From: Blattabacterium sp. (Blattella germanica) str. Bge
GTDB lineage: Bacteria > Bacteroidota > Bacteroidia > Flavobacteriales > Blattabacteriaceae
NCBI RefSeq assembly: GCF_000022605.2
Contig: NC_013454.1
Location: 372,001-436,000, forward strand
DNA: 64,000 bases
Direction: 5' to 3'
The position numbers and the translations under genes were made by a program. Each line of letters starts with the position of its first letter. The stretch's first letter is position 1. Below, in pieces: positions 1 through 64,000 of this stretch. The notes beneath the pieces are model-generated. The model worked only from the letters and a program-made list of their open reading frames with translations. It was not told the origin of the DNA and ran no database searches.

Positions 1-749
1 AAAATTGGAATGAATTTGTAAAATGGACCATAAAAAAAGGATTTAGCGGTTTAGAAAATTTATCATTTATTCCTGGTACAGTTGGAGCTGCTCCCATTCA
101 AAATATTGGAGCATATGGAACAGAAATCAAAGATTCTTTATTCAAAGTTCAAACGTATAAAACTGATAATCAAAAAATAATAGAATTTACACGTGAAGAA
201 TGTCAACTCAAATATCGTTCTTCATTTTTCAAAAATCCTCATTACAGAAATAAATTTCTAATTTTATCTGTTTTTTTCTTTAAGAAAAAATATAAAAAAT
301 TGAATACATCCTATGTGGAAATTCAAAAAGAATTAGAAAATATGAATATTAAAGAACCTACTATTAACGATTTAAGTAAAGCAATTTTTAATATTAGACA
401 TCGTAAACTTCCAAATCCCAAAAAAATTGGAAATGCTGGTAGTTTTTTTTTGAATCCTATAGTGGGTATTTTGGATTTTCAAAAACTAAAATCTAAATAT
501 CCCGCTATTATTGGTTATGATATTTCTAATGATAAAGTCAAATTATCTGCTAGCTCATTAATTGAAAGCACAGGATGGAAAGGAAAAAAAATTGGAAATG
601 TAGGAGTATATGAGAGACAACCTATAATTTTAGTCAACTATGGAAAAGCTAGTGGAATGGATATATATTCTTTTTCAGAAAAAATAACAAAAGACATCAA
701 AAAAAAATTGAACATTCTTTTATCAAGAGAAGTAAATATCATACGATAA
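1..749 (+). CDS. murB: UDP-N-acetylenolpyruvoylglucosamine reductase (MurB), 5' end outside window
   Basis: MurB is the FAD enzyme that reduces UDP-GlcNAc-enolpyruvate to UDP-MurNAc in the cytoplasmic stage of peptidoglycan synthesis. Only the C-terminal part, about 248 residues, is present. The frame is open from the window edge, with the first full codon at base 3. Near its start is the FAD-binding signature GTVGAAPIQNIGAYG. Further on is AGSFFLNP, which carries the proton-donating serine, and the C-terminal substrate region NYGKASGMDIYSF is followed by the late acidic residue in SREV. These are hallmarks of the family. The gene lies outside the division cluster that starts at 5.5 kb. Nothing looks damaged in the visible part. 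Confidence 0.95.
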   Translation, partial: NWNEFVKWTIKKGFSGLENLSFIPGTVGAAPIQNIGAYGTEIKDSLFKVQTYKTDNQKIIEFTREECQLKYRSSFFKNPHYRNKFLILSVFFFKKKYKKLNTSYVEIQKELENMNIKEPTINDLSKAIFNIRHRKLPNPKKIGNAGSFFLNPIVGILDFQKLKSKYPAIIGYDISNDKVKLSASSLIESTGWKGKKIGNVGVYERQPIILVNYGKASGMDIYSFSEKITKDIKKKLNILLSREVNIIR

Positions 750-796
750 GTCAAAAATGAATCAAAAAAAATCCATAAAACAATTTGATCTTAATT

Positions 797-833
797 CTTC
801 CCTTTTTAAAGGGGGGTTGGGGAGTTCCGTCCC
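797..833. other. GC-rich double hairpin in the murB-PNP spacer
   Basis: This short G/C island stands out from the surrounding A+T-rich DNA. Bases 797-805 can pair with 808-816 (CTTCCCTTT with AAAGGGGGG, two G-U pairs; the tip must open because the loop is only 2 nt). A second small stem pairs 820-823 with 830-833 (GGGA/TCCC) around a 6-nt loop. No T-run follows on the + strand, so it is not a typical intrinsic terminator. It resembles palindromic intergenic repeats of free-living Bacteroidota, but no second copy was noticed in this window. Function unknown. Confidence 0.5.
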
Positions 834-859
834 GTGTAATTTGATAAAAATTTGAATTT

Positions 860-1666
860 ATGTCAATGACTATGACTTTAGAAAAATCAAAACAATACAT
901 ACAAAACAAAATCAAAGAAAAACCTGATTTTGGAATTTTATTATTAGGAAGTCAGTTTGATAAACTAATAGAGGAGATTCAAAATCCTATATGCATTTCT
1001 TATGAAGAAATTCCCCTTTTTTCGAAAAAAAAATTATATGGAAAATTTTTATTTGGTCAAATAGAAGGGAAAAATGTGGTTTTTTTAATAGAACCTTTTT
1101 CTGAAGAAAATAGGACAAACTATTTTACTATTGTTTTGTGTAAACATATAGGAATCGATAAATTAATATTGATTAATATTTCTGGAGGAGTGAACCCCAA
1201 TTATAAAATGGGAGATGTAATGTTGGTTAAAGATCATATCAATTTTTTTCCAGAAAGCCCTAATATAAATGATTTGATAAAAAATCGATTTTTTGAAATC
1301 ACAGAACCATATGATCAAAAAATGTTAGAAATTGCAGAAAATATAGCCATGAATCATAATATAATTATCCAAAAAGGAGTTTATGTAGCTTTTCCCTATT
1401 CTAATTATAAAACCTATGCAGAATATGCTATGATAAGATCTATGGGGGGAGATAGTGTTGGAATGAATATAGTAACAGATGTCATTACTGCTAGATGTAT
1501 GAATCTACGAGTATTTGCCATATCCATTATTGTGATGGGGATGGGTTTATCTGAACCTAAGATTCAAAAGAATGCAGATTCTAGAAATACATTTTTTCAA
1601 GAAACGGAAAAATCTATATCTCTTCTAATATTAATAGTCAAAGAATTTATAAAACTTTGTTTCTAA
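860..1666 (+). CDS. Degenerate purine nucleoside phosphorylase (class II PNP family)
   Basis: The 268-residue length and overall order match trimeric PNP, which cleaves purine nucleosides with phosphate. Recognisable blocks are GILLLGS near residue 25, ISGGVNP at 107-113, MGDVMLVKDHINFFPE at 117-132, TEPYD at 148 and GGDSVGMN at 196-203. Several active-site motifs are gone. The GTGLG/GSGLG phosphate loop reads GSQFD (30-34). The GRFHxYEGYD loop, with its phosphate Arg and His, is replaced by EPFSEENRTN (79-88). The GPxxET purine-site motif reads FPYSNYKTYAEY (178-189). GADAVGMSTVPE reads GGDSVGMNIVTD (196-207). The frame is intact, so the product is folded but probably inactive, or altered in function. 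Three in-frame ATGs (860, 866, 872) could be the start. Confidence 0.75.
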   Translation: MSMTMTLEKSKQYIQNKIKEKPDFGILLLGSQFDKLIEEIQNPICISYEEIPLFSKKKLYGKFLFGQIEGKNVVFLIEPFSEENRTNYFTIVLCKHIGIDKLILINISGGVNPNYKMGDVMLVKDHINFFPESPNINDLIKNRFFEITEPYDQKMLEIAENIAMNHNIIIQKGVYVAFPYSNYKTYAEYAMIRSMGGDSVGMNIVTDVITARCMNLRVFAISIIVMGMGLSEPKIQKNADSRNTFFQETEKSISLLILIVKEFIKLCF

Positions 1667-1691
1667 TTAGATTCGAATAGAGAAGAGAGTT

Positions 1692-2702
1692 CTATAATTG
1701 ATTTATAATATTTCTTGTAATTTTTAGAAAAATATTTTTAATTTTATCGTTTTTTAAAACCCCAGGAATTCCCAAATCTGAATATTTTCGTATTTCCTGT
1801 AACATAGGAATTTCTCCAAGGAAAAAAAGATTCATTTTTTTGGAAAAATTTTTGACTCCATTTTTTCCAAAAAAATAACATTTTTCTTTACTTTCTTTTG
1901 TAAGAACATAAGACATATTTTCTATAATTCCAAGAATTGGAACAGAAATAGATTGAATACGAAACATTCCTACTGACCTGTTTACATCCGATAACGCTAT
2001 TTTTTGAGATGTACTAACTATAACAATTCCTTTTAATGAAATCTCTTGCAAAAGAGATAAATGTATATCCCCTGTTCCTGGTGGTAAATCTACAATTAAA
2101 AAATCTAACTTTCCCCAATCCGTTTCATGAATAAATTGTCTCAAAACTTTAGTGACCATAGGCCCTCTCCAAACAATAGCTTGTCCATATTTGGAAAAAA
2201 AACCTATAGATAGAATTTTTACTCCATAACTCATAATAGGATTCATCATACCATTTTTATGTATTTTTGTATGGATATCTACTTCTTCTAGATTAAACAT
2301 TAATGGAATAGAAGGTCCATATATATCCGCATCCAATAATCCAACATGAAAACCCATTTTTACTAAAGATACAGCTATATTAGTTGCTATTGTAGATTTT
2401 CCAACTCCTCCCTTTCCAGAAGCTACAGCTATTATGTTTTTTATTACAGGTTTGATTTTAGGATCTGATTTCATTTCTATTTTTATACATATTGGATCTG
2501 ATATATTTTGATTTTTTATAGAATGGGTTATATCTTTTATTAGTTTATTTTTGAAATGCATAGCGGGATTAGATAAACTCAAATAGATTACTATTTTATG
2601 ACTCAATAAATCTATCTTTTTTACAAAACCAGATTCAATAATATTTTTCTGATTATCAATAATAAAAACATTTTCTAATGCTTTTTCAATTTTTTTTTTC
2701 AT
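1692..2702 (-). CDS. mrp: Mrp/NBP35-family iron-sulfur cluster carrier ATPase
   Basis: This 336-residue protein has a short N-terminal MIP18/DUF59-type region (about residues 1-85) followed by a ParA/MinD-like ATPase. The deviant Walker A is GKGGVGKST at about 95, followed by LLDADIYGPSIP and the Walker B-like LIVDLPPGTGD. ENMSYV near 263 is a family signature. Mrp proteins carry Fe-S clusters to apo-proteins, which suits a window with a haem/Fe oxidase operon. No CxxC pair is seen in the C-terminal part, as in some Bacteroidota Mrp proteins. It is transcribed divergently from the phosphopantetheinyl transferase and converges on the PNP gene with a 25-nt gap. Confidence 0.9.
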   Translation of the reverse strand: MKKKIEKALENVFIIDNQKNIIESGFVKKIDLLSHKIVIYLSLSNPAMHFKNKLIKDITHSIKNQNISDPICIKIEMKSDPKIKPVIKNIIAVASGKGGVGKSTIATNIAVSLVKMGFHVGLLDADIYGPSIPLMFNLEEVDIHTKIHKNGMMNPIMSYGVKILSIGFFSKYGQAIVWRGPMVTKVLRQFIHETDWGKLDFLIVDLPPGTGDIHLSLLQEISLKGIVIVSTSQKIALSDVNRSVGMFRIQSISVPILGIIENMSYVLTKESKEKCYFFGKNGVKNFSKKMNLFFLGEIPMLQEIRKYSDLGIPGVLKNDKIKNIFLKITRNIINQL

Positions 2703-2774
2703 ACATTTTTTTGATAGGATTCACAATAGTACAAAAAAAAATGGCTAGATTTAAAAAAAAATACTAAAAATCGT

Positions 2775-3413
2775 ATGGATTTTTATCCCTATAAATTTTA
2801 TAACCTTCATACAAAGATTATAGTTTTTAGATGGGTTAGATGGGAACATTTTTTAGAAAACATGTTTCTAGAAAAGCGAATTCTTTCCGATAAAGAAAAA
2901 ATGTTTTTTTTATCTTTATCGGAAAAACGAAAAAGAGAATTTTTAGGAATTCGTTATGCTCTGAGATATATAGGCATGAAAATGAATATTTTTTATAATG
3001 AAAAAAGAAAACCTTTTCTTTTTTCTGAAGGAAAATATATTTCCTTAAGTCATTCTTTTGAAAAAATTGCCATAGCTATAAGTTCTTACCATATAGGAAT
3101 AGATATAGAAAAATTACGACATAAAATAGTTAAAATAAAGAAAAAATTTCTTAGAGAAGATGAATCTATTTTTATTAATCCAAATTATGAAGAGGATTAT
3201 CTGCATATCATATGGGGAATTAAAGAAAGTTTGTACAAATTAGAAGGTGGTATTTTTTATAGTTTTTTAGATCATTATAAAGTTTCTCCTTTTTGCCTTA
3301 AAAAAGATTCTTGCATATCATGCTGGATTATAAAAAAAACCTATAGTAAGAAATATTCTGCTTTTTATCGAAAAATAGAAGAACATTACTTAGTTTATAT
3401 TATAGATAAATGA
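2775..3413 (+). CDS. 4'-phosphopantetheinyl transferase superfamily protein
   Basis: The 212-residue product is Sfp-like. It has YISLSHSF near residue 93, the Mg-binding IGIDIEKLR near 112 and WGIKESLYKLEG near 155, the three signature blocks of the family in the right order and spacing. The enzyme moves the phosphopantetheine arm from CoA to acyl carrier protein, needed for fatty-acid synthesis. The remaining sequence is weakly conserved, as usual for this group. Its TGA stop overlaps the ATG of pnuC (3410-3413), so the two are probably co-transcribed. The physiological target is inferred to be ACP. Confidence 0.8.
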   Translation: MDFYPYKFYNLHTKIIVFRWVRWEHFLENMFLEKRILSDKEKMFFLSLSEKRKREFLGIRYALRYIGMKMNIFYNEKRKPFLFSEGKYISLSHSFEKIAIAISSYHIGIDIEKLRHKIVKIKKKFLREDESIFINPNYEEDYLHIIWGIKESLYKLEGGIFYSFLDHYKVSPFCLKKDSCISCWIIKKTYSKKYSAFYRKIEEHYLVYIIDK

Positions 3414-4045
3414 ATCTAATGAATGATTGGATTGATATCCTTTTATCCCCCTATTCTAATAGCAATATTTCTCATATAATTTTAGAATTTACAGCTGTAG
3501 TATTTACAGTATTTAGTGTTTTTTTTGCTCAAAATAATAATATATGGGTATATCCAATAGGAATAGTAAGTACTATAATATATAGTTATTTAACTTTTGT
3601 TACTTCTCTTTACGGTGATTTTATTATTAATTTGTATTACACGGTGATGAGTTTTTATGGATGGTATGTCTGGCTACATAAAAAAGATAAAAAAAACAAA
3701 GAAATTCCTATCACTTTTTGCAATCAAAAAGATTATTTAAACACGGCTATTTTGTTTTTATTTACCTGTATTTGCAGTATAATGGTTTATCATTTTCATG
3801 GAAAACTTAAATCCCATTCTGATTGGATGGATGTATTGACAACAGGGATTTATTTTTCTGGTATGTATCAAATGGCTATGAAAAAAGTAGAAAACTGGAT
3901 ATTTTGGATGATTGGAAACGGAATTTCCGTTCCTCTTTATTTTTTGAAAGGTTTTGTATTGACAGGAATTTTATTTATCATTCTTGTTTTATTGGCTATA
4001 GGAGGGTTTTTTATTTGGAAAAAAAAAGCACTTCAAATTTTATAA
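3410..4045 (+). CDS. pnuC: Nicotinamide mononucleotide transporter (PnuC family)
   Basis: This 211-residue integral membrane protein has about seven hydrophobic segments. It carries the PnuC signatures SFYGWYVWLHKKD near residue 78 and KKVENWIFWMIGNGISVPLY near 154. PnuC proteins let nicotinamide riboside or a related NAD precursor through the inner membrane by facilitated diffusion. It overlaps the upstream transferase gene by the ATGA junction. Its last bases overlap the convergent hisS end by 6 nt (4040-4045). The gene implies that NAD precursors can be taken from the host. Confidence 0.88.
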   Translation: MNLMNDWIDILLSPYSNSNISHIILEFTAVVFTVFSVFFAQNNNIWVYPIGIVSTIIYSYLTFVTSLYGDFIINLYYTVMSFYGWYVWLHKKDKKNKEIPITFCNQKDYLNTAILFLFTCICSIMVYHFHGKLKSHSDWMDVLTTGIYFSGMYQMAMKKVENWIFWMIGNGISVPLYFLKGFVLTGILFIILVLLAIGGFFIWKKKALQIL

Positions 4046-5458
4046 TGATTTTAATTGATCTACAACATCATTGATATGATCGTATTCTTTTTCTGTTCTT
4101 TCTTTAAGATTTTTTACTCTTATTTTATTTCTTTGAATTTCATTTTTTCCTATACTAATAGTAAATGGAATATTATTCTCATTAGCATATCTAAATTGTT
4201 TCCCGATTTGAACAGCATGAGGATATAACTGAGTGGAAATTCCTTTTTTTCTCAAAAATTTTATCATTTTATACGCATACAAAACCTCTTCATCTCCAAA
4301 ATTAATAAACAAAACTTTTGAAGGATAATTAGAAATAGTTTGTAACAAATTTTCTTTTTCCATAGCTAAATAAATTCTATCTAAACCTAAAGAAATTCCT
4401 ACTCCAGAAATATTTTTCATTCCAAATAAATTAGCTAATTGATCATACCTTCCTCCTCCACCAATAGAAATCGAATTTGAAGAACTATTATTATGAAATG
4501 GTACAATTTCTAATATTGTACCTGTATAATAATTCATTCCTCTGGCTAAAGAAATATTCCATTCCAATTTTGTGTTTTGTAAAGAAATACTTTTTATATT
4601 TTGATAAATAAAACTAAGATCTTTGATTCCCTTTTTTCCTTTTTTAGAATATTGAAAAGCTACAGTTAAATATTTTTCTTTTTTATAAAAATTTTCTTTC
4701 ATATCGAAAAAAAATGCTATTTTCTCAAATGATTGAGACGAAATCCCTTTCCCCAGCATTTCTTTTTTAACTAAATCTCGTCCAATTTTATCCCATTTAT
4801 CTAAAGATGTAGTAAAATCTTTCCATAAATTATTTTTTATACCAGAAATTTCAACTAATCCTCCTAATATATCTCTATGATTAATATAGATGATGATAGG
4901 AAAATTCAGTTTGGTAAAAATTTCGTCACAAAGTTGAATTAATTCTATTTCTTTCCATAAAGACCAAGAATATGAAATAATATCTGCATCACATTGATAA
5001 AATTCTCTAAATCTACCTTTTTGAGGTTTATCAGCACGCCATACAGGTTGAATTTGATATCTTTTAAAAGGAAAAACTATTTCATTTTTATGCATTCCCA
5101 CATAACGAACAAAAGGAACCGTTAAATCATATCTAAGAGCTTTATTAGATATATGTTCAGTTAAAAATTTTGTAACATCAACTGTTTTTTCCTTATTATT
5201 AATTCTTCTAAAAACATCTGAAATTCTTTTTTTTAAAACATGACCTGAATGAAGTAATTTAAACATCAAATAATCTCCTTCTTTTCCATATTTTCCAATC
5301 AGAGTAGAAATCTTTTCAAAAGAAGGGGTTTCAATCGGAAAAAAACCAAAAAGCTCAAATTTTTCTCTAATAGTTTGAATTAAATAATTTCGTTTCCTCA
5401 TCTCTATTGATGAGAAATCCCTGGTCCCTTTGGGAATATTAGGTGACTCCATAATCAA
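4040..5458 (-). CDS. hisS: Histidyl-tRNA synthetase
   Basis: This class II aminoacyl-tRNA synthetase of 472 residues charges tRNA-His. The N-terminus IPKGTRDF is diagnostic. Motif 2 appears as RYQIQPVWRADKPQKGRFRE with the following FYQCDADI. The histidine signatures are near LARGMNYYTGTI and the glycine-rich GGGGRYDQL with ISLGLDRI. The C-terminal anticodon-binding domain runs from about 370 to the end. Met1 and Met3 are both possible starts. The gene sits directly downstream of ftsZ (16 nt) and may be read with the division cluster. It overlaps convergent pnuC by 6 nt. Confidence 0.96.
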   Translation of the reverse strand: MIMESPNIPKGTRDFSSIEMRKRNYLIQTIREKFELFGFFPIETPSFEKISTLIGKYGKEGDYLMFKLLHSGHVLKKRISDVFRRINNKEKTVDVTKFLTEHISNKALRYDLTVPFVRYVGMHKNEIVFPFKRYQIQPVWRADKPQKGRFREFYQCDADIISYSWSLWKEIELIQLCDEIFTKLNFPIIIYINHRDILGGLVEISGIKNNLWKDFTTSLDKWDKIGRDLVKKEMLGKGISSQSFEKIAFFFDMKENFYKKEKYLTVAFQYSKKGKKGIKDLSFIYQNIKSISLQNTKLEWNISLARGMNYYTGTILEIVPFHNNSSSNSISIGGGGRYDQLANLFGMKNISGVGISLGLDRIYLAMEKENLLQTISNYPSKVLFINFGDEEVLYAYKMIKFLRKKGISTQLYPHAVQIGKQFRYANENNIPFTISIGKNEIQRNKIRVKNLKERTEKEYDHINDVVDQLKSL

Positions 5459-5474
5459 TAATCAATATTAAAAG

Positions 5475-6845
5475 TCATTGAATTTTTTCATTTTGATTAT
5501 TTTCTTTTCTACGAGTATGAGTATGTTTTTTTAATATTTTTTCATTGTATGAAATAGGAAGATCAAAATTATCTTCTAACATCATATATTTTTTATGTTG
5601 TTTTGTTTCTACAAAATTTGAATTAATAGCTTGATCAAAAATGCTTTTTTTTTGATTGGATGAAAAATTTTCTTTCTTATAAGAAAGTTTTTCTGAATGA
5701 TTGGAATAGGTTTTTGAGGCTTTTGTAGAACAAGGATCTATTCGTTTAGAATAAGAATGAACTTCTTCTATTTTTGTTAATTTTTGTTCATAAGGCTCTT
5801 CTAATCTATGAAAAATTTTTTTTTCTTCGTGATCAATGACTCTCTGAATTTCAGTAGGAAATCCTGTAGCTACTATAGTTACCGAAATACTTTCTTCCAA
5901 ACTTTCGTCCTCTCCTATTCCCATAATAATGTTAGCATTGTTTCCTGCTTCGGCTTGTATATAATCACTGATAATTCCAATTTCATCTATAGTAATTTCT
6001 ATTCTTCCTGAAACAATAAGCAGAAGAACATTTTTAGCTCCCGTAATTTTATTATCATTCAATAATGGAGAATCCAAAGCTTGTACTACAGCTTCTTTGG
6101 CTCTGTTTTCCCCAACAGAAATAGCAGAACCCATAACAGCTGTTCCACTTTCTTTCAGAACAGTTCTAGTATCTCTTAAATCTATATTTTGTTTATAATG
6201 ATGAGTGATTACTTCTGCAATTCCTTTAGCTGCAGTAGTTAAAACTTCATCTGCTTTTGCAAATCCCGCTTTGAATCCTAGATTTCCATATAATTCTCTC
6301 AATTTATCATTATTAATTACAATGAGAGAATCCACATTTTTTCTTAATGCTTCTATTCCTTTTTGAGCTTGTTGTAATCTCATTTTTCCTTCAAAATGAA
6401 ATGGAATTGTAACAATTCCTACAGTGAGGATTCCCTTTTCTTTAGAAATTCCTGCAATAATTGGAGCAGCGCCTGTTCCTGTTCCACCACCCATTCCTGC
6501 TGTAATAAATGTCATCTTAGTATTAGAATCTAGAACACTTTTTATTTCTTCCAGACTTTCTAAAGCAGCCTTTTCTCCTACTTCTGGATCTGCTCCAGCG
6601 CCTAGACCTTCTGTAATAGAAGCTCCTAATTGAATTTTTACAGGAACTGGGTTATTATTTAAGGCTTGCGCATCCGTATTACATGCTATAAAATCTACAC
6701 CAGTAATTCCTTGTTCAAACATGTGACTTAAAGCATTACTTCCTCCACCTCCTACTCCAATTACTTTGATTGCAGCTGAACGATTTTTAGAAAATCCAAA
6801 TTGAACGTTCTCTTTTTTTTGTTGTATAAAATCTTCTTTTTGCAT
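5475..6845 (-). CDS. ftsZ: Cell division GTPase FtsZ
   Basis: FtsZ is the tubulin homologue that forms the division ring. GVGGGGSNALSHM lies at about residues 30-42, the tubulin signature GGGTGTGA at 119-126, the N-terminal GTPase domain runs to about 190 and the C-terminal domain to about 330. A low-complexity, Lys/Asn/Ser-rich linker follows. The C-terminal tail contains MLEDNFDLPISYNE, which only loosely resembles the D/P-rich tail that binds FtsA in relatives; after it comes a charged stretch rich in K, N and H. Length 456. It is the last division gene of the cluster, 11 nt after ftsA. Confidence 0.97.
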   Translation of the reverse strand: MQKEDFIQQKKENVQFGFSKNRSAAIKVIGVGGGGSNALSHMFEQGITGVDFIACNTDAQALNNNPVPVKIQLGASITEGLGAGADPEVGEKAALESLEEIKSVLDSNTKMTFITAGMGGGTGTGAAPIIAGISKEKGILTVGIVTIPFHFEGKMRLQQAQKGIEALRKNVDSLIVINNDKLRELYGNLGFKAGFAKADEVLTTAAKGIAEVITHHYKQNIDLRDTRTVLKESGTAVMGSAISVGENRAKEAVVQALDSPLLNDNKITGAKNVLLLIVSGRIEITIDEIGIISDYIQAEAGNNANIIMGIGEDESLEESISVTIVATGFPTEIQRVIDHEEKKIFHRLEEPYEQKLTKIEEVHSYSKRIDPCSTKASKTYSNHSEKLSYKKENFSSNQKKSIFDQAINSNFVETKQHKKYMMLEDNFDLPISYNEKILKKHTHTRRKENNQNEKIQ

Positions 6846-6856
6846 TTCATTGTTTA

Positions 6857-8233
6857 TTATTCTGTGTCATTCAATATTTGACGAAATTTATCTGCCCAAG
6901 TTTCAAGAAAAGATTTTGATTTTTTTTTATTTTTTTTCTTTGAATGATCCGAATTTTCTTCAGAATTTAATTTCTGGTTTTTATTATAAAATTTCGTAGA
7001 AATAAACTCGTAAGTATGATTTTCATCATGTATATGCCCCTTTCCCATATCTGTTGTACAAAGATATTTTTTTTTATCATCAAGTCCTTTAATGACTAAC
7101 CCTATAGATGTAGCATATTCTGGATTACTTATAAGACCGTTTTCTCCTCCTGCAATATGTTCATTAGAATAACCTATACGTACATCCATTCCAGTAATAT
7201 ATTCTGTTAAAGGACGAATATGTTTTAATTGAGAACCTCCTCCTGTCATCACTAATCCTGCAATCAGTCTTTTTTTTTGTTCTTCATTTCCATAATTTTT
7301 GATTTCCACATTCACTTGTTCCAAAATTTCACATACTCGTTTATGGATAATTTGGGAAAGATATTTTAAAGAAATTTCTTTAGGATCACGCCCTCTTAAT
7401 CCAGGAATACAAACAATTTCTGTATCTTTATTTTCTCCAGGCCATGCAGATCCAAATTTTATTTTTAATAATTCTGCTTGCCGTTCAATAATCAAACAAT
7501 CTGTTTTAATATTTTCAGTGAGAACGTTTCCACCGAAAGGAATGACAGCCGTGTGACGAATAATGTTATCTTTAAATATAGCAATATCAGTGGTTCCTCC
7601 TCCTATATCCACTAAAGCAACACCTGCTTCTCTTTCTTCGGTACTTAATACAGCCTCTGCAGAGGCTAAAGGTTCTAAAGTCATTCCAGCTAAATTCAAT
7701 CCGGCTGCTTTGACACATCTTCCAATATTACGAATAGAAGAGATTTGTCCTACCACTACATGAAAATTTGCTTCTAAACGACTTCCATACATCCCAATGG
7801 GTTCTCCGATTTCTGCTTGACTATCCACTTTATATTCTTGTGGAAGGACATGAATGATTTCTTCTCCTGGAAGCATCACCAATTTATGAACTTGATCTAT
7901 TAATTTTTGTATATCTTTTTGATTGATTACATTTTCAAAATCTAATCTAGTAATATAATCATTATGTTGTAGACTTCTAATATGTTGTCCTGCTATTCCA
8001 ACAATAACTTCTTTTATTTTTAAACCAGAACTATGTTCTGCTTCAGATACGGCTTCACGAATAGCTTCAATTGTTTGAGTTATATTGTTTACAACTCCTC
8101 TATGCACACCTATACTTTTAGATCTCCCTATGCCTAAGATCTCAATTTTATTATATTCATTTCTCCTTCCTACCATAGCTACAATCTTTGTGGTCCCCAC
8201 ATCAAGACCTATAGCTATATCTTGATATTCCAT
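6857..8233 (-). CDS. ftsA: Cell division protein FtsA
   Basis: FtsA is the actin-like ATPase that tethers FtsZ to the membrane and recruits late division proteins. The product has 458 residues. Actin-fold phosphate loops are visible as IGLDVGTTKIVAMVG near residue 7 and VDIGGGTTDIAIF near 208, and the adenosine motif MTGGGSQLKHI lies near 335. An SHS2 (1C) domain is expected at about 90-170. The C-terminus ends in a Lys-rich linker and SFLETWADKFRQILND, a plausible amphipathic membrane-targeting helix. It lies 4 nt after ftsQ and 11 nt before ftsZ. Confidence 0.96.
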   Translation of the reverse strand: MEYQDIAIGLDVGTTKIVAMVGRRNEYNKIEILGIGRSKSIGVHRGVVNNITQTIEAIREAVSEAEHSSGLKIKEVIVGIAGQHIRSLQHNDYITRLDFENVINQKDIQKLIDQVHKLVMLPGEEIIHVLPQEYKVDSQAEIGEPIGMYGSRLEANFHVVVGQISSIRNIGRCVKAAGLNLAGMTLEPLASAEAVLSTEEREAGVALVDIGGGTTDIAIFKDNIIRHTAVIPFGGNVLTENIKTDCLIIERQAELLKIKFGSAWPGENKDTEIVCIPGLRGRDPKEISLKYLSQIIHKRVCEILEQVNVEIKNYGNEEQKKRLIAGLVMTGGGSQLKHIRPLTEYITGMDVRIGYSNEHIAGGENGLISNPEYATSIGLVIKGLDDKKKYLCTTDMGKGHIHDENHTYEFISTKFYNKNQKLNSEENSDHSKKKNKKKSKSFLETWADKFRQILNDTE

Positions 8234-8237
8234 AGAC

Positions 8238-8960
8238 TTATCTTTTTTTTGCGACTACTTGGTCTTTATATTGCAAATCAATACTTTTATATTGATTAAT
8301 ATCTATTTTATTTAGGTACTGCTTATAAAATGCTTTTAATTTATTCAATTTATTTTTAAAATTCTTGATATTTCCTAATATAATATGATGATTTCCTATT
8401 TTTGGAATTAAAATAAATAAGTTATGATCATTTTTTTTGATGCTAATAATTTGATTTTTGAGTAGTTCATCAGAGTTTATAAATTGGACCAAGTCCGCTA
8501 AATATTTATTTTCTTTTTTTGAAAAAATCCCTTTTGCTAAAATAACTTTTGACGAATAAAAAGGAGAAAGTTCTAAATTTTCTGCATCTTTGGTCAGATA
8601 ATATTCTTGATTTCCATTTTTTATTCTTAAAATGGGTTCCTTCTGCCAAACTTGAATATTCAGGGTTCCATCTACACTCAGAAACACTTCAGATCTTTTT
8701 ATAAAAGGATAATTATTTAATTTTTTTCCATTATCAATATACATAATTGACCGATTTTTTTTTTCAATTTTTTCTACTTTAGAAAATAGAATATTTTTAA
8801 TGATTTCTTCATTTACAAAATGATCTTTGGATAAGGGATCAATAACGATATTGAATTGTTTGAAATTTCTGTTTTTATGTATTTTTTGAGAAAAATAAAA
8901 AAGCGATACCATACAAATTATATATAATAATAAAATCAGGATAAAGAATTTATTTTTCAT
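8238..8960 (-). CDS. ftsQ: Cell division protein FtsQ
   Basis: This 240-residue bitopic protein has one N-terminal membrane helix (about residues 5-24) and a periplasmic part with a POTRA-like region (FNIVIDPLSKDHFVNEE onward), followed by the beta domain. Sequence identity in this family is always low. The assignment rests on topology, on motifs such as INQYKSIDLQYKDQVVAKKR at the C-terminus and on its place between murC and ftsA. It links the cytoplasmic and periplasmic parts of the divisome. It starts immediately after the murC stop with no gap. Confidence 0.88.
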   Translation of the reverse strand: MKNKFFILILLLYIICMVSLFYFSQKIHKNRNFKQFNIVIDPLSKDHFVNEEIIKNILFSKVEKIEKKNRSIMYIDNGKKLNNYPFIKRSEVFLSVDGTLNIQVWQKEPILRIKNGNQEYYLTKDAENLELSPFYSSKVILAKGIFSKKENKYLADLVQFINSDELLKNQIISIKKNDHNLFILIPKIGNHHIILGNIKNFKNKLNKLKAFYKQYLNKIDINQYKSIDLQYKDQVVAKKR

Positions 8961-10331
8961 TTATCCATATCGTTTATACAACCATTTTTTTATAGGAATG
9001 ATTAAGGTATCTATATCCCCAGCACCTATTGTTAGAATAATATCAAAATGTTTTTCTTTGATTTTTTCTAAAACTTTGGATAAAGTAGATATTTCTTTAT
9101 TTTTAGAACTCATTTTTATTTTTTCTAATAAATTATTGGAATTAATTCCTTTCATGGGAAGTTCTCTAGCTGGATAAATGTCTAATAATATTAAAATGTC
9201 AAGATGTTCTAAACTTTTTGCAAAAGATTCTTCAAAAAATTTAGTTCGACTAAACAAATGAGGTTGAAAAATACCCAATATTTTTTTATTTGGAAAACAC
9301 TCTTTAACAGTATGAATCAAAGCATTTATTTCTGTAGGATGATGTGCATAATCATCTATATATATTTTTTTTTTAGATAGATAATGTATGGAATATCTTC
9401 TTTTGATTCCTTGAAATAAAAACAAAGCTTTTCTTACTTTTTCTTGATTAATTTTTAGATAATCAGATATAGACAATGCTGCTGTTACGTTTTTTAAATT
9501 GTGTATTCCTGGAATAGGTAAAGGCAAAGATTTCCATGTTTCTGTAGGAGTATGAAAATCAAAATACCATTCATTTCCTTTTATAGAAAGATGATTTGAA
9601 TAATAACTTTCTTTTTTTATCACTGAATAATATATAGCGTTTTTTAATGGAAAAGACTCTTCTTTACAAAGAAAAATTTTTTTATATGGTTTTTTGATTC
9701 TGTTTAAAAAAGCTATATAAGCCTTTTTTAAAGTTTCTTTTTTTGGATAAGTATCCACATGATCCTGATCGAAAGACGTCACACATGCAATATTAGGAGA
9801 TAAATATAAAAAAGAACGATCAAATTCGTCTGCTTCAACCAAAAAAATTTTGGTTCCATTCAATATGATATTAGATTTATAATTTTCAGATATTCCTCCT
9901 AAAAAAGCCGTTACAGAAATTCCTGCACTATATAAAATATGTCCTAGCAAGGTACAAGTCGTTGTTTTTCCATGTGTTCCTCCTATGGCTATACAAATTT
10001 GATTTTCTGTAATCAAGGACAATACTTGAGAACGTTTTTTAATATTTTTCCCATATTTTCTTAAATAGATCCATTGTTTATGATGATTTTGAATTGCTGG
10101 AGTATACACAATCAAACATTTTTGAGACAATACCCATTTAGGTAACATTTCTATACAATCATAATAATTGATGGATATTCCCTCTTTTTCTAATTGTTGA
10201 GTCAAACTAGTTCTAATTCTATCATGACCACAAACTGTTTTTCCCATAAAATGAAAATATCTAGCAAGGGAACTCATCCCCATTCCTCCTATTCCTAGAA
10301 AATAAAAAAAATCAACTTGGTTTAAGTTCAT
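8961..10331 (-). CDS. murC: UDP-N-acetylmuramate--L-alanine ligase
   Basis: MurC adds L-Ala to UDP-MurNAc with ATP, the first amino-acid step of the stem peptide. The 456-residue sequence shows the N-terminal Rossmann motif FLGIGGMGMSSLARYF, the ATP loop GGTHGKTTTCTLLG near 118, VEADEFDRSF near 170 and the C-terminal DDYAHHPTEI and FQPHLFSRT motifs. These identify MurC rather than MurD, E or F. Its ATG overlaps the end of murG by 4 nt and its stop abuts ftsQ, typical of the dcw operon. Confidence 0.97.
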   Translation of the reverse strand: MNLNQVDFFYFLGIGGMGMSSLARYFHFMGKTVCGHDRIRTSLTQQLEKEGISINYYDCIEMLPKWVLSQKCLIVYTPAIQNHHKQWIYLRKYGKNIKKRSQVLSLITENQICIAIGGTHGKTTTCTLLGHILYSAGISVTAFLGGISENYKSNIILNGTKIFLVEADEFDRSFLYLSPNIACVTSFDQDHVDTYPKKETLKKAYIAFLNRIKKPYKKIFLCKEESFPLKNAIYYSVIKKESYYSNHLSIKGNEWYFDFHTPTETWKSLPLPIPGIHNLKNVTAALSISDYLKINQEKVRKALFLFQGIKRRYSIHYLSKKKIYIDDYAHHPTEINALIHTVKECFPNKKILGIFQPHLFSRTKFFEESFAKSLEHLDILILLDIYPARELPMKGINSNNLLEKIKMSSKNKEISTLSKVLEKIKEKHFDIILTIGAGDIDTLIIPIKKWLYKRYG

Positions 10332-11434
10332 AAAATAATTTGTAAAATCTCATTGACAATATCATTTGTAGCTCTAGGTTTTCCTAATTGCAGAATATTT
10401 TGACTCATTTTTTTTTTCATTCTGGAATCATTAACTAATTGTATAGTTGAATCCACTAATCTTTGCTCTATCTCTTCATTTTTAATAATTAAAGCCGCCT
10501 CTTTTTCTTCTAATATTCTAGCATTTTTATTTTGATGATCATCGGAAGACCAAGGGAAAGGAATTAATATGTATGGTTTTCCTATTAAACATATTTCTGA
10601 TATAGTTAAAGCTCCAGCTCTAGACACGATGATATCTGCAGCAGCATAACATATCGGGATGTTTTCAATAAAATCCATTAAAATAAAATTTGAATGATGA
10701 GACATTTTATTTTTTTTCATTCTATGAATATCTAATTTACCAACTTGCCAAATAAGTTGCATATCTAATTCTATTAGCTTTTTTAAACCTTTTATCCAAG
10801 CATTATTCATACTATTGGAACCTTGGCTTCCCCCTATAGATAAAATAATAGGTCTTTCCACCTTTAATCCTAAGTGAATACAAGCTTTTTTTTTACTAGG
10901 TAATTGGAACATTTCAGATCTAACTGGATTTCCAGTTATTATGGTTTTTTCTTTTGGAAAATATTTCTTTGCTTGCTCATAAGCAACACATACTTTATGT
11001 GCATAACGAGAAAATATTCTATTAGTTAATCCAGGAAAAGAATTTTGTTCTTGAATGAGAATAGGGATTTTATTTTTTTTGGCTGCATATAAAGTAGGAA
11101 AACTTACAAATCCTCCTGTTCCAATAACTATGTCTGGAGAAAATTTTTTGATAATTTTATTTACCAAGAAAAAACTATATATCAATTGTATAGATAAAAT
11201 GAAGCCTTCTATAGAAAAAAATTTATCTTTTCCTCCTGAAATACAAATTCCTTCTATAGAATATCCAAACTTAGGAATTTCTTTCATTTCCATATGCTTT
11301 TTAGATCCAATAAATAAAATATTGGTTCCTGGAATTTTTTTTTTCAGTTCGTCTGCAATAGCTATTCCCGGATATATATGTCCACCAGTCCCTCCACTTC
11401 CAATAATTATTCTAGGTGAAATATTATTGTTCAT
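10328..11434 (-). CDS. murG: Lipid II synthase MurG (undecaprenyl-PP-MurNAc-pentapeptide GlcNAc transferase)
   Basis: MurG transfers GlcNAc to lipid I at the inner face of the membrane to give lipid II. The 368-residue GT-B protein has the N-terminal GSGGTGGHIYPGIAIAD loop, GFVSFPTLYAAK, PILIQEQNSFPG, the C-terminal SIGGSQGSNSMN and the donor-site VSRAGALTISEIC followed by PFPWSSDDHQ. All active-site blocks are present. Both ends overlap neighbours by 4 nt (ftsW upstream, murC downstream). Confidence 0.97.
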   Translation of the reverse strand: MNNNISPRIIIGSGGTGGHIYPGIAIADELKKKIPGTNILFIGSKKHMEMKEIPKFGYSIEGICISGGKDKFFSIEGFILSIQLIYSFFLVNKIIKKFSPDIVIGTGGFVSFPTLYAAKKNKIPILIQEQNSFPGLTNRIFSRYAHKVCVAYEQAKKYFPKEKTIITGNPVRSEMFQLPSKKKACIHLGLKVERPIILSIGGSQGSNSMNNAWIKGLKKLIELDMQLIWQVGKLDIHRMKKNKMSHHSNFILMDFIENIPICYAAADIIVSRAGALTISEICLIGKPYILIPFPWSSDDHQNKNARILEEKEAALIIKNEEIEQRLVDSTIQLVNDSRMKKKMSQNILQLGKPRATNDIVNEILQIIL

Positions 11435-12651
11435 GATGAATTATAATTATTATAATTTGTTTTATTTACTAAATTATTAGTATGAGTTGAATCCTCATAT
11501 ATGATTCTACTAACACTTAATATGATCCCAAAACTAAAAAAAGTAACCCACATGGAAGTTCCTCCAGCACTAATTAATGGTAAAGTTTGTCCTGTTACTG
11601 GAAATAAACCAACAGCTATTCCCATATTGATGAGTGCTTGATTAATAATAGGAAAACCAACAGCTAATACCAACAAAGAGCAAAAATAATTTTTTACCTT
11701 CGTAGCTATTACCATAATTCTAAGCAAAATTAGAAGATAAATAAATAAAAGGATTATTCCTCCAACAGATCCATATTCTTCTATTATAATAGCATAAATG
11801 AAATCAGAAGAAGATTGTGGAAGAAAAGCTTTTAAAACACTTTTACCAGGTCCACGACCAAATTTCTTTCCTAAAACAATAGCTGTTTTAGATTGTTTCA
11901 TTTGATAACTTTCTTCAGATTCATGATCCAAAAATTTTTCTATACGACTTTTCCATGTATAAACCCTATTCATAGGATTTTTATCTCCCCATTTTATGAC
12001 AGAGTAAATATAGATTCCTGCAAATAGAATCCCCATCAATAAAACTCCCATAACACCTGTTAATGGATATCCTCCTATAAAAAGCAAAATTAAAACGGAA
12101 ATAAAAACAATAACTGCAGTAGAACCATTAGCGGGGAAAATCAGTCCAATAATAAAAAACATAGGAAACAATAAGGAAAAAAAAGAGTTGATAAAATTGA
12201 TACGTTCTGTCTTTTTTTTAGCCAAATATCTAGCACAATAAATAAAAAGAACTAATCCAGCAATACTGGAAGTTTGAAAAGATATATTAATAATGGGAAT
12301 ATGTAACCACCGAGAAGCATTGACTCCATCCAATTCTTTTTCTTGACTAATAGTAAAAACTAATAAAATGAACACTACAGGCATAGAAAATATAGACATA
12401 CGGTAAAAATATTTATAGTCTATAAATTGAGTGAAAAAAAGAATGCAAAATCCAACTAAGAGAAAAAGAGCATGTTTGAACAAATAACTAAAAACTGTAT
12501 TTGTTCCTCCATATGTAGTGACTAAATTTGTACTAGCGGAATATACTGGTAAAAAAGAAAATATAGCTAATAAAGAGATAAAGGCCCATAAATATCTATC
12601 TCCTTTCAGATAACTGTTGAAAAAATCTCTATTTTTCTCATATTCTTTCAT
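11431..12651 (-). CDS. ftsW: Lipid II polymerase / cell division protein FtsW (SEDS family)
   Basis: This SEDS-family glycosyltransferase of about 406 residues works with FtsI in septal peptidoglycan synthesis. It has about ten hydrophobic segments. Family blocks include DGVNASRWLHIP, the cytoplasmic loop with GPGKSVLKAFLPQSSSDFI and the C-terminal QTLPLISAGGTSM. The reading frame stays open up to 12855, inside murD, but family members begin near MKEYEKNRDFF. I therefore take the ATG at 12651, which overlaps the murD end by only 14 nt. Confidence 0.94.
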   Translation of the reverse strand: MKEYEKNRDFFNSYLKGDRYLWAFISLLAIFSFLPVYSASTNLVTTYGGTNTVFSYLFKHALFLLVGFCILFFTQFIDYKYFYRMSIFSMPVVFILLVFTISQEKELDGVNASRWLHIPIINISFQTSSIAGLVLFIYCARYLAKKKTERINFINSFFSLLFPMFFIIGLIFPANGSTAVIVFISVLILLFIGGYPLTGVMGVLLMGILFAGIYIYSVIKWGDKNPMNRVYTWKSRIEKFLDHESEESYQMKQSKTAIVLGKKFGRGPGKSVLKAFLPQSSSDFIYAIIIEEYGSVGGIILLFIYLLILLRIMVIATKVKNYFCSLLVLAVGFPIINQALINMGIAVGLFPVTGQTLPLISAGGTSMWVTFFSFGIILSVSRIIYEDSTHTNNLVNKTNYNNYNSS

Positions 12652-13999
12652 AAAAAAGTTTTTTGACTTCTTTTTTAAATTGATTTCCTCTTTCCTTATA
12701 ATCTTTAAAAAGATCAAAACTAGAACAAGCAGGAGATAACAAAATATTATCTCCATGAGAAGACAATATGTAAGCCATATAAACAGCTTTTTGAATACTT
12801 TTTGTTTCCAAAATAATATCAATAATATCTTTAAAAAAATTATAAATTTTTTCATTATTTATTCCCAAACAAATTATAGCTTTCACTTTTTTTTGAACCA
12901 AGGGAATTAATTCTATATAATTGTTTCCTTTATCTTTTCCTCCAGCTATCCATATAATAGGTCCATTCATACTTTTGAATGCAGAAAACACGGCATGAAC
13001 ATTCGTGGCTTTAGAATCGTTAATGAATTGAACTCCATTTATACTGAGTATTTTTTCCATACGATGTTCTATAGGTTTTAATTTTAATATTGTAGAAACT
13101 ATTGATTTTTTTTTGACGTTGAATATTTCGGAGATCATTAATGAAGCCATAATATTATATAGATTATGATCTCCTATTAAAGGAATATCTTTCACATTAA
13201 AAAAACATATTTCCTGATTTTTTTGATTTCGAATAAATATTTTGTTATTTTTTATGTAAGCACCAATATGTAATTCTTCTTTTATAGAAAAAGGAATACA
13301 GTGAGAAAAAATAGGATACTTTTTTAATCCTTTTCTTATGAGAGGATCATCATGATTATAAATGAAAATATCTTCTTTTTTTTGCAAAGTTGCTATTTTA
13401 AATTTGGAATGCATGTAACTTTCTATATCATCATATCTATCTAAATGATCTTCTGTAATATTTAACAAAACTGCAATATTTGATCTAAATATTTGACAAT
13501 CATCTAATTGAAAACTACTGACTTCTAATACATAAACGTCTTTTTTTTTTATAACTTCTTTAGAAAAACTACGTCCAATATTTCCTGCGATTCCGACATC
13601 AATTCCTTCTCTTTTAAGGATTTTATAAATTATGGAACTTGTCGTTGTTTTTCCATTACTTCCTGTTATACTTATAATATAGGAGTGGTCTAGATAACTT
13701 TTTCCGAATTCTAATTCGGATTGAATAGGAATTCCCAAAAAATTAATTCTTTTTATAAAAGAGTTTTTTCTAGAAATTCCAGGACTTTTTATGATTTTTA
13801 TAGCTTTTTGAGTTATTATGCTTTCTGTATGTCCTTGATCTTCAAAAGAAATTTTATTTTTTATTAAAATTTTTTTGTATTTATTTAAAATAATTCCTGA
13901 ATCAGACAAAAATATTTTTAATCCATTTTTTTTGGCTAATAAAGCAGCTCCTACCCCACTTTCTCCTCCACCCAATACTACTATGAGTTTTTTTTTCAT
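12638..13999 (-). CDS. murD: UDP-N-acetylmuramoyl-L-alanine--D-glutamate ligase
   Basis: MurD adds D-Glu, supplied by MurI (encoded at 34 kb), to UDP-MurNAc-L-Ala. The 453-residue protein shows VLGGGESGVGAALLAKK at the N-terminus, the ATP loop GSNGKTTTSSI near 113, ITEDHLDRYD near 180, IWIAGGKDKGNNY near 345 and the late LLSPACSSFDLF, all characteristic of MurD. It starts 6 nt after mraY and overlaps ftsW by 14 nt. Confidence 0.96.
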   Translation of the reverse strand: MKKKLIVVLGGGESGVGAALLAKKNGLKIFLSDSGIILNKYKKILIKNKISFEDQGHTESIITQKAIKIIKSPGISRKNSFIKRINFLGIPIQSELEFGKSYLDHSYIISITGSNGKTTTSSIIYKILKREGIDVGIAGNIGRSFSKEVIKKKDVYVLEVSSFQLDDCQIFRSNIAVLLNITEDHLDRYDDIESYMHSKFKIATLQKKEDIFIYNHDDPLIRKGLKKYPIFSHCIPFSIKEELHIGAYIKNNKIFIRNQKNQEICFFNVKDIPLIGDHNLYNIMASLMISEIFNVKKKSIVSTILKLKPIEHRMEKILSINGVQFINDSKATNVHAVFSAFKSMNGPIIWIAGGKDKGNNYIELIPLVQKKVKAIICLGINNEKIYNFFKDIIDIILETKSIQKAVYMAYILSSHGDNILLSPACSSFDLFKDYKERGNQFKKEVKKLFYERI

Positions 14000-14005
14000 T
14001 GTTAT

Positions 14006-15203
14006 TTATATAATTAATAAAATCAATACCAACATAGAAAGCATCATTTGTATGATGATAAAACGATTGAAAATTTTATTTTCATGATATCCTAATTTTT
14101 GAAAATGATGATGCAAAGGAGCCATGAGAAAAATTCTTTTTCCTATACCATATTTTTTTTTAGAATATCTAAAATACAATACTTGTATTATGACAGAAAT
14201 ATTTTCTATAAAAAAAATTCCACATAAAATAGGTAATATCAATTCTTTCCTATTTATAATAGCTAGAGTCGCTATAACTCCTCCTAAAGTCAAGCTACCA
14301 GTATCTCCCATGAAAATTTGAGCTGGATAGGTATTGTACCAAAGAAAGCTTATTAAAGCTCCTAAAAAAGAAAAAGAAAATATGAGGATTTCATCTAAAT
14401 GAGGAATATATATAAAATGAAGATGAGATGAATATATTTTATTACTGGATATGATAGATAATAAAGATAAAGTAGCAAAAATAATAGAGGAAATTCCAGC
14501 TGTCAATCCGTCTATTCCATCGGTTAGATTCGCTCCGTTGGATAAAAATGTCATAATTAAAATCACTATAGGGATAAAAACGATCCATGTATATTTTTTC
14601 CATTTTTTATTATACCAGCTTAAAAGATAAGCATAATCAAATTCATTTTTATGACTAGAAAAAATGGGAATAGGAATAGTGGTCTTGAATCCATGTTCTT
14701 TTTTTTCCAATAAATTGGAATCTATTTTTTGAATAGAAACATTTGTATTAAAAAAATACATAGTGCTTCCAATTAAAAGCCCTAATAGAATCTGACCTAA
14801 TATTTTTCCCATTATACTAAGTCCTTTTTTGTTATATTTTATTTTAATGTAATCATCTAAAAATCCAAGAAACCCCATATGTAACATTGTGATAATCAAA
14901 ATAATTACATATATATTCTTCAAAGAAGAGAAAAGAATTGTAGGAATTAATGTGGAAAATATCATTACAATTCCTCCCATCGTTGGAATTCCTTCTTTTT
15001 CTTTTTGTCCAATAAGTCCAAGATTTCGTATATGTTCTCCTATGCTATTTTTTTTTCTATGATTCCAACATATAATCTTTTTATAAAAAACCAAACGCTA
15101 TACAAAACGACAAAAAAAAAGCTATTACAGCTCTTAAAAAAACAGAAACAGAATTTATCAAAGAAATAAAAATTAAGTATTTTAATAAACAAGCAATCAT
15201 CAT
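14006..15203 (-). CDS. mraY: Phospho-MurNAc-pentapeptide transferase MraY, with a one-base frameshift near the 5' end
   Basis: MraY makes lipid I by moving phospho-MurNAc-pentapeptide onto undecaprenyl phosphate. The long frame (15094 down) holds GIPTMGGIVMI, LDDYIKIKYNKKGLS, NGANLTDGIDGLTAG, GDTGSLTLGG and the late APLHHHFQKLG, but its only start is a TTG inside the gene. The missing N-terminus is in another frame. From the ATG at 15203, one base after the murE stop, 39 codons read MMIACLLKYL up to RAVIAFFLSFCIAFGF and then stop. Removing one T from the T6 run at 15085-15090 joins both parts into about 398 residues, normal for Bacteroidota. The T9 run at 15112-15120 cannot be the site, because an in-frame TAG follows. 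This essential gene may depend on slippage, or the base may be a sequence error. Confidence 0.9.
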
Positions 15204-15204
15204 A

Positions 15205-16710
15205 TTATTTCATTTCACTTTTCACACAACATCTCAACTGATCATAAGTTTTTAATAAATATTGAGCTATTTTCATGTCATTAAAAGGAAAACGTATTCC
15301 TTTGATTTCTTGATAAGTTTCATGACCCTTTCCAGCAATCAGAATGATATCTTTTTTTTTCGCAATTTGAATTGCCGTTTCAATAGCTTTTTTTCGGTTG
15401 ACAAAAGTTAAAATCGATTCTTTATCTTTATAGATAGAGGATTTAAAATTTTTCATATCAACTAATATTTTTTCCCTATCTTCTTCTCTAGGGTTATCGG
15501 ATGTGAAAATAGAAACATCACATGTTTCATAAACAATTTTTCCCATTAAAGAACGTTTTTTTATATCTCTATTTCCTCCACAACCTATAACACAAATTAA
15601 TTTTCCATCATCGTTTTTTATTTTTTTAAGGGTATTTAAAACAGTTTTTAATCCATCTGGATTATGAGCATAATCTACAATAACACGAATTCCTGAATTC
15701 GATATAAATTGTTCAAAACGTCCTCTGATAGGTTTTATATTTTTTATTTTTTTTAGAATATTGTCTTTCTTTTTTCCTAACAAAATGGCTGTAGCGTAGC
15801 CAGCTAATAGATTATAAACATTAAATGTTCCGATTAATTTAGTAAAAATTTTATGACCATCAATAAGCAATTGACTTCCATGAATGCTTTCTTTCAAAAT
15901 TTGAATTTTGAAATTTGCATTTTTTTTCAAACCGTAAAAATAGGTTTTAGATAAAATATCTTTTATGATTTTATACGAATTTTCATCGTCGGAATTAATT
16001 AATGCAAAAGCTTTCTTAGATAAATTTTCAAAAAAAAACTTTTTAGTAGATAGATAATGATCAAAAGATTCATGATAATCTAAGTGATCATGTGTTATAT
16101 TAGTAAAAACACCTCCTTGAAATAATAATCCGGCAATTCTTTTTTGATGGATTCCATGTGAACTGACTTCCATAAAAGCATATTTGCATCCTTTACGAAT
16201 TGATAGATTTAAATATTTATTGATTTCAATAATATTTGGAGTTGTATGTGTTGTCGGATATTTTTTAGATAATATTTGGATCCCCATGGTAGAAATAAGA
16301 ATATTTTTTTCTCCCATTTTAGAAAATAACTGATGAAGTATTGTAGCTACAGAAGTTTTTCCATTTGTCCCTGTAATTCCTATTAATTTTATCTTTTTTG
16401 TAGGATGATCATAAAAATTGGAAGATATAATTCCTAAAGCATTCATGGAATCTGGAACAAGAACGTAGGTAATCTTTTTATGAATAGAAGAAGGAATTTT
16501 TTCACAAACTATAGTATGAGCTCCGTTTTGTATAGCATTTGTAATAAATTCATGGCCATCTGTTGTTTTCCCTTTTTTGGCCACAAAAATCATATTTTTT
16601 TGTATGATTTTGGAATACATAGAAATTCTTTCTATCAATTTAGAAGTATTTTTTCCTACTATTTTTAACACATCTACTTTTTTTAGAATATCCTTTAATC
16701 TCTTTTTCAT
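15205..16710 (-). CDS. murE: UDP-MurNAc-tripeptide synthetase, meso-diaminopimelate type
   Basis: MurE adds the third stem residue. The 501-residue protein has the ATP loop GITGTNGKTSVATIL near 111, the carbamylated-Lys region SSHGIHQKRI, NITHDHLDYH, VDYAHNPDGL and FTSDNPREEDREKI. The DNPR box is the accepted marker for meso-DAP rather than lysine, consistent with dapF at 23.9 kb. Its ATG overlaps the ftsI stop by 4 nt, and its own stop is followed after one base by the mraY ATG. Confidence 0.96.
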   Translation of the reverse strand: MKKRLKDILKKVDVLKIVGKNTSKLIERISMYSKIIQKNMIFVAKKGKTTDGHEFITNAIQNGAHTIVCEKIPSSIHKKITYVLVPDSMNALGIISSNFYDHPTKKIKLIGITGTNGKTSVATILHQLFSKMGEKNILISTMGIQILSKKYPTTHTTPNIIEINKYLNLSIRKGCKYAFMEVSSHGIHQKRIAGLLFQGGVFTNITHDHLDYHESFDHYLSTKKFFFENLSKKAFALINSDDENSYKIIKDILSKTYFYGLKKNANFKIQILKESIHGSQLLIDGHKIFTKLIGTFNVYNLLAGYATAILLGKKKDNILKKIKNIKPIRGRFEQFISNSGIRVIVDYAHNPDGLKTVLNTLKKIKNDDGKLICVIGCGGNRDIKKRSLMGKIVYETCDVSIFTSDNPREEDREKILVDMKNFKSSIYKDKESILTFVNRKKAIETAIQIAKKKDIILIAGKGHETYQEIKGIRFPFNDMKIAQYLLKTYDQLRCCVKSEMK

Positions 16711-18677
16711 TCTTCTAGTTTAAGAAATATAATCTGATTTCTTTTCAATTTATTTCCTGGTTGAATAGACTGATGAACCACTTTTCCGATTCCTTGATAT
16801 TGAATATGAAAACCCCTATTTTCTAGGATAGGTATAATTTCTTTTCCAGGAGTGGATATGACATTAGGCATAATCCATTTTTCAACAAAAAAATTTTTAG
16901 ACTCTTTAATCTTTTTAAGTAAATTTTCTTGATTTTCTTTTTTTTTGCAAAATGTTTTTTTTTCTATTTTTGGATAAATAGATTTAGCTATTTTATCAAA
17001 TACAGGAACTGCTACTTCAATTCCGTAATATCCTTTTTCTGGTTTTGAAATGACTACAATACAAGAATATTTTGGATTTTTAGCGGGAAAGTATCCTACG
17101 AAAGAACTATTGTAAGACAAAGGTTTTCCTTTGATCCAGTAGTTTAACTGTGTTGTGCCAGTTTTTCCTGCATAAGGATATTCTGGATTGTAATATTTTT
17201 TAGCTGTTCCATTTTTTACGACTCCTTCCAACATATTTTGAATTTTGATGAGAGAAGATTTTTCAGCTATAGAAGGATTCATTATAATAGGTTTTGTATA
17301 TTTTTTGATACTTTTTCCATGATGTTTGATTTCTCTGATAAATAAAGGTTTAATCATTTTTCCTTGATTGGCTATAGCATTGTAAAAAGTGAGTATTTGT
17401 AAAGGAGTTAGTTTGATATTATATCCAAAAGTCATCCATGGTAATGTAATGCTACTCCAATTCTTTTTTCCAGGTTTTGGAATGAAAGGCATACTTTCAC
17501 CTGGAATCTCTATCCCTATTTTTCTATCTAATTTCCATTTACATAAGTGTCCTATGAATTGTTCTGGATTTTTTTTATAATTCTCATAAATAATTTTTGC
17601 TATTCCTACATTTGAAGATAATTCCAAAATTTGTTTTGGATTCATTTCTGCATATCCATTGTAGTGACTATCACGTATTTTTTTTCCTCTTAATTTCATG
17701 ACTCCTCCTTTTATATTCACTATCATATCAAGATCTATTTTTTTATCTTCTAGAGCAGCAAGAATTGCCATGGTTTTAAACGTGGAGCCTGGTTCACTTC
17801 CTTCCCATACTGCAAAATTTCTTAAATCTTCGTAAGTATTTTTTTTGGTTTTTTCTAGATTAATCATAGCAGGGATTTCTCCACTTTTTACATCCATAAG
17901 AATAACACATCCATGATCTGCTTTTGATATAGATAATTCTTGAAGTAATGCATGGTAAGCTATATCTTGCAAATATATATCGATAGTCGAATAAACATCT
18001 TTTCCATCTTCTGGATCGATTTCATTTCCTGATTTTAATGGTTTCCATATTTTAGAACTGATACGTTGTTCTAATCTCTTTCCATCTTTTCCTTTTAAAT
18101 ATTTGCTAAAGGCTCCTTCTAGTCCTACTTTCCCTCTATGATCATCATACCCTAATGTTCTTTTTCCAATATTTTCTAATGTATGAATTCTGCATATTTT
18201 TTTTTCTACAATAAACCCACCCTTGATTTGTCCTTTATTAAAAATAGGAAGATTTCGTAATATTTTGAAATGTGGATAATCTAAATTTTTTGCTAACAAA
18301 AAATATCTATTCCCTTTTTTTTTCATACTGAAATTTTTTATAGAAAAAAATTTTGGTTTTTTAAACAAAGATTCCAATGAGTTACATAAAGAATAAATAT
18401 TCTCTTGAAATAACTTTTCAGATATGGATCTAAAATCAATGTGAATATCATATCTTATGACAGACATAGCTAGAATACTACTATCTGATGCATAAATGTT
18501 TCCACGTTTAGCTTTAATTAAATTGGTTCTAATCGTTTTTTCTATAACAGATTTTTTGTATCTTTCTGAATAATTTTGAATATAGAACAAATTGAAAATA
18601 ATTAATGCTGCAATAAAGATGAATAAAAAACCAATTAAGTAAGATTTATATAATAAAATATATCTTTTTCGTTTCAT
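16707..18677 (-). CDS. ftsI: Septal penicillin-binding protein (FtsI/PBP2B-like transpeptidase with PASTA tail)
   Basis: This class B PBP of 656 residues cross-links septal peptidoglycan. It has a single N-terminal membrane anchor (about residues 9-33) and a dimerisation (pedestal) domain beginning with AKRGNIYASDSSILA. The transpeptidase domain has the active-site SxxK as STFK (298-301), SSN near 353 and KTGTT near 510. The last 65 residues form a PASTA-like domain (MPNVISTPGKEIIPILENRG onward), usual in Bacteroidota FtsI. It lies between ftsL and murE, overlapping murE by 4 nt. Confidence 0.94.
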   Translation of the reverse strand: MKRKRYILLYKSYLIGFLFIFIAALIIFNLFYIQNYSERYKKSVIEKTIRTNLIKAKRGNIYASDSSILAMSVIRYDIHIDFRSISEKLFQENIYSLCNSLESLFKKPKFFSIKNFSMKKKGNRYFLLAKNLDYPHFKILRNLPIFNKGQIKGGFIVEKKICRIHTLENIGKRTLGYDDHRGKVGLEGAFSKYLKGKDGKRLEQRISSKIWKPLKSGNEIDPEDGKDVYSTIDIYLQDIAYHALLQELSISKADHGCVILMDVKSGEIPAMINLEKTKKNTYEDLRNFAVWEGSEPGSTFKTMAILAALEDKKIDLDMIVNIKGGVMKLRGKKIRDSHYNGYAEMNPKQILELSSNVGIAKIIYENYKKNPEQFIGHLCKWKLDRKIGIEIPGESMPFIPKPGKKNWSSITLPWMTFGYNIKLTPLQILTFYNAIANQGKMIKPLFIREIKHHGKSIKKYTKPIIMNPSIAEKSSLIKIQNMLEGVVKNGTAKKYYNPEYPYAGKTGTTQLNYWIKGKPLSYNSSFVGYFPAKNPKYSCIVVISKPEKGYYGIEVAVPVFDKIAKSIYPKIEKKTFCKKKENQENLLKKIKESKNFFVEKWIMPNVISTPGKEIIPILENRGFHIQYQGIGKVVHQSIQPGNKLKRNQIIFLKLEE

Positions 18678-18710
18678 TCTTTATTTTCTTGTATCCATCT
18701 CTTTTTCTTG

Positions 18711-19043
18711 TTAATCTTCTAAGATTAATTCATACGGAGGAACCTCTAAATGTTTTAATCCATTGACATGAACTAGTTTTTTTCTAAGGAAAGAAGCTAA
18801 TTGCATTTTCATACATTTACTATGTACATCTGCATATTCAGATTTCAATTCTTTAATTTCTTCACTAATTTGAGTTATTTTTCTAATTTTTCTATCCATC
18901 ATATGTGAACTTGTAATGCTTATTAAAGATAGTACAGTCAGAAAAACAATGAAATTCCAACTACGGTAGGCATCTTCTTTAACTAAAAACTTTCCTTTCA
19001 GGATATCTTTGATATTTGTTTTCATGTTTTTTTTCATTTTCAT
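18711..19043 (-). CDS. ftsL: FtsL-like divisome protein
   Basis: This small bitopic protein of 110 residues has a Lys-rich cytoplasmic N-terminus, one membrane helix (about residues 29-46) and a heptad-like periplasmic helix (IRKITQISEEIKELKSEYAD), ending in GLKHLEVPPYELI. It matches the Bacteroidota FtsL type in size, topology and place between rsmH and ftsI, though direct sequence similarity to proteobacterial FtsL is negligible. Start choice is uncertain: Met codons at positions 1, 3 and 7 are all possible. It is expected to work with FtsQ (and FtsB elsewhere) in the divisome. Confidence 0.8.
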   Translation of the reverse strand: MKMKKNMKTNIKDILKGKFLVKEDAYRSWNFIVFLTVLSLISITSSHMMDRKIRKITQISEEIKELKSEYADVHSKCMKMQLASFLRKKLVHVNGLKHLEVPPYELILED

Positions 19044-19064
19044 TTTATTTGAATAATTTAATGA

Positions 19065-19970
19065 TTAAACTTTTTCCGCTATTCTTAACCTAGCACTTCT
19101 AGATCTTGGATTTCTTATAATCTCCTGAAAGCTTGGTTTGATAACTTTTTTATGTATCATTCTGAATGGAAGAGTTTTGAAATTCATTTTTTTTATTAAA
19201 AATTCCTCTTTTAAAAAATATTTTGTGATTCTATCTTCAATAGAATGATATGAAATTACAGCTATTCTACCACCTGGTAGGATAATTTTAGAAGATTCTA
19301 ATAAAAAATCCTTTAAAATATTTATTTCATTATTCACTTCTATTCGTATTGATTGAAAAAGTCTAGCAAGAAATCTTTTTCTTTTTTTGAAAGATCCATG
19401 AATAAAAAAAAGATTGCTTAAATCCAAAGTATTAGTAATATTTTTTTGAAAACGTTTTTTGAGTATTTTTTCCACAATTTTTTTTGCATTTTTAAATTCT
19501 CCATATTCATAAAATATATGAAATAACTCTTTTTTTGAACATTCGTTGATAACATTTTGAGCGGAATAAGAAGATTCCTGATTCATTCTCATATCTAAAG
19601 TACAATTCCACTGATTTGAAAATCCTCTTGTAGGATTATCTATTTGTAAAGAGGAAAGACCTAAATCAACTAATATTCCTGATACTTTTTCTATATGATT
19701 TTGATTCAAAATGTCACGTATGTGAATAAAATTATTGTGAAATAGATGAAAACGTTTATCCTTAATAAAATTTCTTTTTATAGATTCCTTATCCTGATCC
19801 AAAGCTATTAAAATTCCCCTTTTATTCAATTTTTTCAGAATAGCATAAGAATGCCCTCCTCCACCAAATGTTGCATCTACATAAATTCCATTTTTATCTG
19901 TAATTAAATTTTCTATGCTTTCTTTTAGAAGAACTGGTTCATGATGGTAGTAAAAATGTTGAAACCCCAT
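19065..19970 (-). CDS. rsmH: 16S rRNA (cytosine1402-N4)-methyltransferase
   Basis: RsmH (MraW) methylates C1402 of 16S rRNA with S-adenosylmethionine. The 301-residue protein starts with HHEPVLLKESIE, has the SAM-binding YVDATFGGGGHSYAIL near 30, GILVDLGLSSLQID near 98, RGFSNQWNCTLDMRMN and AVISYHSIEDRITK, and ends in NPRSRSARLRIAEKV. It is the first gene of the dcw cluster here. The usual mraZ regulator gene is absent, and tgt starts in the opposite direction after a 90-nt spacer. That spacer shows only a one-mismatch -7 box (TAATTTCG) for rsmH. Confidence 0.96.
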   Translation of the reverse strand: MGFQHFYYHHEPVLLKESIENLITDKNGIYVDATFGGGGHSYAILKKLNKRGILIALDQDKESIKRNFIKDKRFHLFHNNFIHIRDILNQNHIEKVSGILVDLGLSSLQIDNPTRGFSNQWNCTLDMRMNQESSYSAQNVINECSKKELFHIFYEYGEFKNAKKIVEKILKKRFQKNITNTLDLSNLFFIHGSFKKRKRFLARLFQSIRIEVNNEINILKDFLLESSKIILPGGRIAVISYHSIEDRITKYFLKEEFLIKKMNFKTLPFRMIHKKVIKPSFQEIIRNPRSRSARLRIAEKV

Positions 19971-20060
19971 TTTTTTTTTTTTACAGAAAATCTATTATAG
20001 TACGAAATTATATGTTGTATCTATCATTTATCATTGGAATTTTAAAAAAATTTTTTTCAA

Positions 20061-21185
20061 ATGAAATTTAATTTAATTAAAACGGATCGTTTTTCTAAAG
20101 CCAGAGCTGGGATTCTAAAAACAGATCATGGAAAAATAGAAACTCCTATTTTTATGCCAGTTGCTTCAAAAGGCTATGTTAAAAGTGTACCAATACATGA
20201 AATACATAAAATCTCAAAAATAATTCTTGGAAATACTTATCACTTATATTTGAAACCCGGTATTGAAGTATTCCATAAAGCCGGAGGGATTCACTCTTTT
20301 ATGAATTGGAACGAATCTATATTAACGGATAGTGGAGGTTTTCAAGTTTTCTCTATGAGAAAATTAAATAAAATCACAGAAAATGGAGTAGTATTTAAAT
20401 CTATTATAAATGGATCCTATCATTTTTTTTCTCCAGAAAAATCTATGGAAATTCAACGTTTTATTGGCGGAGATATTATTATGGCTTTCGACGATTGCCC
20501 TCCTTTTCCTTGTAGTTATCAAGAAGCTAAAAAATCTATAAAAAAAACGCATATTTGGTTAAAAAAATGTTGTTCCTATTTACAAAATCATCCAGAAATA
20601 TATAATTACAAACAAAGTTTTTTTCCTATTCTTCAAGGAAGTATTTATCCCGATTTAAGAAAAAATTCTGCAAAAGAAATTTCCTTGTTAGAAACTGAAG
20701 GTTATGCAATCGGTGGATTAAGTTTAGGAGAAGAAAAAGAACAAACACAGAATATCATTGATTTGGTTACAGATATTTTACCTAAAGAAAAACCGAGATA
20801 TTTAATGGGAGTAGGAAATCCTGTAGATATTTTGGAAGGGATATCTCTTGGAATAGATATGTTTGATTGTGTTATTCCTACAAGGAATGGACGTCACGGA
20901 ATGTTATTTACATGGAAAGGAATCATGAATATGAAAAATAAAAAATGGGAAAAAGATTTTTCCTGTTTAGATGAATTTGGAAATTCTTATGTAGATCAAT
21001 CGTATAGCAAATCTTATGTAAGACACCTTTTTTTATCCAGAGATAATTTAGCAAAAGAAATTGCCTCTATACATAATCTATCTTTTTACTCTGATTTAAT
21101 TCAACAAGCAAGAGTTCATATCATGAATAATCAATTTTTTTCTTGGAAAGAATCGGTAATTCCTTTGTTAAAAAAACGTTTATGA
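20061..21185 (+). CDS. tgt: tRNA-guanine transglycosylase (queuine tRNA-ribosyltransferase)
   Basis: Tgt swaps guanine 34 of GUN anticodons for the queuosine precursor. The 374-residue sequence has SDSGGFQVFSMRK near residue 92, the substrate-site FDDCPPFP near 143, QGSIYPDLR, GGLSLGEEKE and the nucleophile region DCVIPTRNGRHG near 270. The usual zinc site CxCxxC is not present: the aligned stretch reads DEFGNSYVDQSYSKSYVRHL, with only the later His of SIHNLSFY kept. From memory, Bacteroidota Tgt proteins often lack these cysteines, so this may be a lineage trait rather than damage. It overlaps the next gene by ATGA. Confidence 0.93.
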   Translation: MKFNLIKTDRFSKARAGILKTDHGKIETPIFMPVASKGYVKSVPIHEIHKISKIILGNTYHLYLKPGIEVFHKAGGIHSFMNWNESILTDSGGFQVFSMRKLNKITENGVVFKSIINGSYHFFSPEKSMEIQRFIGGDIIMAFDDCPPFPCSYQEAKKSIKKTHIWLKKCCSYLQNHPEIYNYKQSFFPILQGSIYPDLRKNSAKEISLLETEGYAIGGLSLGEEKEQTQNIIDLVTDILPKEKPRYLMGVGNPVDILEGISLGIDMFDCVIPTRNGRHGMLFTWKGIMNMKNKKWEKDFSCLDEFGNSYVDQSYSKSYVRHLFLSRDNLAKEIASIHNLSFYSDLIQQARVHIMNNQFFSWKESVIPLLKKRL

Positions 21186-22261
21186 AAATTCTTGATCGTT
21201 ACATTATTCGTAATCTTTTGATAACTTTTATATTTATTACTGTTTCTCTACAATTGTTATCTGTCGTGATAGACATTTCTCAACGAATGCATCGTTTGGA
21301 AAATAATCAAGGATCAATTAAAAAAGCTTTAATTTTTTATTATCCTTATTGGTCCATATGGTTAGCTAATACTTTTTCTCCTATTTCCGTTTTTTTATCT
21401 GTTATCTTTTTCACATCTAAATTAGAAAATAATTCAGAAATTACCGCTATTTTGTCAAGCGGAATTAGCTTGAACAGATTGATTGTTCCTTATTTAATAT
21501 CAGCTATCATGATAGGGACTGTCTCCTTACTAATCAACTATTATTTTCTTCCTATGGCTAACAAAAAAAAAAATCAATTTCATTATCAATATTTATTAAG
21601 TTCAAGATATAAAAATAAATATGAAAAAAATCAAACTATAAGTACTCAAATTTCAAAAAATGAATATATTTTTATTAGAAATTTCTCAAGAAAAAAGAAT
21701 ATAGGGAAAGAATTTGTTTATCAAAAATTTAATGGTAAAAAATTAATATATATTTTAAAATCCAAAAATATTTTTGGGTACAAAAAAAAAAAAATATATG
21801 TTTTATCTGATTACAGAGAAACTACAATCAAAAAAAATTATGATTTTTTTATTAAAGGGGATTATAAAATCAAGAAATTTTCCTTCACTCCTGAAGAACT
21901 TTTACCGGAAGAATATATAGCAGAAACTATGAATATTTATGAATTGAAAAAATTTATAGATATAGAAAAAAAAAATAGAAATGTAAATATTCATTTAAAT
22001 GAGTATTATCAAAGAACGAGCTTACCTTTTTCTACTTTTATATTCACTATTTTAGGATTCTCTTTATCTTCAAAAAAAAGTGAAACTGGTTATAATATAA
22101 TCCTAGGAATTGTATTAGCTGTTTTTTATATTTTTTTTATGGAAATTACAAAAATATATTCTACAAAGGATACCATCCCTTCTTATTTATCTGTTTGGCT
22201 ACCCAATGTATTATTGGGAATAATAGCATTGTTTTTTTATTGGAAAAATATAAATAATTAA
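21182..22261 (+). CDS. LptF/LptG-family (YjgP/YjgQ) lipopolysaccharide export permease
   Basis: This 359-residue membrane protein has an N-terminal helix bundle (MKILDRYIIRNLLITFIFI onward), a central periplasmic beta-rich region (about 150-260) and C-terminal helices, the architecture of the LptF/LptG half-permeases that extract LPS from the inner membrane. Blocks such as NTFSPISVFLSVIFF and QRTSLPFSTFIFTILGFSLS are typical. The frame stays open upstream to 21143, but the ATG at 21182 overlaps the tgt stop by 4 nt and matches the family N-terminus. It overlaps convergent htrA by 4 nt (22258-22261). F versus G cannot be decided by eye. Confidence 0.87.
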   Translation: MKILDRYIIRNLLITFIFITVSLQLLSVVIDISQRMHRLENNQGSIKKALIFYYPYWSIWLANTFSPISVFLSVIFFTSKLENNSEITAILSSGISLNRLIVPYLISAIMIGTVSLLINYYFLPMANKKKNQFHYQYLLSSRYKNKYEKNQTISTQISKNEYIFIRNFSRKKNIGKEFVYQKFNGKKLIYILKSKNIFGYKKKKIYVLSDYRETTIKKNYDFFIKGDYKIKKFSFTPEELLPEEYIAETMNIYELKKFIDIEKKNRNVNIHLNEYYQRTSLPFSTFIFTILGFSLSSKKSETGYNIILGIVLAVFYIFFMEITKIYSTKDTIPSYLSVWLPNVLLGIIALFFYWKNINN

Positions 22262-23769
22262 TTCATTTCAAACCCTGCTATATATACTTGTCCATTTTGT
22301 TTAATAGATTTTATAGTAACATCTCCTGAGTATTTTTTTAAAACGCGATCTACATCATTAGGTTTTCTCATTTTTTCTCCATTAATAGATAAAATAATGT
22401 CTCCTTCTTCCATTCCTATAGAACTTAAACGACCTGTTCTAATTTCTCTTATTCTAATTCCATAATCAATGCCAAAATCTTTTTTATACTCTTGACTAAG
22501 TGGTTCAAATGTTGCTCCTAATAATTCAGATGGACTAATTTCCTCTCTATTTCTTATTTTTGTTCTTCCTTGCAAATCTTTTAAAGTTACGTTAAAGGTT
22601 TTTTTATGTCCGTTCCGTATAATATTTACTTTTACCTTATCCCCTGGATGTTTTGTTCCTACAATAAATGATAAATCCGCAACATTTTGTATTGGTTTTC
22701 CGTCTATGCTTTTTATGATATCTCCTTTTTTCATACCTGCATCTGCAGCTCCACTTTGATCAAATACTTCTCCTATTAAAAAACCTTGTTGTGGTTTTAT
22801 GTTTTGATGTGTTTCTTTATTATAAGCCTTTAAGTATTCTGTTTTAGAAAGATCCATTCCTCTAACTCCTAAATATGCACGTTGTACTGTACCATATTTT
22901 TTGATATCTTGTATAACTTTTGCTACTAAATTAGAAGGAGCCGCGAAACTATATCCTATAAAATTTCCTGAAGATGAAGAAATAGCTGTATTAATTCCAA
23001 TTAACTCTCCATTTGTATTAACCAATGCCCCTCCACTATTTCCAGGATTGACAGCTGCATCTGTTTGAAAAAAAGATTCAATAGCTGATTGTGTTTCTCC
23101 TCTTAATATTCCTAAACTTCTGTTTTTTGCACTGATAATCCCTGCTGTGACAGTAGAATTTAAATCAAAAGGGTTTCCTATTGCTAAAACCCATTCTCCT
23201 ACCTGGACTTTATTAGAATCCGAAAAATAAATAAAAGGTAAATTTTTATCACTTATTTTTAATAATGCGATATCCGTGCTCGGATCTGTTCCTATCAATT
23301 TAGCTCTATAAGTTCTTTGATCATTCAGAGTGATTTCAATTTTTTCTGCGTCTTTGATCACATGATTATTAGTTACAATATATCCATCCGGTGAGACGAT
23401 AACTCCTGATCCATGAAGTCCAGGAAGGTCATTTTTTTGGGGTTTTTTTCCTCTATTTCCAAAATCATCAGGAAATCCAAAAAAAGAAATCAAATGGATC
23501 AAATTGGTTGTTATATTTTTTTTGTAATAATTTTTTACATTTACTACTGCATGTATTGTTTTGGCTACAACTCTGGTAAAATCAGGCGATCCTGCAGAAC
23601 CAACCAATGATGAAGAATCTGATGAAGTTAGTTTTGTTTTTGACAAAGAAGAAGATGATGTATATGGAAAAAGAAAAGGATCTTCTTTAGTGTATTGTTT
23701 ATAAGCAGCAATGGTTATGATTGAACTCATAATACTGCTAAGTATAATATAAAAAACTATTCTCTTCAT
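22258..23769 (-). CDS. htrA: Periplasmic serine protease DegP/HtrA
   Basis: This 503-residue envelope protease and chaperone has an N-terminal membrane/signal segment (about residues 4-22), then a trypsin-like domain with the catalytic triad His136 in TNNHVI, Asp166 in STDIALL and Ser245 in NPGNSGGAL, followed by two PDZ domains (about 295-395 and 415-500). A Ser-rich linker (38-60) follows the signal. All catalytic residues are present. A TATATTTG box lies 30 nt upstream. It converges on the LptF/G gene with a 4-nt overlap and diverges from dapF. Confidence 0.95.
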   Translation of the reverse strand: MKRIVFYIILSSIMSSIITIAAYKQYTKEDPFLFPYTSSSSLSKTKLTSSDSSSLVGSAGSPDFTRVVAKTIHAVVNVKNYYKKNITTNLIHLISFFGFPDDFGNRGKKPQKNDLPGLHGSGVIVSPDGYIVTNNHVIKDAEKIEITLNDQRTYRAKLIGTDPSTDIALLKISDKNLPFIYFSDSNKVQVGEWVLAIGNPFDLNSTVTAGIISAKNRSLGILRGETQSAIESFFQTDAAVNPGNSGGALVNTNGELIGINTAISSSSGNFIGYSFAAPSNLVAKVIQDIKKYGTVQRAYLGVRGMDLSKTEYLKAYNKETHQNIKPQQGFLIGEVFDQSGAADAGMKKGDIIKSIDGKPIQNVADLSFIVGTKHPGDKVKVNIIRNGHKKTFNVTLKDLQGRTKIRNREEISPSELLGATFEPLSQEYKKDFGIDYGIRIREIRTGRLSSIGMEEGDIILSINGEKMRKPNDVDRVLKKYSGDVTIKSIKQNGQVYIAGFEMN

Positions 23770-23798
23770 ATCATATTTTGATAGTTACTTATTCATCA

Positions 23799-23806
23799 CA
23801 AATATA
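23799..23806 (-). promoter_or_regulatory. TATATTTG -7 box of htrA
   Basis: The minus strand reads TATATTTG here, a perfect match to the Bacteroidota -7 consensus TAnnTTTG, ending 29 nt before the htrA ATG. No clear -33 TTG is seen at 17-23 nt upstream. The identical 8-mer precedes five other genes in the window. Confidence 0.55.
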
Positions 23807-23875
23807 ATAGAAATAGTAAATAAATTAATAATATTCATAACTTAGATTCTAAAAAATAATGTTAACTTCGTTTTT

Positions 23876-24682
23876 ATGAAATTTAATTTTTTTAAATATC
23901 AGGGAACGGGAAATGATTTCATTCTCCTAGATGACAGGACAAAAAAAATAGTTAAGGAATATACCATTTTAAAAAAATTATGTAATAGACATTTTGGAAT
24001 TGGGGCAGATGGAATCATTTTGATCCAAAATGATTCCAAAAGTGATTTTTATATGCAATATTATAATTCTGATGGAAAAGAAAGTACAATGTGTGGAAAT
24101 GGAGGAAGATGCGCCATTTTTTTCGCTAAAAAATTAGGAATCAACAAAGAAAATAAAATTCATTTTAGAGCCATAGATGGACATCATTATGGATTGATAA
24201 TAAAAAACGAAAAAAATGATAAATGTTTGGTTTCCATTAATTTAATTAATATTCAAAAAAATGAAATCGAAATTCATCCTGAACACGTTTTTTTAAACAC
24301 TGGATCTCCTCACCATATTATTTTTGTAGAAAATATAAAAGAAATAAATGTGTACGAAGAAGGAAAAAAAATTAGATTTCGAAATCCTTATTTGAAAAAA
24401 GGAGTCAATGTGAATTTTGTAGAAATACTTGAAAATAAAACTTTACAAGTACGTACTTATGAAAGAGGGGTAGAAAATGAAACTTTATCTTGTGGAACTG
24501 GAGTTACAGCTTCTGTCATTGCAGCATATGAAACGAATCGAATTTCCTCTATTGAAAAAATTCTAGTTCATACTATAGGAGGAAAATTATGGGTTTCATT
24601 AAAAGAAACAAAAAACGAATATAAAGATATTTATTTAACTGGATCTGTTCAATTTATATTTCAAGGATGTATTTTTATTTGA
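23876..24682 (+). CDS. dapF: Diaminopimelate epimerase
   Basis: DapF converts LL-DAP to meso-DAP, used by MurE and for lysine synthesis. The 268-residue protein has QGTGNDFILLDDR at the N-terminus and both catalytic cysteines, in MCGNGGRC (about 72) and LSCGTGV (about 208). HFGIGADGII and the second-half ERGVENETLSCGTG are also family blocks. It is divergent from htrA across a 106-nt spacer and followed after 6 nt by the M42 peptidase gene, so the two may be co-transcribed. Confidence 0.96.
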   Translation: MKFNFFKYQGTGNDFILLDDRTKKIVKEYTILKKLCNRHFGIGADGIILIQNDSKSDFYMQYYNSDGKESTMCGNGGRCAIFFAKKLGINKENKIHFRAIDGHHYGLIIKNEKNDKCLVSINLINIQKNEIEIHPEHVFLNTGSPHHIIFVENIKEINVYEEGKKIRFRNPYLKKGVNVNFVEILENKTLQVRTYERGVENETLSCGTGVTASVIAAYETNRISSIEKILVHTIGGKLWVSLKETKNEYKDIYLTGSVQFIFQGCIFI

Positions 24683-24688
24683 TATGAA

Positions 24689-25777
24689 ATGATGAAAAAT
24701 AATTATTCAATTAGTAGTGATTCTTTAAAATTTCTTAAAAAATATTTAAATGGCTCTTCTCCAACTGGATGTGAAAGTGAAGGTCAAAAAATATGGATGA
24801 ATTACATTAATTCTTATGTAGAAAAAATTCAAACCGATTTGTATGGAACAGCAGTAGGAATTATCAATCCTAATTCTCCATATAAATTAATTATTGAAGC
24901 TCATGTTGATGAAATATCTTGGTATGTAAATTATATTACAGAAGATGGCATTATATATGTTTCTCGTAATGGAGGATCAGATCATCAAATAGCCCCATCT
25001 AAAAAAGTCATTATTCATACAGAAAAAGGATTCGTTCATGGAATATTTGGATGGCCAGCAATTCACACAAGAAAATCTTCAGAAGAAAAATCTCCTAGTA
25101 TAGACAATATATTTGTGGATATTGGTGTTTCTAGTAAAACTGAAGCCATTGATCTAGGTGTTCATGTAGGTTGTATTATTACTTATCCTGATGAATTTTT
25201 TATCATGAATCACAATTATTTTATATCTAGAGCATTAGATAATAAAATAGGAGGTTTTATAATAGCAGAAGTAGCAAAAATGATCATGGAAAATAATATT
25301 CATTTAAAATTTGGATTATACATAGTGAATTCTGTTCAAGAGGAAGTAGGATTAAGAGGAGCTAAAATGATTTCTCAAACCATACAACCAAATATGGCTA
25401 TTGTTACGGATGTAACACATGATACATCTAGTCCTATGATTGATAAAAAGATACAAGGAGATATTAAATGTGGATTAGGACCTGTTATTGGATATGCCCC
25501 ATCAATACAAAAAAATCTTAGAGAACTTATTATTAATACTGCTAACAGTAAAAAAATACTTTTTCAACGTTTGGTTTCATCTAGATATACAGGAACAGAT
25601 ACAGACGCTTTTGCTTATTCCAATAAAGGAGTATCATCTGCTTTAATATCCATCCCTCTAAAATACATGCATACTACCGTAGAAATGGTTCATAAAAAAG
25701 ATGTAGAAAAAGCTATATTTCTAATTTTTGAAACTTTACAAGAAATTAATAATTCTAAAAAATTTTTTATCGATTAA
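24689..25777 (+). CDS. M42-family metallo-aminopeptidase (glutamyl aminopeptidase/endoglucanase M type)
   Basis: This 362-residue di-zinc aminopeptidase of the M42 family is related to PepA/FrvX of Gram-positives and archaeal TET peptidases. Metal ligands and catalytic residues are visible: His in EAHVDEI (about 71), Asp in RALDNKIGG (about 182), the Glu pair in NSVQEEVGLRGA (about 215), Asp in IVTDVTHD (about 237) and the late His in YMHTTVEM. It probably recycles peptides in the cytoplasm. Its 3' end overlaps convergent ychF by 11 nt. Confidence 0.88.
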   Translation: MMKNNYSISSDSLKFLKKYLNGSSPTGCESEGQKIWMNYINSYVEKIQTDLYGTAVGIINPNSPYKLIIEAHVDEISWYVNYITEDGIIYVSRNGGSDHQIAPSKKVIIHTEKGFVHGIFGWPAIHTRKSSEEKSPSIDNIFVDIGVSSKTEAIDLGVHVGCIITYPDEFFIMNHNYFISRALDNKIGGFIIAEVAKMIMENNIHLKFGLYIVNSVQEEVGLRGAKMISQTIQPNMAIVTDVTHDTSSPMIDKKIQGDIKCGLGPVIGYAPSIQKNLRELIINTANSKKILFQRLVSSRYTGTDTDAFAYSNKGVSSALISIPLKYMHTTVEMVHKKDVEKAIFLIFETLQEINNSKKFFID

Positions 25778-26783
25778 ATCTAAAATGAATTATATCTCCA
25801 TCTTGAATTAAATAATTTTTTCCTGCCAAAAAAATCTTTCCTGCTTTTTTTACTTTTTCTTCTGATTTATATTTTATAAAATCATTATAATGAATAACTT
25901 CTGCTTTTATAAATCCTTTTTTAAAATCTGTATGAATGACTGAAGAAGCTTCATAAGCTGTACATTGATTAGGAATTGACCAAGCTCGTATCTCTTTTTT
26001 TCCTACCGTAAAAAAACTTTGTAAGTTTAATAACTTATAAGCTTTTTTCAGAATTTTTTCAATTCCATAAGATATGGAATTTTTTTTCAATGAGAAAACA
26101 ACCAAAGTAGAATTCTCCATCTCTACTATTTTTTTAAGATTTTTTATATGTAAATGATGAAATTCATTTACTTTTTCATCCGTATTACATACATAAAGAA
26201 CAGGTTTTTCAGTTAATAATTGTAAATCCTTTATATGTTTTTTTTCATCTTCTTGAAATGGATACATTCTAATATTTTTTCCTTCTTTTAAAAAAGAAAA
26301 AATTTTTTGTAGTGTATTAATAGATCTATTATTTTTGTTTTTTTTTGTAATCTTTTCTAATCGATTTTCTATTGTATCTAGATCTTTCAACTGTAATTCC
26401 ATGTCTATGATTTCTTTGTCTCTAATAGGATTGATAGATCCTTCTACATGAATAACGCTTATGTCGTGAAAAAGACGTATCATATGGATAATGACATTTG
26501 TTTCACGAATATGAGATAAAAATTTATTTCCTAATCCATCTCCTTTATGGGAACCTTTTATGAGACCTGCTATATCTACTATTTTGATTTCGGATGGAAT
26601 TATTTTCATTGGCTGAATTATCTCTTTTAGTTCATATAGCCTTTGATCTGGAACTTTTGTCATTCCATAATTAGGTTCTATCGTACAAAAAGGAAAATTT
26701 TCTGATAAAACTTTAGAGTTAGAAATAAAGTTAAAAAATGTTGATTTTCCTGTGTTAGGAAGACCAATAATTCCACATTTCAT
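25767..26783 (-). CDS. ychF: Ribosome-associated GTPase/ATPase YchF (OLA1 type)
   Basis: YchF is a conserved P-loop NTPase of the Obg group that binds ribosomes and prefers ATP. The 338-residue sequence begins MKCGIIGLPNTGKSTFFN (P-loop, Thr in place of the usual Val), with IVDIAGLIKGSHKGDGLGNK near 66 and the nucleotide-specificity region YVCNTDE near 200. It ends in the C-terminal TGS-like stretch AGKIFLAGKNYLIQDGDIIH. It is about 25 residues shorter than the usual 363, mainly through small internal losses. It overlaps the M42 peptidase gene by 11 nt and diverges from tatC. Confidence 0.94.
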   Translation of the reverse strand: MKCGIIGLPNTGKSTFFNFISNSKVLSENFPFCTIEPNYGMTKVPDQRLYELKEIIQPMKIIPSEIKIVDIAGLIKGSHKGDGLGNKFLSHIRETNVIIHMIRLFHDISVIHVEGSINPIRDKEIIDMELQLKDLDTIENRLEKITKKNKNNRSINTLQKIFSFLKEGKNIRMYPFQEDEKKHIKDLQLLTEKPVLYVCNTDEKVNEFHHLHIKNLKKIVEMENSTLVVFSLKKNSISYGIEKILKKAYKLLNLQSFFTVGKKEIRAWSIPNQCTAYEASSVIHTDFKKGFIKAEVIHYNDFIKYKSEEKVKKAGKIFLAGKNYLIQDGDIIHFRFNR

Positions 26784-26842
26784 TATTGTTAATATTTAAA
26801 AATTACAATTATTTTTATCAGTATAAACATGAATTTTAATGA

Positions 26843-27637
26843 ATGAAAAAAATGCCGTTTTGGAAACACATTGAAGAGCTGAGAAAACATGTTATTCATT
26901 GTTTTTTTGCTATTATCATTGCAATGATTATTTTAATGAATAATAAAAATATGATATTTGATTACATTATTTTTGCTCCATCCAAAACTGATTTCATTAC
27001 TTATCGTATTTTTTATGAATTCACAAATACTTTTTTAGGGTTTCATTTAAATCCTGTTTCTTTTTTATCCAAAAATTTGGAAATACAAAATAGACAAATA
27101 TTTGGACAATTTAATATTTATGTATGGACTTGTTTTATAGGAGGAGTTATTTTATCGTCTCCTTATATTTTTTATGAGTTTTGGAAATTTATCAAACCTG
27201 CTCTTTCGAATGAAGAAAGAAAATATTCTAGAGGAATACTTATAATAGTAACTCTTTTATTTGTATTAGGAGTTCTTTTTGGTTATTTTATTTTATGTCC
27301 ATTTTTAATTCATTTTGGATACTCTTTTAGAATAAGTGATGTTCCAAAAAACATATTCGATTTATCGGATTATATCTCTTTGATTATACATTCTGTACTA
27401 TCTATGGGGATTCTTTTTTTATTTCCATTTTTCATATTTCTTCTTACTAAAATGGAATTGGTTTCCTATACTTTTTTAATGAAATACAGAAAACATGCTT
27501 TTCTAATAATGTTAATTATTGCTTCTGCTATTACCCCTGGTGATATTTTAAGTACAATAATCGTTTTAATACCTTTGTTAATTCTTTATGAAGTAAGTAT
27601 ATATATATCGTTTTCTGCAAATAAAAAAACCTCTTGA
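26843..27637 (+). CDS. tatC: Twin-arginine translocase subunit TatC
   Basis: TatC is the receptor and core of the Tat exporter for folded proteins. The 264-residue protein starts with FWKHIEELRKHVIHC, the conserved cytoplasmic N-terminal motif. About six membrane helices follow, with YIFYEFWKFIKPALSNEERK in the first cytoplasmic loop and the late AITPGDILS. tatA/B are not in this window. The gene ends inside a strong bidirectional terminator hairpin: the TGA stop at 27635-27637 is part of the stem and loop. Confidence 0.94.
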   Translation: MKKMPFWKHIEELRKHVIHCFFAIIIAMIILMNNKNMIFDYIIFAPSKTDFITYRIFYEFTNTFLGFHLNPVSFLSKNLEIQNRQIFGQFNIYVWTCFIGGVILSSPYIFYEFWKFIKPALSNEERKYSRGILIIVTLLFVLGVLFGYFILCPFLIHFGYSFRISDVPKNIFDLSDYISLIIHSVLSMGILFLFPFFIFLLTKMELVSYTFLMKYRKHAFLIMLIIASAITPGDILSTIIVLIPLLILYEVSIYISFSANKKTS

Positions 27638-27652
27638 GATCAAGAGGTTTTT
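27625..27652. terminator. Bidirectional intrinsic terminator between tatC and the OmpA-like gene
   Basis: This is a perfect 12-bp stem, AAAAACCTCTTG (27625-27636) pairing with CAAGAGGTTTTT (27641-27652), around a 4-nt AGAT loop. A T-rich stretch follows on the + strand, and the complementary T7 run follows on the - strand. It can therefore stop transcription of both convergent genes. The 5' arm and loop contain the last codons and stop of tatC. Confidence 0.88.
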
Positions 27653-27664
27653 GTTTTATCCTTT

Positions 27665-28906
27665 TTATTTTCGTATTGTGATTTCTACTCGTCGTCCCTT
27701 TTTCTTATATTTTCCTCCTACCAATCCTCTAACTTCTATTCTAGAAGAATCTACTCCTTTAGAAATCAAAGCCTCAAATACTGAGTTTGCTCTTTTTAGA
27801 GATAAAGTTTTATTATAAGAAAGTTTTCCATGAGAATCTGTATATCCATCTATATAAAATTTGGAATTAGGTAGACTATTGATTATGATTTCAGCTATTT
27901 CATTCACAATTGATAAAGAACGAGGAGTTAATGCAAATTTACCCAAATCAAATAAAATAGGGCTAAAAACTACATCAGGACATCCTTGATTTTCTTTTTT
28001 TCCAAATTTTTTAGGACACTTATCTTCGTAATCCGGAACGTTATCTGAATCTGTGTCGGGACAACCTTTGAATTTTCTTAATCCAAATTGATTGGGGCAT
28101 AAATCTTCTTGATCTAAAACTCCATCTTTATCAGAATCTTTTGGATTTTGATTTTGGCAACAAATTTTTTCTTCTTCTTTTTTTTCTTTATTTTCTGAAG
28201 AATAATAAGAATGATTTTTATCTATTTCTACTATTTTTTTGTTTTCTTGATTTTTGTTATATTTTTGATTTTCTGTAATTTTTAAATTACCAAAACGAAA
28301 AATAACTCCTACATTATGTTTCCAAAAATTCAAAAAATCTCCTGATTGATATGCAAATACTTGATTATAAGTACTTTGCAGGTTAACCCCCAAATTAGAA
28401 ACGATCCAAAAATTGAAACCTAATCCACCGTCTAATACAAAAAAATTCTTCTTATTTGTTTTAAAATATTTTGTATCTGAAATTCTCAATTCTCTGTTTA
28501 CGTATCCGTTAAATTTATGATAACCTGCTCCTAATCGCAAATAGGGATCAAACTTATAATGAGGAAAAATATATAAATTCACCCCATGACTCAGTTTAAC
28601 AAAAAAACCATTCGCTATTCTCCACCTGTTATTATCGACCATTCCTAATGATGCATCTAAATATAACCCTATATGTTTTTTGATCTTGTGCTCTAATTCT
28701 ACATGAGAAATAATAGGATTAAAACTATTATTCTTTTTAAGAAAAAAACCTTTTAAAGGAGATTTTATCGGAAAATAATTTATATCGTGTGCTCCTATTC
28801 TAACAGACCATTTTTCTTTTTCTTTCGAATCTTGAGAAAAAACATGAGAGAATATAGACGAAAAAAAAGCGAATAAAGCAATAATAAAAAAATTGACGTT
28901 TTTCAT
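27665..28906 (-). CDS. OmpA-family outer membrane protein with thrombospondin type 3 repeats
   Basis: This 413-residue protein starts with a signal peptide (about residues 1-24, ending near HVFS|QDSK), followed by an OmpA-like beta-barrel (about 30-205) with many aromatic strands. A charged linker and two calcium-binding type 3 repeats follow (DSDKDGVLDQEDLCPNQFG and DTDSDNVPDYEDKCP). The C-terminal OmpA domain binds peptidoglycan (LFDLGKFALTPRSL, DGYTDSHG, LSLKRANSV, RRVEITI). The loop before RRVE is shortened compared with free-living relatives, but the diaminopimelate-contacting Asp and Arg positions appear kept. It probably anchors the outer membrane to the wall. Confidence 0.9.
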   Translation of the reverse strand: MKNVNFFIIALFAFFSSIFSHVFSQDSKEKEKWSVRIGAHDINYFPIKSPLKGFFLKKNNSFNPIISHVELEHKIKKHIGLYLDASLGMVDNNRWRIANGFFVKLSHGVNLYIFPHYKFDPYLRLGAGYHKFNGYVNRELRISDTKYFKTNKKNFFVLDGGLGFNFWIVSNLGVNLQSTYNQVFAYQSGDFLNFWKHNVGVIFRFGNLKITENQKYNKNQENKKIVEIDKNHSYYSSENKEKKEEEKICCQNQNPKDSDKDGVLDQEDLCPNQFGLRKFKGCPDTDSDNVPDYEDKCPKKFGKKENQGCPDVVFSPILFDLGKFALTPRSLSIVNEIAEIIINSLPNSKFYIDGYTDSHGKLSYNKTLSLKRANSVFEALISKGVDSSRIEVRGLVGGKYKKKGRRVEITIRK

Positions 28907-28932
28907 AAAACTATAATTTCTTTGAATCTAAA

Positions 28933-28940
28933 CAAATATA
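28933..28940 (-). promoter_or_regulatory. TATATTTG -7 box of the OmpA-like gene
   Basis: The minus strand reads TATATTTG 26 nt before the ATG. This matches the Bacteroidota TAnnTTTG consensus exactly; no well-spaced -33 box is visible. Confidence 0.55.
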
Positions 28941-28962
28941 AATATTTGATTTCAAAAATAAA

Positions 28963-29412
28963 TTAAATACAATCTTTAATTTTTAAAGATTGTTTGATTT
29001 CTCTCAAAGAATCTCTTTTTCGCAAAGATTCACGTTTATCATATGTTTTTTTTCCTTTAGCTAAAACTATTTTCATTTTTACGTATCCTTTATCGTTAAA
29101 AAATAATTCAATGGGAACGATAGTTAACCCTGTATCTTTCAATTTTTTATTGATTTTTTTTAATTCTTTTTTATTCAATAATAATTTCCTTTGTCTTCTG
29201 CTTGAATGATTCCAATTGGTTCCGAATTTGTACTCAGCTATGTACATTCCAATAGAATACAATTCTCCATTTTGCATTTGACAAAAACTATCCACAATAT
29301 TAACTTTGTTTTGTCTAACGGATTTTACTTCTGTTCCAAACAATTGGATACCAGCTACATAATATTCTAAAAAATGATATTGAAATCTAGCCTTTCTATT
29401 TAGAATACTCAT
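28963..29412 (-). CDS. smpB: SsrA-binding protein SmpB
   Basis: SmpB brings tmRNA to stalled ribosomes for trans-translation. The 149-residue protein shows NRKARFQYHFLEYYVAGIQL, GTEVKSVRQNKVNIVDSF, YIAEYKFGTNWNHSSRRQRK and the Lys/Arg-rich C-terminal tail (AKGKKTYDKRESLRKRDSLR), all typical. Length is normal. Its last codons lie inside a hairpin that looks like its own terminator. The ssrA gene is not in this window. Confidence 0.96.
   Translation of the reverse strand: MSILNRKARFQYHFLEYYVAGIQLFGTEVKSVRQNKVNIVDSFCQMQNGELYSIGMYIAEYKFGTNWNHSSRRQRKLLLNKKELKKINKKLKDTGLTIVPIELFFNDKGYVKMKIVLAKGKKTYDKRESLRKRDSLREIKQSLKIKDCI
28970..28992 (-). terminator. Terminator hairpin overlapping the 3' end of smpB
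   Basis: This is a perfect 10-bp stem, CAATCTTTAA (28970-28979) with TTAAAGATTG (28983-28992), and a 3-nt loop. Read on the minus strand it is followed by TATTTAATTTATTTTTG, which is U-rich. It lies within the last codons of smpB, upstream of the stop, and ends transcription before the OmpA-like gene. Confidence 0.6.
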
Positions 29413-29422
29413 AATTAATTGT

Positions 29423-29453
29423 TATTTTTGTAATGTAATTAATAACAAAAATA
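29423..29453. promoter_or_regulatory. Face-to-face -7 boxes for transketolase (+) and smpB (-)
   Basis: TATTTTTG on the + strand (29423-29430) and its exact inverted copy CAAAAATA (29446-29453) both fit TAnnTTTG. The first points to the transketolase gene (ATG 29485) and the second to smpB (ATG 29412). They face each other 15 nt apart, so the two start sites would lie almost at the same place. No -33 boxes are evident. Confidence 0.4.
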
Positions 29454-29484
29454 TCAAAAAAGTTTTCAAAAATTGAAATAAAAA

Positions 29485-30348
29485 ATGAATTTACATTATC
29501 TAAAGGATTTGTGTTCTCAAGTGAGAAGAGATATTCTACGCATGGTCAATGATGCAAAATCTGGTCATCCAGGTGGATCTTTGGGATGCACGGAATATTT
29601 TGTGGCTTTATATCAAGAAATAATGCATTATAACCCCAAAATTTTTACCATGGATGGAGAAGGAGAAGATCTTTTTTTTCTATCCAATGGACATATTTCT
29701 CCTGTTTATTATAGTATATTAGCTCGTTCCGGTTTTTTTCCAATCAAAGAATTATCTACTTTTAGAAAGTTAAATTCCCGTTTGCAGGGACATCCTTCTG
29801 TGCATAGAGGATTACCCGGAATACGTATTTCTTCTGGTTCTCTAGGGCAAGGAATGTCTGTGGCTGTTGGTGCAGCTTTATCAAAAAAATTAAACAAAGA
29901 ATTTCATAATATCATTTATAGTTTACATGGAGATGGAGAATTGAATGAAGGTCAGATTTGGGAATCTGTTTTATATGCAGGAGCTAGAAATATAGATAAT
30001 TATATAGCAACTATTGATTATAATGGACAACAAATAGATGGAACAACAGATGAGGTATTGCCTCTAGGCAATTTGAAAAAAAAATTTGAATCTTTCGATT
30101 GGAAAGTTTTAGAAGAATTAGAAGGAAACAATATTGAAAAAGTAATTGACGTTTTAAAAAAAGCAAAAAATGAAACAGGAAAAGGAAAACCTGTTTTAAT
30201 TATACTATATACTCAAATGGGATATGGTGTAGATTTTATGGTAGGAAATAATGCATGGCACGGAAAATATCCCAATCAAGAAGAATTAGAAAGAGCGCTC
30301 TCTCAACTTCCTAAAACTACTTTTGTAGATTATCCCTTATCTGATTAA
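29485..30348 (+). CDS. Transketolase, N-terminal (thiamine-diphosphate/PP domain) subunit
   Basis: This 287-residue half of a split transketolase works in the pentose-phosphate pathway. It holds the ThDP-binding part: KSGHPGGSLGCTEYFVALY near 25, LSNGHISPVYYS near 68, SSGSLGQGMSVAVGAALS near 115 and the metal/diphosphate motif HGDGELNEGQIWE near 149. The C-terminal half is encoded 19 nt downstream with its own ATG. Two-gene transketolases are normal in Bacteroidota and archaea, so this is not a broken gene. It supplies erythrose-4-phosphate for aroA/aroK/trp and ribose-5-phosphate for his. Confidence 0.93.
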   Translation: MNLHYLKDLCSQVRRDILRMVNDAKSGHPGGSLGCTEYFVALYQEIMHYNPKIFTMDGEGEDLFFLSNGHISPVYYSILARSGFFPIKELSTFRKLNSRLQGHPSVHRGLPGIRISSGSLGQGMSVAVGAALSKKLNKEFHNIIYSLHGDGELNEGQIWESVLYAGARNIDNYIATIDYNGQQIDGTTDEVLPLGNLKKKFESFDWKVLEELEGNNIEKVIDVLKKAKNETGKGKPVLIILYTQMGYGVDFMVGNNAWHGKYPNQEELERALSQLPKTTFVDYPLSD

Positions 30349-30367
30349 AAAAATAAAATGCAGCATT

Positions 30368-31339
30368 ATGAATATGAAACAATATGAAAATAAAGGGCTC
30401 AAAGAAACTAGAGCTGGGTTTGGTCAAGCTTTGACTTTTTTGGGAAAAAAAAATAAAAGAGTGGTAGCATTGTGTGCCGATTTGACTAGCTCTTTATTTA
30501 TGAATCAATTTTCAAAAGAATTCCCAGAAAGATTTTTTCAAATAGGAATAGCAGAAGCTAATATGATTGGAATAGCAGCTGGACTGAGTATTGGAAAATA
30601 TATTCCGTTTGCAGGTACATTTGCTAATTTTGCTACATCTCGTGTCTATGATCAGATACGTCAATCTATTGCTTATTCTTATAAAAACGTAAAAATATGT
30701 GCTTCTCATTCTGGATTAACTCTAGGAGAAGATGGAGCTACACATCAAAGTTTAGAGGATATTGGAATGATGAAAATGTTACCTGGGATGACTGTTATCA
30801 ATACATGTGACTATAATCAAACTTATGCAGCTACTTTAGCGATAGCTCATTATTTAGGCCCAGTTTATTTACGTTTTGGTCGCCCTGCTGTAGCTAATTT
30901 TACGGATGAAAATCAAATGTTTGAAATCGGAAAAGCTGTTCTTTTAACAGAAGGAAAAGATGTTACCATTGTTTGCACAGGACATTTGGTATGGGAAGCT
31001 TTAGAAGCCTCTAAAATTTTGTACAGAGAAGAAGGAATAGAATGTGAAGTAATTAACATTCATACAATCAAACCGTTGGATGAAACGTCTATTTTAAAAT
31101 CTGTAAATAAGACGAAATGTGTTCTCACTGCAGAAGAACACAATTATTGGGGAGGATTAGGGGAAAGTGTAGCTAGGATACTTACTACCAAAAAATGTTA
31201 TGTTCCTCAAAGTTTAGTAGCTGTTAATGATGTTTTTGGAGAGAGTGGAAAACCTATGGAACTTTTGAAAAAATATAACATTGATTGTAATTCTATTATA
31301 AATCGTATACAGATTTTGTTGAAAAAAAAGAAAAATTAA
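30368..31339 (+). CDS. Transketolase, C-terminal (Pyr and C-terminal domain) subunit
   Basis: This 323-residue partner of the upstream subunit carries the pyrimidine-binding domain with the catalytic Glu region (RFFQIGIAEANMIGIAAGLS near 57), FANFATSRVYDQIRQSIAYS near 86, SHSGLTLGEDGATHQSLED near 113 and the C-terminal transketolase domain (DVTIVCTGHLVWEALEA onward, ending in EEHNYWGGLGESVARIL). All blocks are intact. It is followed after one base by the TTG start of the MazG-like gene, implying one transcript. Confidence 0.93.
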   Translation: MNMKQYENKGLKETRAGFGQALTFLGKKNKRVVALCADLTSSLFMNQFSKEFPERFFQIGIAEANMIGIAAGLSIGKYIPFAGTFANFATSRVYDQIRQSIAYSYKNVKICASHSGLTLGEDGATHQSLEDIGMMKMLPGMTVINTCDYNQTYAATLAIAHYLGPVYLRFGRPAVANFTDENQMFEIGKAVLLTEGKDVTIVCTGHLVWEALEASKILYREEGIECEVINIHTIKPLDETSILKSVNKTKCVLTAEEHNYWGGLGESVARILTTKKCYVPQSLVAVNDVFGESGKPMELLKKYNIDCNSIINRIQILLKKKKN

Positions 31340-31340
31340 T

Positions 31341-31670
31341 TTGGAAATCAAAGATATACAAAAATTAGTTCATAATTGGATCGTGAACCATGGAGTGCGT
31401 TATTTTGACGTGTTAACGAATACTATTCTTTTATCAGAAGAAGTAGGTGAAGTTTCTAGAATTATTGCTAGACATTATGGGGAACAATCTAAAAAGAAAA
31501 ATTGTAAAAAAAATGAAGATCTTGGAGAAGAGTTATCAGATGTTTTGTTTGTTATAGTTTGTTTAGCTAATCAAACTGGAATCAATTTAGAAGAATCCTT
31601 TCATAAAAAATTAAAAAAAAAGGAAATCAGAGATCACACAAGACACCATGAAAATGAAAAATTAAAATAA
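31341..31670 (+). CDS. MazG-like nucleotide pyrophosphohydrolase
   Basis: This 109-residue all-alpha NTP-PPase resembles MazG/dUTPase-like house-cleaning enzymes. The metal-binding signature is ILLSEEVGEVSRIIARHYGE near residues 29-48 and EDLGEELSDVLFVIVCLANQ near 62-81, followed by Lys-rich KKLKKKEIRDHTRHHE. It starts with TTG (31341) two bases after the transketolase stop. The residues MEIKDIQKLV match the start of flavobacterial relatives, so the TTG is likely real. It probably hydrolyses non-canonical NTPs; the substrate cannot be told from sequence. Confidence 0.85.
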   Translation: MEIKDIQKLVHNWIVNHGVRYFDVLTNTILLSEEVGEVSRIIARHYGEQSKKKNCKKNEDLGEELSDVLFVIVCLANQTGINLEESFHKKLKKKEIRDHTRHHENEKLK

Positions 31671-31673
31671 AAT

Positions 31674-32929
31674 ATGTCTTCTTATATTAGGATTTATAAA
31701 AAAAAGGGAGTTTATTATCCGGTTCTGTATCTATAACAGGATCTAAAAGTGTATCTAATCGTCTTTTAATTTTGAAAGCCATTTATAAAGATGATATTCA
31801 GATTGAAAATCTTTCGAATTGTGAAGATACAGAAGTATTAAAAAAAAGTTTAACTAGTCCTTCTAATATATTAGATATTCATCATGCTGGAACGGCAATG
31901 CGTTTTTTAACTTCTTATTTTGCTATTCAAGAGGGAAAAGAAATAGTGTTAACAGGATCAGAAAGAATGAAAGAAAGGCCTATTTCTGTACTTGTAGAAG
32001 CACTAAGGGAGCTAGGATCTGAAATTTCCTATTTGGAAAAAAGAGGATATCCCCCAATAAAAATTTTGGGAAAGAAAATTTTAGGAGGAAAAATAGATAT
32101 AGATGCAAAAATTAGTAGTCAGTATATTAGTTCCTTAATGTTAATAGCCAGTCAATTTAAAATTGGACTAAAAATTCATCTAAAAGGGAATATTACGTCC
32201 ATTCCATACATAAAGATGACTTTTGATTTACTGACTTTAGCAGGAATAAAAACTTCTTGGGAAGAAGAAATTATCCATATTCATCCAAAAAGAAATAAGG
32301 GTAAAAAATACTTTCATATAGAATCAGATTGGAGTTCTGCTTCTTATTACTATTCAATGGCCGCGATATCCAAACAAAGTCACATTACTTTATCTTCGTA
32401 TAATAATGAAAGTTTACAAGGAGATAGAGAAGTTGCTTCTATATATGATAAAAATTTTGGAATAACTACTTTTTTTGATAAAAATGTAATGACATTAAAG
32501 AAAAAATTAAATTTTTGTGAAAAAAAATTCATAGAATTAAATTTAAATAAAACTCCAGATATCGCACAAACTATTGTTGTTACTTGTGCAGCTCTAGGGA
32601 TAAAATGTAGTTTAAAAGGGTTAGAAACATTAAAAATTAAAGAAACAGATAGGTTGCTAGCATTGAAAGAAGAATTATTAAAATTTGGAGTCATAACGAA
32701 CATTACAGATTCTTGTTTAGAAATCACAGACTTTTCTAGAAAAAAAATCAATTCCTTTATAAAAATAAAAACTTATCAAGATCACAGAATGGCAATGTCT
32801 TTTTCTACATTTGGATTATGTTCTTCTTTTTTACAAATAGAGGACCCAAATGTTGTAAAAAAATCATATCCTAATTTTTGGAATGATTTAAGATCTTTAG
32901 GTTTTTCAATTGATTATTATGAGGAATAA
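31674..32929 (+). CDS. aroA: 3-phosphoshikimate 1-carboxyvinyltransferase (EPSP synthase), frameshifted near the start
   Basis: AroA makes EPSP from shikimate-3-phosphate and PEP. The main frame holds HAGTAMRFLTSYFA, SSQYISSLMLIASQ, DWSSASYYYSMAA, NKTPDIAQT, KIKETDRLLALKEEL and TYQDHRMAMSF. The first usable start in that frame (TTG 31772) would lose the essential SITGSKSVSNRLLIL block, which is encoded just upstream in the same frame but has no start. An ATG at 31674, 3 nt after the MazG-like stop, reads MSSYIRIYKKK in another frame. Adding one A to the A8 run (31698-31705) joins them into about 418 residues. It converges on the NlpC/P60 gene with a 13-nt overlap. Confidence 0.92.
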
Positions 32930-33523
32930 AGAATTCTTCTTGCCATAATAAATCTATGATTCCAGTATTTTTGATATAATTGAGATATAATTACTCCATT
33001 AGATGTAGAAGCATGAATGAAAAATATATTATTGGGACTCACATGAATAACCATTCCTACATGATTTATTTTTTTAGATGTTCCTGTTGCAAAAAATAAT
33101 AGATCTCCTTTTTCTATTTGTTCTTTAGGAACAAAAAAACCTTTTTTAGCTTGATGATAAGAAATTCGTGGTAAAGATATTTTGTAAGAAGCAAAAACGT
33201 TTTTTATAAAAGCAGAACAATCAATTCCTGTTTTAGTTTTTCCTCCATATCTATATGGAGTGAACATATAGTTTTTAGCTTTTTCTATAATACATTCTGT
33301 TTTTTCTTTAAAAAACAGTTTTTGATTGATGATTTGAAAATAATTTTTTGAATTTTTATAATTGTTGCTGCATGTATTTTGCTTCTTTTTTCTAAAAGAA
33401 ATTCTTTCATATTTTTGTTCTACATTCCCATATAATGAAACAGAAAGAAAATGATAATAAAAAACTACAAGTAAAACAATTTTAGAGTTTATAATAAGGA
33501 TTGTTTTTTTTAAAGCAATTCAA
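32917..33523 (-). CDS. NlpC/P60-family cell-wall peptidase, N-terminus without a normal start
   Basis: The C-terminal NlpC/P60 domain has YRYGGKTKTGIDCSAF (catalytic Cys), NHVGMVIHV (catalytic His) and FIHAST. A start at the internal ATG 33267 would cut the domain, because KAKNYMFTPYRYGG is its usual beginning. The frame is open further upstream to 33519 and encodes a signal-like segment (LIINSKIVLLVVFYYHFLS), yet contains no ATG, GTG or TTG. Two explanations fit. Translation may begin at ATT 33519. Alternatively it begins at TTG 33523 (MNCFKK) and crosses a one-base excess in the A8 run (+ strand T8 at 33504-33511). A good promoter ends about 10 nt upstream of the TTG. The protein would hydrolyse peptide bonds in peptidoglycan. 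Confidence 0.78.
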
Positions 33524-33532
33524 ACAGACACT

Positions 33533-33566
33533 CAAATATAAACAAAATACTTGTATTAAACACAAA
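33533..33566 (-). promoter_or_regulatory. Promoter of the NlpC/P60 gene (TTTG-N22-TATATTTG)
   Basis: Minus strand: TTTG at 33566-33563 and TATATTTG at 33540-33533, separated by 22 nt, fit the Bacteroidota -33/-7 pattern. The predicted start site falls a few nt before the TTG at 33523, so the mRNA would be almost leaderless. It overlaps the divergent tRNA-Glu promoter. Confidence 0.6.
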
Positions 33567-33580
33567 AAAAATTTAATTTG
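33551..33580 (+). promoter_or_regulatory. Putative promoter of tRNA-Glu
   Basis: TTG (33551-33553) and TTAATTTG (33573-33580) are 19 nt apart. One position of the -7 box deviates from TAnnTTTG. The tRNA starts 20 nt downstream. Confidence 0.45.
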
Positions 33581-33599
33581 TGTTCTTAATTTTTTTTTT

Positions 33600-33671
33600 G
33601 GCCCATTCGTCTATTGGTTAGGACGTCAGGTTTTCATCCTGGAAAGAGGGGTTCGATTCCCCTATGGGCTA
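33600..33671 (+). tRNA. tRNA-Glu (UUC anticodon)
   Basis: This 72-nt cloverleaf has an acceptor stem GGCCCAT/ATGGGCT (with a G-U first pair), an anticodon stem TCAGG/CCTGG around the loop TTTTCAT (anticodon TTC) and a T-arm GGGG-TTCGATT-CCCC. The discriminator is A, and CCA is not encoded. rpsT follows 16 nt later on the same strand and may be co-transcribed. Confidence 0.95.
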
Positions 33672-33687
33672 CTATAATTTATGGATT

Positions 33688-33927
33688 ATGGCAAATCATT
33701 TATCTTCTTTGAAAAGAATTAGACAAAATCGTACTAAACGTTTACGTAACAAATATGTATATAAGAGTACAAAAACAGCCATAAAAAAATTATTAAAGGA
33801 AAAAAATAAGGAAAAATATTCTATTGTAATTTCTATGATAGATAAATTAGCTAAGAAAAATATTATACATGGAAATAAAGCGGCTAGATTGAAAAAACAA
33901 TTAAATAAAAAATTATTCTCTAATTGA
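33688..33927 (+). CDS. rpsT: 30S ribosomal protein S20
   Basis: This 79-residue basic protein binds 16S rRNA. MANHLSSLKRIRQNRTKRLR at the N-terminus, KTAIKKLLKEKNKEK in the middle and the late IIHGNKAARLKKQLNKKL are the S20 pattern. The frame stays open upstream into the tRNA, but the ATG at 33688 gives the canonical MANH start. Confidence 0.96.
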   Translation: MANHLSSLKRIRQNRTKRLRNKYVYKSTKTAIKKLLKEKNKEKYSIVISMIDKLAKKNIIHGNKAARLKKQLNKKLFSN

Positions 33928-33939
33928 TTATTGTATTGA

Positions 33940-34361
33940 ATGAAATATTTTTTGAAATTCCATCATGGCATAGCTTTTTTAGTAATTTCTTTTTTGATAG
34001 TGGAAATGATCTATCTTTTATGGTGCAGATATTATGGAACGCAAATAAAGGGAGAACTTTTTTTTAAAATCATATTGAATGGAACAATAGTCACTATGCT
34101 TTTTCAAATTCTTATTGGTTTATTCTTGATGAATTTCTATTTTTTTTCATTCAAAAATGAAATTAACATAATCAAGATTTTAAAACAAGAAAAAATTCGT
34201 TTGAAGTTGATAGAACATCCCATTATGATGATGATTGGATTTTTTATATTTGTCCTTTTTACAATAAATTTTTTCAAAAAAAACAAATTACTAACACGGT
34301 TTTATTTTTATTTTTTTTATCTGTATTAACCATAATGATTCGTTTCCCTTTCAAGATATGA
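33940..34361 (+). CDS. Cytochrome-b-like integral membrane protein of Bacteroidota, frameshifted near the 3' end
   Basis: This small protein has four hydrophobic segments and two conserved His sites, KFHHGIAF near the N-terminus and LIEHPIMMMIGFF near residue 93. These resemble an uncharacterised Bacteroidota membrane family sometimes labelled cytochrome B. As it stands the frame stops at 34329 after 129 residues, in the middle of the last helix. Adding one T to the T8 run at 34311-34318 extends it with LSVLTIMIRFPFKI and ends at a TGA (34359-34361) that overlaps the murI ATG by 4 nt. This is a normal operon junction and good evidence for a one-base loss. Function unknown. Confidence 0.7.
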
Positions 34362-35167
34362 AAATAAGTCCACTTTCTCCAATAGGAATATTTGATTCTG
34401 GAATTGGCGGACTGCTTATAGCTAAAGAAATCAAAATTCAGATGCCTAATGAAGATTTGATTTATTTTGGAGATACTAGAAATATGCCTTATGGAGAAAA
34501 ATCTAAAGAATTTATTATAGAAAATTCTATGAAAATAGCTTCTTTTCTTTATAAAAAAAAATGCAAAGCTTTAGTTATAGCGTGTAATTCCATTACATCC
34601 AATGCGTTAGATATTCTTTGTAAAACATTCCATAGAAAAATATTAATATTTAATGTAATAGATCCTATAGTGAAACATAAAATACTTCTTTCTTCCAAAA
34701 GAATAGGAATAATTGCTACACCTGCTACAATACGTTCAAATTTTTATACAAAAGAAATCAAAAAATATTATCATCATTTAGATATAGTTCAAATATCTAC
34801 ATCTTTATTAGCTCCAATGATTGAAAAAGGTTTTAAAATAAAAAAAAATATTATCAATAATTATTTAAATCGTTTAAAATCAATAGATACACTTTTACTT
34901 GCCTGTACTCATTATCTATTTCTTAAACAAGAAATAGATAATTTTTATCATGGAAAAGTTCGTTTAATTGATATACAAAAAATAGTAGTACAAGAAATAA
35001 AAAAAACATTAAATGATGATAAATTATTGTGTAATCATCCAACCTGGAATAGAAAATTCCCTATTTTTTATACATCTAGTTTGATCCCTACTTTTTTTGA
35101 GAAACAAGTTAGAATTCTTTTTGGAAAAAAAGTATTTATTAAAACACACGTTTTTAATTTTTCCTAA
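34358..35167 (+). CDS. murI: Glutamate racemase
   Basis: MurI makes D-glutamate for MurD. The 269-residue protein has IGIFDSGIGGLLIAKEI near residue 9, YFGDTRNMPYGEKS near 36, the first catalytic Cys in VIACNSITSNA (about 76) and the second in LLLACTHYLFL (about 184). All active-site blocks are present. It starts within the ATGA junction of the membrane-protein gene and overlaps convergent malic-enzyme DNA by 14 nt. Confidence 0.95.
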   Translation: MKISPLSPIGIFDSGIGGLLIAKEIKIQMPNEDLIYFGDTRNMPYGEKSKEFIIENSMKIASFLYKKKCKALVIACNSITSNALDILCKTFHRKILIFNVIDPIVKHKILLSSKRIGIIATPATIRSNFYTKEIKKYYHHLDIVQISTSLLAPMIEKGFKIKKNIINNYLNRLKSIDTLLLACTHYLFLKQEIDNFYHGKVRLIDIQKIVVQEIKKTLNDDKLLCNHPTWNRKFPIFYTSSLIPTFFEKQVRILFGKKVFIKTHVFNFS

Positions 35168-37436
35168 TTTGTGCATCTATTACAGATAAAGTCGCTAAAT
35201 TAACTATTTCTTCTATACTGGATTGCATTTGCATAACATGTGCCGGTTTTCGCATTCCTAACATTACAGGGCCAATTGTTTGAACATTTCCTAATCCTCT
35301 AATAAATTTATAAGTTAAATTTCCTGATTCTAGATTTGGAAATATAAAAATATTTGCTCTTTTTTTGACAAGTTTGGAAAAAGGAAACTTGCTAGCTAAT
35401 AAAAATTCATTTAGAGCAAAATCAGGTTGTAATTCTCCATCGACTATTAAATTTGGATATTTTTTATGTAAAAAAGCTACTGTCTGAGATACCTTAGAAG
35501 ATGTTTTTGAATTAGATGAAAAATTTTGAAAAGATAACATTGCTATATGTGGTTCAATATCAAAAGCTTTCACTACATGAGATGCCATTAAAGCTATTCT
35601 AGCTAATTCTTCACTTGTTGGATCTGGAATGACGGCTGTATCAGCCAAAAACAAGGGACCACGTTTTGTCAATAAAATCATCATTCCTGCTGTTTTGTGA
35701 ACGGAATCTGCTCTACCTATAACTTCTAACATAGGACGTAAACTCAATGAAAAACTTCTTGAATATCCTGTAATAACCGCATCTGCCTCTCCTTGATCTA
35801 CCATCATTGCCCCAAAATGATCATTTGTACGCATACGTATTTTTGAATCGTATAAAGTCAAACCTTTCCGGTTTCTTCTTTCCCAAAGGATTTGAAGTAA
35901 AAATTTTCTTACTTTTTCTCTATTTTCTTCTTTTTCTGGATCTACAATTTCTAATTCAACATCTAGGTTATTTTCATTGATTAAACGTTTGATACGATCT
36001 TCATTTCCTAAAACAACGGGAACAGAAACAATTCCTTCCTCATGAAGAATTTGAACAGATTTCAATATATCATATTCTTCTCCATTACAAAAAACAACTT
36101 TTTTAGGATTTGTACGTGCTCTATTTTGGATCATTCGAAGCATTTTACTTTCGTAACCCATCCTATCAAGCAATTTTTCTTGATAGATTTTCCAATCTAA
36201 AATAGGATTTCTCGCTACTCCAGAATCCATAGCGGCTTTAGCTACAGCAGGAGCAACACGAGTAATCAAACGATTATCAAAAGGCTTTGGAATAATATAT
36301 TCTTTTCCAAAAGAAATATTTTTTTTATTATAAACAATATTGACCTGTTCTGGAACAGGTTCTTTTGCCAAAGAAGCTATAGCATGTACAGCTGCTAATT
36401 TCATTTCATCATTAATTACACTAGCATGAACATCTAGAGCTCCTCTAAAAATATAAGGAAATCCTAAAACATTGTTAACTTGGTTTGGATAATCACTTCT
36501 TCCAGTAGCCATAATAATATCTGGACGGACTTGAATTGCTAAGTTATAATCTATTTCTGGATCTGGGTTTGCCATAGCAAACACAATCGGATTTTTTCCC
36601 ATACTTTTTAACATATTAGGAGTTAATATACCTCCTATAGATAAACCAATGAAAACATCCGCGTTTTCGATAGCTTGATCTAATTTTGGAACAGGATAAG
36701 TATTTACAGAAAATTCCTTTTTTTCTTTATTCAAATCGGTTCTTGAAGAATGCAATAACCCTTTGCTGTCAAACATGAGAATATTTTCAGGTTTTACGCC
36801 AAGTTGTTTATAAGTTCTTGTACAGGAAATGGCAGCAGCTCCTGCCCCATTAACTACCATTTTAATTTCATGAATTTTTTTTCCAACATAGGTGATAGCA
36901 TTAAGCAATGCAGCTCCTGAGATAATCGCTGTTCCATGTTGATCATCATGCATAACAGGAATACTTAGTTCTTTTTTAAGTCTTCTTTCTATTTCAAAAG
37001 CTTCTGGAGCTTTTATATCTTCTAGATTGATTCCTCCAAAAGTAGGGGCAATAGCTTTGACTGTTTCTATAAATTTTTCTGGATCAGATTCGTCTATTTC
37101 TATATCGAAAACATCAATCCCAGAAAAAATTTTGAATAAAAGAGCTTTTCCTTCCATTACCGGTTTAGAGGCTAATGCTCCAATATCTCCAAGACCTAAT
37201 ACAGCAGATCCATTAGTAATGACTGCGACAAGATTTCCTTTAGATGTATATTTATATACTTCTTGAGAAGAACGAGCTATTTCTTTACAAGGTTCTGCTA
37301 CTCCTGGAGAATAAGCAAGAGATAGATCTCTTTGACTACTATATTTTTTAGTGGGTGTTATTTGTATTTTTCCAGAAGGAAATTGACTATGATAATTTAA
37401 AGATTCTTCACGAAATTTACTTATGTTTTTTATCAT
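35154..37436 (-). CDS. maeB: NADP-dependent malic enzyme (MaeB type)
   Basis: This 760-residue two-domain protein converts malate to pyruvate and CO2 with NAD(P)H. The N-terminal malic-enzyme domain (about 1-420) has AYSPGVAEPCKEIA, SAVLGLGDIGALASKPVMEG, IDVFDIEIDE and MHDDQHGTAIISGAALLNA with the metal-binding Asp/Glu residues, plus VNGAGAAAISC for NAD(P). The C-terminal part (about 430-760) resembles phosphotransacetylase but is regulatory in this family. All main motifs are intact. It probably lets the symbiont use host dicarboxylic acids and makes NADPH. It overlaps murI by 14 nt. Confidence 0.94.
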   Translation of the reverse strand: MIKNISKFREESLNYHSQFPSGKIQITPTKKYSSQRDLSLAYSPGVAEPCKEIARSSQEVYKYTSKGNLVAVITNGSAVLGLGDIGALASKPVMEGKALLFKIFSGIDVFDIEIDESDPEKFIETVKAIAPTFGGINLEDIKAPEAFEIERRLKKELSIPVMHDDQHGTAIISGAALLNAITYVGKKIHEIKMVVNGAGAAAISCTRTYKQLGVKPENILMFDSKGLLHSSRTDLNKEKKEFSVNTYPVPKLDQAIENADVFIGLSIGGILTPNMLKSMGKNPIVFAMANPDPEIDYNLAIQVRPDIIMATGRSDYPNQVNNVLGFPYIFRGALDVHASVINDEMKLAAVHAIASLAKEPVPEQVNIVYNKKNISFGKEYIIPKPFDNRLITRVAPAVAKAAMDSGVARNPILDWKIYQEKLLDRMGYESKMLRMIQNRARTNPKKVVFCNGEEYDILKSVQILHEEGIVSVPVVLGNEDRIKRLINENNLDVELEIVDPEKEENREKVRKFLLQILWERRNRKGLTLYDSKIRMRTNDHFGAMMVDQGEADAVITGYSRSFSLSLRPMLEVIGRADSVHKTAGMMILLTKRGPLFLADTAVIPDPTSEELARIALMASHVVKAFDIEPHIAMLSFQNFSSNSKTSSKVSQTVAFLHKKYPNLIVDGELQPDFALNEFLLASKFPFSKLVKKRANIFIFPNLESGNLTYKFIRGLGNVQTIGPVMLGMRKPAHVMQMQSSIEEIVNLATLSVIDAQIRKN

Positions 37437-37497
37437 TATGTTAATAATTAATAATATAATTTTGAAATAGATACAGGATTGATGAAAAAAAATATTC

Positions 37498-37944
37498 TCA
37501 TTTCCAAATGATATCTTTTTCGAAGAAATATTTTTTACCTGATTTCCACCTGATTATAAGTTTATAATATCCTTTTTTCAAAAATTTTTTAGGAATAAAT
37601 AATATTTTTTTTGAAGATTTCAATATTTTGAAAGATTTTGTTAAATCCAAATCTTTAGAAGATGATCTAAATAAAGTAAAAAATCCATAAAAATTATCAT
37701 TAATAGGTGGAAATAGAATTTCAACTCCAGAAGATAAAATGGAAATTTTTATTTTCTTAGGAAGTTCTAACACATTTTTTTTTTCATTTATAATTTCTTG
37801 ATATTTCATTTCTTCTTCATAATATCTATCTGATACAAGTTGGCTTCCTACATGTGGAAAAAAAAAGGCGATATAAATAATAAAGATTATAAAAAAAACC
37901 AAAGATAACACAATTCCGGTATCCCAATTGAATTTTATTTTCAT
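37498..37944 (-). CDS. FixH/CcoH-like cbb3 oxidase assembly protein
   Basis: This 148-residue protein has one N-terminal membrane helix (NWDTGIVLSLVFFIIFIIYI) followed by SDRYYEEEMKYQEIINEK, the signature of FixH, and a beta-rich periplasmic domain. FixH proteins help assemble the copper centre of cbb3 oxidase. It lies 73 nt downstream of ccoP. In free-living flavobacteria ccoG is normally found in this position; here nothing coding is left in the gap. Confidence 0.83.
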   Translation of the reverse strand: MKIKFNWDTGIVLSLVFFIIFIIYIAFFFPHVGSQLVSDRYYEEEMKYQEIINEKKNVLELPKKIKISILSSGVEILFPPINDNFYGFFTLFRSSSKDLDLTKSFKILKSSKKILFIPKKFLKKGYYKLIIRWKSGKKYFFEKDIIWK

Positions 37945-38017
37945 AATTCAAATTTTATTTGAGGAAAACTATAATGCTAAAAATCGAAATGTATAACAAT
38001 CTATAGTAGAACATCAT

Positions 38018-38902
38018 TTATATCTTGCTCCATTCTGTTATTTTTTTTCCTTGTGGAGCTTTAGATGTTAAAGGTTTTTTAGATTTTTGATTAATAAAAT
38101 AAACATAACTAGATATTTTTTCAATATCGTTTCCTTTAATTTCTCCTGATTTTCCAAAAGCTCGCATAGTCGGATTATTATCGCTTCCATTCCATATGAT
38201 AGAAAAAATGTTTTTAAATAAATTTTTTTCTTTCGTATTGATCCAATAATCATCTGTTAAATTAGGTCCTATATTTCCACTTCCATCTGATTGATGACAA
38301 GTAGCACAATTTTCATCAAAAAGAGTTTTCCCACTATCAATTAAATTTTCCTTAAAACAAGCATTTTCTATAGTTACTTGTGGAGTATTTTTTTCAAAAA
38401 TTTCTATTTGTTTCAACTGATTCTTATAAGCTATTTCATATTCTTTATAAGGGTTAGAAAAATCCATGAATAAATAAGAAAAAAAATAAATTGCGGAAAA
38501 AATAATTGTCATATAAAAAAGATGGATCCACCACATTGGTAATCTATTATCTAATTCTATAATTCCATCAAATCCATGATCTATTTTTTTTACTCCATCA
38601 TTCATTTTTTTAGGATCATGAAATATAAATTTATAAAGTCTGTAAAAATAGTTCCCTTCGTTTTCTTCAAAGATTTTTATCCTTTCTTTTTCTTCGATAG
38701 ATTGTAATTTTTTTCTAAAAATCAAACTATTAACAAATTCTAAAATCCATAACAATATTGTAGTTACAATCAAAAAAGAAATTGTAATAGGATGAACTAA
38801 ATAATAAATATGATTATAACTTCTAAAAAAGACATAGAACATAAATATTATAATAGATAAAAAAGAAGGAATCATAATAAAAGAAGGAATTCTAGATCTC
38901 AT
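38018..38902 (-). CDS. ccoP: cbb3-type cytochrome c oxidase subunit CcoP (cytochrome c)
   Basis: This 294-residue diheme-family subunit has a single CxxCH haem site in this lineage: NCATCHQSDGSG near residue 198 with the distal ligand region MRAFGKSG near 248. Two N-terminal membrane helices (about 10-55) are followed by the conserved DNRLPMWW near 119 before a third helix, as in Bacteroidota CcoP. It passes electrons to the catalytic subunits. The start overlaps ccoQ by 11 nt. Confidence 0.92.
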   Translation of the reverse strand: MRSRIPSFIMIPSFLSIIIFMFYVFFRSYNHIYYLVHPITISFLIVTTILLWILEFVNSLIFRKKLQSIEEKERIKIFEENEGNYFYRLYKFIFHDPKKMNDGVKKIDHGFDGIIELDNRLPMWWIHLFYMTIIFSAIYFFSYLFMDFSNPYKEYEIAYKNQLKQIEIFEKNTPQVTIENACFKENLIDSGKTLFDENCATCHQSDGSGNIGPNLTDDYWINTKEKNLFKNIFSIIWNGSDNNPTMRAFGKSGEIKGNDIEKISSYVYFINQKSKKPLTSKAPQGKKITEWSKI

Positions 38903-39092
38903 AATTTTTTCTTTTTTTTTCTTCTTCTAATTCTAAAGGGATTGAACTGATTTTTTCATAATATTTTTTCGGTTTTGAAAACACAAAAAATAAAATCAAA
39001 AAGAAAACCAATAAAAATAAAATTAACATAATAGATTGAAAAATTCCTACATTTATTTCTTTTGTAAAATACTGTTTAAAAAAACTTATCAT
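38892..39092 (-). CDS. ccoQ: Small cbb3 oxidase subunit CcoQ-like
   Basis: This small membrane protein of 66 residues has one long helix (IMLILFLLVFFLILFFVF) and the conserved tail KKYYEKISSIPLELEEE found in Bacteroidota CcoQ. The frame is open further upstream, but MISFFKQYF at 39092, 7 nt after the ccoNO stop, fits relatives better. Its identity rests on position, size and tail motif. CcoQ stabilises the cbb3 complex. Confidence 0.78.
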   Translation of the reverse strand: MISFFKQYFTKEINVGIFQSIMLILFLLVFFLILFFVFSKPKKYYEKISSIPLELEEEKKRKNYEI

Positions 39093-39099
39093 TAATTTT

Positions 39100-41295
39100 T
39101 TAAGATTTAATATCTGTTCCAATCCTTTGTAAATAAGCAATAAGAGCTATAATTTCTCTTTTATCTAAAGGGATAAATTTTTCTTTTTCCACTTTTTTTT
39201 GTCGATTCATTTCTATTTCCAAACTTGGAAACTCTTTATATATGTCAGATACAATTTTATTTGCTTGACGATCCATATCTTGATTTACATTTTTTATATC
39301 TTTTAAAGTATATGGAACTCCTAATTTGATCATTGCTTTTATTTTTTTTTCTGTATTAGACCTATCCAATTTATTATAAATTAACCAAGGATATCTTGGC
39401 ATAATGGATCCAGGTGAAGTAGATCTAGGGTTATACATATGATTATAATGCCAAGAATTAGGATTTTTCCCTCCTTCTCTGGCTAAATCTGGTCCTGTTC
39501 GTTTAGATCCCCAAAGAAATGGATGATCATATACAAACTCTCCTGCTTTAGAATATTCTCCATAACGAACAACCTCATCTCTAAATGGACGGACTTGTGC
39601 ACTATGACAAGCATTACACCCTTCTCTAACAAATAAATCTCTCCCTTCCAATTCAAGCGCCTTATAAGGTTTTACATTATGAATAGTAGGAACATTAGAT
39701 TTAATCACTAAAGTAGGAATGATTTCTATAAATCCTCCAATAGCTACTGCGATAAAGGAAAGAACTGTTAATTGTATTGGTTTTCTTTCTAACCAACTGT
39801 GAAACTTTTCATTTTTCTCTTTTATATTTTCTCCATAAAATGGATCGCATTTGAATTTCTCATTATCAATTGAATAACCTTTTTGAATCGTTTTAAAAAT
39901 ATTAAAAATCATTAAAACAAAACCTAAAAAATAAATCATACCACCTATAAATCTTATTTTATAAAATGGAATGATGGATAATACTGAATCTAAAAAATTT
40001 TTATAAGCTAAAGTTCCATCAGGATTGAATTTTTTCCACATCATAGATTGTAATATAGATCCAAAATACATTGGAAAAATGTACAATACAATTCCTAAAA
40101 CACCTAACCAAAAATGGATATTAGCTAATGATATAGAGTATAATTTAGTATTCCACATTTTTTGTGTAAGCCAATATATAACTCCAAAAGCCATAAACCC
40201 GTTCCATCCTAAAGTTCCTAAATGAACATGAGCTATAATCCAATCTGTAAAATGTCCAATAGAATTCAAAGTTTTAGTAGCAAGCATCGGTCCTTCAAAA
40301 GTAGCCATTCCATAACAAGTAATTCCCACTACAAAAAATTTCAAAATAGGATTTTTTTTAACTTGATTCCAATCTCCTCTTAATGTAAGTAATCCATTCA
40401 ACATTCCACCCCAAGAAGGAGCAATTAACATGATTGAAAAAATAGTTCCTAACATTTGAGCCCAATTGGGAAGAGATGTATACATTAAATGATGAGGACC
40501 AGCCCATATATATACAAATATTAAGGACCAAAAATGAATAATAGAAAGTTTATAAGAAAAAATAGGCTGATTAGATGCTTTAGGGACAAAATAATACATC
40601 AATCCTAGTATAGGGGTAGTCAAAATAAATGCAACAGCATTATGTCCATACCACCATTGCATTAAAGCATCTTGTACTCCAGCATATATAGAATAACTCT
40701 TAAAAGATAAAAGAGATATAGGTAACTCAAGATTGTTAAATAAATGCAACATCGCTACAGCAACCCATGTTCCTAACAAAAACCAAATACTGACATATAA
40801 ATGTTTGATTCTTCTTTTTAAAATAGTTCCTATCATATTAATTCCATAAACAATCCAAATAAAAAAGATCCCTATATCTATAGGCCACTCATGTTCTGCA
40901 TACTCTTTACTAGTGTTAATTCCTAATAAAAAAGTAATCCAAGTGGAAAAAATAAATATTTGCCATCCCCAAAAATGAATCCAACTAAGAGTATCACTAA
41001 AAACTCTAGTCTTTAATAAACGTTGCAAAGCATAGTAATATCCTGTAAAAATTATATTTCCAACAAAAGCGAAAACAGCAGTACTTGTATGTAGCATTCT
41101 CCATCGACCAAACCCCATAATCCCTTGAGTATCCTTCAGTTTGTTTCCAAAAATCAATTCAGGAATATCAGGATAAAACAACAACAAGGCTACAAATAAT
41201 CCGGCTAAAAATCCAATAAAAGCCCAAAACATAGTAGCGTATAGAAAAGCTTTTACAATACGGTTATTGTAATAATATGATGTATTTAATTTCAT
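39100..41295 (-). CDS. ccoNO: Fused cbb3 cytochrome c oxidase subunits I and II (CcoN-CcoO)
   Basis: This catalytic haem-copper oxidase subunit fuses CcoN (about residues 1-480, about twelve helices) to CcoO (about 500-731). CcoN shows HTSTAVFAFVGNIIFTGYYY, WWYGHNAVAFILT for the copper ligands, GPHHLMYTSLPNWAQ and HVHLGTLGWNG with the haem His residues. CcoO shows the haem c site EGCNACHSAQVRPFRDE and the ligand-bearing PGSIMPRYPWL. The fusion is standard in Bacteroidota. I chose MKLNTSYYYNNRIVKAF (41295) over ATG 41325, which lies inside ccoS and gives ten extra residues not seen in relatives. Confidence 0.94.
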   Translation of the reverse strand: MKLNTSYYYNNRIVKAFLYATMFWAFIGFLAGLFVALLLFYPDIPELIFGNKLKDTQGIMGFGRWRMLHTSTAVFAFVGNIIFTGYYYALQRLLKTRVFSDTLSWIHFWGWQIFIFSTWITFLLGINTSKEYAEHEWPIDIGIFFIWIVYGINMIGTILKRRIKHLYVSIWFLLGTWVAVAMLHLFNNLELPISLLSFKSYSIYAGVQDALMQWWYGHNAVAFILTTPILGLMYYFVPKASNQPIFSYKLSIIHFWSLIFVYIWAGPHHLMYTSLPNWAQMLGTIFSIMLIAPSWGGMLNGLLTLRGDWNQVKKNPILKFFVVGITCYGMATFEGPMLATKTLNSIGHFTDWIIAHVHLGTLGWNGFMAFGVIYWLTQKMWNTKLYSISLANIHFWLGVLGIVLYIFPMYFGSILQSMMWKKFNPDGTLAYKNFLDSVLSIIPFYKIRFIGGMIYFLGFVLMIFNIFKTIQKGYSIDNEKFKCDPFYGENIKEKNEKFHSWLERKPIQLTVLSFIAVAIGGFIEIIPTLVIKSNVPTIHNVKPYKALELEGRDLFVREGCNACHSAQVRPFRDEVVRYGEYSKAGEFVYDHPFLWGSKRTGPDLAREGGKNPNSWHYNHMYNPRSTSPGSIMPRYPWLIYNKLDRSNTEKKIKAMIKLGVPYTLKDIKNVNQDMDRQANKIVSDIYKEFPSLEIEMNRQKKVEKEKFIPLDKREIIALIAYLQRIGTDIKS

Positions 41296-41305
41296 TAGAA
41301 AATCA

Positions 41306-41455
41306 TTATTTGTTTTCAATATCATCGATCAAAATCCTAATTCTAGGAGATTCAAAATCATCAAATTGTCCAGAATAAAGACCAATTAAAAAAAATATGA
41401 GAAAAAGTGCTCCTAAAGAAATACTAGATAATATCATAATAATTAATATATCCAT
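41306..41455 (-). CDS. ccoS: cbb3 oxidase maturation protein CcoS
   Basis: This 49-residue protein runs from ATG 41455 to TAA 41306. One membrane helix is followed by the diagnostic LYSGQFDDFESPRIRIL and a short acidic tail ending DDIENK. CcoS is needed for cofactor insertion into cbb3 oxidase. It sits between ccoI and ccoNO, as in free-living flavobacteria. Confidence 0.93.
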   Translation of the reverse strand: MDILIIMILSSISLGALFLIFFLIGLYSGQFDDFESPRIRILIDDIENK

Positions 41456-41490
41456 AAGACAAAAATTTCAAATTTAGAATTTTTTTGAAG

Positions 41491-43722
41491 CTAAAATATA
41501 AATCGTCGTGAAACGATCCAAGTAGATATTATGGAAAAAAAAACAACAGAAAAGGAACTTAAAGGCATTAGAATAGCTGCTATAAAAGGTTTTAAATTCC
41601 CGGTTACAGCAAAATAAATCCCTATAATATTATAAAATAAACTGATCATAAAATTGACAATCACTAGTTTGCTAGATATTTTGGATATCTTTAAAAATAA
41701 GAAAATTTTATTCAAACAATCAGATTGCAAAAATGCATCACAATTTGGAAAAAAACTAGTTGGATTTTCAGATACAGCAACCCCTACTTCACTTCTACTT
41801 AAAGCTGCACAATCATTAATGCCATCTCCAAACATCATGATTTTTTCTCCCTTTTTTTGTAATTTTTTAACATAATTTAGTTTATTTTCTGGACTCTGAT
41901 TAAAAAGGACTTTACCAGTCTTAGGTAAAATAGATTTCAAGTAATTTTTTTCTAATTCATTTTTATCTCCAGAAAGAATAATTATTTTATACTCTTTCAA
42001 ATTTTGAAATATTTTTTTTATACCTTTCCGATAATAATTTCTAAATAAAAAATAACCTACAAACTTATTATTTATAGAAATAAAAACTGTTGTTTGATTT
42101 CTATCTTTTATTTTTTTTGTAATTCCTAAATATTCTTTAGATCCAATTTTAACCGGTATATTTTTTATGACTCCTTCTAATCCTTTTCCCATTATTTCTT
42201 TAAAATTCTTTATAGAATAAAAATCTTTGATAGATAATTCTGATAATATTCTTTGACTTAGAGGATGAATAGAGTTTTTTAATAAAGATGCTACAATTTT
42301 TTTTTCCTCATATTTCATGTTTCCTATAAAAAATATTTTTTCTTTATTTGGATCCGTTATAGTTCCTGTCTTATCAAAAATTAAAGTTTTTATTGCAGAG
42401 ATTCTTTCCATTGTAAAAATATCTTTTATATAAAAACTTTTTTTAGAGAAAAATCGTATGATATTTCCAAATATCAATGGAGTAGAAAGTACCAAGGCAC
42501 AAGGACAAGTGATAATTAAAACAGAAAAAGTGGTCTGAAATATTTTTGAAATATCGTTGTTTAAGTACCAATAAATTCCACTCATTATAGAAATGATCAA
42601 AATAGCAGGAGTAAAATATTGACTGAATTGAGTGGATATTGAATTTAAATAAAATAATTTTTTATGATGATTAGATTGGTTTTTATTCCATAATAAACTC
42701 AAATAACTATGATCTACATTCTTAATGACTTTCAAAAAAATAGCTTCTCCTTTTTGTTTAGAACCAGCATAAACTCGATCTCCTATTTTTTTATTTATTA
42801 AATGAGATTCGCCAGTAATAAAACTGTTATCCAATACAGCATTTCCTTTTATAAGTATAGAATCGGCAGGAATAATTTCTTCATTCCTAATTAAAATAAT
42901 ATCTCCTTTTTTCAAAGAAGAAAGCAAAATTTTTTCTTCTTTTTCATTTTTCTCATGTATTCTTGTCATTAAAACGGGATAAAAAGATTTATAATTTTTG
43001 TCAAAAGAAAGAATTTTATTATGAGTATGAATTTGAAATATTCTGCTTACAAGTAGAAATAAAGAAAAACTAGAAATGCTATCGAAATAGCCAGAACCTA
43101 AATCAAAAAAAATTTCGTAACAGCTCCATAAAAAAAGAACTAATATTCCTATGGAAATAGGAACATCTATATTCAAAACATGTTTTTTGAATCCTAAAAT
43201 GGCATATTTTACATGATCTTTAAGAGAAAATATTACAACTGGTAAAGATAAAATGAACATGAGATAATGAAAAAAGTTTCTATTTTCTAAAAACCATGCA
43301 TCTTGATAGGCTCCAACATATCCTGGAATAGCCAAAAGCATAATATTTGCAAAACAAAAAAAGGAAATAGCTAATTTTCCTATTAATTTTCTGTCAAATG
43401 TGTTATTGATTTTTCTTTTTTCTATTGATTCAAAATTAATAGAAGGTCTATACCCCATGTCATCAAGGAGTCTAGCTAAACTACTTAGTTTGAATTCTAC
43501 ATTATTAAATGTTATCCAAATTTGTTTACTGGAAAAGTCAACAGTAGATTCTAGAATATTTTTATGAAACTTCGATAAAGTCTCTAAAACAAGAACACAA
43601 GAACTACAATGAATAGAAGGGATTAAAAAGCGAACAGTTGTAATATTATTATGATTGAAATCAATTAATTTTTCTGCAATTTTTTTATCATCAAGAAAAT
43701 CAAAAAAATCATGTTTTTTCAT
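41491..43722 (-). CDS. ccoI: Copper-exporting P-type ATPase CcoI/FixI, N-terminally shortened
   Basis: This P1B-type ATPase of 743 residues supplies copper for cbb3 oxidase assembly. A heavy-metal-associated domain contains IHCSSCVLVLETL near 40. It has the membrane copper site ITCPCALVLSTP, the phosphorylation site IFDKTGTITD and the hinge MMFGDGINDCAALSRSEVGVA. Flavobacterial FixI usually begins with a further Cys-rich zinc-ribbon-like segment before the FLDD stretch. Here the protein starts directly at MKKHDFFDFLDD, and only 23 nt separate it from gcvH, so that segment is lost. No other damage is visible. Confidence 0.92.
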   Translation of the reverse strand: MKKHDFFDFLDDKKIAEKLIDFNHNNITTVRFLIPSIHCSSCVLVLETLSKFHKNILESTVDFSSKQIWITFNNVEFKLSSLARLLDDMGYRPSINFESIEKRKINNTFDRKLIGKLAISFFCFANIMLLAIPGYVGAYQDAWFLENRNFFHYLMFILSLPVVIFSLKDHVKYAILGFKKHVLNIDVPISIGILVLFLWSCYEIFFDLGSGYFDSISSFSLFLLVSRIFQIHTHNKILSFDKNYKSFYPVLMTRIHEKNEKEEKILLSSLKKGDIILIRNEEIIPADSILIKGNAVLDNSFITGESHLINKKIGDRVYAGSKQKGEAIFLKVIKNVDHSYLSLLWNKNQSNHHKKLFYLNSISTQFSQYFTPAILIISIMSGIYWYLNNDISKIFQTTFSVLIITCPCALVLSTPLIFGNIIRFFSKKSFYIKDIFTMERISAIKTLIFDKTGTITDPNKEKIFFIGNMKYEEKKIVASLLKNSIHPLSQRILSELSIKDFYSIKNFKEIMGKGLEGVIKNIPVKIGSKEYLGITKKIKDRNQTTVFISINNKFVGYFLFRNYYRKGIKKIFQNLKEYKIIILSGDKNELEKNYLKSILPKTGKVLFNQSPENKLNYVKKLQKKGEKIMMFGDGINDCAALSRSEVGVAVSENPTSFFPNCDAFLQSDCLNKIFLFLKISKISSKLVIVNFMISLFYNIIGIYFAVTGNLKPFIAAILMPLSSFSVVFFSIISTWIVSRRFIF

Positions 43723-43745
43723 AATAAATTCTAATTAATTATTAA

Positions 43746-44135
43746 TTAGGTTTTTTGTATATACTGTTTGTATTCTTGCGAAGACATTAATTTATTATAC
43801 TCTTCTATATATAAGACTTCTATTAGGAGAATCCATCCTTCGTCATAAGAACTTTTATTAATAAGTTCTGGTTCGGATAATAATTTTTTGTTAATTTCAA
43901 GAATACAACCTGAAACAGGCATAAATAAATCAGAAACGGTTTTTACCGCTTCAATTGTGCCAAAAGGATCTCCTTCTTTGATTTTTTTTCCTATAATGGA
44001 ATCTTCTACATCTAGATAAACAATATCTCCCAATTCATTTTGGGCAAAATGAGTAATTCCCACATAAGCTTTTTTTTGGATATCTAATCTTATCCACTCA
44101 TGATTTTTACTGTACTTTAAATTATTAGGGTTCAT
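43746..44135 (-). CDS. gcvH: Glycine cleavage system H protein
   Basis: This 129-residue lipoyl carrier of the glycine cleavage system shuttles the aminomethyl group between GcvP and GcvT. KYSKNHEWIRL, ITHFAQNELGDIVYLD and the lipoylation site TIEAVKTVSDLFMPVSG (Lys65) are clear. The C-terminus has SSYDEGWILLIEV. Partner genes are not in the window. It lies in the same direction as the glucosaminidase upstream (16 nt) and ccoI downstream (23 nt). Confidence 0.95.
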   Translation of the reverse strand: MNPNNLKYSKNHEWIRLDIQKKAYVGITHFAQNELGDIVYLDVEDSIIGKKIKEGDPFGTIEAVKTVSDLFMPVSGCILEINKKLLSEPELINKSSYDEGWILLIEVLYIEEYNKLMSSQEYKQYIQKT

Positions 44136-44151
44136 AGTAATATATTTTTAA

Positions 44152-44838
44152 TTATTTTATAATAAAACAAGGACTTGTTTTTGTACAGTTCAATTTTTTC
44201 TTAATGAGAAGAAAAATTTTATAAACAAGATCTATTTTTTTCTTGAAAAAAGAATCGCTTTTTTTATTTTTTTGCATGATAGATGTTAAGTATAAGTTTA
44301 TTTTTTTCTCTATACCACAAGAATTCTCTTCATCAAACTTCCACAGTAGGTACTTTTCTATCTGATCAATTAATAAATCTGCGTAATTTAATGATGTAGC
44401 ATAACCTGCTTGTTTAAGTTCTGCAGCCCAAGATTGATAATCATTTTTTTTTAAAAGAAATAATTTATAATAACGCGGCTGTTGTAAAAATCTTGAGTGA
44501 TCCTGAAAAGATTCTCGTACAGAATTATATTTTCTAAAACATTCTTTTGGAAGATCATCATCATGGTAATAAATATCTCCCATCCAATTTTTTCCACATT
44601 TAATTCCAAAATGATTATTCGTTGCTTTGGATAATGAGCTGTTTCCACAAGAAGATTCTAAAATTCCTTGTCCTAATTTGATACTAGCTGGTATTCCAAA
44701 TTTTTCCATTTCTTCTACAGCAAAAACAGCATATTTTTTAATGTATTCAATGACATTTTCTATTTCTTTTGTTTCTTTTGAAAAAGATGAAAAAAAATAC
44801 ATCAAAAAGAATAATATAAAATAAAAAAAATTTTTCAT
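44152..44838 (-). CDS. Exported glucosaminidase (GH73-like peptidoglycan hydrolase)
   Basis: This 228-residue protein has a signal peptide (about 1-20) and a GH73/FlgJ-type glucosaminidase domain. The catalytic Glu lies in GQGILESSCGNSSLSKATNN near residue 61, followed by HFGIKC, RKYNSVRESFQDHSRFLQQ and the late AAELKQAGYATSLNYADLL. Free-living flavobacterial relatives usually carry C-terminal LysM repeats; here the tail is a short Lys-rich stretch without LysM. It probably trims glycan strands in the periplasm. Confidence 0.87.
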   Translation of the reverse strand: MKNFFYFILFFLMYFFSSFSKETKEIENVIEYIKKYAVFAVEEMEKFGIPASIKLGQGILESSCGNSSLSKATNNHFGIKCGKNWMGDIYYHDDDLPKECFRKYNSVRESFQDHSRFLQQPRYYKLFLLKKNDYQSWAAELKQAGYATSLNYADLLIDQIEKYLLWKFDEENSCGIEKKINLYLTSIMQKNKKSDSFFKKKIDLVYKIFLLIKKKLNCTKTSPCFIIK

Positions 44839-44900
44839 TTTTATTAACTTAATGATGGATAAAATTACGTTTTTTTATAAAAATTTAGAAATTTTTGAAA

Positions 44901-46699
44901 TCAAGTAAAAAGAGTCCATAAAAAACCAGCTCTAATAAATAATTCTTTTTTGTTGATAGGATTATCTATGAAATGAAATCCTATGTTTTTAATACTCAGA
45001 TAAAACACAGTTCTATGTATTTTAAGATTTAAAAAATAATCCATAAAAGGAGACCCTCCAATTTGATTAGGTGAACATTCCTTTTCAGAAGAAAAAATAT
45101 GAATATCGAAAGGATAATAAATTTTTGATAATAAAAATTGCTAAAATAATGAATAGAAAAACCTGTTTTCATTGATAAGGCATTATTTAAATAATGATCT
45201 TGATAAAAAATTGTATTTCTTGATAAAATACTTGGAATTGAAAAAATCAATGGATCAGAGTTGTATTTTTGATACAAAAAAAGATTGTTAAGTTGAAGTT
45301 TCCATATGTTGTGTGTTGTTTCGACTTTGAAACTGTACAATTGAATTTGCTTACGATATAGAAATTTTTCCATTTCTTTTTTTTCATTTCGAAACAAATG
45401 GTCCAATCTAGATACAGAAAGAGAAAAATGATAATTCTTATCGTCAAATAAAGAAAGATCTACTGTTTTTTCTTTATCAAAAACCAGCATGTTTTTTCGT
45501 TGATTATTGTAGCAATCTTCATTTTTTTTTAAAATATACAGATGAATAAAATCTGGAGAAATTCCTTTATTTTCAGAAAAATACAATTGAGTTGAAAATT
45601 GAAATTTTGAAAATAAAAATGTGTTGAATTTCATATTCATCTGTAAGTAAGGTTTTTTTAAATTATTATACTCCATTATACCGGATGAATGAAATGCGAA
45701 AATATTATTGATAGGATAATTTATTTGAGTTTCTATGAAGAAATTGTTTATATCCCTGTTTTTAGGAATGATTCTATGGCGATATTCATTGATTGAAAAT
45801 ATTTTATAATGTATCTTATCAAAAATGGATCCTACTTCTACATCTAATTTGTTTTTCTTAAACATTAAAAAAAAACCGTTTTTCAAATAAAAATGATTGA
45901 TTTTATTTTTTTGTTCAGCAATAAAATGACTTTTGGAATATTTCTCATATTCTACATAAGTTTTTAAAAAAAAAGATTGATTTTCTTTTAAAGAAAAAAT
46001 TTTTTGAATAAAATTTATGTAAAATCTATTATGAATAAATTTTTTTTGATCGAAAAAAACATTTTTATAATTTTTAACATTGTTCCATTTTATGATTTTT
46101 TCTTTTTCTTTGATGTAAAATTTTTGCTGAATATAATGCCCCCATAATTTATGATTATAATCATCTTGATCCTGAAAACTGAAAGTAGTTAATAAAAAAT
46201 TTTTATTTTTTTCAAAACTAAGTTCGTTTTTTAAATTTAAGTTTCTATATTCTATAGAATAATTGATTTTTTCATTTGGACTCTGAGAAAAAAAAACACC
46301 CAATCCTCTTTCTTTAAAAAAGTCACTTTCATAAAAAATTTCTGATATAGGAGTTTTTACATCAAAGTATTGAATCTTGTCAATAGAAAAAAAAGGATCC
46401 TTAAAAAAAAGCATTTTTTGATGATGATTTATTTGTACAATATTTCTATGAGGAATTAAAAAATTGTTTCCGTTTCCTTTATTATAAAAAAATCCAAAAC
46501 TATCATGTTTAAAAAAATTATGAGAATAATATTTTTGAATCGAAAAAGATTCTAATAAAGTTTTTTTGATATTATTTTCTTCTGTCCAGAATTTGTAATC
46601 CTGAAAAGTAGGATGATAAATATCTATCCCTTTTTTTTCTGTACTAGGTTTCAAATAAGGATATATAAGAAACAAAAAAGAAAAAATGAATATTTTCAT
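44901..46699 (-). CDS. Flavobacterial 'putative porin' outer-membrane protein, frameshifted near the 3' end
   Basis: A signal-like N-terminus is followed by a long aromatic, beta-strand-rich sequence. IQYFDVKTPISEIFYESDFF near residue 108 and FFSQSPNEKINYSIEYRNL match an uncharacterised Bacteroidota family called putative porin. The frame as written ends at 45029 in an unrelated hydrophobic tail. One extra base at the A5T3 site (+ strand 45119-45126) instead gives a family-like C-terminus: FDIHIFSSEKEC, GGSPFMDYFLNLKIHRTVFY and a final aromatic RAGFLWTLFT, stopping at 44901. The restored protein is close to 600 residues. It may be an active channel rescued by slippage, a decaying gene or a sequence error. 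The 62 nt before the glucosaminidase gene hold nothing recognisable. Confidence 0.72.
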
Positions 46700-46759
46700 A
46701 CAATTGAATTATAAATTGCACTATTTATAATTAATATCCATGGATATGAAAAATTTATT

Positions 46760-46767
46760 TATATTTG
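46760..46767 (+). promoter_or_regulatory. TATATTTG -7 box of the trp operon
   Basis: TATATTTG, followed by C as at the his operon, matches TAnnTTTG. The predicted start site is near 46774, giving a leader of about 120 nt before trpE. No spaced -33 TTG is visible. Confidence 0.6.
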
Positions 46768-46840
46768 CATAAGGTAAATGTCATTTCTAAAGTAAATGGT
46801 ATTCTAATTGAGGGTAGATGTTATCCCAACAATATTTGCG

Positions 46841-46868
46841 AGGCTTGTCTTTATGACGGCCTTTTTTT
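46841..46868 (+). terminator. Terminator-like hairpin in the trpE leader (possible attenuator)
   Basis: AGGCT (46841-46845) pairs with GGCCT (46858-46862), including one G-U pair. After a bulged T, GTC (46847-46849) pairs with GAC (46855-46857) around the loop TTTAT. A T7 run follows at 46862-46868. The hairpin ends 24 nt before the trpE ATG, in the same direction, so it can only act on the trp transcript. No leader peptide rich in Trp codons is visible. Confidence 0.55.
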
Positions 46869-46892
46869 CATCATGTAAAAATACCATAAGCC

Positions 46893-48302
46893 ATGTTTAA
46901 ATTTAATTTTAGAACTATTCAGAAAAAAATTTTAGCTGATAGTACTACACCAATAGAATTATATTTAAAACTAAGAGATATATTTCCAAATACATTATTA
47001 TTAGAATTTTCTGACTATCAAATTTTCAAAAATAATTCTTCGATTCTTTGCATTAATCCAATTTCGGAACTTATTCTAGATAAAAATGTATTACGAATAT
47101 CATATCCAAATTGTGTTCATAAACATATTTTCATCAATGATCGATTGGACATACAAATTTTAATTGAGGATTTTTTTAAGAAATTTGAAAATGAAAATAC
47201 TTCTATTTTTTATTCCGGATTATACGGATATATATCTTATGACAGTATTCAATATTTTGAAAATATTCAATTTCATACTCCAATTAAAGAAATATACAAT
47301 ATTCCGCAAATGCGGTTTGGTTTTTATAAAAATCTAATTGTATTTCGTCATTTTCACAATGAAATTCATTTGATAGAACATCAATTCATTAATGCAGAGG
47401 AAACAACTTATATTAATCAATTGATAGAATTAATAAAAAAGAAAAATTTTCCTTCTTTTCCATTTAAATCTGTAGGAAGTCGTTCTTCAAATGTTACGGA
47501 TATAGAATATAAAAAAATGGTATCTCAAGGAATCAAAGCTTGTTTACGAGGAGATGTTTTTCAAATAGTATTATCTAGACAGTTTCAACAAAAATTTACA
47601 GGAGATGAATTTAATGTATATCGTGCTTTACGATTTATCAATCCTTCTCCATATCTTTTTTATTTTGATTATGGAAACTATAAATTATTTGGTTCTTCTC
47701 CAGAATCCCAATTGATTATTGATGATAAAATAGCTTACATCAATCCAATAGCAGGAACTATACGAAGATCGGGAAATAAAGATAAGGATAAAAAATTATC
47801 TGAAAACCTTTCTGAGAATCCAAAAGAAAATGCAGAACACGTCATGTTAGTAGATTTAGCAAGAAATGATTTGAGTAAAAATTCTTCCAATGTAAAAGTA
47901 GAAGTCTTCAAAGAAATTCAAGTTTTTTCTCATGTACTGCATATGGTATCCAAAGTTTCTGGAAAATTGGAAGAAGACATATCGATTATAAAAGTGTTTG
48001 GAGATACTTTTCCAGCAGGAACTTTATCAGGAGCTCCTAAGTATAAAGCAATGGAGTTGATAGATAAAATAGAAAATCAACATAGAGGAGTTTATGGAGG
48101 AGCTATTGGTTTTTTTGGATTGAATAATTCTTGTATCAATACCGCTATAGTTATTCGTTCTTTTGTGAGTAAAAATAATACTCTTTTTTTTCAAGCTGGC
48201 GCAGGAATTGTTTCTGATTCTAAAGAAGAAAAAGAGTTAGAAGAAGTAAATAATAAGCTTATGGCCTTATTTAAAGCTATAGAGTTAGCTAAAAATATAT
48301 GA
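46893..48302 (+). CDS. trpE: Anthranilate synthase component I (TrpE) with a feedback-site substitution
   Basis: TrpE turns chorismate into anthranilate, using ammonia from TrpG. The 469-residue enzyme has the catalytic blocks FQIVLSRQFQQKF, FGSSPESQL, NPIAGTIRR, ENAEHVMLVDLARNDLS, FPAGTLSGAPKYKAMELID and YGGAIGFFG. The N-terminal tryptophan-sensing motif LLES reads LLEF here (residues 36-39; codon TTT at 47007-47009). Aligned with E. coli (TLLLESAD/TLLLEFSD), Phe39 replaces Ser40. The E. coli change S40F is a well-known feedback-resistant mutation. The second effector motif reads NPSPYLF. This suggests reduced inhibition by tryptophan, which would suit a nutritional symbiont. First gene of the operon. 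Confidence 0.96.
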   Translation: MFKFNFRTIQKKILADSTTPIELYLKLRDIFPNTLLLEFSDYQIFKNNSSILCINPISELILDKNVLRISYPNCVHKHIFINDRLDIQILIEDFFKKFENENTSIFYSGLYGYISYDSIQYFENIQFHTPIKEIYNIPQMRFGFYKNLIVFRHFHNEIHLIEHQFINAEETTYINQLIELIKKKNFPSFPFKSVGSRSSNVTDIEYKKMVSQGIKACLRGDVFQIVLSRQFQQKFTGDEFNVYRALRFINPSPYLFYFDYGNYKLFGSSPESQLIIDDKIAYINPIAGTIRRSGNKDKDKKLSENLSENPKENAEHVMLVDLARNDLSKNSSNVKVEVFKEIQVFSHVLHMVSKVSGKLEEDISIIKVFGDTFPAGTLSGAPKYKAMELIDKIENQHRGVYGGAIGFFGLNNSCINTAIVIRSFVSKNNTLFFQAGAGIVSDSKEEKELEEVNNKLMALFKAIELAKNI

Positions 48303-48308
48303 AGTATT

Positions 48309-48857
48309 ATGAATAAAATACTGATTTTGGATAATTATGATTCTTTTACTTATAATCTTGTTCATGCTGTAAAAAAATTAACAAAAAATCCCGTAGAAGT
48401 ATCTAGAAATAATGAAATTCAACTTTCTGATATAGAAAAATATAACAAGATTATTCTTTCTCCAGGCCCTGGAATTCCAGATGAAGCACATATTCTAAAA
48501 CCTTTAGTAAAGACTTTTGCTTCTACTAAAAGTATTTTTGGAGTTTGTTTGGGGCAACAAGCTATAGGAGAAGTATTTGGAGCTACTCTTCTGAATACAA
48601 AGGAAGTTTATCATGGAATAGCTAGTTTGATCAAAATTGTGGATCCAAAAGAAATTATTTTTCAAAAATTACCTAGAGAAATCAAGGTAGGTCGTTATCA
48701 TTCTTGGATTATATCTCCACAAAATTTTCCTGAAGAACTTCAGATTACAGCTATTGGAGATAAAGGAGAAATTATGGCTTTACGTCATAAATTTTATGAT
48801 GTTCGTGGAGTTCAATTTCATCCAGAATCCATTTTGACTCCATATGGAGAAAAATAA
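48309..48857 (+). CDS. trpG: Anthranilate synthase component II (glutamine amidotransferase), C-terminus cut by a frameshift
   Basis: This class I glutaminase makes ammonia for TrpE. The nucleophile Cys is in FGVCLGQQAIGEVFG, the His/Glu pair in VQFHPESILT, and LDNYDSFTYNLVH and SPGPGIPDEA are also present. The frame stops at 48857 right after TPYGEK. Adding one A to the A5 run at 48850-48854 gives EKIINNWLKMK and a stop at 48881-48883, just 2 nt before the trpD ATG. That tail resembles the family's usual KILENWLKL ending. All catalytic residues precede the break, so the short form may still work. Confidence 0.93.
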   Translation: MNKILILDNYDSFTYNLVHAVKKLTKNPVEVSRNNEIQLSDIEKYNKIILSPGPGIPDEAHILKPLVKTFASTKSIFGVCLGQQAIGEVFGATLLNTKEVYHGIASLIKIVDPKEIIFQKLPREIKVGRYHSWIISPQNFPEELQITAIGDKGEIMALRHKFYDVRGVQFHPESILTPYGEK

Positions 48858-48885
48858 TAAATAATTGGCTGAAAATGAAGTAAAT

Positions 48886-49890
48886 ATGAAAAAAACATTA
48901 GAAAATCTTTTTTCAGAAAAAACTTTAACAAAACAGCAGGCCAAGAATCTTATTATAGAATTATCAAAAGGAAAAATCAATAAGACTCAAGCAATTGCTC
49001 TAGCTACTATATATAACATGAGGCCTCCTACTTTAGAAGAAATAGTAGGGTTTCGACAAGCATTAATAGAATTATGTATAAAAGTCGATCTCACGGAATT
49101 CAATGCGGTTGATATAGTAGGAACAGGTGGAGATAGAAAAAACACTTTTAATATATCAACCTTGGCATGTTTTGTAGTTGCAGGGGCAGGAGAAAAAGTA
49201 ATCAAACATGGAAGTTTTAGTTCTTCTTCAACAACTGGATCTTCAAATCTATTAGAAGGTTTAGGATATCATTTTACTAATAAAGAAGAAAATTTAAAAA
49301 ATCAGTTGGATAAAGTTGGAATTTGTTATTTACATGCACCTATATTTCATCCGGCTTTAAATATTGTATCTGTAGCAAGAAAAGAATTAGGAATTAAAAC
49401 TATTTTTAACACACTTGGACCATTGATCAATCCTGGAAAACCAAAAAATCAATTGTTAGGGGTTCATAATTTAGAATTAGCCAGAATTTATTATTATATG
49501 TACCAACATACAAAAAACAAAAACAATTATGCTATTGTTCATAGCTTAGATGGCTATGATGAAATAACGCTTACTAGTGATGTAAAATGTTACTCTCCAA
49601 AAGGAGAACGATTTTATTCTATAGAAGAATTAGGTATAGGTAAAAATAAGATAAAAATCAATCCTGATGAATTAAAAGGAGGAAAAAATACAGAAGAAAA
49701 TATTCGTATATTCATTAATGTTTTATCAGGAGAAGGAACTTCGTCTCAAAATGAAGTAGTTTTGATAAATGCGACATTTGCATTAAGTTTATTGAATCAA
49801 GATAGTTTGGAAAATAATTATGATAAGGCAAAACGATCTTTAAAAAGTGGAAAAGCAAAGAATATTCTCAAAAAATTATTGAATTTATGA
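48886..49890 (+). CDS. trpD: Anthranilate phosphoribosyltransferase
   Basis: TrpD joins anthranilate to PRPP. The 334-residue protein has DIVGTGGDRKNTFNIST near 77, VIKHGSFSSSSTTGSSNLLE near 105, FHPALNIVSVARKELGIKT near 152 and NTLGPLINPGKPKNQLLGV. The frame is open from a TTG at 48865, but MKKTLENLFSEKTLTKQQ at 48886 is the better start and sits next to the restored trpG end. In the SSSSTTGSSN stretch, relatives usually have N..VSS..GS.D; the PRPP-loop chemistry appears conserved but not identical. It overlaps trpC by 4 nt. Confidence 0.95.
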   Translation: MKKTLENLFSEKTLTKQQAKNLIIELSKGKINKTQAIALATIYNMRPPTLEEIVGFRQALIELCIKVDLTEFNAVDIVGTGGDRKNTFNISTLACFVVAGAGEKVIKHGSFSSSSTTGSSNLLEGLGYHFTNKEENLKNQLDKVGICYLHAPIFHPALNIVSVARKELGIKTIFNTLGPLINPGKPKNQLLGVHNLELARIYYYMYQHTKNKNNYAIVHSLDGYDEITLTSDVKCYSPKGERFYSIEELGIGKNKIKINPDELKGGKNTEENIRIFINVLSGEGTSSQNEVVLINATFALSLLNQDSLENNYDKAKRSLKSGKAKNILKKLLNL

Positions 49891-50672
49891 ATATTCTTGA
49901 AAAAATAGTATCTGTTAAACAAAAAGAAGTCTCCAGAAACAGAGTTATTCGTCCTATAAAAGAATTGGAAAAGAGTCTCTTTTTTAAAAGAAACATTTTT
50001 TCTTTAGTGAAAAGACTAAAGGATAGCAAAACTGGTATAATTGCAGAATTTAAGTCAAAATCGCCTTCTAAAGGAGTTATCAATAATTTTGTTTCAGTAG
50101 AAAAAGTTGCCAAGGATTATGAATCTTCAGGGGTTTGTGGAATATCTATTCTTACAGATCAGAATTTTTTTTCTGGTAAAAATGAAGATTTAGAAAAATC
50201 ACGTTCTATAGTTTCTATCCCTATACTAAGAAAAGATTTTATTATAGATGAATATCAAATTATAGAATCTAAATCTGTAGGAGCTGATGTGATATTGTTG
50301 ATTGCTAGTATTCTTTCTAAAAATCAAATAAAAAACTTTTCAAAGTTAGCAAAAAGTATTGATTTAGAAACTATTATTGAAATCCACAATGAATTTGAAA
50401 TCGATAAAATAACAGAGAATTTAGATATTATAGGAATTAACAATCGAAATTTGCAAACTTTTATTGTAGATTATAATAATTGTTTGAAATTATCTTCAAA
50501 AATTCCTAACAATTATACAAAGATAGCCGAAAGTGGAATAAATGATGTAAATCATATTTTTGAATTAAGAAAACAAGGGTTTAAAGGCTTTTTAATTGGA
50601 GAATATTTTATGAAAAGAAAAGATCCTGGAGAATTTTGTAAAAAATTTATAAAATCTTTATTGTCATTATGA
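49887..50672 (+). CDS. trpC: Indole-3-glycerol phosphate synthase
   Basis: TrpC closes the indole ring. The 261-residue TIM barrel shows [16 protein letters not shown] near 50 (catalytic Glu/Lys), [26 protein letters not shown] near 112 (catalytic Lys), [10 protein letters not shown] and AESGINDV near the phosphate site. Intact. ATGA overlaps join it to trpD and to the trpF part downstream. Confidence 0.95.
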
Positions 50673-52501
50673 TTATGAAATGCAAATCATTAAAAATAAA
50701 AATATGTGGAATGAAATTCAATATACAAGAAATTTCAGATTTTTTACCTGATTTTATGGGTTTTATATTTTATCCTAATTCTCCCAGATTTGTGGGGATT
50801 GATTTTTTGATTCCAAAATTAAAAAAAAAAGTATTCAAAACTGGAGTTTTTGTAAATGAATCAGAAAAAAATGTATTGAAAATCAGTCAAAAGAATCAAT
50901 TGGATTTTATTCAATTGCATGGAACAGAAAGTCCTTTTTATTGTGAAAAATTATTCAAAAAAAGATTAAAATTAATTAAAGCTTTTAGAATAGATGATTT
51001 TTTTTCTTTTAAAAACGTTGTAGATTACATTCCTTTTTGTACTTATTTTCTATTTGATAATAATACAATCAACTATGGAGGGAGCGGAAAAAAATTTTGT
51101 TGGGAAAAACTTGATGAATATAATTTTAAAATTCCATTTTTTTTAAGTGGAGGAATTGGAATAAAAGATTTTGATAAAATTAAAAATTTTTCACATTCAA
51201 AAATATTTGGAATTGATATAAACAGTCGATTTGAAATATTTCCAGGAAAAAAAGACGATATAGCGTTAAATACCTTTATAAAAAAAAATAAGAGAATTAT
51301 GAAATATTTTGTTGATAAAAATGGGTATTATGGAGAATTTGGAGGAGCTTTTATTCCTGAAATGTTGCATCATAATATAACAGAATTACAAGATCAATAT
51401 AAAAAATTCATTACAAGTTTTGAATTTCAAAAATTGTATAAAAAAATACTAAAAAATTATGCAGGAAGACCTACTCCTTTATTTTTTTGCAAAAAATATT
51501 CTGATAAATATAAAGCTAAAATTTATCTAAAAAGAGAAGATTTGAATCACACAGGATCGCATAAAATTAATAATTCTATAGGACAAGCATTGTTGGCAAA
51601 ACAATTGGGAAAAAAAAAGATTATTGCTGAAACTGGAGCTGGACAACATGGAGTCGCTACTGCTACTACTTGTGCATTAATGAATTTAGAATGTATTATT
51701 TTTATGGGAGAAACGGATATACACCGTCAATATACTAATGTTCTTAGAATGAAATCTCTTGGGGCCAAAGTGATTCCTGTTTGTAGTGGAGATAAAACAC
51801 TGAAAGATGCGGTAAATGAAGCTATTCGTTATTGGATAAGCCATCCAGAAAGTTATTATTTAATAGGGTCTACAGTTGGACCTCATCCTTATCCTCAAAT
51901 GGTTGCAGATATTCAATCTATTATTAGTGAAGAAATTAAAATTCAGTTAAAAGAAAAGGAAGGATCTTCTTTTCCTAATTATGTAGTTGCTTGCATAGGA
52001 GGTGGAAGTAATGCAGCTGGATCTTTTTATCATTTTTTGGATAACGATTCCGTGAATCTAGTAGCAGTAGAAGCCGCAGGATTAGGAGTGAATACAAAAA
52101 AAACAGCAGCATCTATTCACTGTGGATCTAGAGGAATATTACATGGAAGTATGACTATGCTATTGCAAAATGAAGATGGTCAAGTTCTTCCTGCTCATTC
52201 TATATCTGCTGGATTAGATTATCCGGGAATAGGCCCTATGTTTGCTAATCTTTTTGTAAAAAAACGTGTTAATTTTTTGCATTCCACAGATGAAGAAGCT
52301 TTGCAGGCAGGATATGAATTGACCAGATTAGAAGGAATCATTCCAGCTTTGGAAAGTTCTCATGCATTAGCTGCACTCAAAAACATCCCATTTAAAAAAA
52401 TGGATGTGGTAGTTGTCACTCTATCTGGAAGAGGTGACAAAGATATCAATGTTTATGATAAATTTTTTACAAAATTCTCAGGCGATGAACAAAATACATG
52501 A
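50669..52501 (+). CDS. trpF/trpB: Fused phosphoribosylanthranilate isomerase - tryptophan synthase beta (TrpF-TrpB)
   Basis: One 610-codon frame encodes TrpF (residues 1 to about 207) and TrpB (211-610). The TrpF part has KIKICGMK (catalytic Cys), the substrate-binding IQLHGTE, LIKAFRI, FLFDN (catalytic Asp) and PFFLSGGIG with a phosphate-binding end. The junction is [14 protein letters not shown]. It lies on an A9 run (51280-51288) followed by TAAGAG. With ten As the TrpF frame would read FIKKK and stop at that TAA, 9 nt before the TrpB ATG. The fusion therefore looks like a one-base read-through rather than a designed linker. Both domains keep their catalytic residues. Slippage could yield fused and separate products. 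Confidence 0.9.
51299..52501 (+). CDS. trpB: Tryptophan synthase beta chain, possible internal start within the TrpF-TrpB frame
   Basis: TrpB condenses indole with serine, using PLP. From the ATG at 51299 the protein is 400 residues, the normal length, starting [20 protein letters not shown]. Key blocks are [16 protein letters not shown] (PLP Lys89), [31 protein letters not shown] (PLP phosphate loop) and [13 protein letters not shown]. The bases AGAG lie 5 nt before the ATG, one of few SD-like signals in the window, which supports independent initiation. The end overlaps trpA by 17 nt. Confidence 0.9.
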
Positions 52502-53258
52502 TTTATTCAGAAATAAAAGTGAAAACATATTATGCATTTATTTTACAGCGGGATATCCTAATGTAAACAGCACAGTAAAAATAATAAAAATATTGCAGAA
52601 TCTTCCTGTTGACTTAATAGAAATAGGGATTCCTTATTCTGATCCTTTGGCAGATGGAATGATTATTCAAAAAAGCAATCAAACCTCTCTGAATAACGGA
52701 ATGAATGTTTCTTTATTATTTTCTCAAATCAAACAATTTAAAAAAGAAATCAAAATTCCTATTCTTCTTATGGGATATTACAATCAATTTTATAAGTTTG
52801 GAGAAGAAAAATTTTTGAAAAAATGTAAGGAATCAGGAATTTCTGGATTAATTATTCCAGATCTTCCTGTTGATTTGTTCGTTAAAAAATATCAAAATTT
52901 GTTTAAAAAGTATTTATTATCAATGATATTTTTGATCACTACACAAACGGATTCATCTAGAGTTTTCATGTTAAGTCAAATAACTGATGGTTTTTTATAC
53001 TTGGTTTCTTCTAATTCAACAACAGGAAAAGTTGATAATTTTTTTGGGAAAGAACAAATATCTTTTTTTGAACGTATAAAAAAACTGTCTATAAACATTC
53101 CTAAATTGATTGGTTTTGGAATCAATAACAGAGAAACTTTTGATTTTTCATGTCAATATGCAAATGGAGGAATTATTGGAAGTTCTTTTATTCAATCATT
53201 AAATGAAAATCAATTAGAAGAAAGCATAAAAAAATATATAAAATTTATTAGAGAATAG
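52485..53258 (+). CDS. trpA: Tryptophan synthase alpha chain
   Basis: TrpA splits indole-3-glycerol phosphate into indole and GAP. The 257-residue TIM barrel has [14 protein letters not shown], the catalytic Glu in [19 protein letters not shown] near 45, the second acid in [10 protein letters not shown] near 122 and the phosphate-site GFGINNRE and GGIIGSSFI. The frame is open from 52413, but [16 protein letters not shown] (52485) is the family-like start. It overlaps trpB by 17 nt and convergent yggS by 11 nt. Last gene of the operon. Confidence 0.95.
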
Positions 53259-53916
53259 ATTTTTTTCTATTTCCAAAAATAGAAGTTCCTAAACGAACAA
53301 TCGTACTTCCATATTGGATTGCTATATTATAATCTCTACTCATTCCCATGGATAGTATATAAAATCCATATTTTTTTTGACATTTATCATAGAACTTGCG
53401 TAAATATCCAAATTCATTGTGGATTTTCGTAAGTTCTTGAAAAGAGGCCATCCCCATTATTCCTACTATTTTCACGTTTTTCATTGATTGATAAGTTTTG
53501 TTTTCCAATATGTCATAAAACTCTTGATCGGTTATTCCCGATTTACTTTTTTCGTTGCAAATTTTTATTTGCAAAAGACAATTGATTCTTCTACCATATT
53601 TTAACGCAATTTTATTTATTAATTGAATTTGTTCTAATTTTTGAACACTATGAATTAAATGAATAAAAGGGATTATATACTTCAATTTATTACTTTGAAT
53701 TCTTCCAATCATGTGCCAACGGATATCTTTTGGTAATTTTTTATACTTATCCATCATTTCTTGAACATAATTTTCTCCAAAATCTTTATGTCCTAATTTG
53801 TATAATTTTTCGATAGAAGAGACATTTTGATTTTTAGAAACTGCTACAATTTTTATATTTTTTGGAATTAATCTTCTTATGGAAAAGAATCTATTTTCTA
53901 TCATGACGTCTTTCAA
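53248..53916 (-). CDS. yggS: YggS/PLPBP-family pyridoxal phosphate homeostasis protein
   Basis: This 222-residue single-domain PLP-binding TIM barrel is related to alanine racemase. KIVAVSKNQNVSSIEKLY carries the PLP Lys near 28; GHKDFGENYVQEMMDKY, RWHMIGRIQSNKLKYI and the C-terminal LSMGMSRDYNIAIQYGSTIVRLG are the family pattern. It buffers free PLP rather than racemising alanine. The start overlaps serC by 26 nt if ATG 53916 is used; Met5 (53904) is an alternative. It overlaps convergent trpA by 11 nt. Confidence 0.92.
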   Translation of the reverse strand: MKDVMIENRFFSIRRLIPKNIKIVAVSKNQNVSSIEKLYKLGHKDFGENYVQEMMDKYKKLPKDIRWHMIGRIQSNKLKYIIPFIHLIHSVQKLEQIQLINKIALKYGRRINCLLQIKICNEKSKSGITDQEFYDILENKTYQSMKNVKIVGIMGMASFQELTKIHNEFGYLRKFYDKCQKKYGFYILSMGMSRDYNIAIQYGSTIVRLGTSIFGNRKKSIL

Positions 53917-54970
53917 ATTCTTTCATGATTTCAATTAAAAATTGAACACTTTCCAATGGAAGAGCATTGTATATGCTAGCTCTATAGCCTCCTAAAAATC
54001 TATGTCCTTCCAATCCTACTATGTTTTCTTTTTTCCACATTTTATTAAATTCTTTTTCTAGTTTTTTATCTTTTAAAAAAAAGGAAACGTTCATATCAGA
54101 ACGATCTTCTTCATGTATTTTATTTTCAAATAAATTATTATTATCTATTTCATTATATAATAATTTAGCTTTGTGTTGATTTTGTTTTTCTAAAACAGAA
54201 AGACCCCCTTTGTTTTTTATCCATTCTAAAGTTAACATGGAAGTATAAATAGAAAAAACGTTTGGAGTATTTAAAATACTTTTATTTTGTATATGGATTT
54301 TATAATCCATATAAGAAGGAATGTTTCTAATGTTTCTTTTAATTTTCCCTAAAATATTTTTTTTGATTATCACAATAGTCATTCCAGCAGAACTTACGTT
54401 TTTCTGTGCAGAAGCATAAATTAAACTGAATTGGCAGAAATTTAATTTTCTACTAAAAATATCGGAAGACATATCACAAACTATTGGAACAGAAGTTTTA
54501 GGAAATATTTTCATTTGTGTTCCAACAATAGTATTATTAGATGTACAATGAAAATAATCTACATTACATGGAATTTGATAATGTTTTGATATGTGTGTAT
54601 AGTTTTGGTTTTTTCCGGAAAAAAGAATTTTTACTTTCCCAAATTTTCTTGCTTCCTTAATAGCATTTTTGGCCCAAAATCCTGTATCTAAATAAGCGGC
54701 TTCCTGATCCATTAAATTATATGGAATCATTGAAAATTGCAAGCTGGCTCCTCCTTGAAGAAATAAAATAGCATAATCATCATTCAAATTCATTACTTGT
54801 TTTACTAAACAAGTTGTTTTTTCTATTATTTCTAAAAAATCTATACTTCTATGAGAAATCTCAAGTAAAGATAAACCGGAACCATTAAAATCAATTACAG
54901 ATTGAGCTGATTTTCTGATAACTTCTTTGGGTAAAATAGAAGGGCCTGCATTGAAATTATGTATTTTCAT
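53891..54970 (-). CDS. serC: Phosphoserine aminotransferase
   Basis: SerC makes 3-phosphoserine and also serves pyridoxal phosphate synthesis. The 359-residue protein begins KIHNFNAGPSILPKEVI, has FLQGGASLQFSMIPYNL near 75, DMSSDIFSRKL, the PLP Lys in ASAQKNVSSAGMTIVI near 192 and the C-terminal EGHRFLGGYRASIYNALP. The frame is open 15 nt further up, but MKIHNFNAGP at 54970 is the typical start. Serine made here is the co-substrate of TrpB. Confidence 0.95.
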   Translation of the reverse strand: MKIHNFNAGPSILPKEVIRKSAQSVIDFNGSGLSLLEISHRSIDFLEIIEKTTCLVKQVMNLNDDYAILFLQGGASLQFSMIPYNLMDQEAAYLDTGFWAKNAIKEARKFGKVKILFSGKNQNYTHISKHYQIPCNVDYFHCTSNNTIVGTQMKIFPKTSVPIVCDMSSDIFSRKLNFCQFSLIYASAQKNVSSAGMTIVIIKKNILGKIKRNIRNIPSYMDYKIHIQNKSILNTPNVFSIYTSMLTLEWIKNKGGLSVLEKQNQHKAKLLYNEIDNNNLFENKIHEEDRSDMNVSFFLKDKKLEKEFNKMWKKENIVGLEGHRFLGGYRASIYNALPLESVQFLIEIMKEFERRHDRK

Positions 54971-55001
54971 AAATAAATAGAACAACTAATTCTTTTCAAA
55001 A

Positions 55002-56372
55002 TTAAAAAAAAATACCAATTGAAATTGTAAGATTCGTAGGTAATAACTCAATTATATTTTTATACCTAATATTTTTTTGTTTTTTTGTTATTTTAAATCT
55101 ATCATCTAAACGATTTCCTACAACCAAAATAATATCCCCATTTCCATTAATTAATAACCATGTTTGTTCTTTTTCTAAAAGAGAAAATTTTTTTTCTTTA
55201 TAATACTTGCTTAATTTTTTTTTCCCTTTCATTTTGAAAGGGAAAAAAAAATCTCCCTTCCTCCATGTTCTTAAAAGCAATGGAAATTGAATTTTATCAA
55301 AATCTATAAGAAACATTTTCTCTTTCTCTTGATCTTCTTTTTTTGGATTCAAAAGAAACTTCATATCAATGGGTAAGGGTGTTTGAACAACATTTCTTAT
55401 ATCCGGTATAGCATAAGTTTTATTTTCTGATAAAAATTTTCTGTAAACTAAAATCCAATCATTTCTGTTTTTAATAATACGATATTTTTTTGATATAAGT
55501 TGCTTCCCCGATTGTGCATAAATAAGATTTTTTAGACTTTTTACATTGTAAAATCCATATGGAGAAAATAATTTGAATAAATAAAAGGATAAAGGTTGCA
55601 ATTTTTCTATTTTATTACATTTTATTTTCCAAATAAATGGATGATTTTTTTTATCAACTGTAATTTCATGATATACTTTTTTTATTTTTTCTTCTATTAA
55701 AAAATTTTCATCATAAAGATGATTTATGGTTTTTTTAAAACCTTTGCAAAAGAAAGATGAGAAATAGGAAAATTTAGATAAAATAAAACGAATTTTATTT
55801 CTCAAATATTTAGTTTCCAGATTACTGCTATCCAATCTCCATTTTATATTTTTTATTTTAGCATAATGCAGAATTTCTTCTTTAGTAAAATCGGAAAGAG
55901 GACGTATGAATTTTCCATTTTTTTTAGGAATCCCTAACAATCCTTTAATTCCAGTTCCTCTCAAAATATTAAGAAAAAAAGTTTCTATAGAATCATTAAG
56001 ATGATGCCCTAACACTATGTAGTCGTAATCTATTTTTTTTAACAATTCAAAAAACCAATCATATCTAAGTTTTCTAGCGGCCATTTGTATGGATAATTTA
56101 TTTTTTTTAGAAAAATTTAAAGTATCAAATCTTTTAACATGACAAATAATGTTTTTTTTTGTACAAAAATTTTTTATAAAAACTTCGTCTTCATCAGATT
56201 CTTGATTTCTCAGTGTAAAATTACAATGAGCTACCTCTAATTCAATATTAGAAAGATCAAGTAACAAATTGACTAGCACCATACTATCTAGTCCTCCACT
56301 TACAGCAACACATATTTTATTCTTTAATGAAAAATATTTTCTAATTTTTTCTATATGATCATATGTTATCAT
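55002..56372 (-). CDS. tilS: tRNA(Ile)-lysidine synthase
   Basis: TilS modifies C34 of tRNA-Ile (CAU) to lysidine so that it reads AUA, essential in an AT-rich genome full of ATA codons. The 456-residue protein has the PP-loop ICVAVSGGLDSMVLVNLL near residue 20, YIVLGHHLNDSIETFFLNIL near 115, RGTGIKGLLGIP and FIRPLSDFTKEEI, then C-terminal TilS domains ending with DRFKITKKQK and NIIELLPTNL. Its start overlaps the aroK stop by 4 nt. Confidence 0.94.
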   Translation of the reverse strand: MITYDHIEKIRKYFSLKNKICVAVSGGLDSMVLVNLLLDLSNIELEVAHCNFTLRNQESDEDEVFIKNFCTKKNIICHVKRFDTLNFSKKNKLSIQMAARKLRYDWFFELLKKIDYDYIVLGHHLNDSIETFFLNILRGTGIKGLLGIPKKNGKFIRPLSDFTKEEILHYAKIKNIKWRLDSSNLETKYLRNKIRFILSKFSYFSSFFCKGFKKTINHLYDENFLIEEKIKKVYHEITVDKKNHPFIWKIKCNKIEKLQPLSFYLFKLFSPYGFYNVKSLKNLIYAQSGKQLISKKYRIIKNRNDWILVYRKFLSENKTYAIPDIRNVVQTPLPIDMKFLLNPKKEDQEKEKMFLIDFDKIQFPLLLRTWRKGDFFFPFKMKGKKKLSKYYKEKKFSLLEKEQTWLLINGNGDIILVVGNRLDDRFKITKKQKNIRYKNIIELLPTNLTISIGIFF

Positions 56373-56884
56373 TTTATAAGAAAATTGATAATTTCTTGTA
56401 CTACTTCATTTTTAGATTTTTCACTTACATTTATTTTTTCATAAGATTTTTCATAGAAATAAGTTCTTTGTGATAAATGCTTCATAATAAATTGAAACAA
56501 TTCTTTTTTAGATAAATGAGCAATCAAAGGTCTTGTATTTTTTTCTAAAAATAATCTTTTAAATAAAGTATAACTATCCGTTTTTAAATAAAATGTTTTT
56601 GAATATTTATTTAACAAATAAATATTGTTATAAAAACAAGGAGTTCCTCCTCCAACGGACAAAACATATTCATTTTTTTTTTTAAAATTTTTTTTTAACA
56701 CAAAATGTTCTGTTCTTCTAAAAGAAAGTTCTCCCTTTTTCTTAAAAAGATTATAAATAGAATCTTTTTTTTCTTTAACAAGAATAGCATCTAAATCATA
56801 AAAATTTAAATTTATTTTCTTAGACAATTTTTTTCCTATAGAAGTTTTTCCACTTCCCATGTATCCTATTAAAGTGATTTTCAT
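56369..56884 (-). CDS. aroK: Shikimate kinase
   Basis: AroK phosphorylates shikimate, the step just before AroA (encoded at 31.7 kb). The 171-residue P-loop kinase has ITLIGYMGSGKTSIGKKLS, NFYDLDAILVKEKK, the shikimate-binding ELSFRRTEHFVL, the VLSVGGGTPC loop and the lid LFLEKNTRPLIAHLS. All motifs are intact. It overlaps tilS by 4 nt. A divergent tRNA-Lys follows on the other strand. Confidence 0.95.
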   Translation of the reverse strand: MKITLIGYMGSGKTSIGKKLSKKINLNFYDLDAILVKEKKDSIYNLFKKKGELSFRRTEHFVLKKNFKKKNEYVLSVGGGTPCFYNNIYLLNKYSKTFYLKTDSYTLFKRLFLEKNTRPLIAHLSKKELFQFIMKHLSQRTYFYEKSYEKINVSEKSKNEVVQEIINFLIK

Positions 56885-56903
56885 AAAAAAAATAAATTTA
56901 TAG

Positions 56904-56911
56904 TATATTTG
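56904..56911 (+). promoter_or_regulatory. TATATTTG -7 box of tRNA-Lys
   Basis: TATATTTG ends 19 nt before the tRNA, the right distance for a short 5' leader. No clear -33 box. Confidence 0.5.
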
Positions 56912-56930
56912 TTTTTGATTATTTTGATCA

Positions 56931-57003
56931 GACCTGATAGCTCAGCTGGTAGAGCATTACACTTTTAATGTAAGGGTCCTGGGTTCGAATCCCAGTCAGG
57001 TCA
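56931..57003 (+). tRNA. tRNA-Lys (UUU anticodon)
   Basis: This 73-nt cloverleaf has a perfect acceptor stem GACCTGA/TCAGGTC, D-arm GCTC-AGCTGGTA-GAGC, anticodon stem TTACA/TGTAA with loop CTTTTAA (anticodon TTT), and T-arm CTGGG-TTCGAAT-CCCAG. The discriminator is A; CCA is not encoded. It lies alone on the + strand between aroK and xth, both on the minus strand. Confidence 0.97.
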
Positions 57004-57012
57004 TTTTTATGA

Positions 57013-57774
57013 TTAATAAATTTCTAAAACAACAGGACAATGATCAGATAATTTTACATCCGATAACAAATAAGCATTCCTAATTTTTTCTTTTAAAGAG
57101 GAACTAACCATAACATAATCAATTCTCCAACCTTTGTTATTTTTTCTAGCATTAGAACGATAACTCCACCAACTGTAATGATGGGCTTCTTGAACGCAGT
57201 TTCTAAAACTGTCTACAAATCCTAAATTTAGAAAATGAGTCATCCATTCTCTTTCTTCTGGTAAAAAACCCGAAATTTCCTGATGTTTCATGGGGTCATA
57301 AATATCTATTTCATGATGACAAATATTGTAATCTCCACAAATAATGAGATGATTGAATTGATTTCTGATTTTTTTCACATGTGAAAAAAAATTTTTCATA
57401 AAAAAAAATTTAAAATTCAATCTTTTTTTCATGTTATTTCCTGAAGGAAGATAAAGACTAATTATTGATAGATTTTTCATATCTATGCGTAATACTCTTC
57501 CTTCTTGATCAATAGAACTCAATCCTATCCCATACTCCACATGAATGGGTTTCTCTTTACATAAAATCCCTACCCCACTATATCCTTTTTTTTCTGAAGA
57601 AAACCAATAATGATTGTATCCCAATTGATCAAAAATATTGGTGTCTATTTGTTCTGGAAAAGCTTTGATCTCTTGTAAACACAAAATATCTGGATTACTG
57701 CTTTCAATCCAATCAGATAATCCTTTATTAATTCCAGATCTTATCCCATTTATATTATAACTAATTATTTTCAT
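57013..57774 (-). CDS. xth: Exodeoxyribonuclease III (AP endonuclease)
   Basis: This 253-residue EEP-fold nuclease repairs abasic sites and 3' blocks. ISYNINGIRSGINKGL at the N-terminus, DILCLQEIKAFPEQ (metal Glu) near 30, the catalytic ICGDYNICHHEIDI near 145, GWRIDYVMVSSSL near 213 and the late LSDHCPVVLEI (catalytic His) are all present. One of the few DNA repair genes in the window. It is divergent from the his operon, and its 3' end lies 9 nt from tRNA-Lys. Confidence 0.95.
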   Translation of the reverse strand: MKIISYNINGIRSGINKGLSDWIESSNPDILCLQEIKAFPEQIDTNIFDQLGYNHYWFSSEKKGYSGVGILCKEKPIHVEYGIGLSSIDQEGRVLRIDMKNLSIISLYLPSGNNMKKRLNFKFFFMKNFFSHVKKIRNQFNHLIICGDYNICHHEIDIYDPMKHQEISGFLPEEREWMTHFLNLGFVDSFRNCVQEAHHYSWWSYRSNARKNNKGWRIDYVMVSSSLKEKIRNAYLLSDVKLSDHCPVVLEIY

Positions 57775-57820
57775 TTTTAAGTTGTATCATTATTTATTAT
57801 AAAATATTCAAAATAGTTTT

Positions 57821-57828
57821 TATATTTG
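57821..57828 (+). promoter_or_regulatory. TATATTTG -7 box of the his operon
   Basis: TATATTTGC is the same 9-mer as at the trp operon. The predicted start site is near 57835, at a three-codon ATG CAT TAA (57834-57842), leaving a leader of about 60 nt. No -33 box at standard spacing. Confidence 0.6.
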
Positions 57829-57856
57829 CCGTGATGCATTAATTTAATCTACTATA

Positions 57857-57890
57857 AAAAGCTTACTCTTGTAAGCTTTTGTTATTTTTT
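57857..57890 (+). terminator. Intrinsic terminator in the hisG leader (possible attenuator)
   Basis: This is a perfect 10-bp stem, AAAAGCTTAC (57857-57866) with GTAAGCTTTT (57871-57880), loop TCTT, followed by GTTATTTTTT. It ends 4 nt before the hisG ATG at 57895. The gene to the left (xth) is transcribed away from it, so its only possible target is the his transcript. No competing antiterminator arm is obvious. Confidence 0.75.
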
Positions 57891-57894
57891 CCTT

Positions 57895-58752
57895 ATGGAT
57901 AAACTAAAAATTGCTATTCAAAAATCAGGTCGTCTTTATGAAGACTCTATCAAGTTGCTGAAAGATTGCAGCATTGAAGTTAATATTGGTATAGATAAAT
58001 TAAAAACAACGGCTCTTAATTTTCCGTTAGAAATTCTTTTTTTAAGAGATGATGATATTCCTCAATATTTAGAAGATGGAGTAGCTGATATAGGAATTGT
58101 AGGAAAAAATGTTCTTTTGGAGAAAAGAAAGAAAATCAAAATAAAAGAAACTTTAGGTTTTGGGAAATGTAGACTTTCTATAGCGGTTCCTAAATCGTTA
58201 GTTTATAATAACATAAATGATTTAAATGGAAAAAGAATTGCAACAAGTTATCCTTTCTTAGTTAGGGAGTTTTTCAAAAAAAGATATATTCATGCAGAAA
58301 TTCACGAAATTTCTGGAGCTGTAGAAATTGCTCCTGGAATAGGTTTAGCAGATTGTATTTGCGATTTAGTCAGTAGTGGATCTACACTTTTTATGAATGG
58401 GCTTAAAGAAGTAGAAACAGTTCTTCAATCTGAAGCCGTATTGGCTTCACATCTACATTTAGGTTCTCCACAAAACATAATTATGGATAAATTATTATTT
58501 AGAATTAGAGCTGTAAAAAAAGCAAAAAATAATAAATATATTCTATTAAATGTTCATAATGAACGATTAGAAAAAATAATATCTTATCTTCCAGGGATTA
58601 AAAGTCCAGTAGTTCTTCCTCTAGCAAATTCAGAATGTAGTTCTGTTCATTCCGTTGTCAATGAGAATGATTTTTGGGGAATAATAGAAAACTTAAAAGC
58701 ACTTGGAGCTCAAGATATATTAGTACTTCCAATAGAAAAAATTATACTATAA
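57895..58752 (+). CDS. hisG: ATP phosphoribosyltransferase, long form (HisG)
   Basis: HisG joins ATP and PRPP in the first step of histidine synthesis. The 285-residue long form has a catalytic part (IAIQKSGRLYEDSIKLL, FLRDDDIPQYLEDGVADIGI, PGIGLADCICDLVSSGSTL, the PRPP loop) and a C-terminal ACT-like regulatory domain (about 210-285; KYILLNVHNERLEKI to LVLPIEKIIL) that senses histidine and needs no HisZ. First gene of the his operon, just behind a leader terminator. Confidence 0.96.
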   Translation: MDKLKIAIQKSGRLYEDSIKLLKDCSIEVNIGIDKLKTTALNFPLEILFLRDDDIPQYLEDGVADIGIVGKNVLLEKRKKIKIKETLGFGKCRLSIAVPKSLVYNNINDLNGKRIATSYPFLVREFFKKRYIHAEIHEISGAVEIAPGIGLADCICDLVSSGSTLFMNGLKEVETVLQSEAVLASHLHLGSPQNIIMDKLLFRIRAVKKAKNNKYILLNVHNERLEKIISYLPGIKSPVVLPLANSECSSVHSVVNENDFWGIIENLKALGAQDILVLPIEKIIL

Positions 58753-58758
58753 ACAAAT

Positions 58759-60066
58759 ATGGATAATATGATTCAAGTGTATATTCATCCTACATACAAA
58801 ACATGTCAATCTATTTTGAATAGGTCTTCGGAAAAAATTTCTCACCTAACGGATTTAGTTCTTTCCATCATAAATAATGTAAAAAATAATGGGGACACAG
58901 CCGTAAAAACTTATACAAGAAAATATGATCATGTTGATATCAAACATATTCAAGTAACAGAAGAAGATTTTCAAAAAGCAAACATGAAAGTTTCAAGTCA
59001 TTTAAGAAAATCTATAGAGATAGCATATAAAAATATCGAATGTTTTCACAAAAAACAAATACATGAAGAATCAAAAATAGAAGTTTCAACAGGAGTTTTT
59101 TGTTGGAGAAAATCTGTTCCAATAGAAAAAGTGGGTTTTTATATTCCTGGTGGATCCGCACCTTTATTGTCCACTGTCTTAATGTTAGGAGTTCCAGGAA
59201 AATTGGCAGGATGCAAAAATATTGTTTTATGTAGTCCCCCCAATAAGAATGGAGAGATTCATCCATCCGTTCTATACACAGCTAAATATGTTGGAATTAA
59301 TCAAATCTATAAAGTAGGAGGAGTTCAGGCTATTGCTGCTATGGCTTATGGAACAGAGAGTATTCCTTCCGTATACAAAATATTTGGTCCCGGAAATTGT
59401 TATGTGACAATAGCTAAGCAAATTGTATCCCAAAAAGGAATTGTATCTATAGATATGCCTGCAGGGCCTTCAGAAGTTGTTATTATGGCTGATGATGAAG
59501 CGAATCCAAAATATGTAGCCTCCGATTTACTTTCTCAATCTGAACATGATCCAGAAAGTTATATTCTTTTAGTTACTATAAATAATAAATCTTGGATAGA
59601 AAAAGTCAAAGAAGAATTAAAAAAACAATTTTATCATCTTTCTAAAAAAAAGATATTATTGAAAATCTTTAGAAAAAGTAAAATAGTTGTTTTTTCCTCT
59701 TTAGAAGAATGTATGAATTTTATCAATCAAGTAGCCCCTGAACATCTCATTATTAATTGTAATAATGTTTCTTATTGGAGTGAAAAAGTGATTAATGCTG
59801 GATCTGTTTTTTTAGGAAATTATTCTCCAGTCAGTATTGGGGATTATGCTTCCGGAACCAACCATGTATTGCCCACATATGGTTATGCAAAATCTTACAG
59901 TGGAGTATCTGTAGATAGTTTTGTTAAAAAAATAACTTTTCAAAAAATATCCAAGAAAGGATTGCAAAATTTATCGGAATGTGTAAATGTTTTATCTTCC
60001 GAAGAAGGATTAATTGCTCATAAAAAATCCATTGATATTCGATTAAAAAATGAATTTCATGAATAG
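58759..60066 (+). CDS. hisD: Histidinol dehydrogenase
   Basis: HisD performs the last two oxidations, histidinol to histidine, with NAD and zinc. The 435-residue enzyme has YIPGGSAPLLSTVLMLG near 128, KVGGVQAIAAMAYGTESIP, FGPGNCYVTIAK, DMPAGPSEVVIMADDEANP, LLSQSEHDPES and QVAPEHLIINC (catalytic Glu/His), and YASGTNHVLPTYGYAK. Intact. It follows hisG by 6 nt and overlaps hisC by 17 nt. Confidence 0.96.
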   Translation: MDNMIQVYIHPTYKTCQSILNRSSEKISHLTDLVLSIINNVKNNGDTAVKTYTRKYDHVDIKHIQVTEEDFQKANMKVSSHLRKSIEIAYKNIECFHKKQIHEESKIEVSTGVFCWRKSVPIEKVGFYIPGGSAPLLSTVLMLGVPGKLAGCKNIVLCSPPNKNGEIHPSVLYTAKYVGINQIYKVGGVQAIAAMAYGTESIPSVYKIFGPGNCYVTIAKQIVSQKGIVSIDMPAGPSEVVIMADDEANPKYVASDLLSQSEHDPESYILLVTINNKSWIEKVKEELKKQFYHLSKKKILLKIFRKSKIVVFSSLEECMNFINQVAPEHLIINCNNVSYWSEKVINAGSVFLGNYSPVSIGDYASGTNHVLPTYGYAKSYSGVSVDSFVKKITFQKISKKGLQNLSECVNVLSSEEGLIAHKKSIDIRLKNEFHE

Positions 60067-61174
60067 TAGTAGTAGAAAAAATAAAAATTATTCCAATTTT
60101 GATTTGGACTCTCTAATCAGAGAGAATATTTTCAAAGTGGATCCTTATATATCCGCAAGAACAGAACATGATAAAGAAAAAGATTCTATTTTCTTAGATG
60201 CTAATGAAAATTCTTTTGGACCACCTTTATCTTTTTTGAATTCTTATAACAGATATCCAGATCCTTTACAGAAAGAATTGAAGAAAAAAATATCTGATTT
60301 AAAAAATATTTCTCCATATAAAATATTTTTGGGGAATGGGAGCGACGAAATCATTGATTTGATTTATCGTATTTTTTCTCGTCCAGAAATAGATCATGCC
60401 ATAATTTTTCCTCCTACTTATGGAATGTATGAAGTTAGTGGAAAAATTCATGGAGTAGACATCGTAAAAATTTCTCTAACAGAGGAGGAATATCAATTAA
60501 ATTTAGAAAAAATAGAAAAATCCGTTAATCAGAATAGCAAAATTATTTTTATTTGTTCTCCAAACAATCCTACAGGAAACGATATAAAAAGAAAAGACAT
60601 TGAATTTATCACAAAAAAATTTACAGGAATTGTTGTTTTAGATGAAGCTTATATTGATTTTTCGGATCAAAAATCCTTATCCATGGAAATTGATAAATAT
60701 CCCAATTTAATTATTCTACAAACACTTTCTAAATCTTGGGGGTTAGCGGGGTTAAGAATAGGGATGGCTTTTGCTTCTGAATCCATTATTCAATGGATGA
60801 ATAAAATCAAACATCCATATAATATAAGTCTTCATTCTCAAGAAATTTCCATTAAAGCTCTTGAAAATAGAGATTTATTTTTTTATCATTTAAAAAATAT
60901 TCTTTCAGAAAGAAAATATATGATAGAATCATTAAATAAAATTCCTATTATACAAAAAGTATATCCTAGCTCTGCTAATTTTTTGTTAGTAAAAATTAAT
61001 TTTTCTTCAAAAAATCTTTATCAATATTTAATCGAAAAGAAAATTGTTGTTAGGGATCGTTCAAAAATTGTTTTATGCAATAATTGTTTAAGAATTACGA
61101 TAGGAACTCACGAGGAAAATGAGTATTTAATAGATCAAATAAAAAAATACTCCATTCAAAAAATCAAAATGTAA
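60050..61174 (+). CDS. hisC: Histidinol-phosphate aminotransferase
   Basis: This 374-residue PLP fold-type I enzyme has FLDANENSFGPPLSF at the N-terminal substrate site, FLGNGSDEIIDLIYR, FPPTYGMYEV, FICSPNNPTGNDIKRKDI, VLDEAYIDFSDQ, the PLP Lys in LQTLSKSWGLAGLRIGMAF near 226 and VRDRSKIVLCNNCLRITIGT near the end. ATG 60050 overlaps hisD by 17 nt; Met4 (60059) would reduce the overlap to 8 nt. The stop and the hisB ATG share one base (TAATG). Confidence 0.95.
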   Translation: MNFMNSSSRKNKNYSNFDLDSLIRENIFKVDPYISARTEHDKEKDSIFLDANENSFGPPLSFLNSYNRYPDPLQKELKKKISDLKNISPYKIFLGNGSDEIIDLIYRIFSRPEIDHAIIFPPTYGMYEVSGKIHGVDIVKISLTEEEYQLNLEKIEKSVNQNSKIIFICSPNNPTGNDIKRKDIEFITKKFTGIVVLDEAYIDFSDQKSLSMEIDKYPNLIILQTLSKSWGLAGLRIGMAFASESIIQWMNKIKHPYNISLHSQEISIKALENRDLFFYHLKNILSERKYMIESLNKIPIIQKVYPSSANFLLVKINFSSKNLYQYLIEKKIVVRDRSKIVLCNNCLRITIGTHEENEYLIDQIKKYSIQKIKM

Positions 61175-62340
61175 TGAAAAAAATATTGTTCATTGATAGA
61201 GATGGAACTATTATACGAGAAAATCCTCCTACATATCAAATTGATTCTATTGAAAAAATCAGTTTTTATCCAAAGGTTATATTTTTTTTGTCAAAAATAG
61301 TAGAAGAATTGAATTATGATTTAGTAATGGTTACCAATCAAGATGGTTTAGGAACAGAGAAATTTCCTGAAAAAATATTTTGGCCTGTTCATAATCATAT
61401 TTTAAATGTTTTAAGGACAGAAGGAATTAATTTTTCTTCCATTCATATAGATAAAACGTTTCCAGAAGAAAAATCTTCTACGAGAAAACCTGAAATAGGA
61501 ATGCTTACTTCTTATTTACAATCTGATTTATACAACATTTCTAAATCTTTTGTTATTGGAGATCGATTAAATGATGTTTTTTTAGCTAAAAATTTGGGAT
61601 GTAAATCTATATGGATTAAAGAAAATCATCATTATAAAAATCTAACAAAAGAAGAAAAAGATTATTATTCAACTATAGAGGAAAAAGATTTAAAAAAAAT
61701 AATATCCTTAAAAACGGATAATTGGGAGGATATTTATGAATATTTATTGTCTATTAGCACCAAAAGATTGGTCCACCAACGGACAACATTAGAAACCAAT
61801 GTCAAAATTTCTATTTTTTTAAATGGAAAAGGAAGAGCTCACATTCAAACAGGACTTGGATTTTTTGATCATCTTTTACAACAAATAGCATTTCACAGTT
61901 CTATAGATCTAAATATTCAAACAAAAGGAGACCTTTATGTAGACGAACATCATACTATAGAAGATACAGGGATTGCTTTAGGAGAAATTTTTGATCAAGC
62001 TTTAGGAAATAAGAAAGGAATAGAACGTTATGGATTCTATTTGATCCCTATGGATGATAGTTTATCTACAGTAGCATTAGATATTGGAGGAAGAAGTCAA
62101 TTGGTATGGAAAACAAGATTTTTTAGAGAAAAAATAGGAAAAGTTCCTACAGAGATGTTTTATCATTTTTTTAAATCTTTTTCTTTATCTGCAAAATGCA
62201 ATCTGTATATTCATGCTACAGGAAAAAATGAACATCATAAAATAGAATCTATTTTTAAATGCTTTGCAAAAGCCCTTAAAATGGCAATAAGAAAAAATTA
62301 TTCGAATAATAAAATACCTAGTTCAAAAGGACTATTGTAA
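61174..62340 (+). CDS. hisB: Bifunctional histidinol-phosphatase / imidazoleglycerol-phosphate dehydratase
   Basis: This 388-residue fusion has an N-terminal HAD phosphatase (about 1-165) with the nucleophile in FIDRDGTIIREN, VTNQDGLG and FVIGDRLNDVFLAKNLGC. The C-terminal dehydratase (about 200-388) has GFFDHLLQQIAFHS, the metal site DEHHTIEDTGIALGE, DIGGRSQLV and EHHKIESIFKCFAKAL. The usual Cys-rich zinc loop of the phosphatase is not seen; the region reads DKTFPEEKSSTRKPEIGML. The fused form is usual in Bacteroidota and enterics. Confidence 0.95.
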   Translation: MKKILFIDRDGTIIRENPPTYQIDSIEKISFYPKVIFFLSKIVEELNYDLVMVTNQDGLGTEKFPEKIFWPVHNHILNVLRTEGINFSSIHIDKTFPEEKSSTRKPEIGMLTSYLQSDLYNISKSFVIGDRLNDVFLAKNLGCKSIWIKENHHYKNLTKEEKDYYSTIEEKDLKKIISLKTDNWEDIYEYLLSISTKRLVHQRTTLETNVKISIFLNGKGRAHIQTGLGFFDHLLQQIAFHSSIDLNIQTKGDLYVDEHHTIEDTGIALGEIFDQALGNKKGIERYGFYLIPMDDSLSTVALDIGGRSQLVWKTRFFREKIGKVPTEMFYHFFKSFSLSAKCNLYIHATGKNEHHKIESIFKCFAKALKMAIRKNYSNNKIPSSKGLL

Positions 62341-62360
62341 AAATCTTTGAATGAAAAATT

Positions 62361-62951
62361 ATGAAAACAATTATCATAAAATATCCTGCAGGAAATGTCC
62401 AGTCGGTTCTTTTTTCTCTAGAAAGGATAGGAGTACAAGCCTTAGTAACAGATTCTAAGGAATCTATTCAAAATGCGGAAAAAGTTATTTTACCAGGAGT
62501 AGGAGAAGCTAATTGTGCTATGAAATATTTAAAAGAAAAAAAATTGGATATCCTTTTATCTGAATTAGAACAACCTGTATTGGGAATATGTTTGGGAATG
62601 CAATTACTTTGTAAATATTCAGAAGAAAGTAGTACTACATGTATAGGAATTTTTGATTTATTGGTTAAAAAATTTGAATCAAAAGATAAAAATGATAAAA
62701 TTCCTCAAATAGGTTGGAATACGATTCATAACCTGAAAGGTCCTTTATTTGAAAAAATTCCAGATGGAAGTTATCAATATTTTGTTCATAGTTATTATGC
62801 TCCTTTGGGAAAATACACAACAGCAAAAACAGAATATATAGTTTCTTATAGTGCCGCATTACAAAAAAATAATTTTTATGCTGTACAATTTCATCCAGAA
62901 AAATCTTCTTATGTAGGACATAAAATACTAGAAAATTTTATCCGATTATAA
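62361..62951 (+). CDS. hisH: Imidazole glycerol phosphate synthase, glutaminase subunit HisH
   Basis: This 196-residue class I amidotransferase passes ammonia to HisF. NVQSVLFSLERIG near residue 12, VILPGVGEANCAMKYL, the nucleophile in VLGICLGMQLLC near 77, PQIGWNTI, FVHSYYAP and VQFHPEKSSYVG with the His/Glu pair are all present. It lies 20 nt after hisB and 16 nt before hisA. Confidence 0.95.
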   Translation: MKTIIIKYPAGNVQSVLFSLERIGVQALVTDSKESIQNAEKVILPGVGEANCAMKYLKEKKLDILLSELEQPVLGICLGMQLLCKYSEESSTTCIGIFDLLVKKFESKDKNDKIPQIGWNTIHNLKGPLFEKIPDGSYQYFVHSYYAPLGKYTTAKTEYIVSYSAALQKNNFYAVQFHPEKSSYVGHKILENFIRL

Positions 62952-62967
62952 AAAAAAATGGTTAACG

Positions 62968-63702
62968 ATGAATATTATAGTAGCTATAGATTTAATTGAT
63001 GGAAAATGCGTTCGTTTAGTACAAGGTGATTTTAAAAAGAAAAAAATTTATAATCATGATCCCCTAGAAGTTGCTTTTTTATTGGAAAATCATGGAATAT
63101 CCAGAATTCATCTAGTAGATTTAGATGGAGCAAAAAGAGGAAAAGTAGTACACTGGAAAATTTTAGAAAAAATAGCAAAACAAACACGTTTAATTATAGA
63201 TTTTGGAGGAGGAATTCATACAGAAGAGGATGTACGTGCTGTATTTGAAAATGGAGCTCATATAGTTACTGTAGGAAGTGTTGCTGTTAAAAAACCCACT
63301 CTTTTAAAAGAATGGGTTCATATTTATGGAAATGATAAAATTCTATTAGGAGTAGATGTTAAAAATAACAAAATCGCAACTCATGGATGGACAGAATTCT
63401 TTGATATTCCATTTTTTGATTTTTTAGAAGAAAAAAATAATGATGGAATACGAAAAATTTTTTGTACAGATATCTCTAAAGATGGAATTCTATCTGGCCC
63501 TTCTTTTTCTTTATACAAGAAAATTATTCAAAGATTTCCAAATATTGAATTTATAGCAAGTGGAGGGATTAGAAATTTAGAAGATATAGATAAATTATTC
63601 AATTTAGGTTGTAGAGGAGTCATTATTGGAAAAGCTATATATGAAAATAAAATATCATTATCAGAACTTAGAAATTGGCAAGAAAAGAATAATAACAATT
63701 AA
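62968..63702 (+). CDS. hisA: ProFAR isomerase (HisA)
   Basis: This 244-residue TIM barrel performs the Amadori rearrangement of ProFAR to [22 protein letters not shown] (catalytic Asp8) opens the protein. [63 protein letters not shown] (second catalytic Asp) and [12 protein letters not shown] follow, with a phosphate loop at [11 protein letters not shown]. Intact. It precedes hisF by 2 nt. Confidence 0.96.
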
Positions 63703-63704
63703 AT

Positions 63705-64000
63705 ATGTTAGCTAAACGTATTATACCTTGTTTAGATATTAAAAATGGAAGAACAGTAAAAGGTGTTAATTTTCAACATTTAAAAGATGCTGGAGATCCT
63801 ATCCAATTAGTTTGTTGGTATACAAAACAAGGCGCAGATGAATTAATATTTTTGGATATTACAGCTACAAATGAAAAACGTCAGACTTTAACTAGCTTAG
63901 TAAGAGATATTTCTAGTCATATTAATATTCCTTTTACAGTTGGAGGAGGAATTCGAGAAGAAGAGGATGTGGAATTATTATTAAATGCGGGTGCAGATAA
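63705..64000 (+). CDS. hisF: Imidazole glycerol phosphate synthase, cyclase subunit HisF (3' end outside window)
   Basis: The first 98 codons of HisF are present: [20 protein letters not shown] with the catalytic Asp11, the [11 protein letters not shown] loop and [20 protein letters not shown]. HisF uses the ammonia from HisH to close the imidazole ring. The gene runs off the window edge with no fault in the visible part. In most relatives hisIE follows. Confidence 0.96.

Follow-up and report, generated by a model that had tools for sequence, protein, structure and literature searches.

The mraY locus and its frame break

The window analysed here, a 64,000-nucleotide stretch of the chromosome of Blattabacterium sp. 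(Blattella germanica) str. Bge (chromosome of 636,850 bp, within a 640,935-bp genome), holds a dcw-type cluster in which we recognised murC, murG, ftsW, murD, mraY, murE, an ftsI-type PBP gene and rsmH. Flanked by murE and murD, mraY is encoded on the minus strand, and the neighbouring murC, murG, ftsW, murD, murE and ftsI-type genes are open. The longest ftsW frame runs 218 nt into murD (window 12638-12855, minus strand), and the ftsW start is probably further downstream. The coding sequence of mraY itself is divided between two reading frames.

15081-15203, minus strand: mraY frame A, from ATG 15203 to the TAA at 15083-15081, 40 codons (MMIACLLKYLIFISLINSVSVFLRAVIAFFLSFCIAFGFL), first transmembrane helix
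14006-15094, minus strand: mraY frame B, open between TTG 15094 and a stop at 14006, with the other 361-362 codons

Translation of the reading frames in the window showed that frame B is +1 relative to frame A and carries the rest of MraY. Frame A aligns with the N-terminus of the intact MraY of congeners, and frame B scores 267.8 bits against the TIGR00445 mraY profile, for which the curated equivalog cut-off is 192.05. The deposited gene lacks a single continuous frame that includes the first helix, as the TAA at 15083-15081 intervenes; this break is the sole difference from MraY (phospho-N-acetylmuramoyl-pentapeptide-transferase; TIGR00445; structure 4j72), and the protein is otherwise ordinary. 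A family search of the whole 640,935-bp genome found no second PF00953 gene. The original prediction, which had read the locus as an N-terminal helix starting at ATG 15203 and then a stop, with the remainder in a second frame as the result of a single-base frameshift, is borne out by the frames and by the relatives, and the second mraY elsewhere in the genome that it named as a refutation is absent.

Position of the extra base

The shift can lie anywhere in the 18 bases at 15083-15100, an interval bounded upstream by the frame B TAG (15100) and downstream by the frame A TAA. Removal of any single base from 15100 to 15083 opens the mraY frame, including any of the three T at 15095-15093. Three elements bear on the placement of the indel.

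15098-15100, minus strand: in-frame TAG of frame B, which bars shifts further upstream, including the T9 tract within 15127-15108
15093-15095, minus strand: T3, by alignment T2 in the closest relatives, inside the permitted interval; the position that accounts for the extra base most parsimoniously
15085-15090, minus strand: T6 run, by alignment of equal length in the closest intact relatives

In alignment, the three closest relatives (G018, G042 and G011) read TTGG-TTTTTT-ATAAA where the Bge sequence reads TTTGG-TTTTTT-ATAA, and frame B keeps the relatives' residues ..LVFYKK.. exactly. Because all three share the T6 run with an intact frame and have T2 upstream of it, the indel belongs to the T3 and not to 15085-15090. 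The most parsimonious reading of the alignment is, therefore, that the extra base would lie in the preceding T run, 15095-15093, and that T6 is the normal length there. The original prediction had confined the shift to GGTTTTTTATAA, that is, to the T6 at 15085-15090. Its two limits, the TAG and the TAA, do bound the shift, but they do not leave T6 alone, since the interval between them also takes in the T3; with intact relatives carrying the same T6, we reject that run as the indel site.

mraY across the genus

We searched 49 genomes of the genus, Bge and 48 congeners. The gene is present in 48 of 48 congeners, and its frame is open wherever the full length was examined. A query with the enzyme body returned single stop-free frames of 383-414 aa in all of the 24 congeners that it covered, and a query with the N-terminus returned open frames across the genus, Bge being the exception. 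In two genomes (G004 and G017) one TAA falls in the weakly conserved start of the N-terminal alignment, and the body query showed their full-length frames to be open. Among the 49 genomes the mraY frameshift is private to Bge rather than kept across strains or species, and no conserved slippery element was found at mraY in any of them.

In mraY, private changes at codon positions 1 and 2 stand in a ratio of 0.244 to those at position 3, which places it at the 45th percentile of genes, and by this ratio the rest of the gene has no sign of decay. The gene thus appears, from its substitutions, to evolve under ordinary constraint in the Bge lineage, as a working gene would. This constraint and the open neighbouring wall genes agree with the earlier judgement that MraY is unlikely to be dead.

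Excess of private one-base indels in the Bge chromosome

We read four genomes in full and counted private 1-nt indels in gene interiors across 505 gene alignments. There were 37 in Bge versus 0, 4 and 2 in the three relatives. Private indels of a multiple of three, per 1000 private substitutions, numbered 8.3 in Bge versus 8.5, 5.0 and 8.3. Bge combines an excess of private one-base indels with a normal in-frame rate, as expected of sequencing or consensus error. Neighbouring private indels no more than 90 nt apart were observed 20 times versus 0.48 expected. Many of the 37 form pairs or sets in which the frame is regained within about 20-90 nt, and 17 such frame-restoring sets were found. Suppressor indels that arose in evolution should fall in variable sequence; instead, the affected segments are as conserved as genes at large, with an identity among the other three genomes of 0.847 in the frame-restoring segments versus 0.847 in whole genes. 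The sets scramble conserved motifs, namely KRNPQDFSLWK of CysS (KKNPQDFALWK in the solved structure 6ujd), PNGAFY of the aminotransferase and a motif of RecG; in one set, two stops remain within the gene.

Private substitutions do not rise near the indels (0.040 versus 0.040), which indicates events that involve indels only, as in pyrosequencing, and rules out clusters of generally low-quality sequence. Several of the private indels remove a single G or C that separates A runs, or alter a short run by one base. The unpaired ones lie mostly near gene ends, and mraY is the clear example of a shift that was left uncorrected near the start of a gene. Loss of mismatch repair was rejected as the cause of the excess, MutS and MutL being present and open in 49 of 49 genomes.

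A probable one-base error in the published sequence

The interpretation that we consider very probable is that the frameshift stems from a consensus error of one base in the published Bge chromosome, an extra T in GCG-TTT-GG (15095-15093), and that the organism has an ordinary intact mraY. Judged from the sequence comparison, the extra base is most likely absent from the real DNA. Because the gene is intact in 48 of 48 relatives and the Bge sequence has an excess of one-base slips, the break is likely to be a mistake of the 2009 sequence and not a case of special decoding. The organism's gene would be continuous, with about 397 codons, and would encode the usual phospho-MurNAc-pentapeptide transferase. 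According to the cited passages of the genome paper, CP001487 was obtained from 1.5-fold Sanger plus 454 sequence and assembled in Gap4 (PMC2768785). Pyrosequencing-type consensus errors in such a 454-heavy assembly account for the private indels most simply, and many frames might then have been regained through editing or calling at a wrong nearby base. Chance errors would not pair by themselves, so that hand or frame-guided editing must be assumed; those passages of the genome paper do not document it (PMC2768785). Two further points count against an error. The same passages describe the contigs as highly reliable and report only one pseudogene (PMC2768785), and the mraY indel lies in a run of two or three T, which is atypical of long-homopolymer error. 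The portions of the Blattabacterium literature that were searched mention neither mraY nor frameshifts in Bge. A parallel is provided by the interrupted coding sequences attributed to sequencing error in Mycobacterium smegmatis, where, in the part of that report cited here, a one-base change likewise makes otherwise constrained genes of a deposited genome look disrupted (PMC1852416); the Bge case differs from these in being known from sequence comparison alone and in that many of the indels occur in frame-restoring pairs.

Alternative explanations

One could also envision that the frameshift is real. It might be an inactivating mutation of very recent origin, perhaps varying between the many genome copies or between individuals, in a gene that is otherwise intact. 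The single private event and the undecayed remainder of mraY are what such a mutation would leave, and indels do kill symbiont genes. It would, however, have struck the sole MraY-type gene in the genome, amid open wall genes, in a symbiont that makes its own cell wall according to the cited passages of its genome paper (PMC2768785), and the excess of similar indels spans the genome and is not specific to mraY. We regard this as very unlikely. A real frameshift might alternatively be corrected in expression, by RNA polymerase slippage at T6 or by a +1 shift of the ribosome at GGU UUU UUA UAA, and the ordinary constraint on mraY would be expected if that were so. Expression-level correction has been put forward for Buchnera and Blochmannia genes with frameshifts, and the cited part of that report refers to work in which full-length products came from frameshifted symbiont genes, at about 30% of transcripts (PMC3017870). 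Those cases resemble the present one in concerning an AT-rich insect symbiont and an essential, undecayed gene with a one-base shift; they differ in that their frameshifts, some of them common to several species, lie in long poly(A) or poly(T) tracts, whereas in Bge the site is T2/T3, the indel is private to one assembly and the adjoining run is T6. A slippage-corrected frameshift of this class would be expected in a homopolymer of about 9 or more, and T6 is short. The upstream T9 tract offers no help, and slippage there is ruled out, since the TAG at 15100 closes frame B. In Buchnera, transcript deletions amount to about 1.75e-5 per nt overall and climb with run length, and the passages of that survey cited here report no restored reading frame, which counts against recoding (PMC5574713). 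No congener needs or conserves the site. We consider recoding decidedly improbable; the run-length or recoding behaviour suggested in the original prediction finds no support, and the genome-wide surplus of private one-base indels speaks instead for errors in the sequence as deposited.

A more general version of the same idea is that the Bge lineage tolerates frameshifts through slippage-prone transcription or translation, so that indels are frequent and later balanced nearby, with mraY caught unbalanced but rescued; this appears to us very improbable. We give hardly any credence to a split enzyme, in which the N-terminal helix of 40 codons would assemble with a 362-aa remainder, made from TTG 15094 by termination-reinitiation, into a putative working MraY. 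The possible start at 15094-15092 does overlap the end of frame A, with the TTG beginning 11 nt upstream of the TAA, and the remainder retains nearly the whole TIGR00445 match. The equivalent codon of congeners is nevertheless internal to one frame, the alignment with solved MraY structures extends over the first helix, and a hypothetical two-piece assembly of a membrane protein would be required; we found no support for termination-reinitiation at TTG 15094.

If the frameshift is a consensus error, a false lead on the recoding of an essential cell-wall gene is removed. The Bge reference chromosome is then likely to contain dozens of one-base indel errors, several of them hidden as frame-restoring pairs that would leave wrong protein segments in cysS, recG and an aminotransferase, and comparative and metabolic work on Bge proteins would be affected.

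Other affected sites

Private indels were located at the following sites in the window.

8716-8774, minus strand: frame-restoring pair, A10 versus A9 and then A7 versus A8, which alters a conserved GQLCILRME; a probable sequence error
18303-18360, minus strand: similar pair in the ftsI-type PBP gene, T7 versus T8 plus a 2-nt loss
23473-23535, minus strand: similar private indel set (+2, +1) that changes a DPFDFFFGFPDD-like segment
45115-45136, minus strand, and 48836-48863, plus strand: uncompensated private out-of-frame indels, with C-terminal parts shortened or changed
59640-59677, plus strand: private out-of-frame indel(s)

Outside the window, frame-restoring pairs are present in cysS, an aspartate-type aminotransferase gene and recG (chromosome near 567.4 kb, 353.7 kb and 146.4 kb, respectively), and the deposited proteins are probably wrong at these positions. 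An apparent split at 544 kb was set aside as two separate genes, which G018 alone has as a fusion. Near 271.4 kb of the chromosome, a siroheme-synthase-fusion-like protein of 487 aa in close relatives is broken in Bge after about 203 codons at A6 versus A7, a split that may be an error or a real fission.
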